Assembly: GCF_021129305.1 (NCBI RefSeq)
Contig: NZ_JAJOMB010000033.1
Coordinates: 1-64,000 of the forward strand
DNA: 64,000 nucleotides
Direction: 5' to 3'
From: Kineosporia babensis
GTDB lineage: Bacteria > Actinomycetota > Actinomycetes > Actinomycetales > Kineosporiaceae
Under the pieces are notes generated by a model, which did no database searches, was not told the DNA's origin, and saw nothing but the letters and a program-made list of their open reading frames with translations. Position numbers and translations under genes: made by a program. Below, piece by piece: positions 1-64,000 of the stretch (the stretch's first letter is position 1; each line of letters starts with the position of its first letter).

Positions 1-44
1 GTTCCCGCCCGAAACGCCGGGGTGGCGGTGTGGGTGGGGGTGGT

Positions 45-80
45 GGGGGGGGGGGGGGCCCCCGGGGGGGGGGGCCCCCC
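45..80. repeat. G/C homopolymer palindrome
   Basis: A run of 14 G, 5 C, 11 G and 6 C follows a GT/GG-rich stretch. It lies just past the 3' end of the DUF3039 gene and could fold as a GC hairpin or a G-quadruplex. It may act as a terminator, but runs this long are also where assembly and base calling fail. Positions 1-115 hold no gene I can support. Confidence 0.6.
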
Positions 81-115
81 GCCTCGCGGCCGTCGTCAGG
101 AAGGCGTTTCAGGGC

Positions 116-424
116 TTACTTGTCCTTGCCGCCGTCGCCGTCCCCGCCGGACTGCAGGCTCTCGTAGATCTCCTTGCACATCGGGCAGACCGGGAACTTC
201 TTCGGGTCGCGCCCGGGGACCCAGACCTTCCCGCAGAGCGCGACCACCGGGTCGCCGGAGAGGGCTGACTCCAGCACCTTCTCCTTGCGCACGTAGTGCG
301 CGAACCGCTCGTGGTCGCCCGGCTCGACCTCCTGCTCGACGTGCTCACGCTCGAGCAGACCGGTGGTCGAGCCCTCCGGGGAGGACATCGGGTCCAGCTG
401 GGGTTCGGGATACGGCGTGGTCAT
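116..424 (-). CDS. DUF3039 family protein
   Basis: This 102-residue protein matches the actinobacterial DUF3039 family. Visible signs are the acidic N-terminus, the central H-Y-V-R-K-E run, an ALCGKVWVP segment and a CPMCKEIY segment near residue 80. The Cys of ALCGK with the two Cys of CPMC suggests a small metal site. The charged Gly/Asp/Lys tail is probably disordered. It starts with ATG 21 bp after the stop of the upstream yqgE-like gene, so the two are probably cotranscribed. The function of the family is unknown; the name rests on sequence pattern only. Confidence 0.8.
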   Translation of the reverse strand: MTTPYPEPQLDPMSSPEGSTTGLLEREHVEQEVEPGDHERFAHYVRKEKVLESALSGDPVVALCGKVWVPGRDPKKFPVCPMCKEIYESLQSGGDGDGGKDK

Positions 425-445
425 GGGCGCCGAGTCTACGCCCGA

Positions 446-1012
446 TCAGTTCATCGTCGGATCGTCCGGATACGTGGAGACCAGGGCCAGCTCGCCGCGC
501 TGGCGGCGCAGTACCTCGCCCCACAGCCGCTCCGGCCGGTCGGTGAAGGCGTCGCGGGGCTCGGAGTCAACCACGAACCAGGCGCCTTCGGCGATCTCGC
601 CCTCCAGCTGGCCCGCCGCCCATCCGGCGTACCCGGCGAAGATCCGCAGCCCGGCCAGGCCGGGGACGATCACCTCGGGCGGGGCGTCCAGGTCGACCAG
701 GCCGATCGAGCCGATCAGCAGGCGCACCCCGACCGGCTCGGCGCCCTGCCCGGGCATCGCGACCAGGCCCAGGGCCGAGTCCAGCTGGACCGGGCCGCCC
801 TGGAAGAGGCGGCCCGGTGCGGTCGTGTACGGCTGCCAGGCCGGCAGGACGGACGAGACGTCCACCTCCATCGGCCGGTTCACCACCAGCCCGAGAGCGC
901 CGTCGTCACCGTGGTCCAGCATCAGGATCACGGTGCGGCGGAAGTTCTCGTCCTCCAGCGTGGGGCTGGCGACAAGGAGGCTGCCGCTCAGCCGACGCGT
1001 CTGGATGGACAT
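446..1012 (-). CDS. YqgE/AlgH family protein
   Basis: This is a 188-residue UPF0301 (YqgE/AlgH) protein. Diagnostic stretches are GSLLVASPTL near the N-terminus, FRRTVILMLDH, GLVVNRP around residue 45 and the FQGGPVQ block. Family length is about 185-190 residues, which supports the ATG at 1012. A GTG at 1018 is an equal alternative, and the open frame further upstream has no family similarity. The biochemical role is unsettled: AlgH was linked to alginate regulation in Pseudomonas, while actinobacterial members are uncharacterised. It leads a short operon with the DUF3039 gene. Confidence 0.85.
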   Translation of the reverse strand: MSIQTRRLSGSLLVASPTLEDENFRRTVILMLDHGDDGALGLVVNRPMEVDVSSVLPAWQPYTTAPGRLFQGGPVQLDSALGLVAMPGQGAEPVGVRLLIGSIGLVDLDAPPEVIVPGLAGLRIFAGYAGWAAGQLEGEIAEGAWFVVDSEPRDAFTDRPERLWGEVLRRQRGELALVSTYPDDPTMN

Positions 1013-1149
1013 ACGCACATCATCACGGTCCGGACCCGGTGGATGCAGCCCAAGACGCAGACAGACTCGGCGATGACGGCGGGTAAACCCTGTGACGATC
1101 CCCACAACCCGGGCGACAGGCGCGAAATTCGCCCGTCGCCGGACCGGAC

Positions 1150-2553
1150 TCAGACTGCTGCGGCGACCGCTGCGTCGTGCACCGCCTTGGCCACCACGGC
1201 GCTCACGTCGGGGTGGAAGACGCTCGGGACGATGTACGCCGCGTTGCGCTCGGAGTCGGTGACCACCCCGGCCAGGGCCTGGGCGGCGGCCAGCAGCATC
1301 TTGGTGTCGATGGTCTTGGACTGGGCGTCGAGCAGACCGCGGAAGACGCCCGGGAAGGCCAGCACGTTGTTGATCTGGTTGGCGAAGTCGCTGCGGCCGG
1401 TGGCCACCACGGTGGCGTGCTGCGCGGCCTCCACCGGGTCGACCTCGGGCACCGGGTTGGCCATCGCGAAGACCACCGCGTCGGGTGCCATGGTGGCGAT
1501 GTCGGCACCGTTCAGGATGCCCGGGGCGGAGACCCCGACGAAGACGTCGGCCCCGGCCAGCGCCTCCTTCAGGGTGCCCGTGATGCCGCGCGGGTTGGTG
1601 TTCTTGGCGGTCCAGTGCAGGTTCTCCGGCAGACCGGTCCGGGCCGGGTGCACCACCCCGTCGATGTCGCAGACCACCACGTCGTGCGCCCCGGCCGCGA
1701 GCATCAGCTTCAGGATCGCCGTACCCGCCGCCCCGGCGCCCGACATCACGATCTTGACCTGCGAGATGTCCTTGCCCACGACCTTCAGCGCATTGGTCAG
1801 CGCGGCCAGCGTGACGATCGCGGTGCCGTGCTGGTCGTCGTGGAAGACCGGGATGTCCAGGGCCTCGCGCAGCCGCTCCTCGACCTGGAAACAGCGCGGG
1901 GCGCCGATGTCCTCGAGGTTGATCCCGGCGAACACCGGGGCGATCCGGATCACCGTCTCGACGATCTCGTCCACGTCCTGGGTGTCCAGGCAGATCGGGA
2001 ACGCGTCGATGTCGGCGAAGCGCTTGAACAGCGCGGCCTTGCCCTCCATCACCGGCATCGCGGCCAGCGGGCCGAGGTTGCCCAGGCCGAGCACCGCCGA
2101 GCCGTCGGTGACCACGGCCACGGTGTTGCGCTTGATGGTCAGCCGACGCGCGTCCTCCGGGTTCTCAGCGATCGCCTGGCAGACCCGGGCCACGCCGGGG
2201 GTGTAGACCAGCGACAGGTCGTCCCGGTTGCGGATCGGCACCTTGGACTCGACCCGCAGTTTGCCGCCCAGGTGCATCAGGAACGTCCGGTCGGAGACCT
2301 TGCCGATGCTCACCCCGGACAGCGCGCGCAGCGAGGCGATCACCTCGGGCACGTGGTCGCCGCCGCGGGTGGCGCAGGTGACGTCGACCTGCAGCCGGTC
2401 CACCCCGGAGGCGGTCACGTCGAGCGCCGTGACGATCGCACCGGCGTGCTCGATCGCGTGCGTCAGCTCACTGACCGCGGTGGAACGGGCCGGCAGTTCC
2501 AGCCGGACCGTGATGGAAGATGAAACACTCGGTGCGCTCGCCATGGGCCCCAT
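1150..2553 (-). CDS. NAD(P)-dependent malic enzyme with N-terminal ACT domain
   Basis: The enzyme oxidatively decarboxylates malate to pyruvate, linking the TCA cycle to gluconeogenesis and NAD(P)H supply. Residues 1-85 form an ACT-like regulatory domain, followed by the malic catalytic and Rossmann domains. Catalytic signs are the Tyr of SLVYTPGVA, the Lys of VMEGKAALFK, metal ligands in NLEDIGAPR and FHDDQHGTA, and the nucleotide loop GAGAAGTA. Length is 467 residues, matching ACT-bearing bacterial forms. ATG at 2553 follows GGACAGG by 5 nt; ATG at 2544 is possible. The open frame extends upstream to 2871, but that part is antisense-like. Coenzyme preference cannot be read from sequence alone. 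Confidence 0.93.
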   Translation of the reverse strand: MGPMASAPSVSSSITVRLELPARSTAVSELTHAIEHAGAIVTALDVTASGVDRLQVDVTCATRGGDHVPEVIASLRALSGVSIGKVSDRTFLMHLGGKLRVESKVPIRNRDDLSLVYTPGVARVCQAIAENPEDARRLTIKRNTVAVVTDGSAVLGLGNLGPLAAMPVMEGKAALFKRFADIDAFPICLDTQDVDEIVETVIRIAPVFAGINLEDIGAPRCFQVEERLREALDIPVFHDDQHGTAIVTLAALTNALKVVGKDISQVKIVMSGAGAAGTAILKLMLAAGAHDVVVCDIDGVVHPARTGLPENLHWTAKNTNPRGITGTLKEALAGADVFVGVSAPGILNGADIATMAPDAVVFAMANPVPEVDPVEAAQHATVVATGRSDFANQINNVLAFPGVFRGLLDAQSKTIDTKMLLAAAQALAGVVTDSERNAAYIVPSVFHPDVSAVVAKAVHDAAVAAAV

Positions 2554-2608
2554 TGTGGCCTGTCCGGACACTTCCAGGGACCATCTGCGGGCGTTCTCTG
2601 AGCAATGG

Positions 2609-4420
2609 TCATTGAGTAAGCGGGAACGACGGGGACAGCACCGCATCCAGCCCGGCCGGCTCACCGTCGATGAAGCCCTGGTACTCGTCGCAGCCCATCC
2701 CCCGCAGCACCTCCAGGGTCTCGGCGTCCTCCACCCCCTCGGCCACCACCAGCAGGCCCATCCCGTGACCGAGGCCCAGCGCCGAGGCGACCACCGCGCC
2801 GCAGGACTGCTCACCGGGCAGATCGGCGACGAACGAGCGGTCCACCTTGAGCACGTCGACCGGGAGCTCACGCACGTACTGCAACGACGACCAGCCGGTG
2901 CCGAAGTCGTCCAGCGCGATCACCACGCCCAGCTCCTTCAGCTCCTGGAGCATCTGCCGGGCGCCGGCCGGGTCGTCGGAGAACGCGTGCTCGGAGACCT
3001 CCAGCACCAGCCGGTGCGGGGCCACCGCGGTCTCGGCCAGGGCCCGGCCGACCGTGCGCGGCAGCCGGCCGCTGACCAGCTGCCGGGCCGACACGTTCAC
3101 CGCCAGCACCAGATTCGCGTGCGCGCTGCCGAGCTCGGCCAGATCGGCCAGCGCCTGGCGCAGGACCCAGTCGCCGAGCTCGACGATCCGCCCGGTGCGC
3201 TCGGCGATCGGCAGGAACACGTCCGGGCTCAGCACCCCGAGCTCCGGATGCCGCCAGCGCAGCAGCGCCTCGACCCCGGTCACCCGGCGGTCCCCGCAGG
3301 TGCGGCGGCTCTGGTAGACCAGCTCCAGCTCGCCGTCCCCGACCGCCCGGCGTAACGCGGTGGCCAGCTCGAGCCGCTCCTCCACGTCGTCGCGCAGGTC
3401 TGCGTCGAACAGCTCGTACCGGCCCCGGCCGCGGCCTTTGGCGTGATACATCGCGGTGTCGGCGTCGCGCAGCACGCTGCCCACCGGATCGTCGCCGGCC
3501 GGGACGGTGTCGACGACGGTGACCCCCACGCTCACGCCGGGCGCGACCTCGGCGTCGCCGATCACGATCGGGCTGTCGAGCACGTCGATGATCCGCCGGG
3601 CCATCGCGATCGCATCGCCCACCGCGTCCACCGCCATCACCACCACGAACTCGTCGCCACCGAACCGGGCGACCACGTCGGCCGCCCGGCAGCGCTTGCG
3701 CAGCCGCTGGGCCACCGCCACCAGCACCTGGTCGCCGACCGCGTGGCCGAGGCCGTCGTTGATGTCCTTGAACCCGTCCAGGTCGCAGAACAGCACTGCC
3801 AGCCGGGGCTTCTCGCCGTTCGCGGCCGGGCCGGCCAGCCGGGTGATCGACTCGGCCAGGCCCTCCAGCAGCACGGTCCGGTTGGGCAGGCCGGTGAGCG
3901 AGTCGTGGGTGGCGCGGTGGGCCAGCCCTTGCGGGTCCGGCCCGTTGCGGCCGTCGAGCAGCCGGTTGACCGCGACCAGGCCCCGGGCCCCGCCGGCCTG
4001 GTCGTAGAGCGCGGCCACGGTGGACTCGATCTCGGCCACCTTGCCCGAGCGCCGGTTGATCTGCCGGACGAACCCGTGCCAACGGCCCTGGACGTGCACC
4101 TGGCGCCGGGCCAGGGCCTGGTCGCCGTCCGGGAAGACGGTCTCGATCAGCTCGGACAGGGGCCGGCCGAGGGCGTCACCGGCGGCGATGTCGTAGGTGC
4201 GCTCGGCCGCCTCGTTCCAGTGGGTGATCTTGTCGAACCGGTCCAGGCCGATCACCGCGTCGGGCAGGATCGGCAGCAACGAGGAGGCCAGGCCCGTTCC
4301 CGCCGGTGCCCCCGGGCGCCCGTAGGCCAGGGCAGGCGCGTCGTGGGCCGGGGGCGCCCAGCGCAGCCCTCGGTCCTGATTCAGATCGGATTGCGTCACG
4401 ATGCTGCACACAGTACCCAC
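2609..4420 (-). CDS. PAS-GGDEF-EAL c-di-GMP turnover protein
   Basis: This is a cytosolic sensor-type enzyme of about 603 residues. A PAS-like domain (about 45-165) includes NEAAERTYDI. A GGDEF domain (about 185-335) has an intact RFGGDEF, so diguanylate cyclase activity is possible. An EAL domain (about 350-595) has EALLRWRHPE, the DDFGTG metal loop and VAEGVED, as in active c-di-GMP phosphodiesterases. No membrane segment is seen. The start is uncertain: GTG at 4420 and GTG at 4399 are both in frame and neither has a clear ribosome site. It is the last of a run of minus-strand genes and stands alone. Confidence 0.92.
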   Translation of the reverse strand: MGTVCSIVTQSDLNQDRGLRWAPPAHDAPALAYGRPGAPAGTGLASSLLPILPDAVIGLDRFDKITHWNEAAERTYDIAAGDALGRPLSELIETVFPDGDQALARRQVHVQGRWHGFVRQINRRSGKVAEIESTVAALYDQAGGARGLVAVNRLLDGRNGPDPQGLAHRATHDSLTGLPNRTVLLEGLAESITRLAGPAANGEKPRLAVLFCDLDGFKDINDGLGHAVGDQVLVAVAQRLRKRCRAADVVARFGGDEFVVVMAVDAVGDAIAMARRIIDVLDSPIVIGDAEVAPGVSVGVTVVDTVPAGDDPVGSVLRDADTAMYHAKGRGRGRYELFDADLRDDVEERLELATALRRAVGDGELELVYQSRRTCGDRRVTGVEALLRWRHPELGVLSPDVFLPIAERTGRIVELGDWVLRQALADLAELGSAHANLVLAVNVSARQLVSGRLPRTVGRALAETAVAPHRLVLEVSEHAFSDDPAGARQMLQELKELGVVIALDDFGTGWSSLQYVRELPVDVLKVDRSFVADLPGEQSCGAVVASALGLGHGMGLLVVAEGVEDAETLEVLRGMGCDEYQGFIDGEPAGLDAVLSPSFPLTQ

Positions 4421-4438
4421 CGTGTCGCGTTCGGTAGC

Positions 4439-4459
4439 GGCGATTGGTCCGGAATCGCC
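4439..4459. other. 7-bp stem-loop upstream of the GGDEF-EAL gene
   Basis: GGCGATT and AATCGCC form a perfect 7-bp stem around a 7-nt loop. It sits 20-40 bp upstream of the GGDEF-EAL start. It could be a leader hairpin or operator. No U-run follows on either strand. Confidence 0.35.
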
Positions 4460-4501
4460 CTTTCCGGCAGCTGGGAACTTGCCCAGAAATCAGAGTTCCA
4501 A

Positions 4502-4664
4502 GGGCCTGTCCTGTGGATCAGGGCCGTAGCGAGGAGGTGCCCGGGGCGCTGGCTGGGCGTGGCCGGTGGGGCCCCTCGCAATGGTTTTGCGTGGGGCCAC
4601 GCCGGACGCGGTCAGACGGCGTCACGGGTGCCCCGCAGTAGGCAATGATCCGCAGGACAGGCCC
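4502..4664 (+). mobile_element. Miniature inverted-repeat element, copy A
   Basis: This 163-bp non-coding element has terminal inverted repeats: 18 of 19 bases match between the left end (GGGCCTGTCC...) and the reversed right end. A second copy of identical length lies at 54352-54514 in the same orientation, with 8 differences in 163. The inner part carries a GGCGTGGCC/GGCCACGCC inverted pair. Flanks are AA on the left and TA on the right, so the duplication is eroded or absent. The right edge supplies the last base of the lacI TAG stop codon. No transposase is encoded. TIR and TA target suggest a non-autonomous derivative of an IS5- or IS630-like element; family assignment is inference. Confidence 0.8.
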
Positions 4665-5674
4665 TAAGCCGTGATCGTCGACTCGCGTACGATCAGCTCG
4701 GGCAGGTACACCACCTGGCGGTGCCGGTGCGCCCGCCCGTCAGCGGCTTCGGTCTCCTCGGTCAGCAGTTCGGCGGCGGTACGGCCGATCTGATGGCGCG
4801 GCTGACGGACCGAGGTCAGGGGCACTGCCGCGGCCGCCGCGAACTCGATGTCGTCGTAACCGATGATCGCCAGGTCTTCCGGCACCCGGATCCGCAGCCT
4901 GGTCATCTCCTGCAGCAGGCCCAGCGCAAGCAGATCGTTGGCGCAGAAGGCCGCGGTGGGACGACGGGAGGCCGGCATCCCGGCCAGACGCTGCCCGGCG
5001 GCCCGGCCCTCGGCCACGGTCAGGGCAGCGGTCGGCAGCACGATCGGCGCTCCGACGCCCTCCACCGCCTCACGAAAGCCCGCAAGCCGGTCCTGCACCT
5101 GGCCGACCGACTCCGGCCCGCCGACAAAGGCGATCCGCTCGTGCCCGCTCTCGGCCAGATACTGCCCAGCCAGCCGCCCGCCGTACACGTCGTCGACCGA
5201 CACCGAGCAGTACTTCTCCCCGCCGGTGCGATCGACCAGCACCACCGGCACACCGACGCCCGGGGGCAACGAAGCCTCTACCCCCGCCGGATCGACCGGG
5301 GTAACCAGCACGCCCCGCACTCGCTGCTCGAAAAGCAGTTCCAGGTAATCGCGTTCCCGCTGGCGGCTGTTGTCGCTGTTGCACAGAAACACCGCCAGCC
5401 CGGCATCACGCGCCGCCTCTTCCACCCCTTTGGCCACGTCGGTGAAGAACGGGTTGGCCGCGTCCAGCACCAGGTAGCCGATCGTCCGGCTGGCCCCGGC
5501 GCGCAGGTGGCGGGCCGACTCGTTGCGCACGAAGCCGAGTTGCTCGATCGCCGCCTCGACCCGCGAGCGCGTGGCGGCGCCCACCCGGTCCGGGCGATTG
5601 AGCACGTTGGAGACCGTGCCGACCGAGACTCCGGCCGCCGCGGCCACGTCCTTCACGCTGACCGTCGCAGACAC
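4664..5674 (-). CDS. LacI family transcriptional regulator (rhamnose-linked)
   Basis: This 336-residue repressor has an N-terminal LacI helix-turn-helix (VSVKDVAAAAGVSVGTVSNVL) and hinge, then a periplasmic-binding-like sugar domain with GYDDIEFAAA and LTSVRQP near the end. GTG at 5674 is chosen because GGAGAGG lies 6 nt upstream and the helix-turn-helix then begins at the expected residue 5. It is divergent from L-rhamnose mutarotase, so rhamnose or a rhamnoside is the likely inducer. Two LacI-type palindromes lie in the shared 248-bp region. Its TAG stop codon is completed by the adjoining miniature element. Confidence 0.9.
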   Translation of the reverse strand: MSATVSVKDVAAAAGVSVGTVSNVLNRPDRVGAATRSRVEAAIEQLGFVRNESARHLRAGASRTIGYLVLDAANPFFTDVAKGVEEAARDAGLAVFLCNSDNSRQRERDYLELLFEQRVRGVLVTPVDPAGVEASLPPGVGVPVVLVDRTGGEKYCSVSVDDVYGGRLAGQYLAESGHERIAFVGGPESVGQVQDRLAGFREAVEGVGAPIVLPTAALTVAEGRAAGQRLAGMPASRRPTAAFCANDLLALGLLQEMTRLRIRVPEDLAIIGYDDIEFAAAAAVPLTSVRQPRHQIGRTAAELLTEETEAADGRAHRHRQVVYLPELIVRESTITA

Positions 5675-5765
5675 CGCGCACCTCTCCCCAGCCCCAACCG
5701 ACAAAAGCCCGAACCGACAGACCCGAACCCGCGAACCCGTACCCGGCTCCGGTCGAAAGCGAAAT

Positions 5766-5777
5766 TGAAACGCCTCA
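5766..5777. promoter_or_regulatory. LacI-type operator, imperfect
   Basis: TGAAACGCCTCA keeps the left half-site and central CG of the LacI consensus TGAAACGTTTCA. It lies about 90 bp upstream of the divergent lacI start, pairing with the better site at 5880. Confidence 0.4.
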
Positions 5778-5879
5778 GACCGGTTTTGACCAGCACCTCG
5801 GCAAACCGCCGACTCTACCCAGGCCGCAGGCGAGGCGAGAAACAGCCCTTGACGACACCCGAAGAGCAGACATACCGTC

Positions 5880-5891
5880 TGAATCGTTTCA
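5880..5891. promoter_or_regulatory. LacI-type operator upstream of rhaM
   Basis: TGAATCGTTTCA is a near-perfect palindrome centred on CG, the classic LacI-family layout, ending 31 bp before the rhaM start. It is placed to block rhaM transcription. Confidence 0.6.
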
Positions 5892-5922
5892 CCATCGACG
5901 GACACGGAGCTGTGTTTCGCCC

Positions 5923-6267
5923 ATGAACCGGTACTGCTTCCTGCTGCAGGTCCGCCCCGAGCGCCTGGCCGAGTACAAGGAACGTCACGCCCCGGTGTGG
6001 CCCGAGATGCTGCGCGCGCTGGCCGATTCCGGCTGGACGAACTACTCGCTCTTCGCCCGCCCCGACGGCCTTCTGGTCGGCTACGTGGAGGCCGAGGACC
6101 TGGATGCGGCGCAGGCGGCGATGGCCCGAACCGAGGTGAACGCGCGCTGGCAGGCCGGCATGGCCGAGTTCTTCGTCGGTCTCGACGGGCGCGCCCCGGA
6201 CGAGGGATTCCTGCTGCTGGAAGAGGTTTTCAACCTCGAGAGCCAACTCGAGGCAACCAGGCGCTGA
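5923..6267 (+). CDS. rhaM: L-rhamnose mutarotase
   Basis: This 114-residue protein interconverts alpha and beta anomers of L-rhamnose so that the isomerase gets its preferred form. Family marks are RYCFLLQVRPERL at the start, the EYKERHAPVWPEML block with the catalytic His, WTNYSLF and the DEGFLLLEEVFNLE C-terminus. Usual length is about 104-110 residues. ATG at 5923 is well placed. No rhamnose isomerase, kinase or aldolase lies in the window, so the rest of the pathway must be elsewhere. Regulation by the divergent LacI protein is likely. A strong hairpin follows directly. Confidence 0.92.
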   Translation: MNRYCFLLQVRPERLAEYKERHAPVWPEMLRALADSGWTNYSLFARPDGLLVGYVEAEDLDAAQAAMARTEVNARWQAGMAEFFVGLDGRAPDEGFLLLEEVFNLESQLEATRR

Positions 6268-6320
6268 AAACGTCCGTCGGCCGGTAGCAAGAACCCCACC
6301 ACCGGCCGACGGACGTTTTT
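6267..6320. terminator. Bidirectional terminator
   Basis: AAAACGTCCGTCGGCCGGT pairs perfectly with its complement at 6301-6319 around a 15-nt loop, followed by a T run on the plus strand and bounded by an A run that gives U on the minus strand. It separates convergent rhaM and the MFS gene. Confidence 0.9.
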
Positions 6321-6323
6321 CGC

Positions 6324-7904
6324 TCAGGCGCGCGAGGGCTCCTGGACCTCCGCCTCGGCGGCCTTCATCGCGACGGTCTTACGCAGCGCCACTTCCTGGA
6401 TGAACAGCGTGGCGACCAGCCCGACCAGCCCGACGACCGCGGCGACCAGGAAGATCCGCGCAGTGCCGTCGCCGTAGGCGGCCCGCACCACCTCAGCCAC
6501 CGGAGCCGGCAGGTTCTTCACGTCCAGCGTGCTGCCGCCGGAGGCCGCCGCGGACGGGTCCACCCCGATCCCGGCCAGACCGCTGACGATCAGATTGCCC
6601 ACGTGGCTGGCCAGAACCGCACCCAGCACCGAGACCCCGACCGCGCCGCCGAGCGAACGGAAGAACGCGATCACCCCGCTGGCCGCACCGATCTCGGTGA
6701 CGTCCACGGTGTTCTGCACGGCCAGGACCAGGTTCTGCATCGAGGCCCCGACGCCCGCCCCGACCAGGGCCATGTAGAGCCCGATCAGCACCAGCGAGGT
6801 GGTGTGGTCGATCGTCGCCAGCAGGCCGAAACCGACCACCAGCAGGGCCACTCCCCCGACGATGTAGCGCTTGTAGTACCCGCTGGCCACGATCAGCCGG
6901 CCGACGATCACCGAGGAGACCATCAGCCCGAGCATCAGCGGCATGGTCAGCAGACCGGCCTGGGTGGGCGAGTAGGCCCGGGCGACCTGGAAGTACTGGC
7001 CCAGGAAGACCGATCCGCCGAACATCGCGATACCGACCGCCAGCGAGGCGATCACGGCCAGCAGGGTGGTGCGCCGGCTGATGATCGAGGGCGGGACCAC
7101 CGGCTCCTTGACCCGGCGCTCGACCGTCACGGCGCCGATCAGGGCCACCAGGGAGGCACCGAGGAAGGCGGCGGTCTGCCAGGAGAACCAGGCGAAGTCG
7201 TCACCGGCGAAGGAGACCCAGATCAGCAGGGCGCTCACCGAGGCGGCGATCAGGGTGGCGCCGCCCCAGTCGATCGAGGCCTTGCGCGGCCGGTGCTCCA
7301 GGTGCAGCGTCTTCTGGATCACGCCCAGGGCGATCACCGCCAGCGGCACGCAGACGAAGAAGCACCAGCGCCAGCCCAGCGCGCTGTCCACGATCACGCC
7401 GCCGATCAGCGGGCCGCTGACCGTGGCCAGACCCATCACCGAGCCCAGGTAGCCGTTGTACCGGCCGCGCTGGCGGGGCGGGATCATCGCGCCGATCACG
7501 GTCTGGGCCAGCGCGGTGATGCCGCCCATGCCGATGCCCTGGATCACCCGGAAGCCGATCATCTCGCCGACGTTCTGGGCGGCACCGGAGGCCACCGACC
7601 CGATCACGAAGATCACGATCGCGAGCTGGAGCAGGAACTTCTTGTTGTACAGGTCGGACAGCTTGCCCCAGATCGGGGTGGTGGCGGTCATCGCCAGCAG
7701 GGTGGATGTGACCACCCAGGTGTAGGCCCGCTGCGAGCCGTCCAGGTCGGCGATGATCGTCGGCAGGGCGTTGCTGACGATGGTGGAGCTGACCATGCCG
7801 ACGAACAGTGCGGCCAGGATGCCGACCAGGGCCTCGACGATCTGACGGTGGGACATCTCGGCGTCGCTGCCGGGTAAGGAAGGCGGGTTGACCGTGGAAC
7901 TCAT
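6324..7904 (-). CDS. DHA2-type MFS multidrug exporter (EmrB/QacA-like)
   Basis: This 526-residue, 14-helix proton-drug antiporter has the DHA2 pattern. Visible parts are the first helix ending in SSTIVSNALPTI, the helix 2-3 loop GKLSDLYNKK (motif A), the RVIQGIGMGG stretch and the helix 5 motif SGPLIGGVI. The C-terminal third contains a long extracellular loop (LVSGLAGIGVDPSA region) before the last helix. ATG at 7904 overlaps the marR stop by 4 bp (ATGA), so translation is coupled. Substrates cannot be read from sequence. Regulation by the upstream MarR protein is the obvious inference. Confidence 0.92.
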   Translation of the reverse strand: MSSTVNPPSLPGSDAEMSHRQIVEALVGILAALFVGMVSSTIVSNALPTIIADLDGSQRAYTWVVTSTLLAMTATTPIWGKLSDLYNKKFLLQLAIVIFVIGSVASGAAQNVGEMIGFRVIQGIGMGGITALAQTVIGAMIPPRQRGRYNGYLGSVMGLATVSGPLIGGVIVDSALGWRWCFFVCVPLAVIALGVIQKTLHLEHRPRKASIDWGGATLIAASVSALLIWVSFAGDDFAWFSWQTAAFLGASLVALIGAVTVERRVKEPVVPPSIISRRTTLLAVIASLAVGIAMFGGSVFLGQYFQVARAYSPTQAGLLTMPLMLGLMVSSVIVGRLIVASGYYKRYIVGGVALLVVGFGLLATIDHTTSLVLIGLYMALVGAGVGASMQNLVLAVQNTVDVTEIGAASGVIAFFRSLGGAVGVSVLGAVLASHVGNLIVSGLAGIGVDPSAAASGGSTLDVKNLPAPVAEVVRAAYGDGTARIFLVAAVVGLVGLVATLFIQEVALRKTVAMKAAEAEVQEPSRA

Positions 7905-8365
7905 GTGTGGACCTTTCCGGTACTGCTTGCGTTGATGGCGTGCTGAAAGGCCTCGTCCAGGCGGACGAGCTGGGCGCACAGCTGCCGCACCTCGGCGTCG
8001 CCCCAGTCGTCCAGCGCCTGGGCGACCAGCAGGGCGCGCTCGGAGCGCAGGTCCTGCAGCCGCTGGGCCCCGTCCGGGGTGATGTGGACCAGCCAGGCCC
8101 GGCCGTCGTGCGGATCGGGCCGGCGGGCGGTGAGCCCGGCGGCTTCGAGCACCGCCAGCTGGCGGCTGACCACCGAGGTGTCCACCCCCAGCAGCTCGGC
8201 CAGGGCCGAGCCACGGACCTCACCCAGGCCCTGCACCTGGGACAGGAGCAGCAGGGTGCTGAGCGAGAGCCGGTCGGACTGGCGGCCGATCATGGTCTTC
8301 GTCGACCGGTTGAGGGACTGCAGCTGGAGGAACAGGTCGGAGACCGCCTCCGGGGTGACGGGCAT
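7901..8365 (-). CDS. MarR family regulator of the exporter
   Basis: This is a 154-residue winged-helix repressor. The DNA-binding segment runs from about residue 40 (LSLSTLLLLSQV, GSALAELLGVDTSVVSRQL, LEAAGLTARRPDPHDGRAW), with helices at both ends for dimer formation. ATG at 8365 has AGAGG 5 nt upstream; the longer frame to 8431 lacks a ribosome site. It is the first gene of a two-gene operon with the MFS exporter, a standard arrangement for ligand-released control of efflux. Confidence 0.9.
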   Translation of the reverse strand: MPVTPEAVSDLFLQLQSLNRSTKTMIGRQSDRLSLSTLLLLSQVQGLGEVRGSALAELLGVDTSVVSRQLAVLEAAGLTARRPDPHDGRAWLVHITPDGAQRLQDLRSERALLVAQALDDWGDAEVRQLCAQLVRLDEAFQHAINASSTGKVHT

Positions 8366-8398
8366 GGCGCCTCTTAGGGAGAAAGGTTGCTTGCCACA

Positions 8399-8490
8399 GA
8401 CAACTATATGTCGAACGGTTTCATCGGGCAACTAATTCAGCCGTTCGGGGTACCGCCAGGACCGGCGCGAACTGCGCTTATACAGTTGTC
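8399..8490. promoter_or_regulatory. Shared control region of two divergent marR genes
   Basis: The 128-bp gap holds nested inverted repeats. GACAACTATA (8399) mirrors TATACAGTTGTC (8479-8490) apart from a 2-nt insertion. CGAACGG (8412) mirrors CCGTTCG (8441). TATACA at 8479-8484 is a fair -10 box so close to the GTG at 8494 that the plus-strand transcript may be leaderless. Confidence 0.45.
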
Positions 8491-8493
8491 CGC

Positions 8494-8991
8494 GTGTCTG
8501 CAACAGATCCCCTTCCGCCGACCACCCCCGAGCCGGACGGCGCTGATGCGGTAGCCCGTGCGTACGTGACGATCGAGCAGGAACTCACCGTGCTGATCCG
8601 GCGTGCCCGGAGCTTCTCGGCCCAGATGTCCCGCGAGTTCCACCCCGACCTGGAGCCCGGCGCCTACGCCATGCTGCTCTGGCTGGATGATGCCGGTTCG
8701 GCCCGGATGACCGAGATGGCAGCCTATTTCGGGATCGGCAAGCCGACCGTCTCGCGCCAGCTGCAGCTGATGGAGAAGCTGGACCTGATCACCCGTGAGG
8801 TCGACGAGAACGACCGTCGGGCCCAGCGGCTGACCCTCACCGAGAACGGCGCGAACCTGGTGCACCAGGCCCGCCAGGCTCGCCGGGCCAGCTTCAAGGT
8901 CCGGATGGCGGACTGGACCCAGGAGGACCTGGACCGCTTCGCCGGGCTGCTCAGCCAGCTCAACGAGGACCTGAGCAGACCGACCAATTAA
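8494..8991 (+). CDS. MarR family transcriptional regulator
   Basis: This 165-residue protein has a clear MarR winged helix: LLWLDDAGSARMTEMAAYF, then the recognition helix GIGKPTVSRQLQLMEKLDLI, then the wing DENDRRAQRLTLTENG. Starting with GTG at 8494, it has little or no leader. It is divergent from another MarR gene, but the two recognition helices differ (GIGKPTVSRQ against GVDTSVVSRQ), so this is not a recent duplication. Its target may be the shared intergenic region, or the flavin oxidoreductase downstream on the same strand. Confidence 0.88.
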   Translation: MSATDPLPPTTPEPDGADAVARAYVTIEQELTVLIRRARSFSAQMSREFHPDLEPGAYAMLLWLDDAGSARMTEMAAYFGIGKPTVSRQLQLMEKLDLITREVDENDRRAQRLTLTENGANLVHQARQARRASFKVRMADWTQEDLDRFAGLLSQLNEDLSRPTN

Positions 8992-9005
8992 GCCCACCAA
9001 TTAAG
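8983..9005. repeat. 10-bp direct repeat at a stop codon
   Basis: ACCAATTAAG occurs at 8983-8992 and 8996-9005, the first spanning the TAA stop of the marR gene. It is AT-rich against its surroundings and could be a slippage duplication or a binding site. Confidence 0.4.
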
Positions 9006-9086
9006 GACGCCTCGTCCCCGGCTCGGTTCCGGATCAGGCCTTAGGGTCGGTTTCGACGAACTGGGCCGAGGATTTGGGGATGTGCT

Positions 9087-10484
9087 GTGGCCGGTAACGA
9101 CGTCTACGACGTCATCGTGATCGGGGCCGGGCCTGCCGGCGAGAACGTGGCGGGCCGGACCGCGGCGGGTGGGCTGAGCACCGCCATCGTCGAGCGGGAA
9201 CTGGTCGGCGGGGAGTGCTCCTACTGGGGCTGCATCCCCAGCAAGACGCTGATCCGTCCGGGTGACGTGATCGCTGCGGCCAAGCGGGTGCCGGGCGCCG
9301 ACGCCGCGGTGACCGGCCCGATCGACGTGCAGGCGGCGCTGGCCCGCCGCGACTACATGACCTCCAGCTGGGACGACTCCGGCGCGGTGCCCTGGCTGAA
9401 CGACAGCGGCATCGCCCTGATCCGCGGTCACGCCCGGCTCACCGGCCCGCGCACCCTCGACGTCACCGATTCCGAGGGAAACGTCCGCAGCCTGAGCGCG
9501 ACGAAGGCCGTGGTGCTGGCCACCGGCACCAAGGCCGTGGTTCCGCCGATCCCCGGCCTGGCCGAGGCGAATCCCTGGACGAACCGCGGCGTCACCGAGA
9601 TGAAGGAGATCCCGCAGCGGCTGGTGGTGATCGGCGGCGGTTTCGTCGGCGCCGAGATGGCGCAGGCGGTACGGCGACTCGGCGCCTCCGAGGTGACAGT
9701 GCTGGAGGGCGGGCCGCACCTGCTCTCCCGCGAGGAACCGTTCGCCGGCCAGGAGGTCGGCAAGGCCTTTGCCACGGAAGGTATTTCGGTTCGCACCGGG
9801 GTCAAGGTCACCGCGGTTGCCCGGGCCGGGGACGGCTCGGTGAAGGTGACGCTGGACGGCGGGGACGAGGTGGTGGCGGACGAGATCCTGGTCGCCACCG
9901 GGCGTAGGCCGGCCACCGATGACCTGGGTCTGGACCAGGTGGGACTGACTCCGGGCCAGCCGGTTTCGGTGGACGACCAGCTCGCGGCCACCGAACTGGA
10001 CGAGAAGTGGCTCTACGCGGTCGGTGACGTGAACGGCCTGGCCCTGCTCACGCACATGGGCAAGTACCAGGCCCGGCTGGTCGGCGACATCCTGCTCGGC
10101 AAGGACGCGCGCGACCGTTCCAGCCGGGACGTGGTGCCGCGGGTGACGTTCACCGATCCGCAGGTGTGCGCCGTCGGCCTGACCGAGAAGCAGTCCCGGG
10201 AGCGCGGTCTCGACATCCGGGTGGTCAGCACGCCGACCGGTGGTGTGGCCGGGGCGACCACCTCGGGCGACGGGATCGAGGGCACCAGCCAGATCATTGT
10301 GGACGTGGCCCGCGAGGTGATCGTGGGGGCGACCTTTACCGGGCCGGGAGTTTCGGAGCTGCTGCACTCGGCCACGATCGCGATCAGCGCCCAGGTTCCG
10401 CTGGCCGATCTGTGGCACGCGGTGCCGAGTTTCCCGACGCTGAGCGAGGTCTGGCTGCGGCTGCTGGAGAGTTACGGACTCTGA
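9087..10484 (+). CDS. FAD-dependent pyridine nucleotide-disulfide oxidoreductase family enzyme
   Basis: This 465-residue flavoenzyme belongs to the lipoamide dehydrogenase/mercuric reductase family. In order it has the FAD Rossmann loop GAGPAGENVAG (about 12-22), the redox pair CSYWGC (C-x4-C, about 46-51), the NAD(P) Rossmann loop GGGFVGAE (about 180), the second FAD motif GDVNGLALLTHMGKYQ (about 313) and a dimerisation domain. The C-terminal His-Glu dyad is altered: HAVPSFPTLSE has Phe where lipoamide dehydrogenases have the catalytic His of HPT. It is probably not a true lipoamide dehydrogenase. GTG at 9087 follows GGGGA by 6 nt. The substrate is unknown. Confidence 0.88.
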   Translation: MAGNDVYDVIVIGAGPAGENVAGRTAAGGLSTAIVERELVGGECSYWGCIPSKTLIRPGDVIAAAKRVPGADAAVTGPIDVQAALARRDYMTSSWDDSGAVPWLNDSGIALIRGHARLTGPRTLDVTDSEGNVRSLSATKAVVLATGTKAVVPPIPGLAEANPWTNRGVTEMKEIPQRLVVIGGGFVGAEMAQAVRRLGASEVTVLEGGPHLLSREEPFAGQEVGKAFATEGISVRTGVKVTAVARAGDGSVKVTLDGGDEVVADEILVATGRRPATDDLGLDQVGLTPGQPVSVDDQLAATELDEKWLYAVGDVNGLALLTHMGKYQARLVGDILLGKDARDRSSRDVVPRVTFTDPQVCAVGLTEKQSRERGLDIRVVSTPTGGVAGATTSGDGIEGTSQIIVDVAREVIVGATFTGPGVSELLHSATIAISAQVPLADLWHAVPSFPTLSEVWLRLLESYGL

Positions 10485-10496
10485 ACCACAAACAGA

Positions 10497-10533
10497 GGAC
10501 GCCCGACAGCGCGAGGCTGTCGGGCGTCCTTTT
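10497..10533 (+). terminator. Intrinsic terminator
   Basis: A perfect 14-bp stem (GGACGCCCGACAGC with its complement at 10516-10529), 5-nt loop and TTTT run. It ends the oxidoreductase transcript and may serve the convergent helicase gene too. Confidence 0.92.
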
Positions 10534-10547
10534 GTTACTGGTTCAGA

Positions 10548-12101
10548 TCAGTTGGCCGGGGCCTGCTGACGCGGAGCCCGGTTCGGACGCCCGCTGCTCG
10601 GGCGGCCACGACCGGCACCGTTCCCGCGCGGGGCGCCACCCTCACGGTGACCGCCGCCACCGTTGTAGCCGCCACCTCCGCCGCCGGAACGACGACGCTG
10701 ACCGCCGCCCCCACCGCCCCGGCGCTCAGCCGAACGCTGCGGGATCGGACGGACCTCGATCGGCTCGCCGGACTCGGCCAGTTCCCGCACCACGGCGTGA
10801 CCCGGGTGCACCGAGTCGGTGGTGGCGGTGACCGAGGCGTCGCGGTGCAGCCGGTTGATCTCGCGGTTCTGACCCGGCTCGGTGAACGCGACCACGGTGC
10901 CGCGGGCGCCGGCCCGGGCGGTGCGGCCGGAGCGGTGCAGGTAGTCCTTGTGGTCGCCGGGCAGGTCGTAGTGCACGACCAGGTCCACGTCGTCCACGTG
11001 GATGCCCCGGGCGGCCACGTCGGTGGCGACCAGGACCCGCGGCGAACCGGCAGCGAACGCGTCCAGCGCCCGCTGACGCTGGTTCTGGTTCAGGTTGCCG
11101 TGGATCGCGGTGGCCTCGGCCCCGGCCCGGGACAGCTGGCGGGCCAGCCGGTCGGCGCCGTGCTTGGTGCGCACGAAGAAGATGGTGCGCGCCGGGCGGA
11201 CAGCGATCTCGCTGGCGACCAGCAGCTTCTCGGCCGGGCCGCTCATCGAGAAGACCTTGTGGTCCATCGCGGTGGCGGCGTCGGTGGTCGGCTTCACGGC
11301 GTGGAAGGCCGGGTCGGTCAGGTACTCGGTGACCAGCTTGTCCACACCGCCGTCGAGCGTGGCCGACAGCAGCAGACGCTGCGCGTCGGCCGGGGTGGCG
11401 TCCAGAATCCGCCGGACGGCGGGCAGGAAGCCCAGGTCGGCCATGTGGTCGGCCTCGTCCAGCACGCTGATCTCGATCTGCGACAGGTCGGCGGCGCGCC
11501 GGTCCATCAGGTCGATCAGCCGGCCCGGGGTGGCCACCACGACGTCCACGCCACGACGCAGCGCGTCCATCTGGCGGGAGATCGACAGGCCACCGACGAC
11601 CGTGGTGACGCGCAGGCCGAGCGGGCGGGCCAGCGGGTTCAGGGCCTCGTTGACCTGGCGGGCCAGCTCCCGGGTGGGCACCAGGATGACGGCGCGGGGG
11701 GTGGCCGCGACGCGCTGCTTCGGCTCGGCGGCCAGGCGCGCGAGCACCGGGATGCCGAAGGCCAGGGTCTTGCCGGACCCGGTCTGGGCGCGGCCGAGCA
11801 CGTCCCGCTTGGCCAGCGCGTCGGGCAGCACCCGGGTCTGGATCGCGAACGGCTTGTCCATGCCCTCGCCGGCCAGTGCGGAGACCAGCTGACGGGGAAG
11901 GCCGAGCTCGGCGAACGACTGCTCGGCCGGGGCGGGAGCCTCGGCGGCGGCGATCAGGGCCTGCTCGAGCGGGCTGGGGCCGGCCTGCGGACGGGGACGC
12001 CCGGAGGAACGGCGCGGACCACCCGGACGACCACCGGAGCGGCGGGAGTTACCGCCGAAACGCGAAGAGGACGTGCGGGGACGGTCTGAGGTATACGGCA
12101 T
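10548..12101 (-). CDS. DEAD-box ATP-dependent RNA helicase
   Basis: This 517-residue helicase unwinds RNA duplexes in ribosome assembly, mRNA decay or cold adaptation. Core motifs are all present: AQTGSGKT (I), PTRELA (Ia), TPGRL (Ib), DEAD (II, in VLDEADHMADLGF), SAT (III), VATDVAARGIHV (V) and HRSGRTARAG (VI). The core is flanked by a basic Arg/Ser/Gly-rich N-terminus (1-45) and a Gly/Arg-rich C-terminal tail with RGG-like repeats (from about 455), typical of RNA-binding tails. ATG at 12101 is used. The gene stands alone behind a long 5' region. Confidence 0.93.
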   Translation of the reverse strand: MPYTSDRPRTSSSRFGGNSRRSGGRPGGPRRSSGRPRPQAGPSPLEQALIAAAEAPAPAEQSFAELGLPRQLVSALAGEGMDKPFAIQTRVLPDALAKRDVLGRAQTGSGKTLAFGIPVLARLAAEPKQRVAATPRAVILVPTRELARQVNEALNPLARPLGLRVTTVVGGLSISRQMDALRRGVDVVVATPGRLIDLMDRRAADLSQIEISVLDEADHMADLGFLPAVRRILDATPADAQRLLLSATLDGGVDKLVTEYLTDPAFHAVKPTTDAATAMDHKVFSMSGPAEKLLVASEIAVRPARTIFFVRTKHGADRLARQLSRAGAEATAIHGNLNQNQRQRALDAFAAGSPRVLVATDVAARGIHVDDVDLVVHYDLPGDHKDYLHRSGRTARAGARGTVVAFTEPGQNREINRLHRDASVTATTDSVHPGHAVVRELAESGEPIEVRPIPQRSAERRGGGGGGQRRRSGGGGGGYNGGGGHREGGAPRGNGAGRGRPSSGRPNRAPRQQAPAN

Positions 12102-12420
12102 GTAGTGCGACTACTCCATCGGTGTGCATGAGGCCACGCCGTTCGGAGACGTCGGGTCCGCGACGGAACCCGACCTGAGGCTCCGGCGGCCGGCGGGCGG
12201 CCTTCGACAGCGCAGGCCGGGGCCGGCGGTGTCTGTGATGGAGCGACTCTTTACGTGCGACCACGCGGGCGGCTCGCCCGCGAGAGCGGCGGTGCAGATC
12301 GCATCGCCAGTGGGGTTAGCGTAGCAGTGACTAGATTTCTTCCCGGCGCCGGTGATCTTGCCGGGACGTTACCGGTCCGCGAACCGTGCGTGGAGGAGAC
12401 CTGACCGGCCGTCGCCGGCT
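12102..12420. other. 319-bp gap: leader and promoter of the helicase gene
   Basis: No gene is supported here. It must contain the helicase promoter on the minus strand. A GCGGGC/GCCCGC hairpin with 5-nt loop lies at about 12268-12284, and a CCCGGC/GCCGGG stem at 12342-12365 could end the upstream oxidase transcript. A leader of over 150 nt would fit autoregulated cold-shock helicases, but no -10/-35 pair is convincing. Confidence 0.4.
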
Positions 12421-13746
12421 TCACCCGGACGCCGCACCCACCCGTCCCAGCACCCGGTCCAGGTAGCCGTTCGAGAACATCCCCTTGGGGTCCAGCCGGT
12501 CCCGCAGCGCGGCGAACTCGTCCAGCAGCGGGTACACCCGGCGCAGGCCGTGCACGTCCAGCCCGTGCAGCTTCCCCCAGTGCGGACGGCCGCCGTAGTC
12601 GGCCATGATCCGCTCCACCGCGCCGAAGTAGGCGGCGTGCTCGGCCCGGGCCGGAACGTGCACGGCGATGAACGCGGTCTCCCGGCCCGAGGCCATCGAC
12701 AGCGGGATGTCGTCCGGGGCCAGCACCCGGATCTCCACCGGGAACGGGATCCGCCAGCCGGCGTTCTCCACCGCGTCGCGCACCCGGCGCATCGCCTCGG
12801 GCAGCCGCGCCCGCGGGATGGCGTACTCCATCTCCTTGAACCGGACCCGGCGCGAGGTGATGAAAACCCGCTCGGAGCGGTCGGTGTAGGTGCGCGATCC
12901 CCACAGCCGCACGGCCACCCGGTTCAGCGGCACCACCACGGCGGGCACCCGGCGGCCGGTGGCGACCATCATCCGGAACACGTCGTTGGCCACCAGTTCC
13001 TCGTCGAACCAGGTGCGCATCCGGCCCAGCGGGGCCAGCCCGTCCTCCAGCGGCAGCCGGGTCTTGTAGCGGGTCTGCACCCGGTCGGTGTGCGGGAACC
13101 AGTACAGCTCGAAATGGTCGATGCCCTCGGCCAGTTCGGTGAAGTCGGCGAGCACCTCGGCCAGCGGCAGCGAGACCTCGCGCACCCGCAGCGCGAAGGC
13201 CGGGACGGTCTGCAGGGTCACCGTCGAGATCACCCCGAGCGCACCCAGGCTGACCCGGGCGAACTCGAACACGTAAGGGTTCTCGGTGGGCGAGCAGCGC
13301 AGCACCTCACCGTCGGCGGTGACCAGCTCCAGCGCCCGCAGCTGGGCGGAGATGGTGCTGAACCGGGTGCCGGTGCCGTGGGTGCCGGTGGCCAGCGCCC
13401 CGGCCACGGTCTGCCGGTCGATGTCACCGAGGTTGGGCAGGGCCAGGCCGACCCCGGCCAGGATGTCGTTCAGCCGGTGCAGCGGCATCCCGGCCTCGAC
13501 CGTGACCAGGCCGGTGGTGGTGTCGATGCTGATCACCCCGGCGTGCCGGTCCAGCCGCAGCTGCAGATCCTCGGGGCGGGCGATGCCCGAGAACGAGTGC
13601 GAGGAGCCGATCGGCCGCAGCCGCCGTTCCTGGGCCGCGGCGTCCCGGACCGCCTCGACGATCTCGTCGGTCCCCCGCGGCGTCAGGACCGAGCAGTCCG
13701 CCTGCTCGCACCCTGCCCAGTTCGCCCACTTGGCCTCGCTGATCAT
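12421..13746 (-). CDS. FAD-linked aldonolactone oxidase-like protein (D-arabinono-1,4-lactone/L-gulonolactone oxidase family)
   Basis: This 441-residue oxidoreductase is of the VAO/ALO type. The PCMH-type FAD domain carries RPIGSSHSFSG (about 46-56), whose His is the family's usual covalent flavin site, followed by the LPNLGDIDRQTVAGAL and TGTHGTG blocks. The C-terminal ALO domain ends with RPHWGKLH and DPKGMFSN. Members oxidise sugar lactones or polyols with release of hydrogen peroxide. ATG at 13746 has a G-rich site 5 nt upstream; the reading frame upstream to 13926 overlaps the divergent gene and is discarded. Substrate choice between lactone and alditol is open. Confidence 0.88.
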   Translation of the reverse strand: MISEAKWANWAGCEQADCSVLTPRGTDEIVEAVRDAAAQERRLRPIGSSHSFSGIARPEDLQLRLDRHAGVISIDTTTGLVTVEAGMPLHRLNDILAGVGLALPNLGDIDRQTVAGALATGTHGTGTRFSTISAQLRALELVTADGEVLRCSPTENPYVFEFARVSLGALGVISTVTLQTVPAFALRVREVSLPLAEVLADFTELAEGIDHFELYWFPHTDRVQTRYKTRLPLEDGLAPLGRMRTWFDEELVANDVFRMMVATGRRVPAVVVPLNRVAVRLWGSRTYTDRSERVFITSRRVRFKEMEYAIPRARLPEAMRRVRDAVENAGWRIPFPVEIRVLAPDDIPLSMASGRETAFIAVHVPARAEHAAYFGAVERIMADYGGRPHWGKLHGLDVHGLRRVYPLLDEFAALRDRLDPKGMFSNGYLDRVLGRVGAASG

Positions 13747-13879
13747 CGCGCCCCCACGACAAAATAGGACGAGCGTCCAGATCGCCCCAGCGTGACCCTC
13801 TCGCCCTCCGGAGTCAACGGTTATCCACCCTGAGTTTCGGACGCTTGACCGATCCGCCCGATACGTCAACGCTTGCGCC

Positions 13880-15094
13880 ATGACTGCGCTGGCCTCGCCC
13901 CTGACCACCAAGGCCCGACTGGACACGGCGACGGCTCATCTGGACCCACCGGTGGCCGTGGTCGACCTGCCCGCCTTGGACGCGAATGTCGCAGACCTGG
14001 TGCGGCGAGCGGCCGGTAAGCCGATCCGGCTGGCCAGCAAGTCCATCCGCTGCCGGGCGGTGCTGGAGCGGGTGCACGCGCAGCCCGGCTTCGCGGGAGT
14101 GCTGGGTTACACGCTGGCCGAGGCGATCTGGCTGGCCACGGATCCCGTCCACCCCTTTGAGGACGTGGTGGTCGGCTATCCGACGGCCGAGCGGGAGGCG
14201 TTGCGCCGGCTGGCCGCCGACGACGTGGCCCGGCAGCGGGTCACGCTGATGATCGACTCGGTCGAGCAGCTCGACTTCATCGACGCGGTGGCGCCCGGGC
14301 ATCCGGACTTCCGGGTCTGCCTGGACATGGACGCCTCTTTGCGGATGGCCGGCGGGCGGGTACACATCGGCACCCGGCGTTCCGGGATCTTCACCGCACA
14401 GGACGCCCGCGCCTTGGCCCGGATCATCGGTGCCCGTTCGGGTTTCGTTCTGGACGGGCTGATGGGCTACGAGGGTCAGGTCGCCGGGCTGGGCAACCGA
14501 CCCCCGGGAAAACCGTTGTACGGCATCGCGGTCACCGCGATGCAGGCGCTGTCGGTACGGGAGCTGGCCACCCGCCGGGCCGAGGTGGTGGCGGCGGTGA
14601 ACGCCGAGTTCCCGCTGCGGTTCGTGAACGGCGGCGGTACCGGGAGCCTGGAGACGACGGCGGCCGAGGACGCGGTCACCGAGCTCACGGCCGGTTCCGG
14701 GCTTTACGGGCCAGGGCTTTTCGACGGCTACCGGCACTTCTCCCCGGCCCCCGCAGCGTTGTTCGGTACCGATGTGGCGCGCCGGCCGGGTTCGGGTTTT
14801 GTCACGGTGACCGGTGGCGGCTGGATCGCCTCCGGCCCGTTCGGGGCCGACCGGGTACCGATTCCAACCTATCCCCAGGGGCTTTCGCTGATCGGAACGG
14901 AAGGTGCGGGCGAGGTGCAGACGCCGCTGAAGGGTAAGCCGGCCGACGCGCTGAGCATCGGTGACCGGGTCTGGTTCCGGCACGCCAAGGCCGGCGAGCT
15001 GGCCGAGCACGTGGCCGCTTTCCAGCTGGTCGCGGCGGACGGCACGGCGACCGAGGTGCCCACCTACCGGGGCGAGGACCAGCACTTCCTGTGA
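13880..15094 (+). CDS. PLP-dependent amino acid deaminase/aldolase (alanine racemase N-terminal fold)
   Basis: This 404-residue enzyme has the fold-type III PLP barrel of alanine racemase and D-threonine aldolase. PLP Lys lies in RLASKSIRC (about residue 53). The barrel ends with the phosphate-binding VNGGGTGS stretch (about 250-257). The C-terminal D-serine dehydratase-like domain has FRHAKAGELAEH (about 373-384), where His residues form the expected metal site. Such proteins act on D-3-hydroxy amino acids. It is divergent from the lactone oxidase, sharing a 133-bp promoter region. Coregulation is likely; a joint pathway is not established. Confidence 0.85.
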   Translation: MTALASPLTTKARLDTATAHLDPPVAVVDLPALDANVADLVRRAAGKPIRLASKSIRCRAVLERVHAQPGFAGVLGYTLAEAIWLATDPVHPFEDVVVGYPTAEREALRRLAADDVARQRVTLMIDSVEQLDFIDAVAPGHPDFRVCLDMDASLRMAGGRVHIGTRRSGIFTAQDARALARIIGARSGFVLDGLMGYEGQVAGLGNRPPGKPLYGIAVTAMQALSVRELATRRAEVVAAVNAEFPLRFVNGGGTGSLETTAAEDAVTELTAGSGLYGPGLFDGYRHFSPAPAALFGTDVARRPGSGFVTVTGGGWIASGPFGADRVPIPTYPQGLSLIGTEGAGEVQTPLKGKPADALSIGDRVWFRHAKAGELAEHVAAFQLVAADGTATEVPTYRGEDQHFL

Positions 15095-15109
15095 GCGCGG
15101 ACAGCGGAA

Positions 15110-15140
15110 GCGGGCCCTACCGCTGCCAGGTAGGACCCGC
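15110..15140. terminator. Bidirectional terminator hairpin
   Basis: GCGGG-C-CCTACC pairs with GGTAGG-A-CCCGC around a 7-nt loop, with one internal mismatch. It lies between the convergent aldolase and Gln-rich genes. No T-run is present. Confidence 0.7.
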
Positions 15141-15160
15141 GACCGTCACTGCACTTGCTG

Positions 15161-15703
15161 CTACAGCTGGGTATCGATCTCACTCCCTGATTGTGTGAAT
15201 GTCACCGTCATCTCGGAGACCTGCAGACCGGTTGCGTCCTCGATCTGCTGGAACTCCTCAATCGCCTCCGACACCGAGCTCACCGTGGTGTTCTCGTTCA
15301 GAAACGCGTCGACGGCCGTCTGATCGAGTCCCTGCTGCACTGCGGACAGATCATTCTGATCGGCAATCACCTCCTGAGACGCCTCCAGGCCCTGGTCGAT
15401 CAGGATCTGGTCCTGGAGCTGAGCCTGCTGGATCCCGAAGGTCTCCAGCGAGGCCTGGATGTCGTCGGCCCTTTGCTGAGCCTCCAACTGGGCTTCCAGC
15501 TGGATCTGACGTTCGTCCTGCCGGTCCAGGACCGCCTGCTGAGCCGAGTCGGTCCGTTGCGCCTGGTTCGCCAGACGGGCCTGCTGGTCCGTCAGCGCCT
15601 GGGCGTTCTGGGTGCGCAACTCGTTCTGCTGGGCGAGGAACTGGGCCTGCTGGCCGATCGCCGTGCTGGTCTCCCCGAGGTCACCGATCGGGCCGATACT
15701 CAT
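15161..15703 (-). CDS. Glutamine-rich, acidic coiled-coil protein of unknown function
   Basis: I do not recognise this 180-residue protein. About residues 15-110 are almost all polar (Gln, Ala, Asp, Glu, Leu, Arg) in heptad-like spacing, predicting a long coiled coil. The rest is acidic with a compact C-terminal part (VSEMTVTFTQSGSEIDTQL). There is no Cys, no signal peptide and no membrane segment. ATG at 15703 has GAGG 7 nt upstream. It follows the tetR gene by 65 bp and ends at a hairpin, so it could be the last cistron of the ABC exporter operon. A structural, scaffold or secreted-filament role is conceivable, but nothing shows it. Confidence 0.75.
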   Translation of the reverse strand: MSIGPIGDLGETSTAIGQQAQFLAQQNELRTQNAQALTDQQARLANQAQRTDSAQQAVLDRQDERQIQLEAQLEAQQRADDIQASLETFGIQQAQLQDQILIDQGLEASQEVIADQNDLSAVQQGLDQTAVDAFLNENTTVSSVSEAIEEFQQIEDATGLQVSEMTVTFTQSGSEIDTQL

Positions 15704-15768
15704 GTCTGTACCTCGATTCTGGTCGTGGTGACGGACACCCTCAGCATCGGCCCGGACCCCGGAAGTGG

Positions 15769-16425
15769 TTACCCCTCCGGTCCGCCGATCGGCGGAACCG
15801 CATTCGGCATTCCCCCGGGCGGCCCAGCCCCCGGTTGCGGCCCGGCCGGGCCGGTCGTCGAATCCACCACGCCCTGGATGATCGGGGCGATCAGGGTGCT
15901 CATCTCGGCTCGGGAGGCGGAGGCCAGCGGCTCCAGACGGATCACGTAGCGGGCCATCATGATGCCGACCATCTGGGCAAAGGCCCGGGCGGCGACCGGG
16001 CGGGAAGCACCGAAGGTCTGTTCCAGCCGGGGCATCAGCACCTGCTCCAGGATGCTGCGCAGCATGCCCGCCCCGAGCTCGCCGGTCATCGAGCCGCGCA
16101 GCAGGGCCAGCAGCGGCGCCCGGCGCTCCTCGTCGTCCCAGACTTCGATGATCAGGCCGGCCAGGCGCTGCCCGAACTCCTCGCGCGGGCCGGCCGCGAA
16201 CATCTCCGGCAGCACCTCGAACGGGTTGACCGGGAAGTTCACCGAGGCGATGAACACCTGCTCCTTGGAACCGAAGAAGTGGTGCACGAGCGCGGGATTC
16301 ACCCCCGCCGCAGCGGCGATCGCCCGGATCGTGGTGCCCTCGTAGCCCCGGTCGGAGAAGAGCTTTGTCGCGGCGGCGAGGATCTCGTCGCGCGTACCGG
16401 AGTTACCCGGCCGCCGTCCGGCCAC
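15769..16425 (-). CDS. TetR family regulator of the ABC exporter
   Basis: This 218-residue repressor has the TetR helix-turn-helix near the N-terminus (TRDEILAAATKLFSDRGYEGTTIRAIAAAAGVN followed by LVHHFFGSK, in two blocks) and a helical ligand and dimer domain. The last 25 residues are Pro/Gly-rich and probably disordered. GTG at 16425 lies 15 bp after the permease stop, making it third cistron of ATPase-permease-tetR. Autoregulation of the operon through the palindrome over the ATPase start codon is the simplest model. Confidence 0.9.
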   Translation of the reverse strand: MAGRRPGNSGTRDEILAAATKLFSDRGYEGTTIRAIAAAAGVNPALVHHFFGSKEQVFIASVNFPVNPFEVLPEMFAAGPREEFGQRLAGLIIEVWDDEERRAPLLALLRGSMTGELGAGMLRSILEQVLMPRLEQTFGASRPVAARAFAQMVGIMMARYVIRLEPLASASRAEMSTLIAPIIQGVVDSTTGPAGPQPGAGPPGGMPNAVPPIGGPEG

Positions 16426-16440
16426 GTTCCCATCACGTCC

Positions 16441-17169
16441 TTACGCTGTCTTCCGGCGCAGCGTCACCGCCCCCAGTCCGAGGGCCAGCAAAGCTGCTGC
16501 GGCAACGATACCCAGGTCCCGGACCAGGTTCTGGTCGGTACCGGCGGCGATCGCGGCCACCGCCTCGACCGCGTACGACAGCGGGAACACATTCGAGACC
16601 GCCTCCAGCACCGGGGTCATCGCCTCCCGGGGCACGAACAGCCCGCACAGAAACACCTGCGGCATCACCACCAGCGGCATGAACTGCACGGCCTGGAACT
16701 CGCTGCGGGCGAACGCGCTGGTGAAGAGGCCCAGCGCGGTCCCGAGGAGAGCGTCCAGGGCGGCCACCAGGACCAGCAGCCCGACCGACCCGCCCACCTC
16801 CAGGCCCAGCCCCGCCACGGTGACCAGGACCACCACCCCGACCTGGAGCAGCGCGGTCAGGCCGAACGCCAGGGCGTAGCCGAGCAGGAAGTCGAGCCGG
16901 CCCAGCGGCATGGTCATCAGCCGTTCCAGCGTGCCGTCGCGACGTTCGCGCAAGGTCACCACCGACGTCACCAGGAACATGATGGTGAACGGGAAGATCC
17001 CGATCAGGGCCGGGCCGGTCCGGTCGAAACGCTCCGGCTGGTCCAGGACGTAGCGCAGCAACACCATCAGGACCGAGGGGAAGAGCACCAGCAGCGCCAC
17101 GGTGCGCCGGTCGTGCCCGAGCTGCTGCAGCACCCGGCGGGCGGTGGCCCAGGTGCGCGCCCCGCTCAC
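16441..17169 (-). CDS. ABC-2 type exporter permease
   Basis: This 242-residue membrane protein has six predicted helices, an N-terminal cytosolic segment and the ABC-2 signature region LRERRDGTLERLMTMPLGR before the second helix. The FPLSYAVEAV stretch before the last helix is also typical of the family. GTG at 17169 overlaps the ATPase stop by 4 bp (GTGA). Together with the ATPase it forms a drug- or lipid-type efflux pump of DrrAB style. The exported compound is unknown. Confidence 0.9.
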   Translation of the reverse strand: MSGARTWATARRVLQQLGHDRRTVALLVLFPSVLMVLLRYVLDQPERFDRTGPALIGIFPFTIMFLVTSVVTLRERRDGTLERLMTMPLGRLDFLLGYALAFGLTALLQVGVVVLVTVAGLGLEVGGSVGLLVLVAALDALLGTALGLFTSAFARSEFQAVQFMPLVVMPQVFLCGLFVPREAMTPVLEAVSNVFPLSYAVEAVAAIAAGTDQNLVRDLGIVAAAALLALGLGAVTLRRKTA

Positions 17170-17891
17170 GCCGCCACCTCCATGTTCCCGACCAGGCTGA
17201 TGAAACCTCGCTCGGCGTCCGGCTCACCGGTACGTTCCAGCAGCCGGGCGAGGGTGTCGTGGAACAGCAGACGGCCCTCGCGCAGCAGCATCAGCTCGTC
17301 GCAACGCTCGGCCTCGTCCATCGCGTGGCTGGACACCAGCAGGCTCACGCCCTGCCCGGCCAAGCGGTGGAACAGCTCCCAGAGTTCGGCCCGCAGCACC
17401 GGGTCCAGCCCGACCGTGGGCTCGTCCAGCACGATCAGCCGGCTGCGCCCCAGCAGGGCCACCGCCAGGCTGACCCGCGACAACTGGCCACCGGAAAGCC
17501 TTGATGCCAGCTGCTTCTCCCGGCCCCCCAGACCGACCAGGTCGATCACCCGCTGCACCTCGGCCGGGTCGTCGCCGCGCACGGCGGCGAAATAGCGCAG
17601 GTTCTCGGCCACGCTCAGGTCCGGATAGACCGCCGCGGTCTGCCCGGCGTAGCCCACCTGAGTCCGCAGCACCGCCGCTCCGGCCGGATGCCCCAGCACG
17701 GTCACCGAACCGGCGCTGATCCGCTGCACCCCGACGATCGCCCGGATCAGCGTGCTCTTGCCCGACCCGCTGGGGCCGAGCAGTCCGGTGATCCGCCCGG
17801 CCCGGATCTGGGCGTCGATACCGGACAACACCTCGCGCCCGCCGCGGGTCACCCGCAGGCCGCGCACCTCTGTCGCGCTTAAATTATCCAT
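17166..17891 (-). CDS. ABC transporter ATP-binding protein
   Basis: This 241-residue ATPase energises the ABC-2 permease. Walker A is GPSGSGKST (about 38-46), the Q-loop lies in GYAGQTAAV, the signature is LSGGQLSR (about 133), Walker B is LIVLDEPTVGLD (about 152) and the H-loop is LLVSSHAMDEAE. ATG at 17891 is preferred to the upstream ATG at 17945, because the protein then starts just before the first beta strand. An AT-rich palindrome covers this start codon. Confidence 0.93.
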   Translation of the reverse strand: MDNLSATEVRGLRVTRGGREVLSGIDAQIRAGRITGLLGPSGSGKSTLIRAIVGVQRISAGSVTVLGHPAGAAVLRTQVGYAGQTAAVYPDLSVAENLRYFAAVRGDDPAEVQRVIDLVGLGGREKQLASRLSGGQLSRVSLAVALLGRSRLIVLDEPTVGLDPVLRAELWELFHRLAGQGVSLLVSSHAMDEAERCDELMLLREGRLLFHDTLARLLERTGEPDAERGFISLVGNMEVAA

Positions 17892-17906
17892 GCGTTTAAT
17901 TTGCGC
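17875..17906. promoter_or_regulatory. Palindromic operator over the ATPase start codon
   Basis: GCGC-TT-AAATTA-N10-TAATTT-GCGC forms an AT-rich inverted repeat in GC-rich surroundings, centred on the ATG at 17889-17891. Size and position suit a TetR-family dimer; the tetR gene is in the same operon. Confidence 0.55.
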
Positions 17907-17947
17907 CTGAGCCCACGCCCTGTCAACGGAAACCGGTCCGGACATGA

Positions 17948-17977
17948 CGAAGGGCCCGAGGTTCCTCGGACCCTTCG
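17948..17977 (-). terminator. Terminator hairpin after the esterase gene
   Basis: CGAAGGG-C-CCGAGG pairs with CCTCGG-A-CCCTTCG around a TT loop, one mismatch in 14 bp. It lies between the esterase stop and the exporter operon start. No U-run follows. Confidence 0.7.
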
Positions 17978-17990
17978 TCGGAGCAGATCT

Positions 17991-18944
17991 TCAGTTCAGG
18001 AAGCCACGCAGCCAGTCGTACTGCTCCCGCTGCTGGTAGCCCTGGCCGCCTTCGTGCTGGTTGTACGGGTACTCCCGGATGCTCTTCTCCCCCGACCAGG
18101 CGTTGTAAGCGCCGTACACGGTCGAGGGCGGGCAGGTCGGATCCATCAGGGCGACCGAGAACAGCGCGGGCACGCCGGCCTGCCGGGCGAAGTTGACCGC
18201 GTCCACGTAGGCCAGGGTCTGGAACAGCCGGTCGGCCCGTTCCCGGCGGCGCAGCAGGAAATGCACGATCTCGTCGTACGGCGCCCGGGTGCTGATCCAC
18301 GCCGCCCGCGGGAAGTCGCACAGGAACGGGACGTCGGCCAGCACCGCCTGCGCCCCGCCCAGCACCCCGCCGGAGATCGCCAGCCCGCCACCCTGGCTGA
18401 TGCCGTGGGTCAGCACCCGCGACGAGTCCACGGCGTCCAGACCTCGGACTGCGTCCACCGCGAGCGCAGCATCGGTGATCAGACGCCGGTAGAAGTGATC
18501 CTCGGGCGAGCGCCAGCCCTGGGTGAGATAGCCCGGGACCGAGGGACTTCCGCTGCCCCCGGCGTCATCCGTATCGCCGCCCTGGCCTCGGGTGTCCATC
18601 ACGAAGTGCGCGTAGCCGGCCAGCGCCCAGCCCAGCCGCTCGTGCGGCAGACCGCGTCCGCCGGTGTAACCGATGTACTCGACGATCCCGGGCAGTGGCG
18701 CCTCGCCGCGGTTGGCCGGCAGATGCAGCCAGCCCTTGACCGGCTGGCCGCCGAACCCGCTGAACGTCACGTCCCAGGTGTCCACCGTGGTCAGCCGGTT
18801 GTCCACGGGCTCCAGCCGGGTCTCGGCCGCCGCCGCCCGGGACTCCTTGAGGGTGCGCTGCCAGAACTCGTCGAAGTCGTCCGGCCGCGTGACCTCGGAC
18901 TGGTACCGGCGCAGCTGATCAAGCGGCAGATCGGCGTATCCCAT
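17991..18944 (-). CDS. Acetylxylan esterase / cephalosporin-C deacetylase family (CE7)
   Basis: This 317-residue alpha/beta hydrolase removes acetyl groups from xylo-oligosaccharides or related acetylated molecules in the cytosol (no signal peptide). CE7 marks are the start (YADLPLDQLRRY), the RGQGGD oxyanion block (about 121), nucleophile Ser in GISQGGG (about 178-184), Asp in MDPTCPPST and His in NQHEGG. Length matches the family (about 320). ATG at 18944 has GGGAG 4 nt upstream. It sits 18 bp after a ROK kinase, so deacetylation and sugar phosphorylation may be coupled. Confidence 0.92.
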   Translation of the reverse strand: MGYADLPLDQLRRYQSEVTRPDDFDEFWQRTLKESRAAAAETRLEPVDNRLTTVDTWDVTFSGFGGQPVKGWLHLPANRGEAPLPGIVEYIGYTGGRGLPHERLGWALAGYAHFVMDTRGQGGDTDDAGGSGSPSVPGYLTQGWRSPEDHFYRRLITDAALAVDAVRGLDAVDSSRVLTHGISQGGGLAISGGVLGGAQAVLADVPFLCDFPRAAWISTRAPYDEIVHFLLRRRERADRLFQTLAYVDAVNFARQAGVPALFSVALMDPTCPPSTVYGAYNAWSGEKSIREYPYNQHEGGQGYQQREQYDWLRGFLN

Positions 18945-18962
18945 AGCTCTCCCAACTAGGTT

Positions 18963-19823
18963 TTACGGACGGGACGCGTGGGCTGCGGCGCCGATCAACG
19001 GCGCGTTCTCGGGGTCGGCCGCGACGCGGAGCACCACGTCCCGGGCCAGCCCCTTGCGCAGCGGAGCCTCGATCAGGTCGAAGGAGCCGGCGATGGATCC
19101 GCCCAGCACCAGCACTTCCGCGCCGAAATCCCGGACGTAGGGCGACATCGCCTCGCCAAGCGCCTGAAACGCGTGCTCCAGAACCGAGGCCGCCACGCCG
19201 GGTCCCCGCCGAGCCAGGTCCGCGATCTCGTGCACGTCCAGGTCGGCGCCGGTCCGCTCCAGGTAGGCGCGGCGGATCGCCCGGCGGGACATGGTCTCTT
19301 CCAGCTCCGCCCCGCCCCAGACGATGAAGTGCGCCTCGCCGTCCGGCGGAACGCCTGGGCCCGACGACATCGCCACGCCGTCCGCGATGAAGGCCGAGCC
19401 AACCCCGGTACCCAGAGTCAGGCAGATCGCCCGCCGGAAACCCTCGGCCGCCCCGGCGGTGAACTCGCCCAGGCCGAAACTGTCTGCATCGTTGAGGAAG
19501 ACGATTCGCCCGGGAGTATCCGGAAGCCGGGCTGCGAAGGCCGCCCGGATGTCGAAGCCGTTCAGCGCCTCGAACTTGCCTACATTCTCGAAACGCCCGA
19601 TGCCGGCCGGATAGTCGAACGGCCCGGGCATCGCGATCCCCCACGGTGCCCCGGCCCCGGGCGCCAGCCAGTGCGCCCCCTCCAGCATCACGTCCATGAA
19701 CGCCTCGGCCGAGATGTCCGGATCCACGTGCCAGCGCCGCGAGCGCAGCACCGCCGGTGGCTCGAGCGTGACCAGTGCGGCCGTCAGGTGCGAGCCGCCG
19801 ACCTCCACAACTGCGACCGTCAC
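18963..19823 (-). CDS. ROK family sugar kinase
   Basis: This 286-residue protein has the ROK/actin-like ATPase fold. Phosphate 1 motif is EVGGSHLTAAL at the start, the catalytic Asp lies in FLNDADSFGLGE (about 108-119), and the LTLGTGVGSAFI phosphate 2 loop follows. The CXCGXXGCXE zinc motif of classic ROK kinases is missing, with a diverged C-terminal half containing VLVLGGSI. It probably phosphorylates a hexose. GTG at 19823 overlaps the dehydrogenase stop by 4 bp. The operon with a hydroxyacid dehydrogenase and CE7 esterase points to plant-sugar use. Confidence 0.82.
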   Translation of the reverse strand: MTVAVVEVGGSHLTAALVTLEPPAVLRSRRWHVDPDISAEAFMDVMLEGAHWLAPGAGAPWGIAMPGPFDYPAGIGRFENVGKFEALNGFDIRAAFAARLPDTPGRIVFLNDADSFGLGEFTAGAAEGFRRAICLTLGTGVGSAFIADGVAMSSGPGVPPDGEAHFIVWGGAELEETMSRRAIRRAYLERTGADLDVHEIADLARRGPGVAASVLEHAFQALGEAMSPYVRDFGAEVLVLGGSIAGSFDLIEAPLRKGLARDVVLRVAADPENAPLIGAAAHASRP

Positions 19824-20734
19824 GGCGCGATCACGACATTACGCAGGGGCTTTCCGTCGCGCAGGGCCTCGGCCTGAGCGCGTACCAGGGCCGCCACCCG
19901 CGGGGCCATCGCCGTGCTGTTGCCCCCGATGTGCGGGGTGACGATCACGTTCTCCAGGCTCCACAGCGGGTGATCGGCCGGCAGCGGCTCGGGGTCGGTC
20001 ACGTCCAGCGCTGCGCGGATCCGCCCGGTGGACAGCTCGGCCACCAGGGCCGCGGTGACCACCACCGCCCCACGGGCCACGTTGACCAACAGCGCGTCCG
20101 CCTTCATGGCGGCCAGGAAATCAGCGTCCACCAGCCCGGTGGTGGCCGGGTTCAGCGGCACGGCCAGCACCACGATGTCCGCCTCCGGCAACAGAAGCGG
20201 CAGCTCGTCGATGCCGTGAACCAGACCACCCGCGTCCGTACGACGCTTTGACGCCACCCGCACCACGGTGACCTCGAAGGGCGCCAGCCGGCTCATGATC
20301 GCCTGCCCGACTCCGCCCTGCCCGATCACCAGGACCCGGGAGTCCGCCAGCGCCCGGGTGGTCCCGCCGATCCACTCACCGCGTTCGGAAGCCCGCACGC
20401 ACTCCGCCAGATTGCGCTGCGCAGCGATGATCAGACCCACCGTGAGCTCCGCCGTGGACGCCTCGTGCACACTCGCGGCGTTGCAGAACGTCATGCCCTC
20501 GGGCAGCGCCTCGGCCACCCCGTCGTACCCGATGCTCTGGCTCTGCACCACGCAGCCGCCGAGCGGCTGCAGCGCCTTCAGCTCGGGCGCCTTGGACATG
20601 TACGGCGGCACCACCAGATCGAAGTCGGTCCGCGGTGGTGGATCCTGCAGGTCCCACCGCACCGGGGTGATCCCGGGCAGGCCCGCGAGGGCTTCCATCA
20701 GCTCGTCACTGGGCAAACTGACCACGATCGTCAT
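19820..20734 (-). CDS. D-isomer-specific 2-hydroxyacid dehydrogenase
   Basis: This 304-residue NAD(P)-dependent reductase or oxidase acts on 2-keto/2-hydroxy acids. The Rossmann loop is IGQGGVGQAI (about 138-147). The catalytic Arg is in NVARGAVV, Glu in DPEPLP and His in TPHIGG, in the usual order. Length is slightly short for the family (310-340) because the N-terminal substrate domain is compact. ATG at 20734 has a weak ribosome site and lies 11 bp after the truncated acyl-CoA-dehydrogenase-like gene. The substrate cannot be named; glyoxylate or a sugar-derived keto acid are options. Confidence 0.88.
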   Translation of the reverse strand: MTIVVSLPSDELMEALAGLPGITPVRWDLQDPPPRTDFDLVVPPYMSKAPELKALQPLGGCVVQSQSIGYDGVAEALPEGMTFCNAASVHEASTAELTVGLIIAAQRNLAECVRASERGEWIGGTTRALADSRVLVIGQGGVGQAIMSRLAPFEVTVVRVASKRRTDAGGLVHGIDELPLLLPEADIVVLAVPLNPATTGLVDADFLAAMKADALLVNVARGAVVVTAALVAELSTGRIRAALDVTDPEPLPADHPLWSLENVIVTPHIGGNSTAMAPRVAALVRAQAEALRDGKPLRNVVIAP

Positions 20735-20745
20735 GCGGCGAAGCC

Positions 20746-21432
20746 TTACATCCCGGTACTGGCCTCCGCCAGAGGGGTCCGGTTCTGCTCCGCCACATCC
20801 AGGGCCTGTGCCGGACCGAGCAGTTCCTCCAGAGGCCTGCCGTTCAGTGCCTGTGCGGTCACTTTCCGTCTCTCCGGGTACGTGGTGGGGCGGTCGAAGA
20901 GAGTGGAGTAGGGCACGATGCAGCCGGGCGCGACCCGCACCCCGTCCAGCCAGAGTGAACCGACGGCCCCGTCATGGGTGACGCCGAGGTCGTCCCGGCG
21001 GATCACGGCGAACACCTCGTCGGGTTCGTCGCTCGGCTCGGCCAGCTCGTCGACCAGCACCGCAGGCACCACCAGCCAGTCGTTGCGCAGCACCCCCGGC
21101 GCGCAGACGCTCTCACCGTCGAGCCGATAGACCCCGTTGCGCCAGCGAGCCAGCGTGATCTGCGGCCCTGCCCCACGATCCGGCCCGCCGAAGCCCGGCC
21201 CGACTCCGGCGAAGCAGGCGCCGGCCAGCGCCTCACCGAAGAAGTAGCTCTGCTGCTCGAGCGTGGCCTGCTCAGCCAGCACCTGGAGGAACAGGTAGTG
21301 ACCGTGCAGCAGCCGGGCGCGATCCGGCTCGACCTGGGCCACCCGGTGCAGTGCCTCGACCAACGTGGTCACCGAACAGCCCGGGCCGCCGAACGCCTTG
21401 GGCACGGTGATCCCGGTCAGGCAGCGATCCAT
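20746..21432 (-). pseudogene. Truncated acyl-CoA dehydrogenase/DszC-like flavoprotein
   Basis: The first 170 of 228 residues resemble acyl-CoA-dehydrogenase-type monooxygenases (DszC/SfnB group): ITVPKAFGGPG, a helical LARADGS-like region (here VAQVEPDRARLLHGHY), the beta domain YRLDGES...DWLVVPA and the loop DGVRVAPG before STLFDRPTT. Full members have about 390-410 residues. The N-terminal 30 residues and nearly all of the C-terminal four-helix FAD/tetramer domain are absent, replaced by about 50 residues of unclear origin. It is likely a decayed gene, though it is still open and spaced 11 bp from the next cistron. Confidence 0.6.
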
Positions 21433-21587
21433 GGCGCCAGCATGCTGGATCGGCGGCGCCCGGGGAACGCCCCCACGCCTACCTCACAGCGAAAAGACCG
21501 AGTAGTGCCCCAAATCCACCGGTCCCGTCACCGAATCACCACAAGTGACGCCACGGTGAAACGAAAATCCCTACGCTGGATCATATC

Positions 21588-22529
21588 TCAGCTTTGCGGA
21601 GCCCCAAGCACAGAACGCCCCGAGCTCAGGCCGTCCAGATCGCCGAGCTCCGAGAGCGTGAGCAGATCCTGGATCCGGTGCAGGCCGGGCTCCAGCGTCG
21701 GCGCCCGGCGGGTGGCGATCGCGACGATACGAGCGGCGTAACCAGCCTGCCGCTGCCCACCGGCCCAGCTGAGGCTCTGCCCGGCCCGGGCGAAGACCTG
21801 CCACCCCGGCTTGCCGGGCAGATGCAGCGCCGAGGGCAGCCCGGCGGCACCGCGCACCCGGGTCAACCGCTGCAGCAAGGCGGTGCTGAACCGGTCACCG
21901 GTGGCCAGATACGTCCGCACCGGCCGCCCCAGGCCGGCGGTGAGCATCTGCTGGCCGGGGAAATCGACCCGGAGAAAGCTGCGCCAGCGGCCGTCGGGCA
22001 GGGCCAGCTTCTGGGCATCGCTGAAGTTCAGCACCTCTTCGCCGGTGGCCGGATCGGTGAAGTACGTGCCCAGCAACGCATACGTAGAGCCCAGATCGGC
22101 CGCGCTCTGCGGATCACCGACCCCGAGCACCACGCCGATCTGGACCGGTTCCATCACGCCGAGCCCAACCGCACCGGCCACCGCGTCACGCGCGAGCACC
22201 CCGGCCAGCAACGGAATCAGCCGAGCGCCGGCCAGGACCGGCGTTCGGGGATGCGCCGGCAACACCATGTCGCCGATCTCCACGAAGGCCGCGCTCGCCG
22301 CCGCAGCCCGCTCGGCCAGACGCGGATCCGTCACCCCGGAGACGTTCACCACCACGGCCACCTGCCCGGCCGCCCGGTACAGGTCGGCCAGATCGCCACG
22401 CAGGTTCACCGCCTGCTCGTACTGGATCGGATCCCGCCCGGCGAGCACCGCCTCGACGCCCATCCCCGCCAGTTCCCTCGCCGTGGCCCGGCCCAGGTCG
22501 CCCGGACCGTCGAGGATGAGTGCCCGCAC
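21588..22529 (-). CDS. NAD(P)-binding Rossmann protein, saccharopine-dehydrogenase-like N-terminus
   Basis: I do not recognise this 313-residue protein beyond its N-terminal half. It begins with a dinucleotide loop LILDGPGDLGRATAREL, then GVEAVLAGRD and VVVNVSGVTDP, the pattern of saccharopine dehydrogenase-like reductases. The rest holds no motif I know. GTG at 22529 is chosen because AGAAGGAG lies 8 nt upstream; the GTG two codons earlier is almost on top of that site. It precedes the truncated acyl-CoA-dehydrogenase-like gene by 155 bp. A reductase of unknown substrate is the safest call. Confidence 0.65.
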   Translation of the reverse strand: MRALILDGPGDLGRATARELAGMGVEAVLAGRDPIQYEQAVNLRGDLADLYRAAGQVAVVVNVSGVTDPRLAERAAAASAAFVEIGDMVLPAHPRTPVLAGARLIPLLAGVLARDAVAGAVGLGVMEPVQIGVVLGVGDPQSAADLGSTYALLGTYFTDPATGEEVLNFSDAQKLALPDGRWRSFLRVDFPGQQMLTAGLGRPVRTYLATGDRFSTALLQRLTRVRGAAGLPSALHLPGKPGWQVFARAGQSLSWAGGQRQAGYAARIVAIATRRAPTLEPGLHRIQDLLTLSELGDLDGLSSGRSVLGAPQS

Positions 22530-22563
22530 GTTCGTCACTCCTTCTGATCTACAACGGTTTCCA

Positions 22564-24131
22564 CTATGCGCGAGGTTGTCGGGGCTCGCGCGATGAAGCC
22601 GTTGCGTCCGATCTGTGCAGGGCATCGGAGTCGGCCCGGGGCTTCGGGATCCCCGCCGAGGTAGCCGCACCCGAGGCCATCACCCGGTTCCGGCCGGCCG
22701 CCTTGGCCTCGTACAGCGCCTCATCCGCTCGCTGGGTCACCTGCTGCGGGGTCTCACCCCGGCGCACGCAGGCCACTCCGGCGCTCACCGTCATCACCCC
22801 GAACGGCTCGTTGCCCGGGTGCGTCAGCCCGGCCTGTTCCAGCGCCGCGCGGTGTCGCTCGACGATGGTCCGGGCCTGCTCGATGTCCACCGAACGGAGC
22901 AACAGCAGCAGTTCCTCACCGCCGTAGCGGTAGATCCGGTCGTTCGATCGGCTGGTCCGGTCCAGCAGCATCGCCACCGACTGCAGGGCCAGATCACCGG
23001 CCTGATGCCCGAGCCGGTCGTTGTAGATCTTGAACCGGTCCAGGTCGAACAGCGCCACCGCGTAGCGGTCCCCCGAGGCGGCCTGCTCGTCCGCCTCGCG
23101 CAGGTCGTCGGCCAGCTGCAGCCGGTTCGCGATGCCCATCAGCGGGTCGGTGCGCGAGTCGTGCCGCAGTTCGTCATTGCTCCGGCGCAGCACCGAACCC
23201 CGGATCGCCAGCAGCACCCCGACCATGCCCACGCCGATGCTCAGCGCCCCCATCCGGGCGTCCTTGCCGGTGGCCACGATCTGGACGACGGACAGCAGCA
23301 GGAACGAGACCGTGGGCAGTACCCCGCCGCGGTTGCGTACTCCGGTCAGATCCGCCCGCCCCTCAGCCGGCTTGGCCTTCCAGGCGCCGATCCCGATCAG
23401 CACCATGCCGATCGTCCACAGCGGGTCCAGAGCGCTGTCCCCCGCCACGTAGGTCTGGTTCAGCAGCGGCGGTGCCCAGGCCACGAAAGTGCCCGCCTCG
23501 ACCACCAGGCCGGCCAGGAGCATGCTCAGCCCCCAGTTATGCCGCAGCCTCAGCGATCCGGCCACCACTGCCTGCAGCATCACCATCGCCGTGGAGACGA
23601 AGATCAGGGGGTAAGCCAGAATTGTCGCCACTGCAACGGTGCTGAGGGTGGAGCCATGAATGTCCGGCCACAGCAGCACCAGAAGCAGCACGCAGACGGC
23701 TGCTCCCAGTGGGGCGAGTTCCATCCACGACAGTTCACGCTCACGGTTGCGGGCCCGGGCAAGTCTGCGAATACCTATGGCGGAAAAGACTCCCGCGCTG
23801 AGCCACATCAGATCCGACACCGTCGGGGACGGCGGCCAGGTGTCGCTAATACGTAGAAGTCGTAAATCACCACGGCGACGAACCAGAGCACCTGGCCGCC
23901 GACGAGGTACCCCCAGCCCTCGCGATCTGGGGCATTCGCGGCCGACCCGCGGGCCAGAACCGTGCCAAGTACGGCGATGCCACCGGAGATCGCCCAATGG
24001 ATACAGGTGAGCCATTTGCCGGGGGTAGTGGAAACCATGGGGGCTGCGATCAGGAGCGCTGCGCAGGCCAGGGAACCGAGGATCAGCGTGGCCACTCCGG
24101 CCCGGCGCAGCAGCGCAAACCGATCCGTCAC
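22564..24131 (-). pseudogene. Membrane-bound GGDEF diguanylate cyclase, frameshifted
   Basis: Two frames together make one protein. The frame starting with ATG at 24131 encodes MTDRFALLRRAG, three membrane helices and ends in VIYDFYVL. The frame that continues with SDTWPPSPTVSDLMW has further helices and a C-terminal GGDEF domain. The join near 23847 needs one extra base, so a 1-nt deletion or a sequencing error separates them. The cyclase site RYGGEELL is intact and RSND lies five residues before it, a standard RxxD inhibitory site. If expressed, it would make c-di-GMP at the membrane, with the helices sensing an unknown signal. Confidence 0.75.
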
Positions 24132-24249
24132 GCCGCGCCCCCTCTCCAGCCTCCCCCAGGCCAGTCCCGTGCTGAATCGGCGATCCGGGGTATGGGCTTT
24201 AACCAGAGCCTAGGGACGTGGGTGCGCAGCTAACGCTCTCTTGGTGGCC

Positions 24250-26625
24250 TTACGTCCATGTCCAGGCTCGGACGGCGCGAGCCTGATCCACCAGCCGTAC
24301 CCGCTCCGCCTTGTCCTCGGTCAGGGGAACCAGCGCTCGATAGGTCTGCTCCAACGCCAGCCGGAGCTCAGCTTCCTGGGCCGGAACCCCGTCCAACGAT
24401 CCCGAGCTGCTGCCATCGACCAGGTGCAGGGCCCGCTCCAAAGCCTCGGCCCGCAACCGCGCAGCCACCGCAGGCTCCACCGTCGCCGCCCGCAGCCCCG
24501 CCAGCGCCGACTCCAGGACCGAAAGATCCTCGCCGTGCCGGATCAAGTACTCCGCCCGATGCCGCCGGGCCAGCACGAAGACCCGGCTCCCCGGCGGCAC
24601 GAAGTCATACGCCGCAGCAACATCCATAACCCCGCCTGCAGCCAGGGCCGACCGCACCCGCGCCAGGCCGAATGCCGAAGCCGCCACGTAGTTCGCATCA
24701 GTCCGCAAACAGGTCAGGTACAGCTGTTCCGCGAATCCAGGATCGCGCTGCTCACAAGCCAGGGCCAGCGCCAGTTTCGGCGCCAGTTCCCCCGGCACCT
24801 CCCCGTACACCGCATTGAATGCCTGCTGCGCATCGTCGAACCGGCCCGCCCGCAACGCCGACAGCCCCAGCACCCACACCGCACGCCATTCCCAGCTGTC
24901 CACCCCCAGGATCCGCCCGCACAACTCGTCGCACCGCTGCTCCTGCCCGGCCTCCAGCAGAGCCCCGGCCAGGTACAGCCGCAGCTCGGTGGAGGGGTCC
25001 GGCACGGCCTCGAGCACCGCGATCCGCACCTCCGACTCGACGTCCGGCGGAACCGCCGCCAGCGCGGCCACGAGCTGCGAATCGTCCTCAACGGCCAGCA
25101 GTTCCGGAAGCGAGCGCCAGTCCAGCGTCTCGTCGTGCGCGGCCGGTGGGCGGAACAAGGTCGAAGCGTGCGAATCCTCCGCGGCGTGCTCCCGGTCGGC
25201 CGCCACCACCTCGCGCAGCACCCCGAGCAACTGCACCCGCATCTCCTCGCACGAGGCGAACCGGTCGTCCCGGTCGGCCGCGCAGGCCCGGGCCAGCCAC
25301 TGGTACAGCGAGTCGTGCCGGGCCAGCACCGGATGATCGGCCTGGGCCGGCAGGTCCACGGCGTAGGTGGTGGTGTTGCCGCGGAAGTCGATCAGCAGCG
25401 TGAGCAGGGTCCGGCCGATGGTGAAGATGTCGCTGGCCACCGAGGCCCCCAGTTCCGGGATTTCGGGGGCCTGGTAGCCGCGGGTGCCGTAGATCGCCAC
25501 CTGCTCCTCGTCCAGCCGCAGCACCCCGCCCAGGTCGATCAGCTTCACCGTGTCCTGCACCTGGATCAGGTTGTCCGGCTTGAAGTCGCAGAAGACCAGG
25601 CCGTGCTCGTGCAGGTAGGAGAAGGCGGGCAGCACCTCCAGGACGAAGGCCACGGCCTGGTCCGGCGGCAGCGGGTCCACCGCGCCGCCGTTCAGCGCGG
25701 CCCGGTCGGTCAGGATCTGCTTCAGCGACTGCCCCGAGACGTGCTCCATCACGATGTAGCCGGCGCCCTCGTGGGTGGCGAAGTTCAGGATCTTGACGAT
25801 CCGCGCGTGGTCGACCTGGGCCAGGAACCGCTGCTCGGCGATCGCGGCCGCCATCGCGTCCGGATCCTCGGTGTTCAGCAGCCCTTTCAGCACCACCCAG
25901 CGGCGCGAGACCTTCAGGTCGCGGGCCAGGTAGATCCAGCCCAGGCCGCCGTGCGCGATCGCCCCGACCACCTCGTACTGCCGGGCCACCAGGTCACCGG
26001 CCCGCAGCTTGGGCGTGAAGGAGAACGGTGAGCGGCAGTTCGGGCAGAACCCGTCCGGCCGGCCCGGGCGGCCCTGCCGCGAGCGGCCCACCGGCCTGCC
26101 GCACTGCGGGCAGAATCGGCGTTGCTCCGGGACCGAGGGATCGGTGAGAACGGACTCCAGAGGATCGCGCTCGGGCAGGTCCGGCACCGTGGTGATGCCC
26201 TGCCCGAGGCCCAGTCCGCGGGTTCGAGTAGGACCAGAGGACGTCCGTGAGCTGGTGGCCACGCCGCTCTCGTGAGCGCGGCGGGAACCGAGGGCGAGCC
26301 GCCCGATCCCGGAGGATCCCGAACTTCCGGAAAGCTGTGCGGAGGGAGAACTTCCGCCCGCCGAATCCAGGGCCGTGGCGGCAGAAACCGGCTCGGTGCC
26401 GAGGTCGGCGTCCGGATCGGCCGAGGACTGCTCCGGGCTACCACAGACGTTGCAGTACCCGTCCTCGAAAAGACCGTCGCACCCAGGCTCGGTACAGGCG
26501 CTACTTCCGTCCGACCCGGAAACCGAAAGCCCCGCAACGCCATCGGCCGCCGACACCGAGAGCCCACCGTCAGACGTACCCACCCCACTTCCAGGGCCGC
26601 TGGAGGGGTTACCCGATCCGCTCAT
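24250..26625 (-). CDS. pknG: Serine/threonine protein kinase PknG
   Basis: This 791-residue soluble kinase matches PknG, which in mycobacteria phosphorylates GarA/OdhI to control 2-oxoglutarate flux. In order it has a Ser/Gly-rich N-terminus with a small Cys cluster (CTEPGC...YCNVCG, about 44-62), a rubredoxin-like domain (CPQC and CPNC, about 172-200), the kinase domain (VVLKGLL Lys; CDFKPDN catalytic loop; LIDLGG in place of DFG; TRGYQAPE) and a C-terminal TPR half. The atypical DLG and CDFKPDN are normal for PknG. ATG at 26625 overlaps the glnH stop (ATGA) with GGAGGGG upstream. Confidence 0.95.
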   Translation of the reverse strand: MSGSGNPSSGPGSGVGTSDGGLSVSAADGVAGLSVSGSDGSSACTEPGCDGLFEDGYCNVCGSPEQSSADPDADLGTEPVSAATALDSAGGSSPSAQLSGSSGSSGIGRLALGSRRAHESGVATSSRTSSGPTRTRGLGLGQGITTVPDLPERDPLESVLTDPSVPEQRRFCPQCGRPVGRSRQGRPGRPDGFCPNCRSPFSFTPKLRAGDLVARQYEVVGAIAHGGLGWIYLARDLKVSRRWVVLKGLLNTEDPDAMAAAIAEQRFLAQVDHARIVKILNFATHEGAGYIVMEHVSGQSLKQILTDRAALNGGAVDPLPPDQAVAFVLEVLPAFSYLHEHGLVFCDFKPDNLIQVQDTVKLIDLGGVLRLDEEQVAIYGTRGYQAPEIPELGASVASDIFTIGRTLLTLLIDFRGNTTTYAVDLPAQADHPVLARHDSLYQWLARACAADRDDRFASCEEMRVQLLGVLREVVAADREHAAEDSHASTLFRPPAAHDETLDWRSLPELLAVEDDSQLVAALAAVPPDVESEVRIAVLEAVPDPSTELRLYLAGALLEAGQEQRCDELCGRILGVDSWEWRAVWVLGLSALRAGRFDDAQQAFNAVYGEVPGELAPKLALALACEQRDPGFAEQLYLTCLRTDANYVAASAFGLARVRSALAAGGVMDVAAAYDFVPPGSRVFVLARRHRAEYLIRHGEDLSVLESALAGLRAATVEPAVAARLRAEALERALHLVDGSSSGSLDGVPAQEAELRLALEQTYRALVPLTEDKAERVRLVDQARAVRAWTWT

Positions 26626-27614
26626 CCCTCGCCCCTCCCGTACCCCGGCGTTCCCAGATCCGGCTGAACTCCGGTGTCCCGCATCCGCTGCGTGAAGATC
26701 CGCTCCAGCGAGCCGTTCTCCCGCAGGTCGGCCAGCACCCGGTTGGCGTACCGGATGAACTCCACGTCATCCTTACGGAATCCCAGCGCGATAGGTTCGT
26801 CGCTGAGCCGCTCTCCGACGATTCGGGCGTAACCGTCCTGCAGCTGATATCCGGCCAGGATCAGCACGTTCGAGGTGATCGCATCCACCTCGTCGCGCTG
26901 GAAGTAGGCCAGGCAGTCGGCCGCGTCGGCCACCGCCACCACGTTCTCCACCTGGCGCCGGCGCACCTCCTCGATCGTGGTGGTGCCCTTGGCCACACAG
27001 ACGCTGCCGCCGGTCTCGGCCAGGTCCTCGATCTCCTGGACGGCCGAGTCCTCGCGCACCAGCAGCCGCTGACCGTCGCGGTAGTACTCGGCCGAGAACC
27101 CGACCCGTTGCCAGCGGTCGCAGGTCATCGTCATCGAGTGCGCCACCAGGTCGACATCCCCCTCGATCAGCGCCTTCTCCCGGCCGCCGTAGGGCATGGT
27201 GCGGAACTCGACCCGGCCGGCGTCGCCCAGGATCGCCTCGGCCATGGCCTTGGCGAGCTCGATGTCGATGCCTTCGAGCTGACCGGTCCTGGGGTTGCGC
27301 ACCGAGAGCAAGGGCTTGTCCCCGGCGGTACCGACGATCAGCCGGCCTCGATCCCGGATCTGCGCCAGCGTCGTCCCGTCCGCGAACGTCGCCGGGTCGG
27401 GCAGCGACGGCAGCGGTGCGTAGGACTGGTCGGCATCGTCGCACTTCGGTGACGCAGAAGGGGACGCCTGGGCCGGCCCGGACTCGTGGGCCGGCAAGGC
27501 CCGCGACAGATCGGCCGGAACGTCGTCCGGATCGGTGGCCCCGGTGGCACCGGCGCATCCGGTGCCCAGGGCCAGCAGCGCAGCCGCCGCAACCGTGACC
27601 AGCGATCGTCTCAT
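26622..27614 (-). CDS. glnH: Glutamate/aspartate-binding lipoprotein GlnH
   Basis: This 330-residue solute-binding lipoprotein has a signal peptide with a lipobox-like LGTGC (Cys about residue 20), a disordered Ser/Pro-rich linker, and an SBP_bac_3 domain (RDRGRLIVGTAGDKPL, GIDIELAKAMAEAILGD, VCVAKGTTTIEEV). No amino-acid ABC permease or ATPase accompanies it. In mycobacteria GlnH senses external amino acids and signals through GlnX to PknG, and the same three-gene order here supports that role. ATG at 27614 overlaps the glnX stop by 4 bp. Confidence 0.92.
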   Translation of the reverse strand: MRRSLVTVAAAALLALGTGCAGATGATDPDDVPADLSRALPAHESGPAQASPSASPKCDDADQSYAPLPSLPDPATFADGTTLAQIRDRGRLIVGTAGDKPLLSVRNPRTGQLEGIDIELAKAMAEAILGDAGRVEFRTMPYGGREKALIEGDVDLVAHSMTMTCDRWQRVGFSAEYYRDGQRLLVREDSAVQEIEDLAETGGSVCVAKGTTTIEEVRRRQVENVVAVADAADCLAYFQRDEVDAITSNVLILAGYQLQDGYARIVGERLSDEPIALGFRKDDVEFIRYANRVLADLRENGSLERIFTQRMRDTGVQPDLGTPGYGRGEG

Positions 27615-28915
27615 CGGTACTCCCCCAGCCGCCGGGCACTACCGAAAGCGGCTCCTCCAGCGGCGATCACCCCAGCCAGCACCATGGCCAGCGTGAACTG
27701 CCGGAGGCCACCGCGAGCGTCCTGAAGCCCTTCACCGGCCCCGACGGAAACCTGCTGGAGCAACGCGCTCGAGTCCGCGTCGAAGGTGGCGAACGAGGCC
27801 GCCAGCCCGTCCGAACCACGATCGGTGGCCAGCCGTACCGCCTGTCTCCAATCACCGTTCACGTCAGCCTCGTGCATCTCGGCGTGCCGGTCCCGGTACT
27901 GCCGGAAGCTAGGGAACAACTGCTCCGCCGCGCCGGAACGCACGTCGGCCACAGCCGTCTCCACGCGTTGCACCGCTTCGCCCCACTGAGCCTCGCCCTC
28001 GGGTCTGGCTCCCCGCGCCACCAACGTCAGATTCTCGGCCGCCCGGGCCTCGAAAGCGCTGGCCCGGGCTTCGACCAGGTCGGCCACCCGACGCACATCG
28101 CCGTCGCGCACACTGGCGGCCTCCCGCGAAGACAGCACCACGGCCACCAGAACCACCAACGTCACCACCGCCAACAGCGCAGAGGTGGCAGCCGCCGGCA
28201 CCGTGAAGACACTACGGGTGAGCTGGGCCAGCTGAAGTTGGCTCCAGATCAGCAGGGCGCCCCCGGCCAGCACGCAGACCACGAACCCGATCGCCGCCCA
28301 GAACGCCAGGGTGAACGCCGCGTCGGCGCGATCGGTGTCTTCGGCCGCCATCGCGCCCAGCGGCGGCAGGACACTGCGGTTGAGCAGGCCAGAACCGATC
28401 TGCAGGTAGCTGGCGCCCACCGGCAAGGCCTGCCGATTGCTGCTGCGCGCCGTCTCGAGCAGCCCGGCGTACTCCGTCAGCGCCCGGTTGACCTGCACAT
28501 AGCGGCCGTCCTGGGGATCGGCGGCCCGGATCACGTCGCCCGAGGCCGAGGACAACGAGGCCAGGAACTGACGACGCTGGTCGGTCGGCTCCAGCCCACC
28601 CTTCAGGAACGCTCCGGCGGCGTTGGCATCGGCCCGGAACAGCTCGACCCGGGCGGACTGCAGCAGATCCCGATGCTCCAGCGCAGCATCGGCCCGGGCC
28701 AGGGCACTGGTCATCACGGCAATCGCCAGCGCCCCACCGGCCCCGGCCAGCAGCGCCCCGGCCACCCCGGCCGCTCCCAGCTTGCGCAAGCGTCCCGGGC
28801 TTCCGGTCAGAAAGGCACGCCGGGCCCGGTTCAGCGCGGCCAGATAGGACCGCACCTCGCCCCCGGCACCCCGGGCCCGGACGGCTCCGGCCCGCGCAAC
28901 CACCGGCACAACCAT
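27611..28915 (-). CDS. glnX: GlnX, membrane signal transducer for PknG
   Basis: This 434-residue protein has four membrane helices: about 45-70 (LGAAGVAGALLAGAGGAL), about 205-230 (FWAAIGFVVCVLAGGALLIW), about 240-262 (SALLAVVTLVVLVAVVLSS) and about 405-425 (LAMVLAGVIAAGGAAFG). Two large extracytoplasmic segments lie between helices 1-2 and 3-4, as in mycobacterial GlnX, which couples GlnH to PknG. ATG at 28915 is preferred over the longer frame because GGGGGAGG lies 5 nt upstream. It heads the three-gene operon; all junctions overlap by 4 bp. Confidence 0.88.
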   Translation of the reverse strand: MVVPVVARAGAVRARGAGGEVRSYLAALNRARRAFLTGSPGRLRKLGAAGVAGALLAGAGGALAIAVMTSALARADAALEHRDLLQSARVELFRADANAAGAFLKGGLEPTDQRRQFLASLSSASGDVIRAADPQDGRYVQVNRALTEYAGLLETARSSNRQALPVGASYLQIGSGLLNRSVLPPLGAMAAEDTDRADAAFTLAFWAAIGFVVCVLAGGALLIWSQLQLAQLTRSVFTVPAAATSALLAVVTLVVLVAVVLSSREAASVRDGDVRRVADLVEARASAFEARAAENLTLVARGARPEGEAQWGEAVQRVETAVADVRSGAAEQLFPSFRQYRDRHAEMHEADVNGDWRQAVRLATDRGSDGLAASFATFDADSSALLQQVSVGAGEGLQDARGGLRQFTLAMVLAGVIAAGGAAFGSARRLGEYR

Positions 28916-29262
28916 GCGACCTCCCCCGACGTCACTGAGGTCGAGTTCTGGAAGTCCATGCCTGATGCAGCGCACCGGCAGCCTCTTGGTTGCGGCAGCG
29001 ACTTCCCGACACTCCCCTGTCCCGCTGTCCGGACGCATCCGCCCGGCTTCGCGTTGCAAGCACTCTGCTGGATGCGGGCCGGGCTTGTCAGCCCAAGATG
29101 CACCCCGGACAAGATCCGGACCGAACCGGACCGGAAACCACTGAGGCCGGGCCGGTGCACGTCGTGTACACACGGCACACGATGTACTCGAAGTACACAT
29201 CGCCGATGAACCCGGGAGCGAGCGGAGGTGCCCGCACCGCCGAGAGCAGGAATGATCTAGGA
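28916..29262. other. 347-bp divergent gap between glnX and gntK
   Basis: No gene is supported here, although the gntK frame stays open upstream to 28990. It must hold the glnX promoter (minus) and the gntK promoter (plus). Two operator-like palindromes lie at 29163-29174 and 29183-29197, near gntK. The AT content rises around them. Confidence 0.6.
29163..29197. promoter_or_regulatory. Two palindromic operator candidates upstream of gntK
   Basis: CGTGTACACACG (29163-29174) contains the 8-bp palindrome GTGTACAC. TGTACTCGAAGTACA (29183-29197) has 6-bp arms with a 3-nt centre. Both share TGTAC half-sites, about 22 bp centre to centre, on the same helix face. No regulator gene is adjacent. Confidence 0.5.
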
Positions 29263-29775
29263 ATGACCGCCGCACCCCTGATCGTCGTCCTCGGCCCCTC
29301 CGGCAACGGCAAGTCCACTCTGGCCACCGCGCTCAGCGGAGTGCTGTGCGTCGACTTCCAGGACGCCGACGACCTGCACCCGCAGGCCAACGTGGCCAAG
29401 ATGGCGGCCGGGGTGCCGCTGACCGACGAGGACCGGGCCCCCTGGCTGCGGACGGTGCACGAGAAACTCCTCCAGAGCAGCGAAAGCGGCCTGGTGCTGG
29501 CCTGTTCCGCGCTGAAGCGGCGCTATCGGGAAACGCTCGGCGAGGGCCTGCCCCAGCTGCGGTTCGTCCTGCCCGACGTGCCGAAGGACGTACTCCTCGA
29601 GAGGGTGGCCCGGCGCGCGAACCATTTCATGCCCGCCACCCTGGTCGACTCCCAGCTGGCCGCACTGGAGCCGCTGGGCCCCGACGAGAACGGGATCACG
29701 CTGGACGGGGTGCAGCCGGTCGGCGAGCTGACCAGCGACGTCGTGGCCTGGATCAACACCGAGCGCAAAGAGTAG
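29263..29775 (+). CDS. gntK: Gluconokinase (GntK type)
   Basis: This 170-residue P-loop kinase phosphorylates D-gluconate to 6-phosphogluconate for the pentose phosphate route. The Walker A motif is VLGPSGNGKST (about 9-19), DFQDADDLHP follows, then KMAAGVPLTDEDRAPWL, ACSALKRRYR and ARRANHFMP, all standard for the bacterial family. Length matches (about 165-175). ATG at 29263 starts directly before the beta strand; AGGA lies close upstream. It has no neighbouring gluconate permease. The dehydratase genes start 105 bp later on the same strand, so read-through is possible. Confidence 0.92.
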   Translation: MTAAPLIVVLGPSGNGKSTLATALSGVLCVDFQDADDLHPQANVAKMAAGVPLTDEDRAPWLRTVHEKLLQSSESGLVLACSALKRRYRETLGEGLPQLRFVLPDVPKDVLLERVARRANHFMPATLVDSQLAALEPLGPDENGITLDGVQPVGELTSDVVAWINTERKE

Positions 29776-29799
29776 CCTCGCGACTACTTTGCTTCACGC

Positions 29800-29820
29800 T
29801 GCAACGTTTGTGCAACGTTT
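29800..29820. promoter_or_regulatory. Tandem 10-bp direct repeat upstream of the dehydratase operon
   Basis: TGCAACGTTT occurs at 29800-29809 and 29811-29820, an 11-bp period, so both copies face the same side of the helix. Each holds the palindrome AACGTT and the TGCAACG half-site also seen in the operator at 38133. The sites end 60 bp before the first dehydratase gene. Confidence 0.5.
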
Positions 29821-29880
29821 CGCATGTCACCGTGACCTCGACGCCGCGACGGAGCCGTCCGGCGGATCAGGGAGGTTGCG

Positions 29881-30312
29881 ATGCCCGAGACCGCTTTCGA
29901 CCCGGCCCAGGACTACCCGGTCAGCGTCAAGCGCCCCGACCTGCTGAAAACCCCTACAGGTAAGCCGATCTCCGACCTCACCATGCAGAACGTGGTCTCT
30001 GGCCGGGTGCAGCCGGAAGACCTGCGGATCGCCCCGGACACGCTGCGGATCCAGGCCGAGGTGGCGGACGCCTCGGGCCGGCCGCAGCTGGGCCAGAACT
30101 TCCGCCGCGCCGCCGAGTTGATCGCGGTGACCGATGCCCGGGTGCTCGAGATCTACAACGCGCTGCGTCCGCACACCTCCACCAAGGAAGAACTGCTGGC
30201 GATCGCGGCCGAGCTGGAGGACAGCTACGGCGGCCGGGACACCGCCGCCCTGGTCCGCGAGGCCGCCGAGGTCTACGAACGGCGAGGCCTGCTCGCGGAT
30301 ACCGAAGCCTGA
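29881..30312 (+). CDS. pduE: B12-dependent diol/glycerol dehydratase, small (gamma) subunit
   Basis: This 143-residue subunit belongs to the alpha2-beta2-gamma2 dehydratase that converts 1,2-propanediol or glycerol to an aldehyde. Family marks are DYPVSVKRPDLLKTPTGKP, the ITMENV-like LTMQNVVSG, LRIQAEVADASGRPQL and the C-terminal helices with YNALRPHTSTKEEL. Length equals that of glycerol dehydratase gamma (about 141) and is about 30 residues shorter than diol dehydratase gamma, so the N-terminal packing extension is missing. It stands first, before the large subunit, an uncommon order. AGGGAGG lies upstream. Confidence 0.92.
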   Translation: MPETAFDPAQDYPVSVKRPDLLKTPTGKPISDLTMQNVVSGRVQPEDLRIAPDTLRIQAEVADASGRPQLGQNFRRAAELIAVTDARVLEIYNALRPHTSTKEELLAIAAELEDSYGGRDTAALVREAAEVYERRGLLADTEA

Positions 30313-30384
30313 GCCCAGCGAACTCAGCGTCATCCGCGGCCGGTTCCCCGACGTCCGTAATTCTTCGAAGTCCCAAGGAGTCCG

Positions 30385-32097
30385 ATGTCTTCGTTGCCCA
30401 ACCCCGAACCCCCAGCTCCCCGGCACTCGCTGCGCACCGAGGTCCTGGAGAACCGCCCGGTCAACCGGGACGGCTTCGTGCAGGAATGGCCCGAGGTCGG
30501 CATGGTCGCGATGGAGAGCGACTTCGACCCCCGACCGAGCCTGCGGATCGAGAACGGCCGGATCGTCGAGATGGACGGCCTGGAGCGGGCCGACTTCGAC
30601 TTCCTGGACCAGTTCATCGCCGACCACGCGATCGACGTCGACGCCGCCGAGCAGGCGATGGCGCTGGGCCCGCAGCAGGTGGCCCGGATGCTGGTCGACC
30701 CCAACGTCTCCCGCACCGAAGTCCTGCGCACCGCCCGCGGCCTGACCCCGGCGGCGCTGCTGGAGACGGTGAAGCGGATGAACATCGTCGAGATCATGAT
30801 GGGCATGCAGAAGATGCGGGCTCGTCGCACTCCGGCGAACCAGGCGCACTGCACCAGCGCCCGCGACAACCCGCTGCAGGTGGCGATGGAGGCGGCCGAA
30901 GCGTCCCTACGCGGCTTCTCCGAACTTGAAACAACGCTTGGAGTAGTGCGTTACGCCCCGTTGGTAGCGATCGCCCTTCAGGTCGGCGGTCAGGTCGGGC
31001 GTGGCGGCCGACTCACCCAGTGCGCGCTGGAAGAGGCCACCGAGCTGGACCTGGGCATGCGCGGGATCACTGCCTACGCAGAGACGATCTCGGTCTACGG
31101 CACGGAATCGGTGTTCGTGGACGGGGACGACACCCCCTGGTCGAAGGCCTTCCTGGCAGCTGCCTACGCCAGTCGCGGGATCAAGATGCGCTTCACCTCC
31201 GGCACCGGTTCCGAGGTGCAGATGGGCAACGCCGAAGGCCGCTCGATGCTCTACCTGGAGATCCGCTGCATCCTGGTGACCAAAGGTGCTGGGGTGCAGG
31301 GTCTTCAGAACGGATCGATCAGCTGTATCGGGGTGCCGGGGGCGGTGCCGGGCGGGATCCGGGCGGTGGCGGCCGAGAACATGATCGCCAGCATGCTCGA
31401 CCTGGAGTGCGCCTCCGGCAACGACCAGTCGTTCAGCCATTCCGCGATGCGCCGCACCTCCCGGTTGATGCCGCAGATCATGGCGGGCACCGACTTCGTC
31501 TGCTCGGGATACTCCAGCACCCCGAACTACGACAACATGTTCGCCGGCTCGAACGTGGACGCCGAGGACTACGACGACTGGAACGCGATTCAGCGCGACT
31601 ACCAGATCGACGGCGGGCTGCAGCACGTCAGCGAACCGGAGATCCTGGCCGCCCGTAGCCGCGCCGGGCAGGCTCTGCAGGCGGTGTTCGCGCATCTCGG
31701 CCTGCCGGCGATCACCGATCAGGAGATCGAGACCGCGGTCTACGCGCACGGTTCCAACGATCTGCTACCGCGCGACGTCCTCGAGGACCTCAAGGGTGCG
31801 GCCGCGGTGATGGAACGCGGGGTGACCGGTCTGGACCTGGTGAAAGCGCTGCACGAGAGCGGCTTCACCGATATCGCCGACAACCTGCTGACGGTGCTGC
31901 GCCAACGGGTCTCCGGTGATCTGCTGCAGACCAGCGCGATCCTGGACGCGAATCTGGAGCCACTGTCGGCGGTGAACGACGCGAACGACTACGCCGGCCC
32001 GGGTACCGGGTACCGGCCCGGTGGTGAGCGCTGGGAGCAGATGAAAAGGCTGCGCCACGTCACCAGCGCGGAGAATCCCGAACTGGAGGTCCAGTGA
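30385..32097 (+). CDS. pduC: B12-dependent diol/glycerol dehydratase, large (alpha) subunit
   Basis: This 570-residue TIM-barrel subunit holds the active site where the adenosylcobalamin radical acts. Nearly the whole known core is visible: RTPANQAHCTS (about 150), GGQVGRGGRLTQCALEEATEL, ETISVYGTE, GDDTPWSKAFLA, SEVQMGNAEGRSMLYLE, GVQGLQNGSISCIGVP, DLECASGNDQSF and PNYDNMFAGSNVDAED. The C-terminus ends in the usual NDYAGPGTGYR...GERWE. ATG at 30385 has AAGGAG 5 nt upstream, and the stop overlaps the medium subunit start (GTGA). Glycerol and propanediol specificity cannot be separated by eye. Confidence 0.96.
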   Translation: MSSLPNPEPPAPRHSLRTEVLENRPVNRDGFVQEWPEVGMVAMESDFDPRPSLRIENGRIVEMDGLERADFDFLDQFIADHAIDVDAAEQAMALGPQQVARMLVDPNVSRTEVLRTARGLTPAALLETVKRMNIVEIMMGMQKMRARRTPANQAHCTSARDNPLQVAMEAAEASLRGFSELETTLGVVRYAPLVAIALQVGGQVGRGGRLTQCALEEATELDLGMRGITAYAETISVYGTESVFVDGDDTPWSKAFLAAAYASRGIKMRFTSGTGSEVQMGNAEGRSMLYLEIRCILVTKGAGVQGLQNGSISCIGVPGAVPGGIRAVAAENMIASMLDLECASGNDQSFSHSAMRRTSRLMPQIMAGTDFVCSGYSSTPNYDNMFAGSNVDAEDYDDWNAIQRDYQIDGGLQHVSEPEILAARSRAGQALQAVFAHLGLPAITDQEIETAVYAHGSNDLLPRDVLEDLKGAAAVMERGVTGLDLVKALHESGFTDIADNLLTVLRQRVSGDLLQTSAILDANLEPLSAVNDANDYAGPGTGYRPGGERWEQMKRLRHVTSAENPELEVQ

Positions 32098-32648
32098 ACG
32101 TCCTTGAGCTACGGGAGATCGGCCGCGCCGAGAAGGGCGCCCGGCCGGACGAGGTGGTCCTCGCCCTCTCCCCCGGATTCGCCACCTTCTTCACCAAAAC
32201 CATCGTGGACGTCCCCCATTCCGAAGTGGTCCGCCAGATCCTGGCCGGGATCGAGGAACAGGGTGTGCAGGCCCGGGTGATCCAGGTGAAGGCCCGCGCC
32301 GACCTGGCCGCCATGGCCCACACCGCCGCCCGGCTGTCCGGTTCCGGCATCGGGATCGGGGTACTGGCCCGGGGCACCAGCATGATCCACCAGAAGGATC
32401 TGCCCCGGCTGAGCTCGCTGGAACTGTTCCCGCAGTCGCCGCTGATGACGCCGGAGGTGTTCCGGGCGATCGGCCGCAACGCCGCGCAGTACGCCAAGGG
32501 TGAATCACCGCAACCGGTTCCGACGCTGAACGACCAGATGGCCCGGCCGCGCTGGCAGGCCAAGGCCGCACTGCTGCACCTGAAGGAGTGCGAGCTGCTG
32601 GTGAAAGGAGCACCGCCGGTCGAGGTCGAACCCGTGCTCACCGCATGA
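32094..32648 (+). CDS. pduD: B12-dependent diol/glycerol dehydratase, medium (beta) subunit
   Basis: This 184-residue subunit binds the cobalamin with the large subunit. It starts almost at the folded core (VLELREIGRAEKGARPDEVVLALSP), then GIEEQGVQARVIQV, GSGIGIGVLARGTSMIHQKDL and ELFPQSPLMTPE. Diol dehydratase beta subunits that enter microcompartments have about 224 residues with an N-terminal targeting extension; this one has none. GTG at 32094 overlaps the large subunit stop. Its own stop overlaps the reactivase start (ATGA), so subunit and repair protein synthesis are coupled. Confidence 0.94.
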   Translation: MNVLELREIGRAEKGARPDEVVLALSPGFATFFTKTIVDVPHSEVVRQILAGIEEQGVQARVIQVKARADLAAMAHTAARLSGSGIGIGVLARGTSMIHQKDLPRLSSLELFPQSPLMTPEVFRAIGRNAAQYAKGESPQPVPTLNDQMARPRWQAKAALLHLKECELLVKGAPPVEVEPVLTA

Positions 32649-34468
32649 GTCTGGTGGTCGGGGTGGACATCGGCAATTCCACCACGGAGGCGTGCGCCGC
32701 GCTGATCACCGCGGAGGGCGTCGAGTTCCTGGGCAGCGGCCTGGTTCCCACCACGGGGATCAAGGGGACGACGGCGAACGTGGACGGGGTGGAGGCGGCG
32801 GTCCGAGCTGCATTGCGGACGTCCCGGCTGGCTTTACCGGCGTTGCAGAGAGTTTTCGTCAACGAGGCGACGCCGGTGATCAGTGGCCTGGCGATGGAGA
32901 CCATCACCGAGACCCTGATCACCGAGTCGACGATGATCGGCCACGACCCGCGGACCCCGGGTGGGGCCGGTCTCGGGGTCGGAGTCACGGTGGCGTTCGG
33001 CGAACTGGACGAATGTTCGCCCGGCGAGAAGGTGATCGTGGTGGTTCCGGTCGGCATCGACTTCGCCGTGGTCAGCAAGGCCCTGAACGCGGCGCTGGAA
33101 CGCGGGGTGGACCTGCGCGGGGCCGTACTCGGCAATGACGACGCGGTGCTGGTGGCCAACCGGATCAGCTGCTCGATCCCGATCGTGGACGAGGTGCGGC
33201 TGGTCTCGTCAGTACCACTGGGCATGACTGCGGCGGTGGAAGTGGCCGCGCCCGGCCGCACCATCCGGACGCTGTCCAACGCCTACGGCCTGGCCACGGT
33301 GTTCGAGCTGAACGCGGATCAGACCAGAGCGGTCTCGCCGGTGGCCCGAGCTCTCACCGGCATTCGCTCGGCCGTGGTGGTCCGCACACCCTCCGGCGAG
33401 GTGAGCGATCGGCACATCCCGGCCGGAACGCTCGAGCTGGGAGGCGAAACCAGCACCGTACGGATCGACGTCGGTGAAGGTGCCGAGGCGATCATGGCGG
33501 CGCTGGCCCGGGTCACACCGATGAAGGACGCGTCGGGCGAGGCGGGAACGAACGTCGGCGGGATGCTCGCGTCGGTCAAGGAGAACATGGCCGACGTCTC
33601 CGGGGTGGATCTCGCGGAGGTCCGGATCGGTGACCTGCTGGCGGTGGACACATTCGTACCGCAGGAGGTGCGGGGTGGGCTGGCCGGTGAGGTCGCGCTG
33701 GAGAACGCGGTGGCGCTGGCGGCCATGGTCCGGACCAGCCACGGCCCGATGCAGCAGGTTGCTCTCGCGATCTCCCAGCGTCTACGGAGGGAAGGTGCGG
33801 CTGAGGTAGAGGTGGTGATCGGCGGGGTGGAGGCGGAAATGGCCACGCGGGGCGCCCTGACCACGCCCGGCACCGACCGGCCGTTGGTGGTGCTCGACCT
33901 GGGTGGTGGCTCGACCGACGCTGCGCTGGCCGACCGTTCGGGGGCGATCAGCACCGTGCACGTGGCCGGCGCGGGTGATCTGGTCACCCGGCTCATCGCT
34001 TCCGAGCTCGGCGTGGAACGCGATGTGGCCGAGGAGATCAAGCAGTCGCCGCTGGCCAAGGCCGAGAGCTTCTTCCACCTCAGGCTGGAGGACGGCACGG
34101 TGCAGTTCTTCGAGGAGCCCTTGCCGCCGGAGGTGTTCGCCCGGGTGGTGGTGCTGTCCACCGATGCGCTGGTCCCGATCCCGGTCCGGCACAGCGTCGA
34201 TCGCATCCGCCAGGTGCGGCGCACGGCCAAGCAGCGGGTGTTCGTGGTCAACGCGTTGCGGGCCCTCAAACAGATCGCGCCCTACCGTGACCTGCGGCAG
34301 ATCGGCTTCGTCGTCCTGCTGGGCGGTTCCGCCCTGGACTTCGAGATTCCCGAGCTGATCGCCGATGCCCTGGCGCCGTACGGAATCGTCTGCGGCACCG
34401 GCAATGTCAGGGGTAGCGAAGGCCCTCGCAACGCGGTCGCCAGCGGTCTGGTGCTGTCCCGGTCATGA
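32645..34468 (+). CDS. pduG: Diol/glycerol dehydratase reactivase, large subunit
   Basis: This 607-residue chaperone-like ATPase swaps damaged cobalamin out of the inactivated dehydratase. It shows the actin-like phosphate motif GVDIGNSTTEAC at the start, RTPGGAGLGVG, the central DKAKALE-like region, PLVVLDLGGGSTDAAL (about 418) and VLLGGSALDFEIP near the end with GNVRGSEGPRNAVASGL. Length fits the family (about 605-610). ATG at 32645 overlaps the medium subunit stop by 4 bp; the ATG-less extension to 32588 is antisense to nothing useful and is dropped. Confidence 0.94.
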   Translation: MSLVVGVDIGNSTTEACAALITAEGVEFLGSGLVPTTGIKGTTANVDGVEAAVRAALRTSRLALPALQRVFVNEATPVISGLAMETITETLITESTMIGHDPRTPGGAGLGVGVTVAFGELDECSPGEKVIVVVPVGIDFAVVSKALNAALERGVDLRGAVLGNDDAVLVANRISCSIPIVDEVRLVSSVPLGMTAAVEVAAPGRTIRTLSNAYGLATVFELNADQTRAVSPVARALTGIRSAVVVRTPSGEVSDRHIPAGTLELGGETSTVRIDVGEGAEAIMAALARVTPMKDASGEAGTNVGGMLASVKENMADVSGVDLAEVRIGDLLAVDTFVPQEVRGGLAGEVALENAVALAAMVRTSHGPMQQVALAISQRLRREGAAEVEVVIGGVEAEMATRGALTTPGTDRPLVVLDLGGGSTDAALADRSGAISTVHVAGAGDLVTRLIASELGVERDVAEEIKQSPLAKAESFFHLRLEDGTVQFFEEPLPPEVFARVVVLSTDALVPIPVRHSVDRIRQVRRTAKQRVFVVNALRALKQIAPYRDLRQIGFVVLLGGSALDFEIPELIADALAPYGIVCGTGNVRGSEGPRNAVASGLVLSRS

Positions 34469-34773
34469 AACCGCACATCCTGGTTCTGACCTCAGGCCCG
34501 GCCGACCTGCTGCGCGAGATCTGCGCCGGGATGGAAGAGGAGGGCGTGCCGTTCGAGGTCGTACCGCAGGCCGACGGGCAGGCCCTGGATCTGGCCTACC
34601 AGGCCGCGCAGCGCTCCCCGCTGGAGGTCGGGATCGGCCTGGACGCAACCGGACTGACAATCGTCCATCATTCAAAACTACCCCGCGAAAAACCCATCAC
34701 CCGAACGAGAACCGCACGGCAGGCCGGCCAGCAGGCCGCCCGTGTCGTGATCGGCGCCCCACTCACCCCTTGA
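34465..34773 (+). CDS. pduH: Diol/glycerol dehydratase reactivase, small subunit
   Basis: This 102-residue partner of the large reactivase subunit resembles the dehydratase beta fold, which lets it compete for the alpha subunit. It has EICAGMEEEGVPFEVV, a GIGLDATGLTIVHHSKLP segment and a C-terminal ARQAGQQAARVVIG helix. Family length is about 110-125, so it is slightly short at the N-terminus. ATG at 34465 overlaps the large subunit stop (ATGA). The dehydratase cannot turn over for long without this pair. Confidence 0.88.
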   Translation: MKPHILVLTSGPADLLREICAGMEEEGVPFEVVPQADGQALDLAYQAAQRSPLEVGIGLDATGLTIVHHSKLPREKPITRTRTARQAGQQAARVVIGAPLTP

Positions 34774-34783
34774 AGGAGCCAGC

Positions 34784-35182
34784 ATGAGCCGCCTGACCCT
34801 GACCGATGCCCAGCGGATGATCGACGCCGGGATCAAGGAGGCCACCCGAATCGGCCAGCCGATGAACATCGCCGTGGTCGACGACGGCGCTCACCTGATC
34901 GCGTTCGCCCGGATGGACGGGGCGATCAAGGCCAGCATCGACATCTCCGCCCGGAAGGCCCGCACCTCGATCATGATGAACATGCCCACCGGCGACCTGG
35001 CCACGGCCACTCAGCCCGGGGCCGAACTCTGGGGCCTGGAACAGACTTCCGGTGGCCTGGTGACGTTCGGCGGCGGCATCCCGATCATCCGCGACGGCGA
35101 AACCATCGGCGCGGTGGGAGTCAGCGCCGGATCGGTGGAACAGGACGTCACCGTGGCCGAGGCCTGCCTGAGCGCCTTCTAG
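34784..35182 (+). CDS. GlcG/HbpS family protein (PduO C-terminal-like)
   Basis: This 132-residue protein has the GlcG/HbpS (DUF336) fold: LTLTDAQRMIDAGIKEA, NIAVVDDGAHLIAFARMDGA, KARTSIMMNMPT and GGIPIIRDGETIGAVGVSAGSVEQDVTVA in two blocks. Relatives occur as the C-terminal half of PduO, next to the cobalamin adenosyltransferase half, and as heme-binding proteins. Here it stands alone, with no adenosyltransferase attached. ATG at 34784 has AAGGAG about 6 nt upstream. It closes the dehydratase operon, and its stop overlaps the convergent lacI stop by 4 bp. Confidence 0.88.
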   Translation: MSRLTLTDAQRMIDAGIKEATRIGQPMNIAVVDDGAHLIAFARMDGAIKASIDISARKARTSIMMNMPTGDLATATQPGAELWGLEQTSGGLVTFGGGIPIIRDGETIGAVGVSAGSVEQDVTVAEACLSAF

Positions 35183-36180
35183 CCGCTGCTTTCCCGGATT
35201 ATCAGCTCGAAAGGCACCTCATAGTCGTGGGTCTCGCCCTGCGGATCGTCGAGGCGCCGGAGCAGGGCGTCCACCGCTGTCTTGGCGATACCGGCCTTGT
35301 CCGGGCGGATCGAGCTGAGCGCGGGCGTGCTGTACCGGGATGCCTCGATGTCGTCGAACCCGACCACCGCGATCTCGTCGGGCACCCGGACGCCCTGCTC
35401 GTACAGCTCACGCAGCGCCCCGGCAGCCAGCTCATCGCTGAAACAGAACAGCGCGTCGGGGCGTTCGCCCCACTGCAGAAGCTCTTTCACCGCAGCCGAC
35501 GCACTGCCCCGGCGATAGTCGGGGGTGCGCAGGTACAGGCCGTCCGGGTCCAGCCCGGCGGCCCGCATGCCCTGCTGAAAGCCCTTCCACCGGTACTTCG
35601 AGGTCGCATCCCGGGCGCCGCCACTCCCCCCGAGCGCGGCGATCCGGGTGCGCCCACGCTCGACCAGGTGTGCCACCGCCTGCCGGGACGCCTCCACGTT
35701 GTCGATACCCACGTGGTCCAGCGACGTGCGGGCGGTGCGCTCGCCCAGCAGCACCAGGGGCCGGGAGCCGGCCAGACCGGCCAGGTCCACCCCGCGCAGA
35801 CCCAGCGAGCTGAACAGCACCCCGTCCACCCAGCTGGCCTGGGCGAGCGAGGTGAGCAGTTCCTTCTCCCGCTTGGGATCCCCGCCGGACTCGTCGATCT
35901 GCACGGTGATCCCGACCGAGGTGGCGTAGTCGACCACCTCGTGGGCCAGTTCACCGAAGTACGAGACGTTGATCTCGGGCAGCACCAGCATGATGATGCC
36001 GGTGCGACCCTGCCGTAGGCTGCGGGCGACCAGGTTGGGCCGGTAGTTCAGCTCTTCCAGGGCGGCCTGGACCCGGGCCCGGGTGGCCGGGGCGATGTGC
36101 TGGAAGCCGTTGACCACGTTGGACACCGTACGCACGCTGACGCCCGCCTTCTCGGCCACGTCGCGCAAGGTCACCGCCAT
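35179..36180 (-). CDS. LacI family regulator of the GH2/ABC sugar module
   Basis: This 333-residue repressor starts with a LacI helix-turn-helix (VTLRDVAEKAGVSVRTVSNVV, hinge ARVQAALEELNYRPNLVARSL). The sugar-binding domain has GFDDIEASRYSTPALSSIRPD near the end. ATG at 36180 sits 37 bp after the GH2 glycosidase stop, so the two are one operon. Two TTGCA-type palindromes in the divergent control region at 38.1-38.2 kb are the likely operators, giving autoregulation and control of the ABC importer. The convergent dehydratase operon meets it stop to stop. Confidence 0.92.
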   Translation of the reverse strand: MAVTLRDVAEKAGVSVRTVSNVVNGFQHIAPATRARVQAALEELNYRPNLVARSLRQGRTGIIMLVLPEINVSYFGELAHEVVDYATSVGITVQIDESGGDPKREKELLTSLAQASWVDGVLFSSLGLRGVDLAGLAGSRPLVLLGERTARTSLDHVGIDNVEASRQAVAHLVERGRTRIAALGGSGGARDATSKYRWKGFQQGMRAAGLDPDGLYLRTPDYRRGSASAAVKELLQWGERPDALFCFSDELAAGALRELYEQGVRVPDEIAVVGFDDIEASRYSTPALSSIRPDKAGIAKTAVDALLRRLDDPQGETHDYEVPFELIIRESSG

Positions 36181-36217
36181 CCGGGCACCTTCTCACATCG
36201 CCCCGGCCCTCAGGGAC

Positions 36218-38071
36218 TCAGTCCTGCCAGCCGTTGGTCGCCCCGGCCTCCAGCTTGCTGCTGTCCTTGGTGCCGGTGACGATCGCGCGGATCGTCTCGA
36301 CCGGCAGCTTGGGCGTGCCGTCGGCGTAGAGCAGGCCGTTGGTCTCCTGCCCGGTGTCCATGAACTGGGTGTAGCAGAAGCCGACCACGGTGGGCGCGGC
36401 CCGCAGCGCGTCGAACAGCTCGCCGACGATGCTCTCGTACTCCGAGGGCGAGGTGACGCTGGCGTAGCCCCAGTCCTCCGGGTCCGCCGACAGCGAGATG
36501 CCGCCGAACTCGGTCATCATCAGCGGGGCCACTCCGGCGTCCCACTTGGCCAGGGCGATCGGATCGACGATCGGCTTGCGGCCCTGGACCCCGAGCTCGG
36601 AGCGGATCAGCGCGTCGGCGGCCTCGGCCGTGCCCCAGTTCTTGGTCAGGCCCGGACCGGTGGTGGTGTAGTCGTGCATCCCCAGGATGTCGCTGTCCAC
36701 GTGCTCCCAGCCGTCGTTGGAGATCACCGGACGGGTCGCGTCGAGCGCGCGGGTCAGCGCGGCGAGCGCCTTGGAGAAGTTCTGCTGGGCCGCGTCGGTG
36801 GCGATGTCCTGCACGCCCCAGCTCTCGTTGAACGGCACCCAGACCACCAGGCTGGGGTGGCTGCGGTCGCGCCGCACCAGGTCGGTCCACTCGCGGGTGA
36901 GCAGCTCGATGGCGTCGTTGGAGAACGAGTACGCGGCCGCGGTCTCGCCCCAGACCATCAGGCCGAGCTTGTCGGCCCAGAACAGGAACCGCGGGTCCTC
37001 GGCCTTCTGGTGGTTGCGGACCGAGTTGAAGCCCATCGCCAGCAGCAGCTCGACCTCGGCCCGCAGCTGCGCGGTACCGGTGCTGGCGTTGTGGGTCTGC
37101 GGCCGGTAGCCCTGGTTCAGCACCGAGCGGGTGTAGATCGGCGCGCCGTTGAGCTTGAACGCCCCGCCGCCCACCTTCACGTCGCGCAGGCCGGTGTAGC
37201 TGGCCACCTCGTCGAGCACGGTGCCGGAGGAGTCCCGCACCACGACGGTGATGTCGATCAGGTTGGGGTGTTCCGGGCTCCACAGCAGCCGGGCCCGGTC
37301 CTGGCCGTTGGTCAGGGCCGGGATCTTCAGGTCCAGCTCGGTCCGCTCGGAGCGGATCGTGGTGCTCTGCTCGGCCAGCACCTCGTCGCCGAAGCTCACC
37401 GTGACCGCGACGACCGCGCCCTCGGGAAGCCGGTTCAGCGTGACCTCGCCGTGCACGGCGGTGCGCGCCACGTCCGGGCGCCAGTAGACCTCGGTGACGT
37501 GCGTGGCGGGCACCGACTCGGCCCAGACCGTCTGCCAGATGCCGGTGGTGCGCTCGTACCAGATGCCGTGGGTCTTGTCCCGCCAGTCCTGCTTGCCGCG
37601 CGGGGCCACCATGCTGAACGGGTCGTCCTCGGCCCGCACCACGATCACGTGCTCGGCCTGGCCGGCGGCGAGCACGTCGGTGACGTCCACGCTGAACGGG
37701 GTCTGCCCGCCGACGTGGTGCGCCACGTGCTGCCCGTCCACCCAGACGTCGGCGACGAAGTCCACCGCGCCGAAGTGCAGCAGCGCCCGCCGGCCGTCGG
37801 CCCGGGCCAGCACCGGGTCGGCGACCGTCCGGCGATACCAGACCACCGGGTGGAAACCGGTGTCGTGGATCCCCGAGGCGGGCGACTCCGGCGGGTAGGG
37901 CACCTCGATCCTCCGGTCGAAGCCGGCCTCGGCGCCGATCTCGTACCAGCGCCCGGCCAGGCCCTGACCTGCGTCGTCGTGGGCAAAGTCCCAGCTGCCG
38001 TCGAGGCTGGTCCACTCGCCCCGCTGGAGCAGGGGCCGGGGGTACGAACCGTCCTGTGCTGTCGCCTTCAC
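36218..38071 (-). CDS. Glycoside hydrolase family 2 (beta-glucuronidase/beta-galactosidase-like)
   Basis: This 617-residue GH2 enzyme splits a terminal beta-linked sugar from imported oligosaccharides. Domains are an N-terminal jelly roll (about 10-180), an Ig-like domain (about 185-290) and a TIM barrel. The acid/base Glu lies in WVPFNESWG and the nucleophile Glu in MMTEFGG. No signal peptide is seen, so it is cytosolic. GTG at 38071 is preferred because AGAGGG lies 9 nt upstream; ATG at 38101 is an alternative. Exact specificity (glucuronide, galactoside, mannoside) is undecided. It shares a control region with the sugar ABC importer. Confidence 0.92.
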   Translation of the reverse strand: MKATAQDGSYPRPLLQRGEWTSLDGSWDFAHDDAGQGLAGRWYEIGAEAGFDRRIEVPYPPESPASGIHDTGFHPVVWYRRTVADPVLARADGRRALLHFGAVDFVADVWVDGQHVAHHVGGQTPFSVDVTDVLAAGQAEHVIVVRAEDDPFSMVAPRGKQDWRDKTHGIWYERTTGIWQTVWAESVPATHVTEVYWRPDVARTAVHGEVTLNRLPEGAVVAVTVSFGDEVLAEQSTTIRSERTELDLKIPALTNGQDRARLLWSPEHPNLIDITVVVRDSSGTVLDEVASYTGLRDVKVGGGAFKLNGAPIYTRSVLNQGYRPQTHNASTGTAQLRAEVELLLAMGFNSVRNHQKAEDPRFLFWADKLGLMVWGETAAAYSFSNDAIELLTREWTDLVRRDRSHPSLVVWVPFNESWGVQDIATDAAQQNFSKALAALTRALDATRPVISNDGWEHVDSDILGMHDYTTTGPGLTKNWGTAEAADALIRSELGVQGRKPIVDPIALAKWDAGVAPLMMTEFGGISLSADPEDWGYASVTSPSEYESIVGELFDALRAAPTVVGFCYTQFMDTGQETNGLLYADGTPKLPVETIRAIVTGTKDSSKLEAGATNGWQD

Positions 38072-38132
38072 GTCTGCGTTCCCTCTTTCAAGCGGCGTCA
38101 TCGGCAGTCCGGTGCCAGCATGAGGCCTGACT

Positions 38133-38146
38133 TTGCAACGATGCAA
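38133..38146. promoter_or_regulatory. LacI-type operator 1
   Basis: TTGCAACGATGCAA is a 14-bp palindrome apart from one symmetric pair, centred on CG, 62 bp upstream of the GH2 start. It matches operator 2, 77 bp away. Confidence 0.7.
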
Positions 38147-38209
38147 CCCGCAGGTGGGACGACATGCGTAATCCACTGGTCACAAAAACAGAACCAGCCC
38201 GGACAGGCC

Positions 38210-38223
38210 TTGCATCGATGCAA
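38210..38223. promoter_or_regulatory. LacI-type operator 2
   Basis: TTGCATCGATGCAA is a perfect 14-bp palindrome with the central CG usual for LacI proteins, 78 bp before the binding-protein start. Spacing of 77 bp (about seven helical turns) from operator 1 would allow repression by looping. Confidence 0.75.
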
Positions 38224-38300
38224 ACGGGTGTGTAAACCTCCACCCACCCGAAGGGCACGTCCCTGAGAGCGCGGGCCGCACAATGAGGAGCGAATGCCGT

Positions 38301-39650
38301 ATGCGTGGTTCGTACACACGCCGAAACTTCCTGGCCATGGGAGGCGGCCTGTCGCTGGCGGGCCTGCTGTCCGCCTGTGGCTCGCCGGTAGCCACCAGCC
38401 TGACCGGAGGCCAGCCGGCCACCGCGGATGTCATCTTCTGGCATCTGTTCGGCGGGGGCGACGGCGAGAACCTGGGCACGATGGTCGAGCAGGTCCAGAA
38501 GACGACCGGCCACTCGGTCGAATCCACCCTGTTGTCCTGGGGTAACCCCTATTACACGAAGCTCTCGCTGGCCGCCTCCAGCCAGCGGCCGCCGGACGTG
38601 GCGGTCACCCACCTGTCCCGGCTGCCGATCCTGGCCCAGGCCGGCCTGCTCACCCCCTACCGGGAGACCGGGCTGGAGCAGCTGGGCGTCACCCAGGACA
38701 AGTTCACCCCGGCCGCCTGGGAGAAGGCGACGATCGACGGGGAGACCTGGGCGCTGCCGCTGGACACCCACCCCTTCGTCCTCTACTACAACGAGGCCGC
38801 GGCCGAGAAGGCCGGTCTGCTGAACCCCGCGGGCGACAACCTGATCGACATCTCCGGCGCGGACACCTTCGTGGAGGCGCTGACCGAGCTGAAGAAGGCC
38901 ACCGGCGGCTTCGGCGCGACAATGCCGACGATCACCGACCCGTCCACGGTCTGGCGCTGGTTCTACACCGTCTACAGCGGTCTGGCCGGGCCGATCGTCG
39001 AGGACTCCGGCACCCGGGTCAGCGTGGACGACGCGGCGATGGACGAGGCGTTCGCCTTCATCCAGAAGCTCACCACCGAACTGCAGCTGATGCCCGCCAG
39101 CGCCACCCCGGCCCTGGCCAACGCGCAGTTCAGCAACGGCGAGGCCGGTTTCCTGTTCGACGGGGTGTGGAACCTGCCGCTGTACGCCGGGCTGAAGCTG
39201 CCGGACGGCAGCGAGCTGAAGTACAACATGGTGCCGATCCCGGCCCTGCTCGGCGAGGAGCCGGTGGCCTACGCCGACTCGCACGCGCTGATCATCCCGG
39301 CCGCCGGCGGCCGCTCGGCCGAACGCGCGCAGTACGCCGCCCAGTTCGTCCAGGGGCTGCTGGACAACAGCACGATCTGGACCGGCGGCGGTCACGTCCC
39401 GGCCTGGCTGCCGGTGCAGGAGAGCGCCGAGTTCCAGGAGCTGAGCCCGCAGAAGAACTACGTGGACGCGGCCTTCAACGCGGTCTACGACCCGAACGGC
39501 TGGTACACCGGGGCCGGCTCGGACTTCCAGAACCAGATGGGTGGCGTGGTTTCCACCGTGCTCACCGGGGCCACCAAGCCCGCCGCGGGCACCAGCCAGA
39601 TCAAGTCGGCGCTGAAGAAGCTGGCCGACACCAACGCGCCGGTCAGCTGA
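38301..39650 (+). CDS. Sugar ABC transporter substrate-binding lipoprotein
   Basis: This 449-residue extracytoplasmic receptor belongs to the family 1 sugar-binding proteins. The N-terminus has a twin-arginine motif (TRRNFLAM) and a lipobox (LLSAC, Cys about residue 25), so it is a Tat-exported lipoprotein. The mature part shows VIFWHLFGGGDGE, VTHLSRLPILAQAGLLTPY and ALPLDTHPFVLYYNEAA. ATG at 38301 is preferred, with GAGGAG 10 nt upstream; an ATG at 38283 precedes that site. It begins a three-gene importer operon divergent from GH2. Confidence 0.93.
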   Translation: MRGSYTRRNFLAMGGGLSLAGLLSACGSPVATSLTGGQPATADVIFWHLFGGGDGENLGTMVEQVQKTTGHSVESTLLSWGNPYYTKLSLAASSQRPPDVAVTHLSRLPILAQAGLLTPYRETGLEQLGVTQDKFTPAAWEKATIDGETWALPLDTHPFVLYYNEAAAEKAGLLNPAGDNLIDISGADTFVEALTELKKATGGFGATMPTITDPSTVWRWFYTVYSGLAGPIVEDSGTRVSVDDAAMDEAFAFIQKLTTELQLMPASATPALANAQFSNGEAGFLFDGVWNLPLYAGLKLPDGSELKYNMVPIPALLGEEPVAYADSHALIIPAAGGRSAERAQYAAQFVQGLLDNSTIWTGGGHVPAWLPVQESAEFQELSPQKNYVDAAFNAVYDPNGWYTGAGSDFQNQMGGVVSTVLTGATKPAAGTSQIKSALKKLADTNAPVS

Positions 39651-39661
39651 GGAGCAGATAG

Positions 39662-40594
39662 GTGACAACGACAACGACCGCTCCCGCAGTTGCCCAGGTG
39701 CGAACCACCTCGGCCGAGACCACGGGCCGGGACAACAAGGCCGGGTGGCTGTTCTCCACCCCGTTCCTGGTGCTGTACGGCCTCTTCCTGGTCGGCCCGG
39801 TGCTGGTCGGCCTGGTGATCAGCTTCTTCAACACCGCCACGGTGAAGAACGAGCTCGGCGCCTTCGTGGCGTTCGAGAACTACACGGCCGTGCTCGGCAA
39901 CCTCGACTTCTGGAAGTCGATGTGGCACAGCACCCTGTTCACCCTGCTGACCGTGCCCTTCCTGGTCGTCCTGCCGCTGGTCGCGGCGATCCTGGCCAGC
40001 CGGATCGTGCGCAACCGCTGGTTCTTCCGGATCGCCTTCTTCGCCCCCTTCGTGGTGCCGTCGGCCTCGGTCGCGCTGATCTTCGCCTTCCTCTACGCCC
40101 CCGAGATCGGGCTGTTCGCCAAGGTTCTCGGCGGGATCGGGCTGCCGGTACCGGACTTCCTGGGCAGCACCAACGGCGCCTGGCTGGCGGTCACCATCCT
40201 CACCGTGTGGTGGACCTTCGGCTTCAACTTCGTGCTGTACACCGCGGCGCTGCAGGACATTCCGGAGGACACCTACGAGGCCGCGGCGATCGACGGGGCC
40301 TCGGCCTGGCAGCAGATGCGCTCGATCACCGTGCCGCTGCTGCGCCCGACCATCGGCCTGGTCCTGATGCTGCAGATCCTGGCCTCGCTGAAGGTCTTCG
40401 ACCAGATCTTCATCCTGCTGGCGGGCGGGCCGAACCTGACCACCCGGCCGGTGATCCAGTACATCTACGACACCGGTTTCACCACCTACCGCGGCGGTTA
40501 CGCGGCCGCGGCGACCATGGTCTACTTCCTGATCCTGGTCGCCATCTCCGCCGTCTGGATGATCGCCACCCGCCGTCGCGGCGCGGACGCGTGA
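39662..40594 (+). CDS. Sugar ABC transporter permease (MalF type)
   Basis: This 310-residue inner-membrane permease has six predicted helices and the EAA loop EDTYEAAAIDGASAWQQM, which docks the ATPase. GTG at 39662 follows AGGAG. It pairs with the next gene. No ATPase gene is present in the operon, which is normal in actinomycetes, where one MsiK-like ATPase serves many importers. Confidence 0.92.
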   Translation: MTTTTTAPAVAQVRTTSAETTGRDNKAGWLFSTPFLVLYGLFLVGPVLVGLVISFFNTATVKNELGAFVAFENYTAVLGNLDFWKSMWHSTLFTLLTVPFLVVLPLVAAILASRIVRNRWFFRIAFFAPFVVPSASVALIFAFLYAPEIGLFAKVLGGIGLPVPDFLGSTNGAWLAVTILTVWWTFGFNFVLYTAALQDIPEDTYEAAAIDGASAWQQMRSITVPLLRPTIGLVLMLQILASLKVFDQIFILLAGGPNLTTRPVIQYIYDTGFTTYRGGYAAAATMVYFLILVAISAVWMIATRRRGADA

Positions 40595-40604
40595 GGAGCC
40601 CACG

Positions 40605-41483
40605 ATGACTACAGCAACCCTTTCGCGCCCGGCCAAGCGCAAGGAACGCTCGCAGGCCGACAAGCTCGGCTCGAAGACGTTCAACCGGCTGGCCGCCACC
40701 TGCCTGACCCTGTGGGCGCTGCTCTGGCTGGTGCCGTTCGCCTTCACGGTGATCACCTCGTTCCGCCCGGCCACCGAGATCACCGCGAACCCGATCAGCA
40801 TCTGGTCGGACAACTGGACCTTCGAGGCCTACACGGCGGCGTTCCGGCTGAACTCGATCGGCTGGTGGTACCTGAACAGCTTCCTGATCTCGACGCTGTC
40901 GGTGATCCTCACCGTGATCGTCTGCTCGCTGATCGGTTTCGGCCTGGCCCACCTGCGCTTCAAGGGCAAGAACGTCCTGGCCGTGGTGATCCTGGCCGGC
41001 CTGATGGTGCCGATGGAGGCGCTGGTCCTGCCCCAGTTCATCGAGTTCCGGGCGCTGGGCCTGCTGGGCACCTACTGGGCGCTGATCCTGCCGGCCACCG
41101 CCTCGCCGGTCGCGGTGTTCGTGTTCCGCTCGTTCTTCAAGGGCATCCCCGATCAGCTGATCGAGGCGGCCCGGATCGACGGCGCCTCGTGGTGGCGGAT
41201 CTACTGGCAGGTCTGCCTGCCGCTGACCCGCCCGGCGATCTCCGCGGTCTCGATCTTCACCTTCGTCACCACCTGGAACGCCTTCCTGTGGCCGCTGCTG
41301 GTGCTGACCCAGACCAAGTCGCAGACCATCCCGGTGGGTCTGAGCGGTCTGCTCGGCGCCACCGGCGTGAACCAGGCCGAGGTGCTGGCCTCGGCCGTGC
41401 TGGGTCTGCTGCCGCTGCTGGCGGTGTTCCTGGTGGCCCAGCGTCAGATCACGCAGGGCATCGCGAGTACCGGCATCAAGTAA
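40605..41483 (+). CDS. Sugar ABC transporter permease (MalG type)
   Basis: This 292-residue permease has six helices and the EAA loop PDQLIEAARIDGASWWRIYW. ATG at 40605 lies 10 bp after the first permease stop with GAGGAG upstream. It closes the importer operon, followed by a large two-tier hairpin. The imported sugar is probably the GH2 substrate, by context only. Confidence 0.92.
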   Translation: MTTATLSRPAKRKERSQADKLGSKTFNRLAATCLTLWALLWLVPFAFTVITSFRPATEITANPISIWSDNWTFEAYTAAFRLNSIGWWYLNSFLISTLSVILTVIVCSLIGFGLAHLRFKGKNVLAVVILAGLMVPMEALVLPQFIEFRALGLLGTYWALILPATASPVAVFVFRSFFKGIPDQLIEAARIDGASWWRIYWQVCLPLTRPAISAVSIFTFVTTWNAFLWPLLVLTQTKSQTIPVGLSGLLGATGVNQAEVLASAVLGLLPLLAVFLVAQRQITQGIASTGIK

Positions 41484-41491
41484 GGGCACCG

Positions 41492-41539
41492 ACAACGGAC
41501 GTCCGCGGCGCCTCTGGGAGGCCCGTGGACGTCCGTTGT
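41492..41539 (+). terminator. Two-tier terminator hairpin
   Basis: ACAACGGACGTCC pairs perfectly with its complement at 41527-41539. Inside the loop GCCTC-TGG-GAGGC forms a second stem. A TTGTTGTGGTTTT run follows. It ends the importer operon. Confidence 0.88.
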
Positions 41540-41570
41540 TGTTGTGGTTTTGTGTGAGAGCCTCGGCGCC

Positions 41571-41822
41571 GTGCAGATCGTCGAACTCCTGGTCTCCCCG
41601 GTCCACCGCTTCGAGGGCCGGCCGTCGGACGGGCCGGTGCCGGCCGAACCGGGAGAACTGGTCGAGGAGATCACCGTGCGGGAAGGGCTGGGCGTGGTCG
41701 GCGACCGCTACTTCGGCAAGGGCAGCATTCGCTGCGTGCCGCTGACCGACGGTGTGCTGCGGTTGGGCCCGGTGCAGGTTTTCACGGCAGACCGGATCGA
41801 GCACTGGAAGGGCGGGCCCTGA
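41571..41822 (+). pseudogene. Internally shortened MOSC-domain-like protein
   Basis: The first 50 residues match the start of small actinobacterial MOSC (molybdenum cofactor sulfurase C-terminal) proteins: VELLVSPVHRFEGRP, then ITVREGLGVVGDRYFGK. Full relatives have about 130-150 residues. Here the text jumps to a short VLRLGPVQVF stretch that resembles the usual GTVFRLG beta strands near the C-terminus, giving 83 residues. An internal deletion of about 50-60 residues fits. GTG at 41571 is assumed; no clear ribosome site is present. It is convergent with bluB, ending 1 bp from its stop. Confidence 0.5.
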
Positions 41823-41823
41823 G

Positions 41824-42441
41824 TCACCACTTGTCGAAGTGCAGGAAGTCCTCCAGCGGGGCACGCCGGCGCCAGCCGTGCCGTTCCAGGTCCGGCACCT
41901 CCTGCAACTTGCTCACCGGGCCCAGGCAGAGCCAGGCCAGCGGCCGCACTCCCTCAGGAATGCCCAGCAGCTCGGAGAGGAACGGCTCGCGGTAGAACGA
42001 CACCCAGCCCACGCCCAGGCCCTCGGCGGTGGCCGCCAGCCAGAGGTTCTGGATCGCCAGGCAGACCGAGTAAAGGCCGGCGTCGGCGATCGCGTGCCGA
42101 CCCAGCACGGCCGGTCCACCGCGGGCGGCGTCGTAGGTCACCACCACCGACAGGCTCGACTCCAGCACCCCGTCGATCTTGATCCGGGCGAACCGTTCCG
42201 CCTCCTCGCCCTGGAGCGTGGCCGCGAAGACGTCGCGCTCGTGCTGCACGTGGTCGTAGAACGCCTGGCGGGTGGCGAGGTCGCGGATCAGCAGGAAGTC
42301 CCAGGGCTGGGACATGCCCACGCTGGGGGCCGAGTGCGCGGCCTCCAGAACCCTGCGCAGCGTCTCGTCGGCCACCGGTTCCCCGGTGAACTCGGCCCGC
42401 ACATCCCGGCGGCGGAACATCACTTCGTACAACTCAGGCAC
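41824..42441 (-). CDS. bluB: 5,6-dimethylbenzimidazole synthase BluB
   Basis: This 205-residue flavin-destroying enzyme makes 5,6-dimethylbenzimidazole, the lower ligand of cobalamin, from reduced FMN and oxygen. BluB marks within the nitroreductase fold are FRRRDVRAEF at the start, SAPSVGMSQPWDFLLI, DAGLYSVCLAIQNLWLAA and GVGWVSFY. It stands alone rather than inside a cobalamin operon. It is 6.6 kb from the B12-dependent dehydratase operon, whose cofactor it would help to make. A plain nitroreductase is less likely given these blocks. Confidence 0.88.
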   Translation of the reverse strand: MPELYEVMFRRRDVRAEFTGEPVADETLRRVLEAAHSAPSVGMSQPWDFLLIRDLATRQAFYDHVQHERDVFAATLQGEEAERFARIKIDGVLESSLSVVVTYDAARGGPAVLGRHAIADAGLYSVCLAIQNLWLAATAEGLGVGWVSFYREPFLSELLGIPEGVRPLAWLCLGPVSKLQEVPDLERHGWRRRAPLEDFLHFDKW

Positions 42442-42490
42442 GCGGCCATTCTCCGGGGTGCCGGACAGCCATCCGCACTAGGGTCGTTGC

Positions 42491-43114
42491 ATGGCTCACA
42501 TCCACAAGGCCACGCTGACGCCGTCGAAGATCGAGCTGCTCACCCCCTGGCTGCGCTCGCGAGCCTGGGCCGACGGAGTCACCGGGGTGCGCAGCATCGG
42601 CGCCTACCGCTTCGACGACCCGGCCGGCCAGGTCGGGATCGAGACGTTCCTGCTCGAGACCCACGACGGCGATGTGCTGCACGTGCCGGCCACCTACCGC
42701 GCGGAGCCGCTGCGCGGGGCCGATGAGCATCTGATCGGCACCACCGAGCACTCGGTGCTGGGTACCCGGTGGATTTACGACGGTTGTGGTGACCCGGTGT
42801 GGGCGGCGGAGACGACTCGGGTGATCCTGACCGGTGACTCGCAGGCCAAGGAAATGGTGGACGACGGGGCCGGCGGCCTGACCGAGCGCACGCCCACCGC
42901 CACCGCGCTGGGCAGCGGCAAGGCCGGTGGTCCGGTGCCGCCGGTGGCCGGAGCCCAGCCGCACGACGAGGCCGGGTACACCGTGGTCCAGACCGGCGGG
43001 CCGGTGCTGGTGGTTGCGCGTGTGGTGGGGCGGGAGCTCAGCGGGGTGAGCCAGACCCTGACGGTGCGCTGGGCCGATGCAGAACCCGTGGTGGTAGCCG
43101 GGATTCGTCAGTAG
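42491..43114 (+). CDS. Maltokinase N-terminal cap-like protein (CG0192 family)
   Basis: This 207-residue protein resembles the stand-alone actinobacterial proteins related to the N-terminal cap of maltokinase. Visible parts are the start (AHIHKATLTPSKIELLTPWL), GSYRFDDP-like GAYRFDDPAGQVGIETF, an LHVPATYRAEPL strand and an EHSVLGTRWIYDGCGDPV block typical of that group. The function is unknown; relatives are often mis-annotated as branching enzymes. The C-terminal third contains a Pro/Gly-rich linker and a strand-rich end. ATG at 42491 is used. It converges with the YrdC-like gene, the ends overlapping by 7 bp. Confidence 0.6.
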   Translation: MAHIHKATLTPSKIELLTPWLRSRAWADGVTGVRSIGAYRFDDPAGQVGIETFLLETHDGDVLHVPATYRAEPLRGADEHLIGTTEHSVLGTRWIYDGCGDPVWAAETTRVILTGDSQAKEMVDDGAGGLTERTPTATALGSGKAGGPVPPVAGAQPHDEAGYTVVQTGGPVLVVARVVGRELSGVSQTLTVRWADAEPVVVAGIRQ

Positions 43115-43959
43115 GACCGCAGCGGCAGACGGTTCTTCGCGTGTGCGGCGACCACACACCCGAGCCCCAGGTCGTCCAGCAAGGCGCGCACATCGTCCGT
43201 CGGTAGTGAACCGTGTCGTTCGAGGGTGAGAGCGGGTCGGCCGAGATGATCGGGTGGGGTTTCGCGGTGAAAGCTGAGGATGGACGTGGACATCGGATCG
43301 AACCGCGGGTAGGCGGCGCGGGCAGCTGCTTCGTCCGGATGCTCGAGCAGGGCGAAGCCGGACACCGGGCCGAATTCCGCTTGCAGTCCGGTGGCTTTGT
43401 AGTGAGCGGGCGTGTCTTCGGCGCCTTCGGCGTGGTGGGAGCGGTTGGCCGAGGTGATGTACAGCAGATCGGCGCCGGTAGCGTCCAGACAGCGAGCCAG
43501 GAAAGCGTTTGAGGGGCAGGCATATCCGGGGGCGATCAGCTGAACCGTGCGCACGCCGGCTTGGGTCACGGTCAGATGGTCGGGGATGTGCGGCGCGGCC
43601 GGGCCTCGGAATCCGAAAGGCCCTAAGCCGTAGAAGGTGTCGATCACGGTCAGCAGACGACGGCGGGTCAGACCCGCGGGCAGGGCATTCCAGTCGAACA
43701 GTTCGGACACGGCCGACGGGGGCACGGTCACGCTTCCGGGCTGCTCCGGCGGACGCCCTTTCATCAGATTGACCCGGCGGACCGTTTCGACGTCCGGCCG
43801 AGAGGTGATCGCGTAGAAGTTGGCGAAGCCGTGGCCCACCACCGTCCCGGCCGCCAGCCAGTCGGCCAGGAGTGCCTGAGCGGCCAGGTCGCCGAGAAGC
43901 GGGCGCTGCCGTCCGGATCGTGGGGCTGGAACCGGGTGTCCGGTCTTGATCGTCGTCAT
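43108..43959 (-). CDS. YrdC/Sua5-like domain protein, divergent
   Basis: This 283-residue protein has a YrdC-type (threonylcarbamoyl-AMP synthase) layout. GTVVGHGFANFYAITSRPD resembles the first strands, VNLMKGRPPEQPG keeps the Lys and Arg of the KxR nucleotide motif, and LLYITSANRSHH keeps TSAN. The region between is unlike housekeeping TsaC/Sua5, and a C-terminal 80-residue extension lacks the Sua5 domain pattern. It may be a paralogue with another carbamoylation-type role. ATG at 43959 follows AGGAAG. It stands alone, away from tsaB, tsaD or tsaE. Confidence 0.65.
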   Translation of the reverse strand: MTTIKTGHPVPAPRSGRQRPLLGDLAAQALLADWLAAGTVVGHGFANFYAITSRPDVETVRRVNLMKGRPPEQPGSVTVPPSAVSELFDWNALPAGLTRRRLLTVIDTFYGLGPFGFRGPAAPHIPDHLTVTQAGVRTVQLIAPGYACPSNAFLARCLDATGADLLYITSANRSHHAEGAEDTPAHYKATGLQAEFGPVSGFALLEHPDEAAARAAYPRFDPMSTSILSFHRETPPDHLGRPALTLERHGSLPTDDVRALLDDLGLGCVVAAHAKNRLPLRSY

Positions 43960-44082
43960 CTTCCTGCCTTCGTCTGAACCTCTACAGGAGAGCGCATCGC
44001 GCGCAGCACCGATGCCGACCGAACGAGGGACATCGGTGCCGGTTCCGGCGTAGTTTGATCACAACGTGCCGAAGGGGGAAGC

Positions 44083-44562
44083 GTGTCCTATCCACCGCCC
44101 GTGTACCACGGCGAGTACGGCGAGAGAACTGCCTGGCTCAGGCCGGGCGATGCCGAGCCGGAACTGCCGCTGACCAAGACGGTCACCAGCTATCTGGCCA
44201 CCGGGGCGCAGACCGGGGGCAAGTTCGGGCTGTACCGCTGGGACTTCCTCGGTCCGCTCAGCGGCCCGGATCCGCACTTCCACCGCAGCATCTCGGAGTC
44301 GTTCTTCATTCTGTCCGGCACCGTGCGGCTCTTCGACGGCGATCGATGGACGGATGCTCACGCCGGCGATTTCCTGTACGTTCCGGAAGGCGGCATTCAC
44401 GGATTCCGTAACGAATCCGGCGAACCAGCGTCCATGCTCCTGCTGTTCGCCCCTGGCGCTCCGCGCGAGGGGTACTTCGAAGGGCTGCCCAAGCTCGCCG
44501 AACTCACCGATGAGCAGCGGGCCGAGTTCATGATCGAGCACGACACCTACTGGCTCGACTGA
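44083..44562 (+). CDS. Cupin domain protein
   Basis: This 159-residue protein is a single cupin barrel. Motif 1 is HFHRSISESFFILSGTVRLF (about 66-85) with two His and one Glu as metal ligands. Motif 2 is GDFLYVPEGGIHGFRN (about 94-109) with the third His. GTG at 44083 has GAAGGGGGAA upstream. The C-terminal helix (ELTDEQRAEFMIEHDTYW) is common in small actinobacterial cupins. Enzyme or regulator cannot be decided. A strong hairpin follows. Confidence 0.88.
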   Translation: MSYPPPVYHGEYGERTAWLRPGDAEPELPLTKTVTSYLATGAQTGGKFGLYRWDFLGPLSGPDPHFHRSISESFFILSGTVRLFDGDRWTDAHAGDFLYVPEGGIHGFRNESGEPASMLLLFAPGAPREGYFEGLPKLAELTDEQRAEFMIEHDTYWLD

Positions 44563-44572
44563 TTTTTGACGT

Positions 44573-44610
44573 GAAGCAGCCCACCTCCCGACGGAGAGGT
44601 GGGCTGCTTC
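44573..44610. terminator. Bidirectional terminator
   Basis: GAAGCAGCCCACCTC pairs perfectly over 15 bp with 44596-44610 around an 8-nt loop. It separates the convergent cupin and secreted-protein genes. Confidence 0.88.
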
Positions 44611-44616
44611 GATCGC

Positions 44617-44641
44617 TCAGGTCAGGTCAGGTCGGGTCAGG
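44617..44641. repeat. Short tandem GGTCA repeat
   Basis: Five near-identical 5-bp units (TCAGG/TCGGG) end at the stop codon of the secreted-protein gene. Probably slippage. Confidence 0.5.
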
Positions 44642-46532
44642 CCAGACCGCTCACCGACCAGAAGCCCGCCAGCTTGTTGACGGCCGCGTTCGGCCGGATG
44701 TCCGGGCCGACCGGGCCCTCGCCCCAGTAGTAGTCACTGAGGTTGGTGACCAGACTCGCGGTGGCCGGGCTGACCGAACGCCAGCGCACCCCGGCCGGTT
44801 CCAGGTCGCCGGCCATCGAGGCCCAGGCCTGCTGCACGGTCAGCGGGTCCCGGACCGTCCACCAGAGGAACTTCTCCTCGAAAAGGTAGTTGGCGAAGGT
44901 CTTCCCGGTACCGCCGGGGATGCAGTAGGCATTGGTGTCGAAACCGTTCATCAGGTGCAGGCCCTGGAACGCCTTGCTCCAGCGGGCGAAGTAGTCCTTC
45001 TTGCCGTTGGTGTCCTTCAGCACCTGGCAGCTCTCCAGCTGCAGCCACTCCAGGTTCACGTCACCCCAGCGGGCGTCGGCCGGGGTGATCCGGTCGTCGT
45101 CGTTCTTGCCCTTGAAGGTGAACCCGCCGGACCAGCCGTGCCCGGTGTACCACTGGGCGTCCACCTTGTCCACGTAGCTGTCGTCCCAGCCGCCCTGGGC
45201 CTTGTCCTTGAAGTCCTTCTCGAAGGCGCTGGCGCCCCGCCAGTCGAAGGCGATGCTGTGCCCCTGGCTCTTCATCACCGACTTGAACCCGTTGGCGCTG
45301 TCCTGGGCGCACTGCCACTCGTCGATCGTCTGCTCGATGCCGTTGCTGGCGAGCGAACCGCCCGCGCCGCCCTGGGCCCCCTCGGCCTTGCCCTCACCCT
45401 TGAAATTGGTGAGGCTCACGCTCGCCGTCGAGACCAGGCCGTTCGCGTCCGTCGCGGTGACCGTCACCGTCTCGATCACGTCGCCCTTCTCCGGCCGGCG
45501 CACTCCCTTGTACTTGACCTGCGCTCCGGTCTCGCCCTCCAGCGTCGCCGTCGAGGAGGACCAGCGGTACGAGACCGGCGCCGTGCCACCCCGCACGCCC
45601 GCAGCAGCGGCGATGACCGACCCGTCGCCCGAGACCTTCAGCGCCACCTTCGGAGTCTGGCCGGGTATCGCGGCGACCAGCTTGCCCTGGGCCTTGTCCG
45701 AGGTACCGAGCGGGCTCTGCGGTTGGCAGACGTAATGCGGCAGAACGGAATTGACCGTTCCCTTGCCGCTTGCGCGCTGCGCGGTCAGGGCCGGGGCGTA
45801 GTAACCGAGCGTGGGCAGATCCTGCTTCACCGCCTGGCCGTAGAGCTGGACGCACGTCTTGAGCGCATCCTCCGGCGAGATGATCGTGACCTTCTGCGCA
45901 GCCTTCACCTTGCGCACGGCCTGGCCGAGCTGGACCACCGAGTCACCGGCGAACGAGACCCGGGCCTTGGCCCCCGGACCGATCACCGGAACCCCGCCCA
46001 GCGTCAGCTGATACGAGACCGTCGTGTCCAGGTTGACGCTGCGCTTGACCCTTCCGTTCAGGTCGCTCTCGTCCACCGTGGTGTTGCCGACCACCGGCAC
46101 CACCCCGTAGCCGTCGGGCACCGGGAGCAGGCCCTTCGCCTTCTGCAGCGCATCTCGCGGCGCCAGCGTCTTGATCTCGGCCAGCGCTGCGGTGTCCACC
46201 GCCTCGGACACCACCTCCCGGCCGGACTCGTCCTTTCCCTTCACCGGATTGCCGGCAGTGTCGGTGACCGTGCGAGTTGGTACTCGGGCGAACCTCTTCG
46301 AGTCGACGTAGGCGAAGGAACCGTCCGAGCGCAAGGCGTTCCCCACCCCTGCGCTGCGGGCCAGCACCGCTGCCTCCTTCTCGGTAAGACCTTCTTGGAC
46401 GACGTCGTAAATCACTGCCGTGTATTCCTTCTCGGGCGCCGCCTGCGCGGCCCCCGGGATGAGCACGGCACCAGTCGTGGCCGCGGCCATCGAGACAACG
46501 AGGGCAGCACGGCCCCGGGTAGTTCTGGGCAT
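44637..46532 (-). CDS. Large secreted protein with DUF6345-like C-terminal domain
   Basis: This 631-residue protein has a Sec signal peptide (MPRTTRGRAALVVSM..., cleavage near AAQAAP, about residue 32). Residues 35-330 are beta-rich and unrecognised. A PKD/Ig-like segment follows (about 310-390: YRWSSSTATLEG, VTVTATDANGLVSTASVSL). The C-terminal 230 residues contain WYTGHGWSGGF and LEWLQLESCQVL, with paired Cys, resembling DUF6345-type domains with a possible catalytic His and Cys. ATG at 46532 has AGGAG 5 nt upstream. Function unknown; an extracellular hydrolase is a guess only. Confidence 0.7.
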   Translation of the reverse strand: MPRTTRGRAALVVSMAAATTGAVLIPGAAQAAPEKEYTAVIYDVVQEGLTEKEAAVLARSAGVGNALRSDGSFAYVDSKRFARVPTRTVTDTAGNPVKGKDESGREVVSEAVDTAALAEIKTLAPRDALQKAKGLLPVPDGYGVVPVVGNTTVDESDLNGRVKRSVNLDTTVSYQLTLGGVPVIGPGAKARVSFAGDSVVQLGQAVRKVKAAQKVTIISPEDALKTCVQLYGQAVKQDLPTLGYYAPALTAQRASGKGTVNSVLPHYVCQPQSPLGTSDKAQGKLVAAIPGQTPKVALKVSGDGSVIAAAAGVRGGTAPVSYRWSSSTATLEGETGAQVKYKGVRRPEKGDVIETVTVTATDANGLVSTASVSLTNFKGEGKAEGAQGGAGGSLASNGIEQTIDEWQCAQDSANGFKSVMKSQGHSIAFDWRGASAFEKDFKDKAQGGWDDSYVDKVDAQWYTGHGWSGGFTFKGKNDDDRITPADARWGDVNLEWLQLESCQVLKDTNGKKDYFARWSKAFQGLHLMNGFDTNAYCIPGGTGKTFANYLFEEKFLWWTVRDPLTVQQAWASMAGDLEPAGVRWRSVSPATASLVTNLSDYYWGEGPVGPDIRPNAAVNKLAGFWSVSGLA

Positions 46533-46693
46533 TGGAAACTCCTGATCGGAAAGGCCGGACGGGCAGGCCCGGCACCCGGAAAGGAGTGGATCAAGAGCCC
46601 GCCAGATACACGCTGCGCAACCAGGATTTAACTTTGCGCTACCCTTGAGTAGTCCGGAGCGGGCCGCTGACCTGCGGAGTAAGGTCCGGTGCC

Positions 46694-47440
46694 GTGAAGC
46701 TTCGTGAAGAACGCGTGTCCTTGCCCTCGACCGCCCCCGGCACCGGCCACGAGATCCAGGCGGTGATCATCGCCCCGGCCGACGACCTCCCCCGCCCCGG
46801 CGTCCTGCTCTACACCGACATCTTCCAGCTGACCGAGTCGACCCTGCGCACCGCCCGCCGCCTGGCCGCCTCCGGCTACCTGGTCTGCGTCCCCGAGATC
46901 TACCCGCGCGGCGACCTGGCGGGCGTGGCCCTGGAATTCGACGACCCGGGCAAGGCCCGAGGCATGGCCGGCGCCGCCTCCATGCCCACCGCCGAGTTCG
47001 ACGAAGACCGGATCAGCGCCCTCGACTACCTGGCCACCCGCCCCGACGTCACCGACCTCCTGGTCACAGGCTTCTGCATCGGCGGCCACCTCGCCTTCCG
47101 CGCCGCCTTCGACCCCCGCGTCGCCGCCACCGTCTGCTTCTACCCCACCGGCCTGCAGGACGGGAAACTTGGCGCTGACATTGCGGATTCGCTGTCCCGC
47201 GCCGCCGACATCAACGGCCGCCTGCTCGTCGTTTTCGGCTCCAAGGACCCCCACGTCCCCGCCGACGCCCGCCTCCAGGTGATCTCAGCCCTCTACTCCG
47301 CCGGGCTGGAAGACGTGGAACTGCACGTCTACGCCGGGGGCGAGCACGCTTTCATGCGCGACATCGGTGCGCGGCACGATCCTGAACTCACGGATCTGGC
47401 ACTGCGCGAGGCGGTTTCGTTCTTCCAGGGACGTTCGTAG
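46694..47440 (+). CDS. Dienelactone hydrolase family protein
   Basis: This 248-residue alpha/beta hydrolase has the dienelactone hydrolase triad: Cys in TGFCIGGH (about 120-127), Asp in GSKDPHVP and His in GGEHAFM. GTG at 46694 is used. The gene stands alone with a strong terminator; it is not in an aromatic-degradation cluster, so the true ester or lactone substrate is unknown. A minority of the family are peptidases or general esterases. Confidence 0.88.
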   Translation: MKLREERVSLPSTAPGTGHEIQAVIIAPADDLPRPGVLLYTDIFQLTESTLRTARRLAASGYLVCVPEIYPRGDLAGVALEFDDPGKARGMAGAASMPTAEFDEDRISALDYLATRPDVTDLLVTGFCIGGHLAFRAAFDPRVAATVCFYPTGLQDGKLGADIADSLSRAADINGRLLVVFGSKDPHVPADARLQVISALYSAGLEDVELHVYAGGEHAFMRDIGARHDPELTDLALREAVSFFQGRS

Positions 47441-47455
47441 TTGCAAACGTAGAGC

Positions 47456-47488
47456 AGTGGGGGCAGCCAGCCTTCGGCTGCCCCCACT
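47456..47488. terminator. Terminator hairpin
   Basis: AGTGGGGGCAGCC pairs with GGCTGCCCCCACT around a 7-nt loop, 13 perfect base pairs, between the convergent hydrolase and DUF397 genes. Confidence 0.9.
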
Positions 47489-47496
47489 TCGTCCAC

Positions 47497-47829
47497 CTAG
47501 AGGCCGAACTCGCCTATCTGAACTCCTTCGAGAAACACGTCCCAGTCTCCGCGAGCGAAGACCAGAGAACCGTCACCAGTGCGGCTACCGACGTGCACCT
47601 TTCCAGCCGAGTCGGCGATTCTCATCGAGTCCACCGCCTGGGACAGGTGCACAGCAGACACAAATTGCGCCCAGTCAGATCTGGTGACACTGAGGACATC
47701 ATGCTGCCGCTGACTGTCCCGCAGATGCACTGCCTGAGACGTGATGAGCACCTCGACGCAAGTGGAGCTGTTACATCTGCTGGATCGTTTCCAGCGTGTC
47801 CCAGCAGGTGACATCGGTTCATGACGCAT
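47497..47829 (-). CDS. Tandem DUF397 domain protein
   Basis: This 110-residue protein carries one full DUF397 unit (WKRSSRCNSSTCVEVLI, VHLRDSQ, VTRSDWAQFVSAV; about 12-65) and a second C-terminal half unit (RIADSAG, LVFARGDWDVFLEGVQIGEF). DUF397 proteins are small actinomycete-specific partners of XRE regulators such as those of the SCO4441/SCO4442 type. ATG at 47829 has GGAGGG 7 nt upstream. It is the most distal of three same-strand genes with the second DUF397 and the XRE regulator. Confidence 0.88.
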   Translation of the reverse strand: MRHEPMSPAGTRWKRSSRCNSSTCVEVLITSQAVHLRDSQRQHDVLSVTRSDWAQFVSAVHLSQAVDSMRIADSAGKVHVGSRTGDGSLVFARGDWDVFLEGVQIGEFGL

Positions 47830-47962
47830 GGCCTGACCCTCCGAATCCCCGTTTTGCCTCCCCGCGTGGCTCCGCCGGGGCGGCGGCCGGCGAGTCCCAC
47901 GGTAAGGACCAAAACTTCTGGGTACAAGAGCGGGTACGGCCCGTCGTCTCACGGAAATTTCC

Positions 47963-48187
47963 TCAGACGTCGAACTCCGAGTTGCGCACGCCAGCTACGA
48001 AGGCTCGCCACTCGGCAAGATCAAACTTTAAAACCGAACCATCTTTATGTTTAGAGTCACGAACTTTAACAGTATCCCATTCGGTCGATACTAATACCTC
48101 GATACAGGTGCTGGCAGAACAAAAACTAGACCTCTGCCAATCTTCCTCGCCCCCGCCAGTCGGGACAGCACTTGCCGAATGATTCAT
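47963..48187 (-). CDS. DUF397 domain protein
   Basis: This 74-residue protein is a single DUF397 unit: WQRSSFCSASTCIEVLV, VKVRDSKHKDGSVLKFDLAEWRAFVAGV in two parts, then RNSEFDV. ATG at 48187 has GGGGA upstream. It lies between the tandem DUF397 gene and the XRE gene. DNA around it is clearly lower in GC than its neighbours, with AAA/TTT runs, suggesting recent acquisition of the island. Its partner is presumably the XRE protein. Confidence 0.88.
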   Translation of the reverse strand: MNHSASAVPTGGGEEDWQRSSFCSASTCIEVLVSTEWDTVKVRDSKHKDGSVLKFDLAEWRAFVAGVRNSEFDV

Positions 48188-48496
48188 TTCAGATCCCCAT
48201 AGGTATCGCCGCCACAGTAGATGAGCAACCACCCAGGAAACGAACCCATCGACCCAGGAAACTGGACGAAGGCATTTTCCGCGACTTTCGCCGGGCGGCG
48301 ATGGCAAATTGTACCGGCAAAAACCAGCGCCAGGCGCATCCCCCGAGCCCCATGGAAAAACCCAACCTCAGTCGCCCCAAGTTGCACAGTAGCAAAATGA
48401 ATCTATCCTCACCAAAACCATAGCCCCCGGGGAGTCGCCTCCCCTGTAAATGGGACCCTTTTCGTACCCGAAGCGGCGACGACGGGACACCACCGT
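48188..48496. other. 309-bp AT-richer gap inside the XRE/DUF397 island
   Basis: No gene is firmly supported. A minus-strand open frame 48184-48387 ends with an ATGA overlap onto the DUF397 start, but its residue use is unlike a real protein. A GGGGAG-TCGC-CTCCCC stem-loop at 48429-48444 follows the XRE gene and could be its terminator; a DUF397 promoter may lie in the remaining AT-rich part. Confidence 0.5.
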
Positions 48497-49351
48497 TTAG
48501 AGGAAGCCGCGAAGCCAGTCCAAACTTTCGCCTGGAGGAAGTGCGTACTCCGAAGCGATGCCGCTGAATACCTTCCGATACTTGTCCACTACCGAGGGAC
48601 GTTCCATCAGCAACATCCCGTGCAGCCCCTCACTAAAAGCAATATCTTCCAGACCCGATTCTTTCGGGTACTGAAGAATAAGGAACGAACCGTCAAGACC
48701 CGGATATGAACCGCGTCGCAAAGCGACAATCTGAAGCGTCACATTCGGTAGGTCATTTGCTATGTCCAAGACGTGCCGCGCCTGGGCGTCAACGACGTCA
48801 ACACCTAGGGGACGATGAAACACGCCTTCGTCCAAAATGAAATGCGCACTGAGTTCGCCGCTAAGCATGCGTTCTTGTCGCTTTCTGCGGAGCACCACCT
48901 GGTCATCAATAAAACCTAGGGGAAGAGCCCCAGGAAGCCTGATGTCTTTCAGCAACGCGCGAGTCACTGCCTCGGTTTGGAGCAGGCCCGGCCATCTCAA
49001 GTTCTCGAAGACATCCATGGAAGACGCTGCAGACTCAAGCCCTAGGTAGTTTTCACCCTGTTCTTCTTCCGTACTGTAATCCGCCCACCAGCCCTTGCGC
49101 CGAGCCTCGGACACCAATAGTTGCATATGCTCGATGTCGTCGTCGGTGGCTCCGTAGAACCGAGCCAGGTCGCGGACGTCGCGAGCTTGCGGAGTCCGCT
49201 CCCCACTCTCCAGCCGACTTATTTTGGAGGAACTGGCCATGAGTTCGCGAGCAGCGTCTTCCGTGCTCTTGCCTGCGGCTAGGCGTAGACGCCGGAGCTG
49301 AGCCGCAAGCACGCGGCGGCTGGCGGTGGGGTTGGGGCGTGTACCGGGCAT
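48497..49351 (-). CDS. XRE family regulator with DUF5753 domain
   Basis: This 284-residue protein has an N-terminal XRE helix-turn-helix (LRRLRLAAGKSTEDAARELMASSSKISRLESG in two blocks) and a C-terminal DUF5753 effector domain with NLRWPGLLQTEAVTRALL, the YVxDE-like ILDEGVFHRPLG and DGSFLILQYP. This class pairs with DUF397 proteins and affects development and antibiotic synthesis in Streptomyces. ATG at 49351 has GGGG four nt upstream; the frame upstream to 49495 is rejected. A good inverted repeat lies 31 bp before the start. The gene is lower in GC than average. Confidence 0.92.
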   Translation of the reverse strand: MPGTRPNPTASRRVLAAQLRRLRLAAGKSTEDAARELMASSSKISRLESGERTPQARDVRDLARFYGATDDDIEHMQLLVSEARRKGWWADYSTEEEQGENYLGLESAASSMDVFENLRWPGLLQTEAVTRALLKDIRLPGALPLGFIDDQVVLRRKRQERMLSGELSAHFILDEGVFHRPLGVDVVDAQARHVLDIANDLPNVTLQIVALRRGSYPGLDGSFLILQYPKESGLEDIAFSEGLHGMLLMERPSVVDKYRKVFSGIASEYALPPGESLDWLRGFL

Positions 49352-49381
49352 GGCACCCCGCTTGTCCAAGTGCTTGTCAAT

Positions 49382-49407
49382 TGCCAGATGCGGGTTGCAT
49401 CCTGGCA
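49382..49407. promoter_or_regulatory. Inverted-repeat operator upstream of the XRE gene
   Basis: TGCCAGATGC and GCATCCTGGCA face each other across 5 bp, differing by one inserted base. On the minus strand TACCAT (about 49416-49421) with CTGGCA 17 nt before it is a fair promoter, placing the repeat just after the start of transcription, suited to autorepression. Confidence 0.5.
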
Positions 49408-49772
49408 GGGCACAAATGGTACGCAGCCAACGTAACACTGCCAGAGGGCATTTGCCGAGGTTTGTCAGCAGCCTCGACGGCGTACCGCAGCGCACCGCTC
49501 AGGCCTTGTGCCGATCCTCGTTCGACCAGGTCATCGCAGCTTTCGGCGGAAGCTCAGGTGGTTGGGCCGCAGCCACTCTCTCAGTCGGAGGGCATGGTCA
49601 TGTCACATCGCACGGCAGTGTCTAAGGCCGTTGGGGCGCGGGGCGACCCGGCGGAAGTGCAGCGGTGGCCGTTGGGCGCTCGGGCGTCCGGGCTATCCGA
49701 AAAGCGTCTCAGTACGGCGCATCCCGGCGGCGACTCGGGGTGTGACACCGATGGACAAGGGGGTGGCCTGCG
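49408..49772. other. Divergent control region of the XRE gene and unknown pair
   Basis: Gene-free together with 49352-49407 (421 bp in all). Several overlapping frames are open on both strands here, but none has a ribosome site or plausible composition. The ribosome site AAGGGGG for the first unknown gene lies at about 49758. Confidence 0.5.
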
Positions 49773-50648
49773 ATGATCCCGCCGGTTCCACCACGACCAC
49801 GCGAGGAGGTTCCCTCGCCCTACGGTCCGGACGGCCCGTTCCGGAATCTGCATCGTTGCGCCCAGCGGTTGGAGACCGGCGACTGGCGGGAGGTGCTGGC
49901 TCTGCTCGGAGGGGACGGGACCAGCACCCACAAGCTGGCCGCGGTGACCCGGTTGCTGGCGCTGAGCATGTTCCAGCAGACGGTCGGGGACGTGGAGCAG
50001 GCGTGGTCGGTGCTGCACGATGCGGCGCGGGGGCTGCCGCCGGGCTTCACCAAGGTCGATCCGGACACCGGGCACGTGGCGGCGGTGTTGCAGGGGGCCG
50101 CGCTGATGCTGGCGCACGAGCAGGCTGAACCGGGCGGGGCGCAGGGGCCGGAGCGACGGCTGACCTTGGCCCTGGCCGGGATCACCTGGCGTGAGCAGAC
50201 CGAGCTGGAGCAGTTGCGCAACCGGCCGTATCTCTACGCCGGGGCTCGGGATGCTCTGGTGCGAGCCTGCCAGGAGTTCCTGGCCTGGGTGGAGTTCGCG
50301 CCGGAGACCTGGCGCCGGCAGATCCCGCCCGGGCAGTTGCAGAGTTTCGGGATCGTCCTGCCCAGGACCCTGCACCAGCCCACCCGCAAGAACCTGTGCG
50401 AGCGGGCGAGCCGGCTGCGCAAGTTCGCCGACCCGGCCCAGGGCGACGTGAGCGACTCGGTGTGGGCCGACATCGGGGGTTATCCGGGGCTGAAGGCGCT
50501 GGCCCTGGAGAGTCTGAGCACGCAGCACCTCACCGCCTGGCGGCTCGGGCCCAGATCTCCCGTGCCCAAGCATCTTCCGGTCCGCACCGGTTGCAGGGCG
50601 GCCTGGCAGTTCGCGCAGGACTGCTGCCCGCAACCGTCCTTGAACTGA
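49773..50648 (+). CDS. Unknown protein, first of a two-gene pair
   Basis: I do not recognise this 291-residue protein. It is Trp- and Leu-rich and looks largely helical (CAQRLETGDWREVLALL, THKLAAVTRLLALSMFQQ, DALVRACQEFLAWVEF), with no signal peptide, membrane helix or known catalytic motif. Paired helices around 30-120 could be TPR-like. The last 30 residues have two Cys (CRAAWQFAQDCC). ATG at 49773 has AAGGGGG 9 nt upstream. It is divergent from the XRE/DUF397 island and 203 bp before a second unknown gene on the same strand. Confidence 0.75.
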   Translation: MIPPVPPRPREEVPSPYGPDGPFRNLHRCAQRLETGDWREVLALLGGDGTSTHKLAAVTRLLALSMFQQTVGDVEQAWSVLHDAARGLPPGFTKVDPDTGHVAAVLQGAALMLAHEQAEPGGAQGPERRLTLALAGITWREQTELEQLRNRPYLYAGARDALVRACQEFLAWVEFAPETWRRQIPPGQLQSFGIVLPRTLHQPTRKNLCERASRLRKFADPAQGDVSDSVWADIGGYPGLKALALESLSTQHLTAWRLGPRSPVPKHLPVRTGCRAAWQFAQDCCPQPSLN

Positions 50649-50851
50649 ATCAGAACTGACCGCCTGGTGTCCTGGCACTGCCCGGCTGACGAGATTTTCG
50701 CCGATCACCTCTGGCTACTGACGCTGACTGGTGAGACGATCGAATCTGTCCAACGCCACTGAAGTTCAGTCGCGGTCAGCGAATCCGCCCACAGCGCGCT
50801 GAAGAATCACTTTCTGACAAGCTTTCCGTGCTCTGAAGGTGAGGCTGGGAG

Positions 50852-52336
50852 ATGATGGTGTCCGTGACGCTGTCCCCCAGAGATCGTCACGATGTCGAGC
50901 CCGAGGTGATGTTCTCGGCCGGACTCCAGACCCCGGCGAGCGAGTTGCGGCACGAGACGCTGCTCGCAGCCGGGGTCCGGGTCAGCGTCGACCTCACCAC
51001 CCCGCACCGATGGCGATCGATCACCGTGGCCTCCTGGAACTGCGCGTCGCAGAGCCTGATCCGGGCCCTGGCCGGTGATCCGGCGGTGGCTGAGATCAAC
51101 GCCCAATGGCAGCCGGGCGGCCCGGTGGCCGAGATGTCGCGGTTGGAGGCCGACCTTTCCGGGGCCGCTCCGTGGCTGCGGGTGGCCCTCGCCGATGCCC
51201 TGGACCGCTGGCTGCATCTGCCGCTGGACCAGTCGCTGGTGGATGCCGAGCGAGGGGTGGCAAGGACTTTCGCTGCGCTGAGCATGCCCGAAGGCAACGT
51301 TCGCACCGAGATGCTGCGGCAGGCCTTGCTGCTCACCCGACGCTCGGCCCGGGGCCTGCACGGTTTTCTGGCCCGGATCGGACTGCACCCGCAGCCGTTG
51401 CCGCTGGAGCTGGCCGACGGGATCGACCGGCTGGTGGCCGGGTACCAGGCTCTGCTCGATCAGCTGAAGGGCGATGACGAGTCGCTTCGCGCAGTGGTCG
51501 AGATGTGGCGGGACATGGGCCGGACGTTCCGCACCCCGGTCCTGCGCACTCATCGGCAGCCGGCTGGGGCGAGAGCAGACCCAGCCGGTGAGGAGCCGGC
51601 AGCGGGCCTCATCGATCCCCGGCAGGTCCCTGCCCGCACCCTGGGTATGCATCCCGACCCGGATCGTCCCGAAATCACGGTCAGGCCGGCCGTTCCGGGC
51701 CGGATGCACAATGTCCGCACGGTAGTGGTGGACGTTCCTCTGTTCGGCAGCCCGGTCACCGATCACGGCCCGGGCGGGCGCATCCTGGCCCGGCTGATCG
51801 ATCGGGAAACCGGCCGGGCGCGCGGCGAAACCCTGCTCACCCTGCACCGGGCCAGTGTGGACGGCCGGCGTCGGACCTCGCTGCGGGGAGTGCTGCGGGT
51901 ACCGCCGGACCAGGAGGCCCTCGATCTGGAAACCGTGCGGGTGAACGTGTTCGACGCCCTGATCGAGCACCAGCCCGCCGTTTCGGACCAAGACCCGGCC
52001 CTGCACAACGTCCGCCGGGCCATCCTGGCGTTGCGGGAGTGGCGTCAGCTGGTGGCCGAGGCCCGGCTGCGCCCAGCCCTGGTCCGGCCCACGCTGCGGG
52101 TGCGCGAGATCGGCCGATTGCTGCTGCCGGCCAACGAGGTCTACGCCACCGCGGCCACCGGGCTGAGCCGGGGCCGGTACGAGCAGCTACTGGATCTGAG
52201 CGAGGACGAGCTGCTTGATCTGCTGCAGGATCCGGAGCTGGCGGCCCGGCAGACCCCGACCATCGGCAACGTGCTGTCCACCCCCTGCGGGTCGAACGAT
52301 CTGCTGGTGGCCGAGCTGGCTGCGGCCTACCTCTGA
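50852..52336 (+). CDS. Unknown protein, second of a two-gene pair
   Basis: I do not recognise this 494-residue protein. The N-terminal 60 residues are strand-rich, about 65-220 are helical, about 275-375 form another strand-rich domain (VRTVVVDVPLFG, GGRILARLIDRETGRARGETLLTLHRA split by loops), and the C-terminus is helical (LALREWRQLVAEARL, ELLDLLQDPEL). No membrane helix, nucleotide loop or metal motif is evident. ATG at 50852 sits after a GGGAG; ATG 50855 and GTG 50858 are alternatives. A perfect hairpin ends the unit. Shared strand and isolation suggest it works with the gene before it. Confidence 0.75.
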   Translation: MMVSVTLSPRDRHDVEPEVMFSAGLQTPASELRHETLLAAGVRVSVDLTTPHRWRSITVASWNCASQSLIRALAGDPAVAEINAQWQPGGPVAEMSRLEADLSGAAPWLRVALADALDRWLHLPLDQSLVDAERGVARTFAALSMPEGNVRTEMLRQALLLTRRSARGLHGFLARIGLHPQPLPLELADGIDRLVAGYQALLDQLKGDDESLRAVVEMWRDMGRTFRTPVLRTHRQPAGARADPAGEEPAAGLIDPRQVPARTLGMHPDPDRPEITVRPAVPGRMHNVRTVVVDVPLFGSPVTDHGPGGRILARLIDRETGRARGETLLTLHRASVDGRRRTSLRGVLRVPPDQEALDLETVRVNVFDALIEHQPAVSDQDPALHNVRRAILALREWRQLVAEARLRPALVRPTLRVREIGRLLLPANEVYATAATGLSRGRYEQLLDLSEDELLDLLQDPELAARQTPTIGNVLSTPCGSNDLLVAELAAAYL

Positions 52337-52353
52337 GGGGCCTCGCTACGGCA

Positions 52354-52382
52354 CCCGATGGAACCGCTGCGGTTCCATCGGG
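52354..52382 (+). terminator. Perfect terminator hairpin
   Basis: CCCGATGGAACCG and its complement at 52370-52382 form 13 bp around a CTG loop. It closes the unknown pair. Confidence 0.9.
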
Positions 52383-52495
52383 TAGCACCCCGCGACCTTT
52401 GAATGACAAGCCGTCCAGGGCACTTTCAGTATTGATCGCAGAAGCCGCGGCGCATCCCCCGTTTGCGCCGGGCTCACGATCAAGGAGCCCTACGA

Positions 52496-53029
52496 ATGCC
52501 CACCCAGCCCAGCGTGCTCGACCGAGCCACGGCCGCGCCCGCACCCACTTCGAGGGTCCGGAAGCGCCGGCCGATCAGCAGCCCCGTCATCGAGCAACCC
52601 GATGTAGAACCGACATTCCACCCCCACCCAGCATTCCGGACGCAACTGCCTCGCGACGTCCGTAGGCTGTTGATCTTCTTGGTACCCCTGAACGCCGGGG
52701 CCGCCGCCGTCTCACTTGCCGTGGTGTGCGGCCGCCTGTCGTGCGAGAACCTGCTCTGCATGGCCACCGTCATGGGCCGCAACCACACCTTGGTGGCAGT
52801 GCTGAGCCTGCTCTACCTGATCGGTTTCACCCTGCTGGTCAGCACCGGCCGTGGCCTGAACATGGTCAGCGCCAGGCAGTTCACCCTGGCCCTGGGCCTC
52901 CTGGTGATCGGCCCGCTGGCAACCGCCGGCGTCCTGGTGACTGGCCTGGGCCTGCTGTGCGTGGCCGCTGCCCTATTCGTCCCTCTCCTGGCCGCCGCGA
53001 GCTACCGCCCGACGACACCCAACCGCTAG
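52496..53029 (+). CDS. Small membrane protein of unknown function
   Basis: This 177-residue protein has a polar N-terminal 60 residues (Pro/Arg-rich, cytosolic) and then three or four membrane helices (LLIFLVPLNAGAAAVSLAV, LVAVLSLLYLIGFTLLV, FTLALGLLVIGPLATAGVLV, GLLCVAAALFVPLLAAAS). A loop between helices 1 and 2 carries two Cys (CGRLSCENLLCM has three). ATG at 52496 has AAGGAG 8 nt upstream. The end overlaps the convergent carboxypeptidase stop by 4 bp. No family is recognised. Confidence 0.75.
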   Translation: MPTQPSVLDRATAAPAPTSRVRKRRPISSPVIEQPDVEPTFHPHPAFRTQLPRDVRRLLIFLVPLNAGAAAVSLAVVCGRLSCENLLCMATVMGRNHTLVAVLSLLYLIGFTLLVSTGRGLNMVSARQFTLALGLLVIGPLATAGVLVTGLGLLCVAAALFVPLLAAASYRPTTPNR

Positions 53030-54195
53030 GAAAGCTGCTCCAGCGCAACCCCGATCGACTCAGCGCCGGTCTTCACGGTGATCTCGCTCGGGGTTTCGCC
53101 GGGGACCAGATCGATCGGCAGACCGAACTGATACTTCAGACCCGACCAGCCGGTCACCGCGACGGTCTCAGCCACCCCGTACTCCGACACCGTTCCATCT
53201 TGATCCGTGACCGAGAGGAGAGGAGTGCCGCGCTTCACCAAAGTCACCCGCCGCAGGGCCTTTCGCGAGGAAACAACCATCTTCTCGCTGGCTTTCAGCG
53301 CATTCGTCAGAATCAGCGGACCGGGCGCGCCGAGCATCACCCCGTAAATGGTGTGCGTCTCGCCGCGCACCTCGTCCTCGGCGGCCCAGAGCAGACAGCC
53401 CCCGGCGGCCTTCGTGGATCCGGTCTTGATCCCGATCACCCCATTGCGCCCGAGCAGTCGGTTGGTGGTGTTCAACGTGTTCATCGGGATCTTGGCGCTG
53501 GGCATGGCCACGATCTCGGCGAAAGTCGGATCCTTCATCGCCGCCACCGCCAGGTCGAGCAGATCGATGGCGCTGCTGCGGGAGTACCTGCTCAATCCCG
53601 AGGTGTCGGCGAAAGAGGTCGAGGTGAGGCCCAGTTCGGCCGCTTTGGAATTCATCCGTTCGACGAACCGCTGCGGCGAACCGGCACTCCAGCGTCCGAG
53701 AATATCGGCCATGTTGTTGCCCGAGCGGATCAGCACCGCTTCCAGGGCCTCGCGCTGGGTGATCTTCAGGCCGGCCTTGACCTTGACCAGCGATTCCCCT
53801 CCGGCCTTGCGGCGGGGGTAGGACGCGGCCTCGGCCTTGGTCACGGTGATGATCGGGCCTTCCTCACCGGCTTCGAGCGGATGGTCGCTCAGAATGGTGT
53901 ACGCCGTCATCACTTTCGTTACGCTGGCAATGGGTACGGACTTAACGCCGCTGTCCTTGTTGCCCATCGTGCCTACCCCAGGCACGGCGATACGCGCGCG
54001 GCCTTTGGTCGGCCAGTCCACCTTGGGCGCTCCCCCGGACACCGCGTTCCGGAGGGGCACCAACCAACGGACGCTGTCGGCCGTTTGGTTGGGGACGTCG
54101 GCTCGCGCCGGGGTAGCGGGTGAGCTCAGAGCAAGAACAACCCCCAAGCAGAGGACGCTCACCGCGGGTTTTCGGGCAAAAGGCAGCACCGGCAT
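53026..54195 (-). CDS. D-alanyl-D-alanine carboxypeptidase (peptidase S11)
   Basis: This 389-residue exported enzyme trims the terminal D-Ala from peptidoglycan stem peptides. A signal peptide spans about 1-33 (ends at ARADVPN). All three serine-penicillin-binding motifs are present: SVTK (in IASVTKVMT, about 91-94), SGN (LIRSGNNMAD) and KTG (GIKTGSTKAAGG). The C-terminus lacks a clear membrane anchor, so the mature protein may be secreted or loosely held. ATG at 54195 is used. It is the single gene of its unit. Confidence 0.93.
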   Translation of the reverse strand: MPVLPFARKPAVSVLCLGVVLALSSPATPARADVPNQTADSVRWLVPLRNAVSGGAPKVDWPTKGRARIAVPGVGTMGNKDSGVKSVPIASVTKVMTAYTILSDHPLEAGEEGPIITVTKAEAASYPRRKAGGESLVKVKAGLKITQREALEAVLIRSGNNMADILGRWSAGSPQRFVERMNSKAAELGLTSTSFADTSGLSRYSRSSAIDLLDLAVAAMKDPTFAEIVAMPSAKIPMNTLNTTNRLLGRNGVIGIKTGSTKAAGGCLLWAAEDEVRGETHTIYGVMLGAPGPLILTNALKASEKMVVSSRKALRRVTLVKRGTPLLSVTDQDGTVSEYGVAETVAVTGWSGLKYQFGLPIDLVPGETPSEITVKTGAESIGVALEQLS

Positions 54196-54351
54196 GAGTT
54201 GGCTCCCGAGGAGGTAGGTCGCACGGGAGCCGCATCTACTGGAGCATCCCTTTACCGTGAGTGGATGCTAGCGACACGTTGAGCAATCAAAGGGGAACTT
54301 GAGCCTGGTGATACCGGCGCGTCGAGCGCTCAGGCGCCCACAACGTCCCTA

Positions 54352-54514
54352 GGGCCCGTCCTGTGGATCATGGCCGTAGCGAGGAGGTGCCCGGGGCGCT
54401 GGCTGGGCGTGGCCGGTGGGGCCCCTCGCAATGGTTTTGCGTGGGGCCACGCCGGACGCGGTCAGACGGCGTTCCGGGCGCCCCGCAGTAGGCAAAGATC
54501 CACAGGCCAGGCCC
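54352..54514 (+). mobile_element. Miniature inverted-repeat element, copy B
   Basis: This second 163-bp copy matches copy A at all but 8 positions; about 100 central bases are identical. Terminal repeats agree at 16 of 19. It is flanked by TA on both sides (54350-54351 and 54515-54516), giving a TA duplication inside a CTAG site. It ends 3 bp from the TAA stop of the dinB-like gene, mirroring copy A's place at a lacI stop. Confidence 0.85.
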
Positions 54515-54517
54515 TAG

Positions 54518-55078
54518 TTACTCCCCGACCGACCCGTCGATCGACTCGCGGATCAGATCGGCGTGCCCGTTGTGCCGCGCGTACTCCTCCAGCAGGTGCG
54601 TGAGAATCCAGCGCAGGTTGGGGGTGTTGCCGTCCGCGAAACTGAACTTGGCCAGAGCACCCAGCCCGGCCTCGGCCATCACCGTGGCGGTGGCCGCCCG
54701 CGAGCGCTCGAGCGACGCGTGCCAGAGGGCGAGCAGTTCCTCCGGTGTGTCCTGGGCCGCCGAATGCCACTCCCAGTCGGGATCGGCGCCCCAGTCCACC
54801 GTGTCCCAGGGCGCCGGGCGGTCGGCCCCGAGCTGACGGATGTGCAGCCAGATGTCTTCCACGTAGGCGAGGTGCTTGATCATGCCGCCCAGGGTCATCG
54901 CCGAAGGCGGCAGGACCGTTGCCAGTCCTGCCGCGTCCAGCCCTTCGACCTTCCAGGCGAAGGTGGCGCGTTGGTACTCCAGGAATCCCAGCAGAGTCTC
55001 CGCCTCGCTGCCGGCGAACGGCGGCTCCGGACGACCCTGCTCGTCGATCATCGGCTCTTCCAACGCGCCTTCGCTCAT
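54518..55078 (-). CDS. DinB/DUF664 family protein
   Basis: This 186-residue four-helix-bundle protein belongs to the DinB superfamily (DUF664). Metal ligands are His in GGMIKHLAYVEDIW (about 68) and the two His of YARHNGHADLIRE (about 168-172). Such proteins include mycothiol-dependent transferases, a thiol common in actinobacteria; the exact reaction is unknown. ATG at 55078 overlaps the htpG stop by 4 bp, so both are cotranscribed. Confidence 0.88.
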   Translation of the reverse strand: MSEGALEEPMIDEQGRPEPPFAGSEAETLLGFLEYQRATFAWKVEGLDAAGLATVLPPSAMTLGGMIKHLAYVEDIWLHIRQLGADRPAPWDTVDWGADPDWEWHSAAQDTPEELLALWHASLERSRAATATVMAEAGLGALAKFSFADGNTPNLRWILTHLLEEYARHNGHADLIRESIDGSVGE

Positions 55079-56994
55079 TTACCCAGCGTCTCCCCGAGCT
55101 GAGCGGCCATCAGCTGCACGAACCGCGCGGTGTCGTCCGGCTGCGTCCCCTCGGCGAGCAGCGCCATCCCGTGCACCAGTTCGGCCGTCTCGGCCAGCCG
55201 CGGGTCCTCCGGACGGCTCTGGTGCGCCGCCCGCAGACCGGAGACCAGGGCGTGCCCGGGATTGAGCTCGAGGATCCGGCGTTCCTGCGGAATCGGCTGG
55301 CCCATCGCCTTGTACAGGTTGACCAGGGTGGGCGTGGCGTCGTTCTGGTCGCTCACCACGCAGGCCGGCGAGGTGGTCAGCCGGTTGGACAGCCGGACCT
55401 CCTTGACCTCCTTGGTCAGCACCTCGCCCATCCAGGTCAGCAGGCCGGCGAACTCCTCCTTCTGCTTCGCCTTGTCCTCGTCCGCCTCGTCCGAGGTCAG
55501 GTCGATGTCGCCCTTGGCGATCGACTGGAACTGCTTGCCCTCGAACTCGGGCATGCCGTCCACCCAGACCTCGTCGATCGGGTCGGTGAGCAGCAGCACC
55601 TCCAGCTCCTTGGCCCGGAACGCCTCCATGTAGGGCGAGCTCTCCAGGGCGGGGCGGGAGTCACCGGTGAGGTAGTAGATCTTGTCCTGGCCCTCGGGCA
55701 TCCGCTCGACGTAGTCGCGCAGGCTGGTGCGCTGCTCGGCGTCGTGGGTGGACTCGAACGAGCAGATCGCCAGGATCGCGTCGCGGTTGGCGAAGTCCTG
55801 CAGCAGGCCCTCCTTCACCACCCGGCCGAACTCGCCCCAGAACTTGGTGTACTTCTCCGGCTCGTTCGCGGCCAGACCCTTGATCGCCTGCAGCACCCGC
55901 TTGGTCAGGCGCTTGCGCATCGACTCGATCTGGCGGTCCTGCTGCAGGATCTCGCGGGAGACGTTGAGTGCCAGGTCCTGGGAGTCGACCACGCCCTTGA
56001 CGAAGCGCAGGTACGACGGGATCAGCTCTTCCGCGTCGTCCATCACGAAGACCCGGTTCACGTACAGCTGCACGCCGTGCTTGGCGTCCGGGCTGAACAG
56101 GTTGGCGCCGGCCCGCTCGGGCAGGAACAGCAGGGCCTGGTACTGCAGGGTGCCCTCGATGTTCAGCCGGATCGTCTCCAGCGGGTCGTTCCAGTCCCGG
56201 CTGATCCGCTTGTAGAGCTCGGCGTACTCCTCGTCGGTCACCTCGCCGGCCGGGCGGGTCCACAGGGCCTTGCGGGAGTTGACGGTCTCGTCGGCCGGTT
56301 CTTCGGCCTCCTCGCCCTCCCCGGCCACCTGGAGCGAGGCCATCCGGATCGGCCAGGTGATGAAGTCCGAGTAACGGGTGACGATCTCGCGCACCTTGCG
56401 CGGGTCGGTGTAGTCGAACAGCCGGTCTTCCGGGTCGGCGGGCTTGAGGTGCAGGGTGATCGAGGTGCCCTGCGGGGCGTCCTCGACCGGCTGCAGCGTG
56501 TAGGTGCCCTCGCCCGCGGACTCCCAGCGAGTGGCCTCGGCCTGACCGGCCCGGCGGGTGACGAGCACCACCCGCTCGGCGACCATGAAGCTGGAGTAGA
56601 AGCCGACGCCGAATCGGCCGATCAGCTCCTCGGTCTTGGCCTCCTCCTCCTGCTGGGCCTCCTTCATCTGCCGCATGAACTCGGCGGTGCCGGAGTTGGC
56701 GATCTTGCCGATCAGGTCCACGACCTCGTCCCGGGTCATCCCGATGCCGTTGTCGCTGATCGTCAGGGTGCGGGCGGAGTCGTCCAGCTCGATCCGGATG
56801 TGCAGGTCGGAGGTGTCCACGTCGAGCGTGTCGTCGTTGAACCGCTCCAGCCGGAGCTTGTCCAGGGCATCGGAGGCGTTGGAGATCAGCTCGCGCAGGA
56901 AGAGGTCCTTGTCCGAGTAGATCGAGTTGATCATCAGCTGCAGCAGCTGACGGGTCTCGACCTGGAACTCGTAGCTCTCGGCCTGGGTCGTCAT
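55075..56994 (-). CDS. htpG: Molecular chaperone HtpG (Hsp90)
   Basis: This 639-residue cytosolic Hsp90 homolog is full length. N-terminal ATPase marks are ELISNASDALDKLR (about 34), DNGIGMTRDEV (about 80) and GRFGVGFYSSFMVA (about 125). Middle and C-terminal domains follow in normal order (TLQPVEDAPQGTSITLHL, ERAGANLFSPDAKHGVQLYVNRVFV in two parts). It starts at ATG 56994. I see neither a CIRCE nor a HAIR heat-shock operator just upstream. It leads a two-gene operon with the DinB-like gene. Confidence 0.96.
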   Translation of the reverse strand: MTTQAESYEFQVETRQLLQLMINSIYSDKDLFLRELISNASDALDKLRLERFNDDTLDVDTSDLHIRIELDDSARTLTISDNGIGMTRDEVVDLIGKIANSGTAEFMRQMKEAQQEEEAKTEELIGRFGVGFYSSFMVAERVVLVTRRAGQAEATRWESAGEGTYTLQPVEDAPQGTSITLHLKPADPEDRLFDYTDPRKVREIVTRYSDFITWPIRMASLQVAGEGEEAEEPADETVNSRKALWTRPAGEVTDEEYAELYKRISRDWNDPLETIRLNIEGTLQYQALLFLPERAGANLFSPDAKHGVQLYVNRVFVMDDAEELIPSYLRFVKGVVDSQDLALNVSREILQQDRQIESMRKRLTKRVLQAIKGLAANEPEKYTKFWGEFGRVVKEGLLQDFANRDAILAICSFESTHDAEQRTSLRDYVERMPEGQDKIYYLTGDSRPALESSPYMEAFRAKELEVLLLTDPIDEVWVDGMPEFEGKQFQSIAKGDIDLTSDEADEDKAKQKEEFAGLLTWMGEVLTKEVKEVRLSNRLTTSPACVVSDQNDATPTLVNLYKAMGQPIPQERRILELNPGHALVSGLRAAHQSRPEDPRLAETAELVHGMALLAEGTQPDDTARFVQLMAAQLGETLGK

Positions 56995-57163
56995 GGCACC
57001 TTTCCGATGTTCTTGGACGTTCTGTTCTTCGCACTGCCGGAGAAAAGATTAGTCCGCCCGGCGGCCTGCCCGCCTCACCTTCTGCGGTCCCCGCTCCCCG
57101 GGTGTGCTTGGGTTGGGCCCGGCAGATCCAAGCACCCTCCGCCCTCAGCGAAAGGATGGCCCA

Positions 57164-57934
57164 GTGGCCGTACCGGAGTCCCTGTCTGACCGCCCCGTGA
57201 TCGTGCTGTCCCCGCACCTGGGCGACGCGGCGCTGGGCTGCGGCTACCTGTTGTCCCAGCTCGCGCGGTCCACCCCGGTCACGGTGATGACGCTGTTCAC
57301 GCACAGCCGGGACGACAGCCCGACCCGGCCGGCCCGCTCGTTCCTGGACAAGCGCAACGCCCGCCGGGCCCCCGCCCTGTACGCGCAGCGCCGCGCCGAG
57401 GACTCGCTGGCCCTGCGCTCGATCGAGGTCACCCCCGTGCACTTCGGGCTGCACGACGCGTTGTTCCGCCGCCGCACCGACCGCAATCTGCCGAAGGTGG
57501 TGCGCAACGTGCTGCCCGAGCTGAGCGTGGTCTACCCGACCTACCGCTGGCACATCGTCAGCGGTGTGCTCTCCCCGCTGGACTTCCCGCTGGTGGACGA
57601 GCTGGTGCAGCGCGTGCTGCTGGCCACCACCGAGGACGACGTGATCCTGGCCCCGCTGGGGCTGAGCGGCAACGTCGACCGGGTGCTGACCCATCAGGTC
57701 GGCCTGGCGCTGGCCCGTTCGGACCGGCACGTCGGCTTCTACGCCGACCAGCCGGACGCGCAGAACATGGAGACCGAGGTGCCCACACCCGAGGGCACCG
57801 AGCGGCTGAAGTTCGACGTGGACCAGACCGCCAAGGCGCAGTTCCTGGAGCGCTACAGCACCCATGTGCGTTCCGAGCTGGGCAAGCGCATCCCGGTGCT
57901 GGACGAGACGGTGTTCCTGCCGGCCTCCCTTTAA
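57164..57934 (+). CDS. PIG-L family deacetylase-like protein, catalytic residues altered
   Basis: This 256-residue protein has the PIG-L/LmbE fold: VIVLSPHLGDAALGCG at the start, ARRAEDSLALR region, and APLGLSGNVDRVLTHQ near residue 170. In active members the first motif is PHxDD and the second is HVDH. Here the base Asp is Gly, and both His of the second motif are Asn and Arg, so zinc binding and catalysis are doubtful. GTG at 57164 has AAAGGA 7 nt upstream. It converges on the glycan operon and may have kept only a binding role in glycan assembly. Confidence 0.82.
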   Translation: MAVPESLSDRPVIVLSPHLGDAALGCGYLLSQLARSTPVTVMTLFTHSRDDSPTRPARSFLDKRNARRAPALYAQRRAEDSLALRSIEVTPVHFGLHDALFRRRTDRNLPKVVRNVLPELSVVYPTYRWHIVSGVLSPLDFPLVDELVQRVLLATTEDDVILAPLGLSGNVDRVLTHQVGLALARSDRHVGFYADQPDAQNMETEVPTPEGTERLKFDVDQTAKAQFLERYSTHVRSELGKRIPVLDETVFLPASL

Positions 57935-57963
57935 TTGGGGACGTTGTGCGCGCCGACCGCGGT

Positions 57964-59052
57964 TCAGGCCAGTAGGGCGCGGATCAGGCAGAGGTAGCCG
58001 GCCTGGTTGCCCTGGTTGAAGTGATCGGCCCAGTCCGCGGCCCGGCGACCCTCTTCGGAGCGCCGTACCGGGTCGCGGGCGTAGCCGGCGATCGCCCCGG
58101 CCAGGGCGGCCACGTCGAAACTGGGCACGCTGACGTGGCAGCCCGGCGGCATCCAGGACAGCTGGGGCAGGTCGAAATGCACCACCGGACGGCCGTGGCT
58201 CAGCGCCTCCAGCGCGCTCAGGCTGAAACTCTCGGCCCGCGAGGGCACCACCACCAGGGCGGCCCGGCCCAGCAGACCCGAGCGACCGGCCGCGTCGACC
58301 CGGCCGATCCAGCGCACCGGCGCTCCGCTGGCGGTGATCAGCTCGGTGAGCGTCTGCTCCTCGGGCTTCGGCCCGCTGCCCGCGATGATCAGGGGTGGCA
58401 GGCCTTCCGGATGCTTCCGGTAGGCCTCCAGCAGAAGGTCCAGACCCTTCATCGCCACGTCGATCCGGCCCAGGAACACCGCGCAGTCACCGTCTTTGGC
58501 GTCGGCGGCGGCAGCCGAGGGCATCGGTACCCAGTTGGCGATCACATGCACCCGGGTCCGGGGTGTGCACTCCCGCACCACCGCGGCGTCGTGCTCGTTC
58601 AGGGTCACGATGTCGCGATAGTGACGCAGCAGCCGGCGTTCCAGCCGGAGCGGGAAGTCGACCCGGTAGCGGGTGGCCATCACCCGGGCCGAGAGCGACT
58701 GGGCCAGGCCGATCACCGGGCGGCGGGTGACCAGCGGCACCAGGTTGGACGAGAACGGCGGGCTGAAACTCTCCAGCCACAGCCCGTACGACAGGAACAG
58801 CGCCAGAAAGGGCAGCGCCAGTCCCCACAGCACCTGGCTGCCCCGGGCACCGGCCGCCAGCACCGGCAGGTACAGGTAAGTGACGGCGCCGATCTGCCGT
58901 CGGCCCAGACGATGCCCCGCGGTGACCACCAGCACGTCGTAGTGCGGGGCCAGCACATCGGTGATCTGCCGGACCACGACCGGGCCTCCCCCGGCGTAGT
59001 ACGGATTCGCCTCGTCGTCGTAGATCGAGATGATCACCCGCCGGCTCTTCAT
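57964..59052 (-). CDS. Glycosyltransferase family 4 (a)
   Basis: This 362-residue GT-B enzyme transfers a sugar from a nucleotide donor onto a growing glycan. The C-terminal domain shows the GT4 pattern: VFLGRIDVAMKGLDLLLEAY (about 200), IIAGSGP, and the donor-binding EX7E stretch SRAESFSLSALEAL (about 283-296). ATG at 59052 has AAAGGGG upstream and overlaps the next gene's stop (ATGA). It is the last gene of the minus-strand operon. Confidence 0.9.
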   Translation of the reverse strand: MKSRRVIISIYDDEANPYYAGGGPVVVRQITDVLAPHYDVLVVTAGHRLGRRQIGAVTYLYLPVLAAGARGSQVLWGLALPFLALFLSYGLWLESFSPPFSSNLVPLVTRRPVIGLAQSLSARVMATRYRVDFPLRLERRLLRHYRDIVTLNEHDAAVVRECTPRTRVHVIANWVPMPSAAAADAKDGDCAVFLGRIDVAMKGLDLLLEAYRKHPEGLPPLIIAGSGPKPEEQTLTELITASGAPVRWIGRVDAAGRSGLLGRAALVVVPSRAESFSLSALEALSHGRPVVHFDLPQLSWMPPGCHVSVPSFDVAALAGAIAGYARDPVRRSEEGRRAADWADHFNQGNQAGYLCLIRALLA

Positions 59053-60164
59053 CCCGGCCCCTTTCGGTGGCGCCCGGCCTGAGCCGCGCGAACCACGTCC
59101 TCGTAGACCTGTTCCTGGCGTAGGGCGATCTCGTCCCAGTCGAACTGCCGGGCGAACTCTTTCCCGGCCGCACCCATCTGCGCGATCCGGGCCTGGTCCG
59201 GGTACAGCTCGGCGACCGCAGCGGCCAGCGACTCGACCTCGAAAGCCGGCACCAGACGTCCGCAATCGGCCGGTACCACCTCCCGCAGGCACGGAATGTC
59301 GAAGGCGATCACCGGCGTCCCCGCCGCCAGGGCCTCGATCGCCACGATGCCGAAGGTCTCGAACCGCGAGGGCATCACCACCAGCCGGGCCCGGCCCAGC
59401 AGATCGAACTTCGCCGCCCCCTCGACCCGGCCGGCGAACTGCACGCGGTGCGCGATACCCAGCCCGGCGGCCAGTTTCTCGATCGCCTTGCGGTCCGGGC
59501 CGTCACCGGCGATCACCAGGTTGCCCTGGATCAGGGCGGCTTGCTGAGCGAACGCCGTGAGCAGCAGGTCGATGCCCTTCTGGGCGAGCTCGAGCCGGCC
59601 CAGGTAGACGATGTCCGCACCCCGCGGCAGGTCGGGCGCCAGTTGCGGGTCGGCCACCCCGTTGGGGATCACGCTCACCTGGGCCCGGTGGTTGGACGCG
59701 TGAATCCGCTCCCGCATGTCGTCGGAGACCGTGACGAAGCGCCGGTGCAGACGCACTCCGAGCATCTCGAAAAGGAAGAAGGGCAACCGGTACTGACGTG
59801 ACTTCTCTCGGCTGTTCATCCACTGCACCACCGCCAGCGTGGGGCGGGTGGTCCAGACCGGCATCAGCACCGACGAGATCGGCGCGGCGAACTCCTCCAC
59901 CACCAGTTCGGCCGGAAAGCCCCGGGCGACGAACGGAACCAGCAGGAAGTAGGAGACCAGGCTGGGGAAATAGCCGAGCGGCAGCCCGACCGGCACGTAC
60001 TCCACCCCGTCCTCCACCCGGCGTTCGGCTCCCTGATAGTTCGCCACCAGCACGGTGATCCGGTGCCGCGCGGCGATCCGCCGGTTGATCTCGGCGTTGC
60101 GCAGCGAGCCGCCGCCGCTGCCGGGCCGGCGATGATCCTCGAAACCGAGGTGAAGAATCCTCAT
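59049..60164 (-). CDS. Glycosyltransferase family 4 (b)
   Basis: This 371-residue GT4 enzyme has the N-terminal Gly-rich acceptor loop GSGGGSLRN (about 15-23), VYLGRLELAQKGIDLLL (about 185) and the EX7E motif SRFETFGIVAIEAL (about 265-278). ATG at 60164 has AAGGAGG 4 nt upstream, and its start overlaps the flippase stop by 4 bp. The two GT4 genes are tandem but not recent copies. Confidence 0.92.
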   Translation of the reverse strand: MRILHLGFEDHRRPGSGGGSLRNAEINRRIAARHRITVLVANYQGAERRVEDGVEYVPVGLPLGYFPSLVSYFLLVPFVARGFPAELVVEEFAAPISSVLMPVWTTRPTLAVVQWMNSREKSRQYRLPFFLFEMLGVRLHRRFVTVSDDMRERIHASNHRAQVSVIPNGVADPQLAPDLPRGADIVYLGRLELAQKGIDLLLTAFAQQAALIQGNLVIAGDGPDRKAIEKLAAGLGIAHRVQFAGRVEGAAKFDLLGRARLVVMPSRFETFGIVAIEALAAGTPVIAFDIPCLREVVPADCGRLVPAFEVESLAAAVAELYPDQARIAQMGAAGKEFARQFDWDEIALRQEQVYEDVVRAAQAGRHRKGPG

Positions 60165-61552
60165 TCCGCCTCCTTCTCACCCGATGCCCGCAGAGCCAGG
60201 ATCCGGCCGACGCTCCAGGTACCGGTCCCCAGGCAGGCCGCGATCCAGACGACCGGGTACTGCGAGGCCAGCCCCAGCGCTACGACCAGGACCGCCGCGG
60301 CCACGACGGCGCTCTTGGACAGCCGGACCGAACCAGGCCAGAGGCGGGTCGCACAGACCATCAGAACGGCTACGGAGAAGGTGGTTCCGACGAACGCGCC
60401 GATTGCCAACCCGACGATCCCCCCAAGCTGGAAACCGGTCAGGATGGCCGCCACCGCAATCAGCCCCGACACCAGCTGACAGGTCAGAGCGATCCGGTAC
60501 TCCCCGCGTCCCTGATAAAAGGTGATCACCAACTGCACCGCACCGATCATCAGACCCGAGGCCGCCGTCCAGGCCAGAACTTCCTTGATCTCACCGAACT
60601 CACCCGGGAACACCAGGTAGGCCAGCGCTCCCGGGGCGGTCGCCAGCATCACCGCGAACGGCACGGCCACGATCGCGTAAAGCCTTAGCGCATCGCGAAA
60701 CTGCCGCCCCGCCGCGTCCGCCGCGGCCTGGGCCACCAAGGGCAGCGCCACCATGGCCACCGCCGTGCCGAGGAAGAGCGGCACTCGGGCGACGATCATC
60801 GAGGCCTGATAGCTGGCCGCTGCCGACGAGGTGAGCGGCAGCACGGCCACCAGCACCACGTCCAGCGAGGCCAGAGCCGACACCAGACCCTGAACCGATG
60901 CTACTCCCAGTGCATCTCGCCACAAGGACTTCGCCAGGGCCAAGGTGCTCGGACCCAGAATTTCGGCACGGAGCCAGTACAGCCCCAGGAGCAGAACGAT
61001 TGCCGAACCCGCCCCGAAGGCTCCGAGCGCAGCGGCCGCCGTGCTCGTGGCCAGGACCAGGCCGATGCCGACGATGCACTTGACCACCACCTCGAGCACC
61101 TTGACCGCGGCCAGTGCCCCGAACCGCTGACGTCCCTGCAGCCAGCCGGCCGTGGTGGAACTGGCGAAGATCAGGAACACGCAGACGGCCAGGGTGAACG
61201 AGGTCTGGGGATCGGCGAAGGACTGGGCCACGGCAAGGATCACCAAGGCGGCAATCAGACCCTGAACACCATTGCCCAGTAACGACATCCGGGTCAGGGC
61301 AGCTCTGGTTGCCGGATCCGGGTTCTTGGCCAGTTGCTGGGCCAGTACCCAGGGAATGGATGCGGCGGCGATGGTGCCCGCGGTCAGCAGCAGGGCTTGG
61401 GCGGCTGCGAACTGGGCGTATTTGTCGGTGGGCAGCAGGTGGGTCAGGATCAGCGCGTAGCCGTAGTTCAGGCCTCCCACCGCCAGGGTGCCGACGGTCA
61501 GCCAACCCGCGCCGGAGACCAGGGTCTGCCGTTCCTGCGTGGTTGCGCTCAC
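60161..61552 (-). CDS. Polysaccharide flippase (Wzx/oligosaccharide flippase type)
   Basis: This 463-residue membrane protein with 12-14 helices belongs to the MVF/Wzx group, which flips lipid-linked sugars across the membrane. The start (SGAGWLTVGTLAVGGLNYGYALIL in two parts, then TDKYAQFAAAQAL) and VAQAAAD...FRDALRLYAI in the middle fit. GTG at 61552 overlaps the ArnT-like gene's stop (GTGA). Clustering with glycosyltransferases supports export of a surface glycan. Confidence 0.88.
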   Translation of the reverse strand: MSATTQERQTLVSGAGWLTVGTLAVGGLNYGYALILTHLLPTDKYAQFAAAQALLLTAGTIAAASIPWVLAQQLAKNPDPATRAALTRMSLLGNGVQGLIAALVILAVAQSFADPQTSFTLAVCVFLIFASSTTAGWLQGRQRFGALAAVKVLEVVVKCIVGIGLVLATSTAAAALGAFGAGSAIVLLLGLYWLRAEILGPSTLALAKSLWRDALGVASVQGLVSALASLDVVLVAVLPLTSSAAASYQASMIVARVPLFLGTAVAMVALPLVAQAAADAAGRQFRDALRLYAIVAVPFAVMLATAPGALAYLVFPGEFGEIKEVLAWTAASGLMIGAVQLVITFYQGRGEYRIALTCQLVSGLIAVAAILTGFQLGGIVGLAIGAFVGTTFSVAVLMVCATRLWPGSVRLSKSAVVAAAVLVVALGLASQYPVVWIAACLGTGTWSVGRILALRASGEKEAE

Positions 61553-63033
61553 GACGCACCGGCGCTGTTCAGGCGGTACAGGATCAGGGTGCCGTCCTGC
61601 TCAGAGGTCTTGGTGAACACCGCTTGGGCAGTGGTTTCCAGGTACTCGAGAAGAGCTCGGTCGCCCAGTCCGTAGCCGTGCTCGACCAGCCGGGGGTTGA
61701 TCAGCACGTAGTCGACGTCGTGCTCGCTCAGGTCGGCCGGGGTGTGCCAGTTGCCGAGATCCACCTGTTCGAGGACGAACTGGGCCGAGTCCTCGGTCAC
61801 GGCCACCCGACTGCCGTGCGGTATTCCGGTCTCGGCCCAGGTGAAGAACTGCCGGTAGATGTTGCTGTCGGCCGAGTGCACCCGGGACCAGACCCAGACG
61901 TCCACGGTCAGGAACAGCGCCAGCAGCAGCGCCGAGACCCGGGTCCGGTCGTACCAGGCCGTCACCACCGCCAGGCAGAGCACGCAGGGGACGAGCGGGA
62001 TGTAGAACATCTGCTCCTCGATCGAGCCGAAGAGCATGGCGTAGACCAGATATCCGCAGGCCGCCAGCGCCCAGGCGGTGGTCGCAACGACGGCGTCCGG
62101 GGCGGTGGACGGTCTCCACAGGGTGAGCCGGCGCACCAGAACCAGACAGCAGACGCCGCCGAGCAGCAGCAGCGCGTAGGTCACCGCCAGCCGGTCGAAG
62201 TGTTCGGTCAACCTTGAGAACAGGGAGACCTGCACGGTGTCGGAGTTGAAGCCGGTCTCCTGGTTCAGCCCGATCAGCCGGGTCAGGCCGTTGCCCCGGG
62301 ACTGTGCCCAGGCGTCGAGACCGCCCAGCCAGATGGTGGCCAGCAGGTTGCCCAGGTAGAGGCTCAGCCCGATCCCGATCACCTTCAGGGTCTGCGGGCG
62401 GGGGATCGGGCGGTTGCTGAAGAGCATCACCAGCAAGGCAGCCCCCAGCACCAGGCCGAAGGTCTCCTTGCTGCAGAAGGTGATGCCCGCGCTGAGCCCG
62501 GCCAAGCCGGGTGAACGGGTGATCACCAAGAGGATGGTCAGGGCGGCGAAGAACTGGGTCTGGGCCTCCAGCATCACCTGGCTGTCGTAGCGGATCTGGA
62601 ACGGGTCCAGCATCACCAGGGCGGCCGCGGCCAGGGCGAAGCCGCTAGGTAGAGCCAGACGCCGGGCGATCAGGTAGGTCAGGGCCACCGTGGCAGCGCC
62701 GAACAGCGCGGCCACCGGGCGCAGGGCGTAGGCCAGATCGGCCGGATCACCTTGCAGGCCAAGAACTTTGGTGGCCAGACCAAATACCGCCAGGGCCGCG
62801 GGTGGGTGCAGGGTGAAGGGCTCGTCGTAACTGGTGACTCCCTCGCCCTCGGCGATGTTCCGGGCGATCTCGGAGTAGGTGACCTCGTCGATGAACAGGT
62901 TGTACGAGGGCACGATGTTGAAGTAGCGCACCGCGAAGGCCATCACCGCCAGGGCCACACAGATCAGGGCTTCCCTCGGCCGGGCCGGTGAGGCGGCGCT
63001 GCGTTCCGGTGCGGCCACCGCGGTGTCGGGCAC
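61549..63033 (-). CDS. Membrane glycosyltransferase, GT39/ArnT-like
   Basis: This 494-residue polytopic protein resembles dolichyl/polyprenyl-phosphate sugar transferases. The first periplasmic loop has FIDEVTYSEIARNIAEGEG, with the acidic DE pair expected for catalysis (about residues 49-50), and YDSQVMLEAQTQFF follows a later helix. About 10-11 helices precede a C-terminal extracytoplasmic domain (about 385-494). GTG at 63033 has AAGGAG 5 nt upstream. It probably adds a sugar to an acceptor outside the membrane. Confidence 0.85.
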   Translation of the reverse strand: MPDTAVAAPERSAASPARPREALICVALAVMAFAVRYFNIVPSYNLFIDEVTYSEIARNIAEGEGVTSYDEPFTLHPPAALAVFGLATKVLGLQGDPADLAYALRPVAALFGAATVALTYLIARRLALPSGFALAAAALVMLDPFQIRYDSQVMLEAQTQFFAALTILLVITRSPGLAGLSAGITFCSKETFGLVLGAALLVMLFSNRPIPRPQTLKVIGIGLSLYLGNLLATIWLGGLDAWAQSRGNGLTRLIGLNQETGFNSDTVQVSLFSRLTEHFDRLAVTYALLLLGGVCCLVLVRRLTLWRPSTAPDAVVATTAWALAACGYLVYAMLFGSIEEQMFYIPLVPCVLCLAVVTAWYDRTRVSALLLALFLTVDVWVWSRVHSADSNIYRQFFTWAETGIPHGSRVAVTEDSAQFVLEQVDLGNWHTPADLSEHDVDYVLINPRLVEHGYGLGDRALLEYLETTAQAVFTKTSEQDGTLILYRLNSAGAS

Positions 63034-63092
63034 TTTCGCTCCTTGGTGATGATGCCTGCTGGTGCTGAGTGGTGCTTGGTGGTGCTGGGTGA

Positions 63093-64000
63093 TCAGCGTT
63101 CGAACGGCAGCAGGTGGTCGCTGCCCCGGGCCACCCGGATGCTGTGCAGGTCGCCGGTGGCCAGGTCGGGCAGGCCGATCCGGCGCAGCACCGGCCGGGA
63201 CCCGGGGATGTCCACCCCGATCAGCAGCAGGGTGAGCTGACCGTCGAGCCAGGTCACGGCGTCGCCCTGGCGCAACCGGTCCGGGGTCCAGCCCTCGGGC
63301 AGGTCGTCCACCGGGATCCGGACCACGGTGGCCACGTCGCTGAGGTGGCGGCGTTCCGGATGGATCAGCTGCAGTCGCTGGCGTTCCAGGTGGATCACCG
63401 CCAGCAGCTTCGCCGTCATCCGTTCCCAGGTGAAGTTGCCGGCCCAGCGCCGGGTCACCTCGCGCATCGTCCCGGAGCCGTCACCCAGCAGTTTCAGCCG
63501 GTCGGCCAGGGCCAGGCCGATTGCGTCGCCCTCGGGGATCAGCCAGCCGGTCTCGCCGTCCTTGATCGAGTCCCGCAGGCCCGGCCGGTCGAAGGCCAGC
63601 ACCGGCGTACCCAGGGCGTTCGCCTCGATCACCGAGATCCCCCAGCCCTCGCCGGAAGAACAGCTCACCGCGATCCAGGCCTGGGCCACCAGCGCGTCCC
63701 GCTGCGCGTCGGTGGCCTGGTCGTGGAACGTCACCGCGTGGGAAACCTGTTTCGCGACAGCGATCTGGGCCAGGCGCTCACGCTCCGGGCCGACCCCGAC
63801 GATGTGCAGCTCGGCTTCCGGATGCTCGGCCAGCACGTCCGGCATCGCCTCGATGACGATACGGGTGCGCTTGTGCGGCACCAACCGGCCCACGCAGACG
63901 ATCGACGGAGCGAGCGTCTTCTCCAAGCCGGCAGCGGTTTCGGTAGTGATCCGCCAGCCCGGAGGCGTAATCCGGATCTCGCCGCGCAGCCTGAGCTCTC
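63093..64000 (-). CDS. Glycosyltransferase family 4, partial (5' end outside window)
   Basis: The frame stays open to the window edge, so only the C-terminal 302 residues are seen; the TTG at 63926 is not a real start. The part present is the GT4 donor domain: IVCVGRLVPHKRTRIVIEAM, IVGVGPERERL, then SCSSGEGWGISVIEANALGTPVLAFD with the EX7E motif. An extra 85 residues after the GT domain (SDVATVVRIPVDD, LTLLLIGVDIPGS) are strand-rich and unusual. It is the first visible gene of the glycan operon; the 59 bp before the next start are gene-free. Confidence 0.88.
   Translation of the reverse strand, partial: ELRLRGEIRITPPGWRITTETAAGLEKTLAPSIVCVGRLVPHKRTRIVIEAMPDVLAEHPEAELHIVGVGPERERLAQIAVAKQVSHAVTFHDQATDAQRDALVAQAWIAVSCSSGEGWGISVIEANALGTPVLAFDRPGLRDSIKDGETGWLIPEGDAIGLALADRLKLLGDGSGTMREVTRRWAGNFTWERMTAKLLAVIHLERQRLQLIHPERRHLSDVATVVRIPVDDLPEGWTPDRLRQGDAVTWLDGQLTLLLIGVDIPGSRPVLRRIGLPDLATGDLHSIRVARGSDHLLPFER

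Follow-up and report, generated by a model that had tools for sequence, protein, structure and literature searches.

The first 64,000 nucleotides of a Kineosporia babensis contig, referred to here as the window, contain two nearly identical blocks of non-coding DNA. What are these blocks, do they move, and how can such insertions be tolerated beside genes? An earlier note, based on the same stretch, proposed a recently spread family of miniature transposons with a parent insertion sequence (IS) of the IS5 or IS630 type. The analyses described below indicate, with a probability of roughly 0.85, that the blocks are non-autonomous IS5-type mini-transposons (MITEs). The family has two unusual traits, an insertion that rebuilds stop codons and a core that changes its ends.

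Two copies in the window

The blocks, copies A and B, have the length, orientation and ends originally reported: each is 163 bp long, both face the same way, they differ at 8 of 163 positions, and their terminal inverted repeats (TIRs) match at 18/19 and 16/19 positions. With copy A as query, copy B is recovered at an E value of 1.7e-69. The window contains four TIR-like sites versus 0.34 expected. Flanks are given here as left/right. Those of copy B are TA/TA, so the target duplication claimed for it is present; those of copy A are AA/TA, or CAA/TAA when one base wider. Neither 163-bp copy has a transposase gene, and the ORF that overlaps copy A enters from outside the element and is not credible as coding. 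The features of the two loci are as follows.

4502 to 4664, + strand: MITE copy A, whole element, type A ends; site empty in 5/5 congeneric genomes
4502 to 4520, + strand: left terminal inverted repeat of copy A
4523 to 4643, + strand: hairpin core of copy A, matched by model R1
4582 to 4586, + strand: apical loop of copy A, TGGTT, from the fold and the loop classes
4646 to 4664, - strand: right terminal inverted repeat of copy A
4664 to 4666, - strand: stop codon (TAG) ending the LacI-family gene; the element's final base is 4664, and the target TA occupies 4665-4666
4664 to 5905, - strand: LacI-family regulator gene, terminating on copy A
54350 to 54351, no strand: left target duplication of copy B, TA
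54352 to 54514, + strand: MITE copy B, whole element, type A ends; site empty in 5/5 congeneric genomes
54373 to 54493, + strand: hairpin core of copy B, matched by model R1 (L010 1522-1642)
54515 to 54516, no strand: right target duplication of copy B, TA
54518 to 55078, - strand: mycothiol-S-transferase (PF04978)-like gene, with its stop 3 bases past copy B

A third, short copy of 88 bp (L050) lies about 6 kb past the end of the window, at G000:C27:70121-70212.

Copy number and distribution

The genome that contains the window (G000) is a 9.4-Mb draft in 89 contigs. Searching it with copy A gives 62 matches, a number that counts both strands, the element being an inverted repeat in its own right. 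Under a rule that requires both core arms, the fetched loci comprise 31 elements of at least 150 bp, one of which (L039) has no convincing right end, and 5 shorter ones of 81-139 bp. The ends belong mainly to two classes, type A (GGGCCTGTCCTGTGGATC) and type B (GGGAGTGTTTTGGAATTC and variants). Seventeen other type A copies are 92-98% identical to copy A, which fits the recent spread that had been proposed; L022 is 82% identical. About 30 further copies, the second subfamily with its different ends, and the extension of the inverted repeat over the whole element had escaped the earlier note, as had the insertions at stop codons and the core common to different ends.

Several short derivatives of about 70-101 bp (L048:988-1068, L050 on the minus strand, L049:884-984, L085, L069 and L076) retain both ends and the outer core and have lost the middle of the hairpin, as expected for deletions at palindromes. 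The element at L039:971-1168 is of type B. Its left arm contains an additional run of GC-rich sequence, which may be a small repeat nested there, and no right end was recognised.

All six genomes of the genus, the present one included, contain matches. Among seven other genomes of the family, one has a single short match that was not counted as an element. The core motif occurs with at most 2 mismatches in 7 of 394 genomes, and elements with both arms are found in three of these seven, G000, G221 and G300; no both-arm elements were found in the motif-bearing genomes G225, G256, G054 and G153. In the genus of G221, 2/5 genomes are positive. At least 4 of 396 genomes in a search of the phylum match the model, a count that is too low because the filters were strict and scoring was confined to 9 candidates per genome. 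Three genomes of another genus (g42) match the model and have longer hairpins. The MITEs of one g42 genome, G281, are 224-293 bp long (L175, L177, L178) and contain a small repeated palindrome, CCCCAAG...CAGGGG.

In a collection of named sequences the core pattern is present in seven stretches, five from Kineosporia (K. rhizophila and K. mesophila records contain it), one from Kribbella and one from a Leptolyngbya MAG. The Leptolyngbya stretch was rejected, as the remainder of the element does not follow. Copy A has no match in the plasmid and phage collections. The Kribbella element as query retrieves an analogue on an Embleya plasmid and a short Streptomyces match, and the G221 element retrieves two partial matches on Streptomyces plasmids. 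The family is undescribed in the literature searched.

Empty sites in related genomes

The flanks of copy A are syntenic in 5/5 congeneric genomes, and the element is absent from each. Between the flank matches lie 16 to 103 bp, too short a distance for the element, and in G003 a CTAG ends the LacI-family gene in frame at the position of copy A (frame read by hand). At the copy B site the flank matches of the same five genomes are separated by 162 to 267 bp, versus 471 or slightly more here. Four of the five copy B gaps are long enough to hold the element, and the gaps contain no element match and neither ends nor core arms at up to 4 mismatches. Because the element is missing from both syntenic sites in all five congeners, both blocks are mobile. 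The alternative, that they are immobile intergenic regions conserved between orthologous loci, is refuted by these empty sites and by dispersed copies with TA duplications; nothing was found in its favour, and it retains almost no probability. The multiple copies, TIRs, TA duplications and empty sites bear out the original assignment to a MITE family.

Target site and stop codons

Site statistics were compiled from 52 elements, with ten repeat loci and elements shorter than 75 bp left out; within this set the right end of L039 is not convincing and that of L101 has masked bases. The flanks are TA/TA in 34 elements and CTA/TAG in 18; insertion is most often at CTAG, with duplication of TA. The tip of the TIR is G, so that insertion into CTAG leaves TA-G on either side. 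In 21/52 cases, copy A included, the final base of a TAG stop codon comes from the element, as judged from predicted flanking genes by a simple GC-bias rule. Such stops are at the left end in 10 cases and at the right end in 12, one element having both. Copy A terminates the LacI-family gene at 4664-5905 by a TAG of this kind although its own flanks are CAA/TAA.

CTAG is scarce: the window has 18, where base composition would predict 183 and overlapping trinucleotides 45. Fifty-one CTAG sites away from elements served as a control, and of these 10 are stops, 13 lie within predicted genes and 28 are intergenic. The difference between 21/52 and 10/51 has a nominal Fisher p of 0.03; a control set still including 12 sites that abut element ends has 16/63 stops. 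Stop codons are struck somewhat more often than other CTAG sites, and the excess is modest. Avoidance of gene interiors combined with the CTAG target may suffice to explain the insertions at stops. Predicted ORFs are overlapped by 4/52 elements, L077 lying wholly inside one and three others partly.

The gene context can be classified at 43 sites, of which 16 are between converging genes. This proportion, and the stop codon touched by 21/52 elements, would be expected of bidirectional terminator cassettes kept by the host between converging genes. The other 27 sites (16 + 7 between co-directional genes and 4 between diverging genes) speak against such cassettes, as does the single, weak terminator-like match in copy A, which lies inside the hairpin and away from the end of the element; we regard this explanation as improbable, while giving it some weight. 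At the 23 co-directional sites the + strand of the element runs antisense 16 times and sense 7 times (p 0.09). A bias toward the sense orientation was sought among these sites and not found, the lean being the opposite one. With stops divided 10 to 12 between left and right ends and orientations 16 to 7 between antisense and sense, these counts give no reason to think that the + strand hairpin is selected in host mRNA.

Probable partner insertion sequences

A probable partner of the MITEs is found in G261, another actinomycete. It has two IS copies (L171, L172) with 945 bp between paired ends and flanks cta/tag. The ends (GGGCSTGTCCTG) are identical to type A at 17/18 and 16/18 positions. L171 encodes DUF4096 (PF13340) in one frame and DDE_Tnp_1 (PF01609) in another. 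These are the domains of IS5-family transposases. The likeness to the MITEs is in ends and target; the ISs differ in carrying a transposase and in lacking the hairpin core, L171 and L172 being unmatched in the R1 search at E values up to 1. A second example is a 1070-bp IS (L112) in the congener G001, which encodes a 312-aa transposase with PF13340 and PF01609 and has ends identical to a type-B variant at 17/18 and 14/18 positions. DUF4096 has seven matches in 4/6 genomes of the genus, and type-B-like ends accompany it only at L112.

An IS5 affiliation is supported by sequence for both end types, because the G261 and G001 ISs combine matching ends with IS5-family domains. The TA duplication alone does not separate IS5 from IS630. 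The IS5 parent, one of the two first suggested, is supported by a 945-bp IS in another genome with near-identical ends, the CTAG/TA target and IS5-family domains. Within the IS5 family, the IS427 group is a candidate source of the elements.

The search for a full IS with the same ends as the MITEs succeeded in G261 (17/18, 16/18) and not in the draft genome of the host itself, where no type A ends face each other at the spacing of an IS. Inspection by eye found no obvious transposase in the ORFs of L030, L031 and L032, which have unpartnered type A ends, or of L037, which has a type-B pair; at the other loci whose ends are unpaired or only partly paired, the scan covered the ends alone. L171 and L172 lie exactly at contig ends, a position suggesting that ISs of this kind readily drop out of draft assemblies. 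With at most 2 mismatches, type A ends occur in 37/394 genomes of the class, versus nine for a reversed control pattern (table reading).

Hairpin structure and covariation

Copy A, read on its + strand, folds over its full length with an MFE of -129.2 kcal/mol, versus -82.4 +/- 4.2 for shuffles (z -11.2); the fold of the opposite strand is weaker (-100, z -7.5). The element as a whole forms a single imperfect hairpin, and the inverted repeat is not limited to the ends. It matches none of the covariance models of Rfam 15. In an alignment of 47 distinct cores, fitted to the structure, with related copies counted apart and the Embleya element left out, 96.6% of cells are paired, versus 39.5-43.7% when the partners are slid. 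Both sides have changed in 29/42 pairs of this alignment, versus 13.2 in shuffles.

The mismatches of the stem are skewed between strands. When each element is paired with its reverse complement, a strand-blind procedure, 13 representatives show 107 G.T and 19 A.C mismatches; these representatives are not independent, six coming from the genus and three having been oriented with the covariance model. The other mismatches in these representatives are skewed likewise (GG 31, CC 1; AG 39, CT 17; TT 14, AA 5). The composition of the + strand (873 G, 663 C, 345 T, 264 A) alone predicts an excess of G.T over A.C of about 1.7 to 1, versus 5.6 to 1 observed. The skew favours a hairpin that would work as a single strand, RNA and ssDNA being favoured alike.

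GTAG has a role in REPs, and GTAG stands at the foot of both arms of the element. This resemblance and the strand-biased mismatches might point to a REP/BIME-like family moved by a hairpin-recognising tyrosine (Y1) transposase. The TIRs, the TA duplications and the existence of an IS5-family IS with matching ends instead characterise a DDE element, and make a REP/BIME-like origin very improbable.

One core behind different ends

Type A and type B elements share a core. In one pair of copies, one of each type, the left core is identical at 52/53 and the right core at 48/54 positions, versus only 10/21 (left) and 9/20 (right) in the ends. Type A arms of G000 match the B1 arms of the same genome at 0.95 and the type A arms of G003 at 0.86, and B1 and B2 arms within one genome match at 0.80. 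The type A arms of G002 are a counter-case, matching those of G000 at 0.92. A tree of the cores requires at fewest 4 changes between A and B (3-5 across bootstraps for the A label), and many of its branches are weakly supported. L039 and L101 were left out of this tree, 2/35 inner branches are starred, the bootstrap is unsettled, and the labels are coarse, Kribbella, L061 and L065 being scored B on 13/18 bases. The apical loop tracks the ends: it is TGGTT in 24/27 type A elements and CGGTGTT in 17/19 of type B. The elements therefore look like mosaics, with the ends and tip of one line and the arms of another. L070 in G005 is a 97-bp element with a type A left end and a right end apparently of another kind, and is a possible recombinant between end types.

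Kineosporia, Kribbella and the genomes G221 and G300, which belong to two further genera, all retain the outer motif of the core, GCCGTNGCGAG[G/C]AGGTGCCCGG...GGGTGCC[C/G]CGCAGTAGG. It stands behind other ends in Kribbella sandramycini (L088), G221 (L101) and G300 (L094), and the stems of G221 and G300 have a G-C to C-G swap. A similarly built hairpin element of 161 bp (L108:2501-2664) lies on a linear plasmid of Embleya sp. NBC_00896, with ends GGGCCTGTCTTCAATCCC and apical TGGTT; it does not have the outer core motif.

Retention of the outer motif behind different ends, with its G-C to C-G swap, the paired cells and two-sided changes of the alignment, and the strand-skewed mismatches could all result if the hairpin were a functional RNA or ssDNA kept by selection for a job in the element or the host, the transposon ends being a changing vehicle. 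Arm-to-arm copying at the DNA level would also yield covariation in a palindrome, and a G+T-rich + strand by itself gives a G.T excess, though one below that seen. The non-independent representatives, the lack of an Rfam match and the balanced or antisense-leaning orientation to genes likewise weaken the case, and such a function is best regarded as a tentative suggestion. In its fullest form, about equally doubtful, the core would be a strand-specific ssRNA or ssDNA hairpin that outlives any one transposon, repeatedly acquires ends for different IS5-family transposases, has spread through several actinomycete families, and parks on stop codons harmlessly. If this were true, G.U pairs would keep the RNA paired while the DNA palindrome is broken enough for safe replication.

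Proposed mechanism and significance

Under the preferred reading, that of IS5-type MITEs, an IS5-family transposase acting in trans would recognise the 18-19 bp ends and insert the element at CTAG. This target is scarce in the present GC-rich genome, and some of the CTAG sites are TAG stop codons. Insertion into C-TA-G would rebuild TAG on either side, so that a gene struck at its stop retains the stop and gains a long hairpin behind it; the G at the tip of the TIR is the likely reason that insertions at stops are tolerated. Selection would remove insertions inside genes, leaving hairpins placed in the 3' untranslated RNA of neighbours. A hairpin in that position would probably act as a terminator-like or RNase-sensitive structure, either neutral or useful. 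Cores and ends appear to have been swapped from family to family, for which recombination or gene conversion among copies is the simplest route, and through such exchange one core could be moved by more than one transposase.

Non-autonomous elements are usually viewed as bound to one parent IS, and a core that changes ends would be another route of survival after loss of the parent. Insertion at stop codons offers a simple reason for the tolerance of such elements in GC-rich genomes, namely a rare CTAG and a TIR that starts with G. Long hairpins derived from mobile elements may be present in the 3' untranslated regions of actinomycetes, a point of relevance to the prediction of terminators and to studies of RNase III in this group. 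The strand bias of the mismatches makes a function in RNA versus DNA directly testable.

Comparison with known systems

Several families of short bacterial repeats can be compared with the Kineosporia element by anatomy. The host phylum of the Correia/NEMIS elements differs from that of the Kineosporia element. In anatomy the two are alike, in that both are short and non-autonomous, with TIRs and with TA at the ends; the Kineosporia element differs in its GC-rich hairpin spanning the whole element, insertion at CTAG and stop codons, IS5-family partner, and common core with different ends. The sections of PMC2229807 and PMC10969869 on Correia/NEMIS describe short, non-autonomous elements of Neisseria with TIRs, a terminal TA and a stem-loop transcript, and cleavage by RNase III of transcripts that carry them. 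The main text of PMC10969869 contains neither 'Streptomyces' nor 'Actino'.

In enterobacteria the ERIC sequence, in the account given in part of PMC2229807, is a 127-bp repeat with a terminal TA that has been tied to mRNA stability with an effect of orientation. It belongs to another host group, and the Kineosporia element differs from it in having no preference for the sense orientation. YPAL of Yersinia, which the same source treats as a mobile, intergenic palindrome of about 168 bp without a terminal TA and with internal inverted repeats (PMC2229807, in part), is like the Kineosporia element in size, palindromic structure, mobility and intergenic sites, and differs in its missing TA termini and internal repeats.

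The pneumococcal BOX and SPRITE repeats, as covered in part of PMC3049150, lie near the 3' ends of genes; BOX encodes the stop codon in 36 cases and SPRITE is terminator-like. In the Kineosporia element, by contrast, the stop is rebuilt inside the target by the tip of the TIR, and the stem runs the length of the element. For a role at the level of the transcript, as suggested here for hairpins behind stop codons, the orientation counts provide no support, but there is precedent in the accounts of Correia and ERIC in parts of PMC2229807 and PMC10969869.
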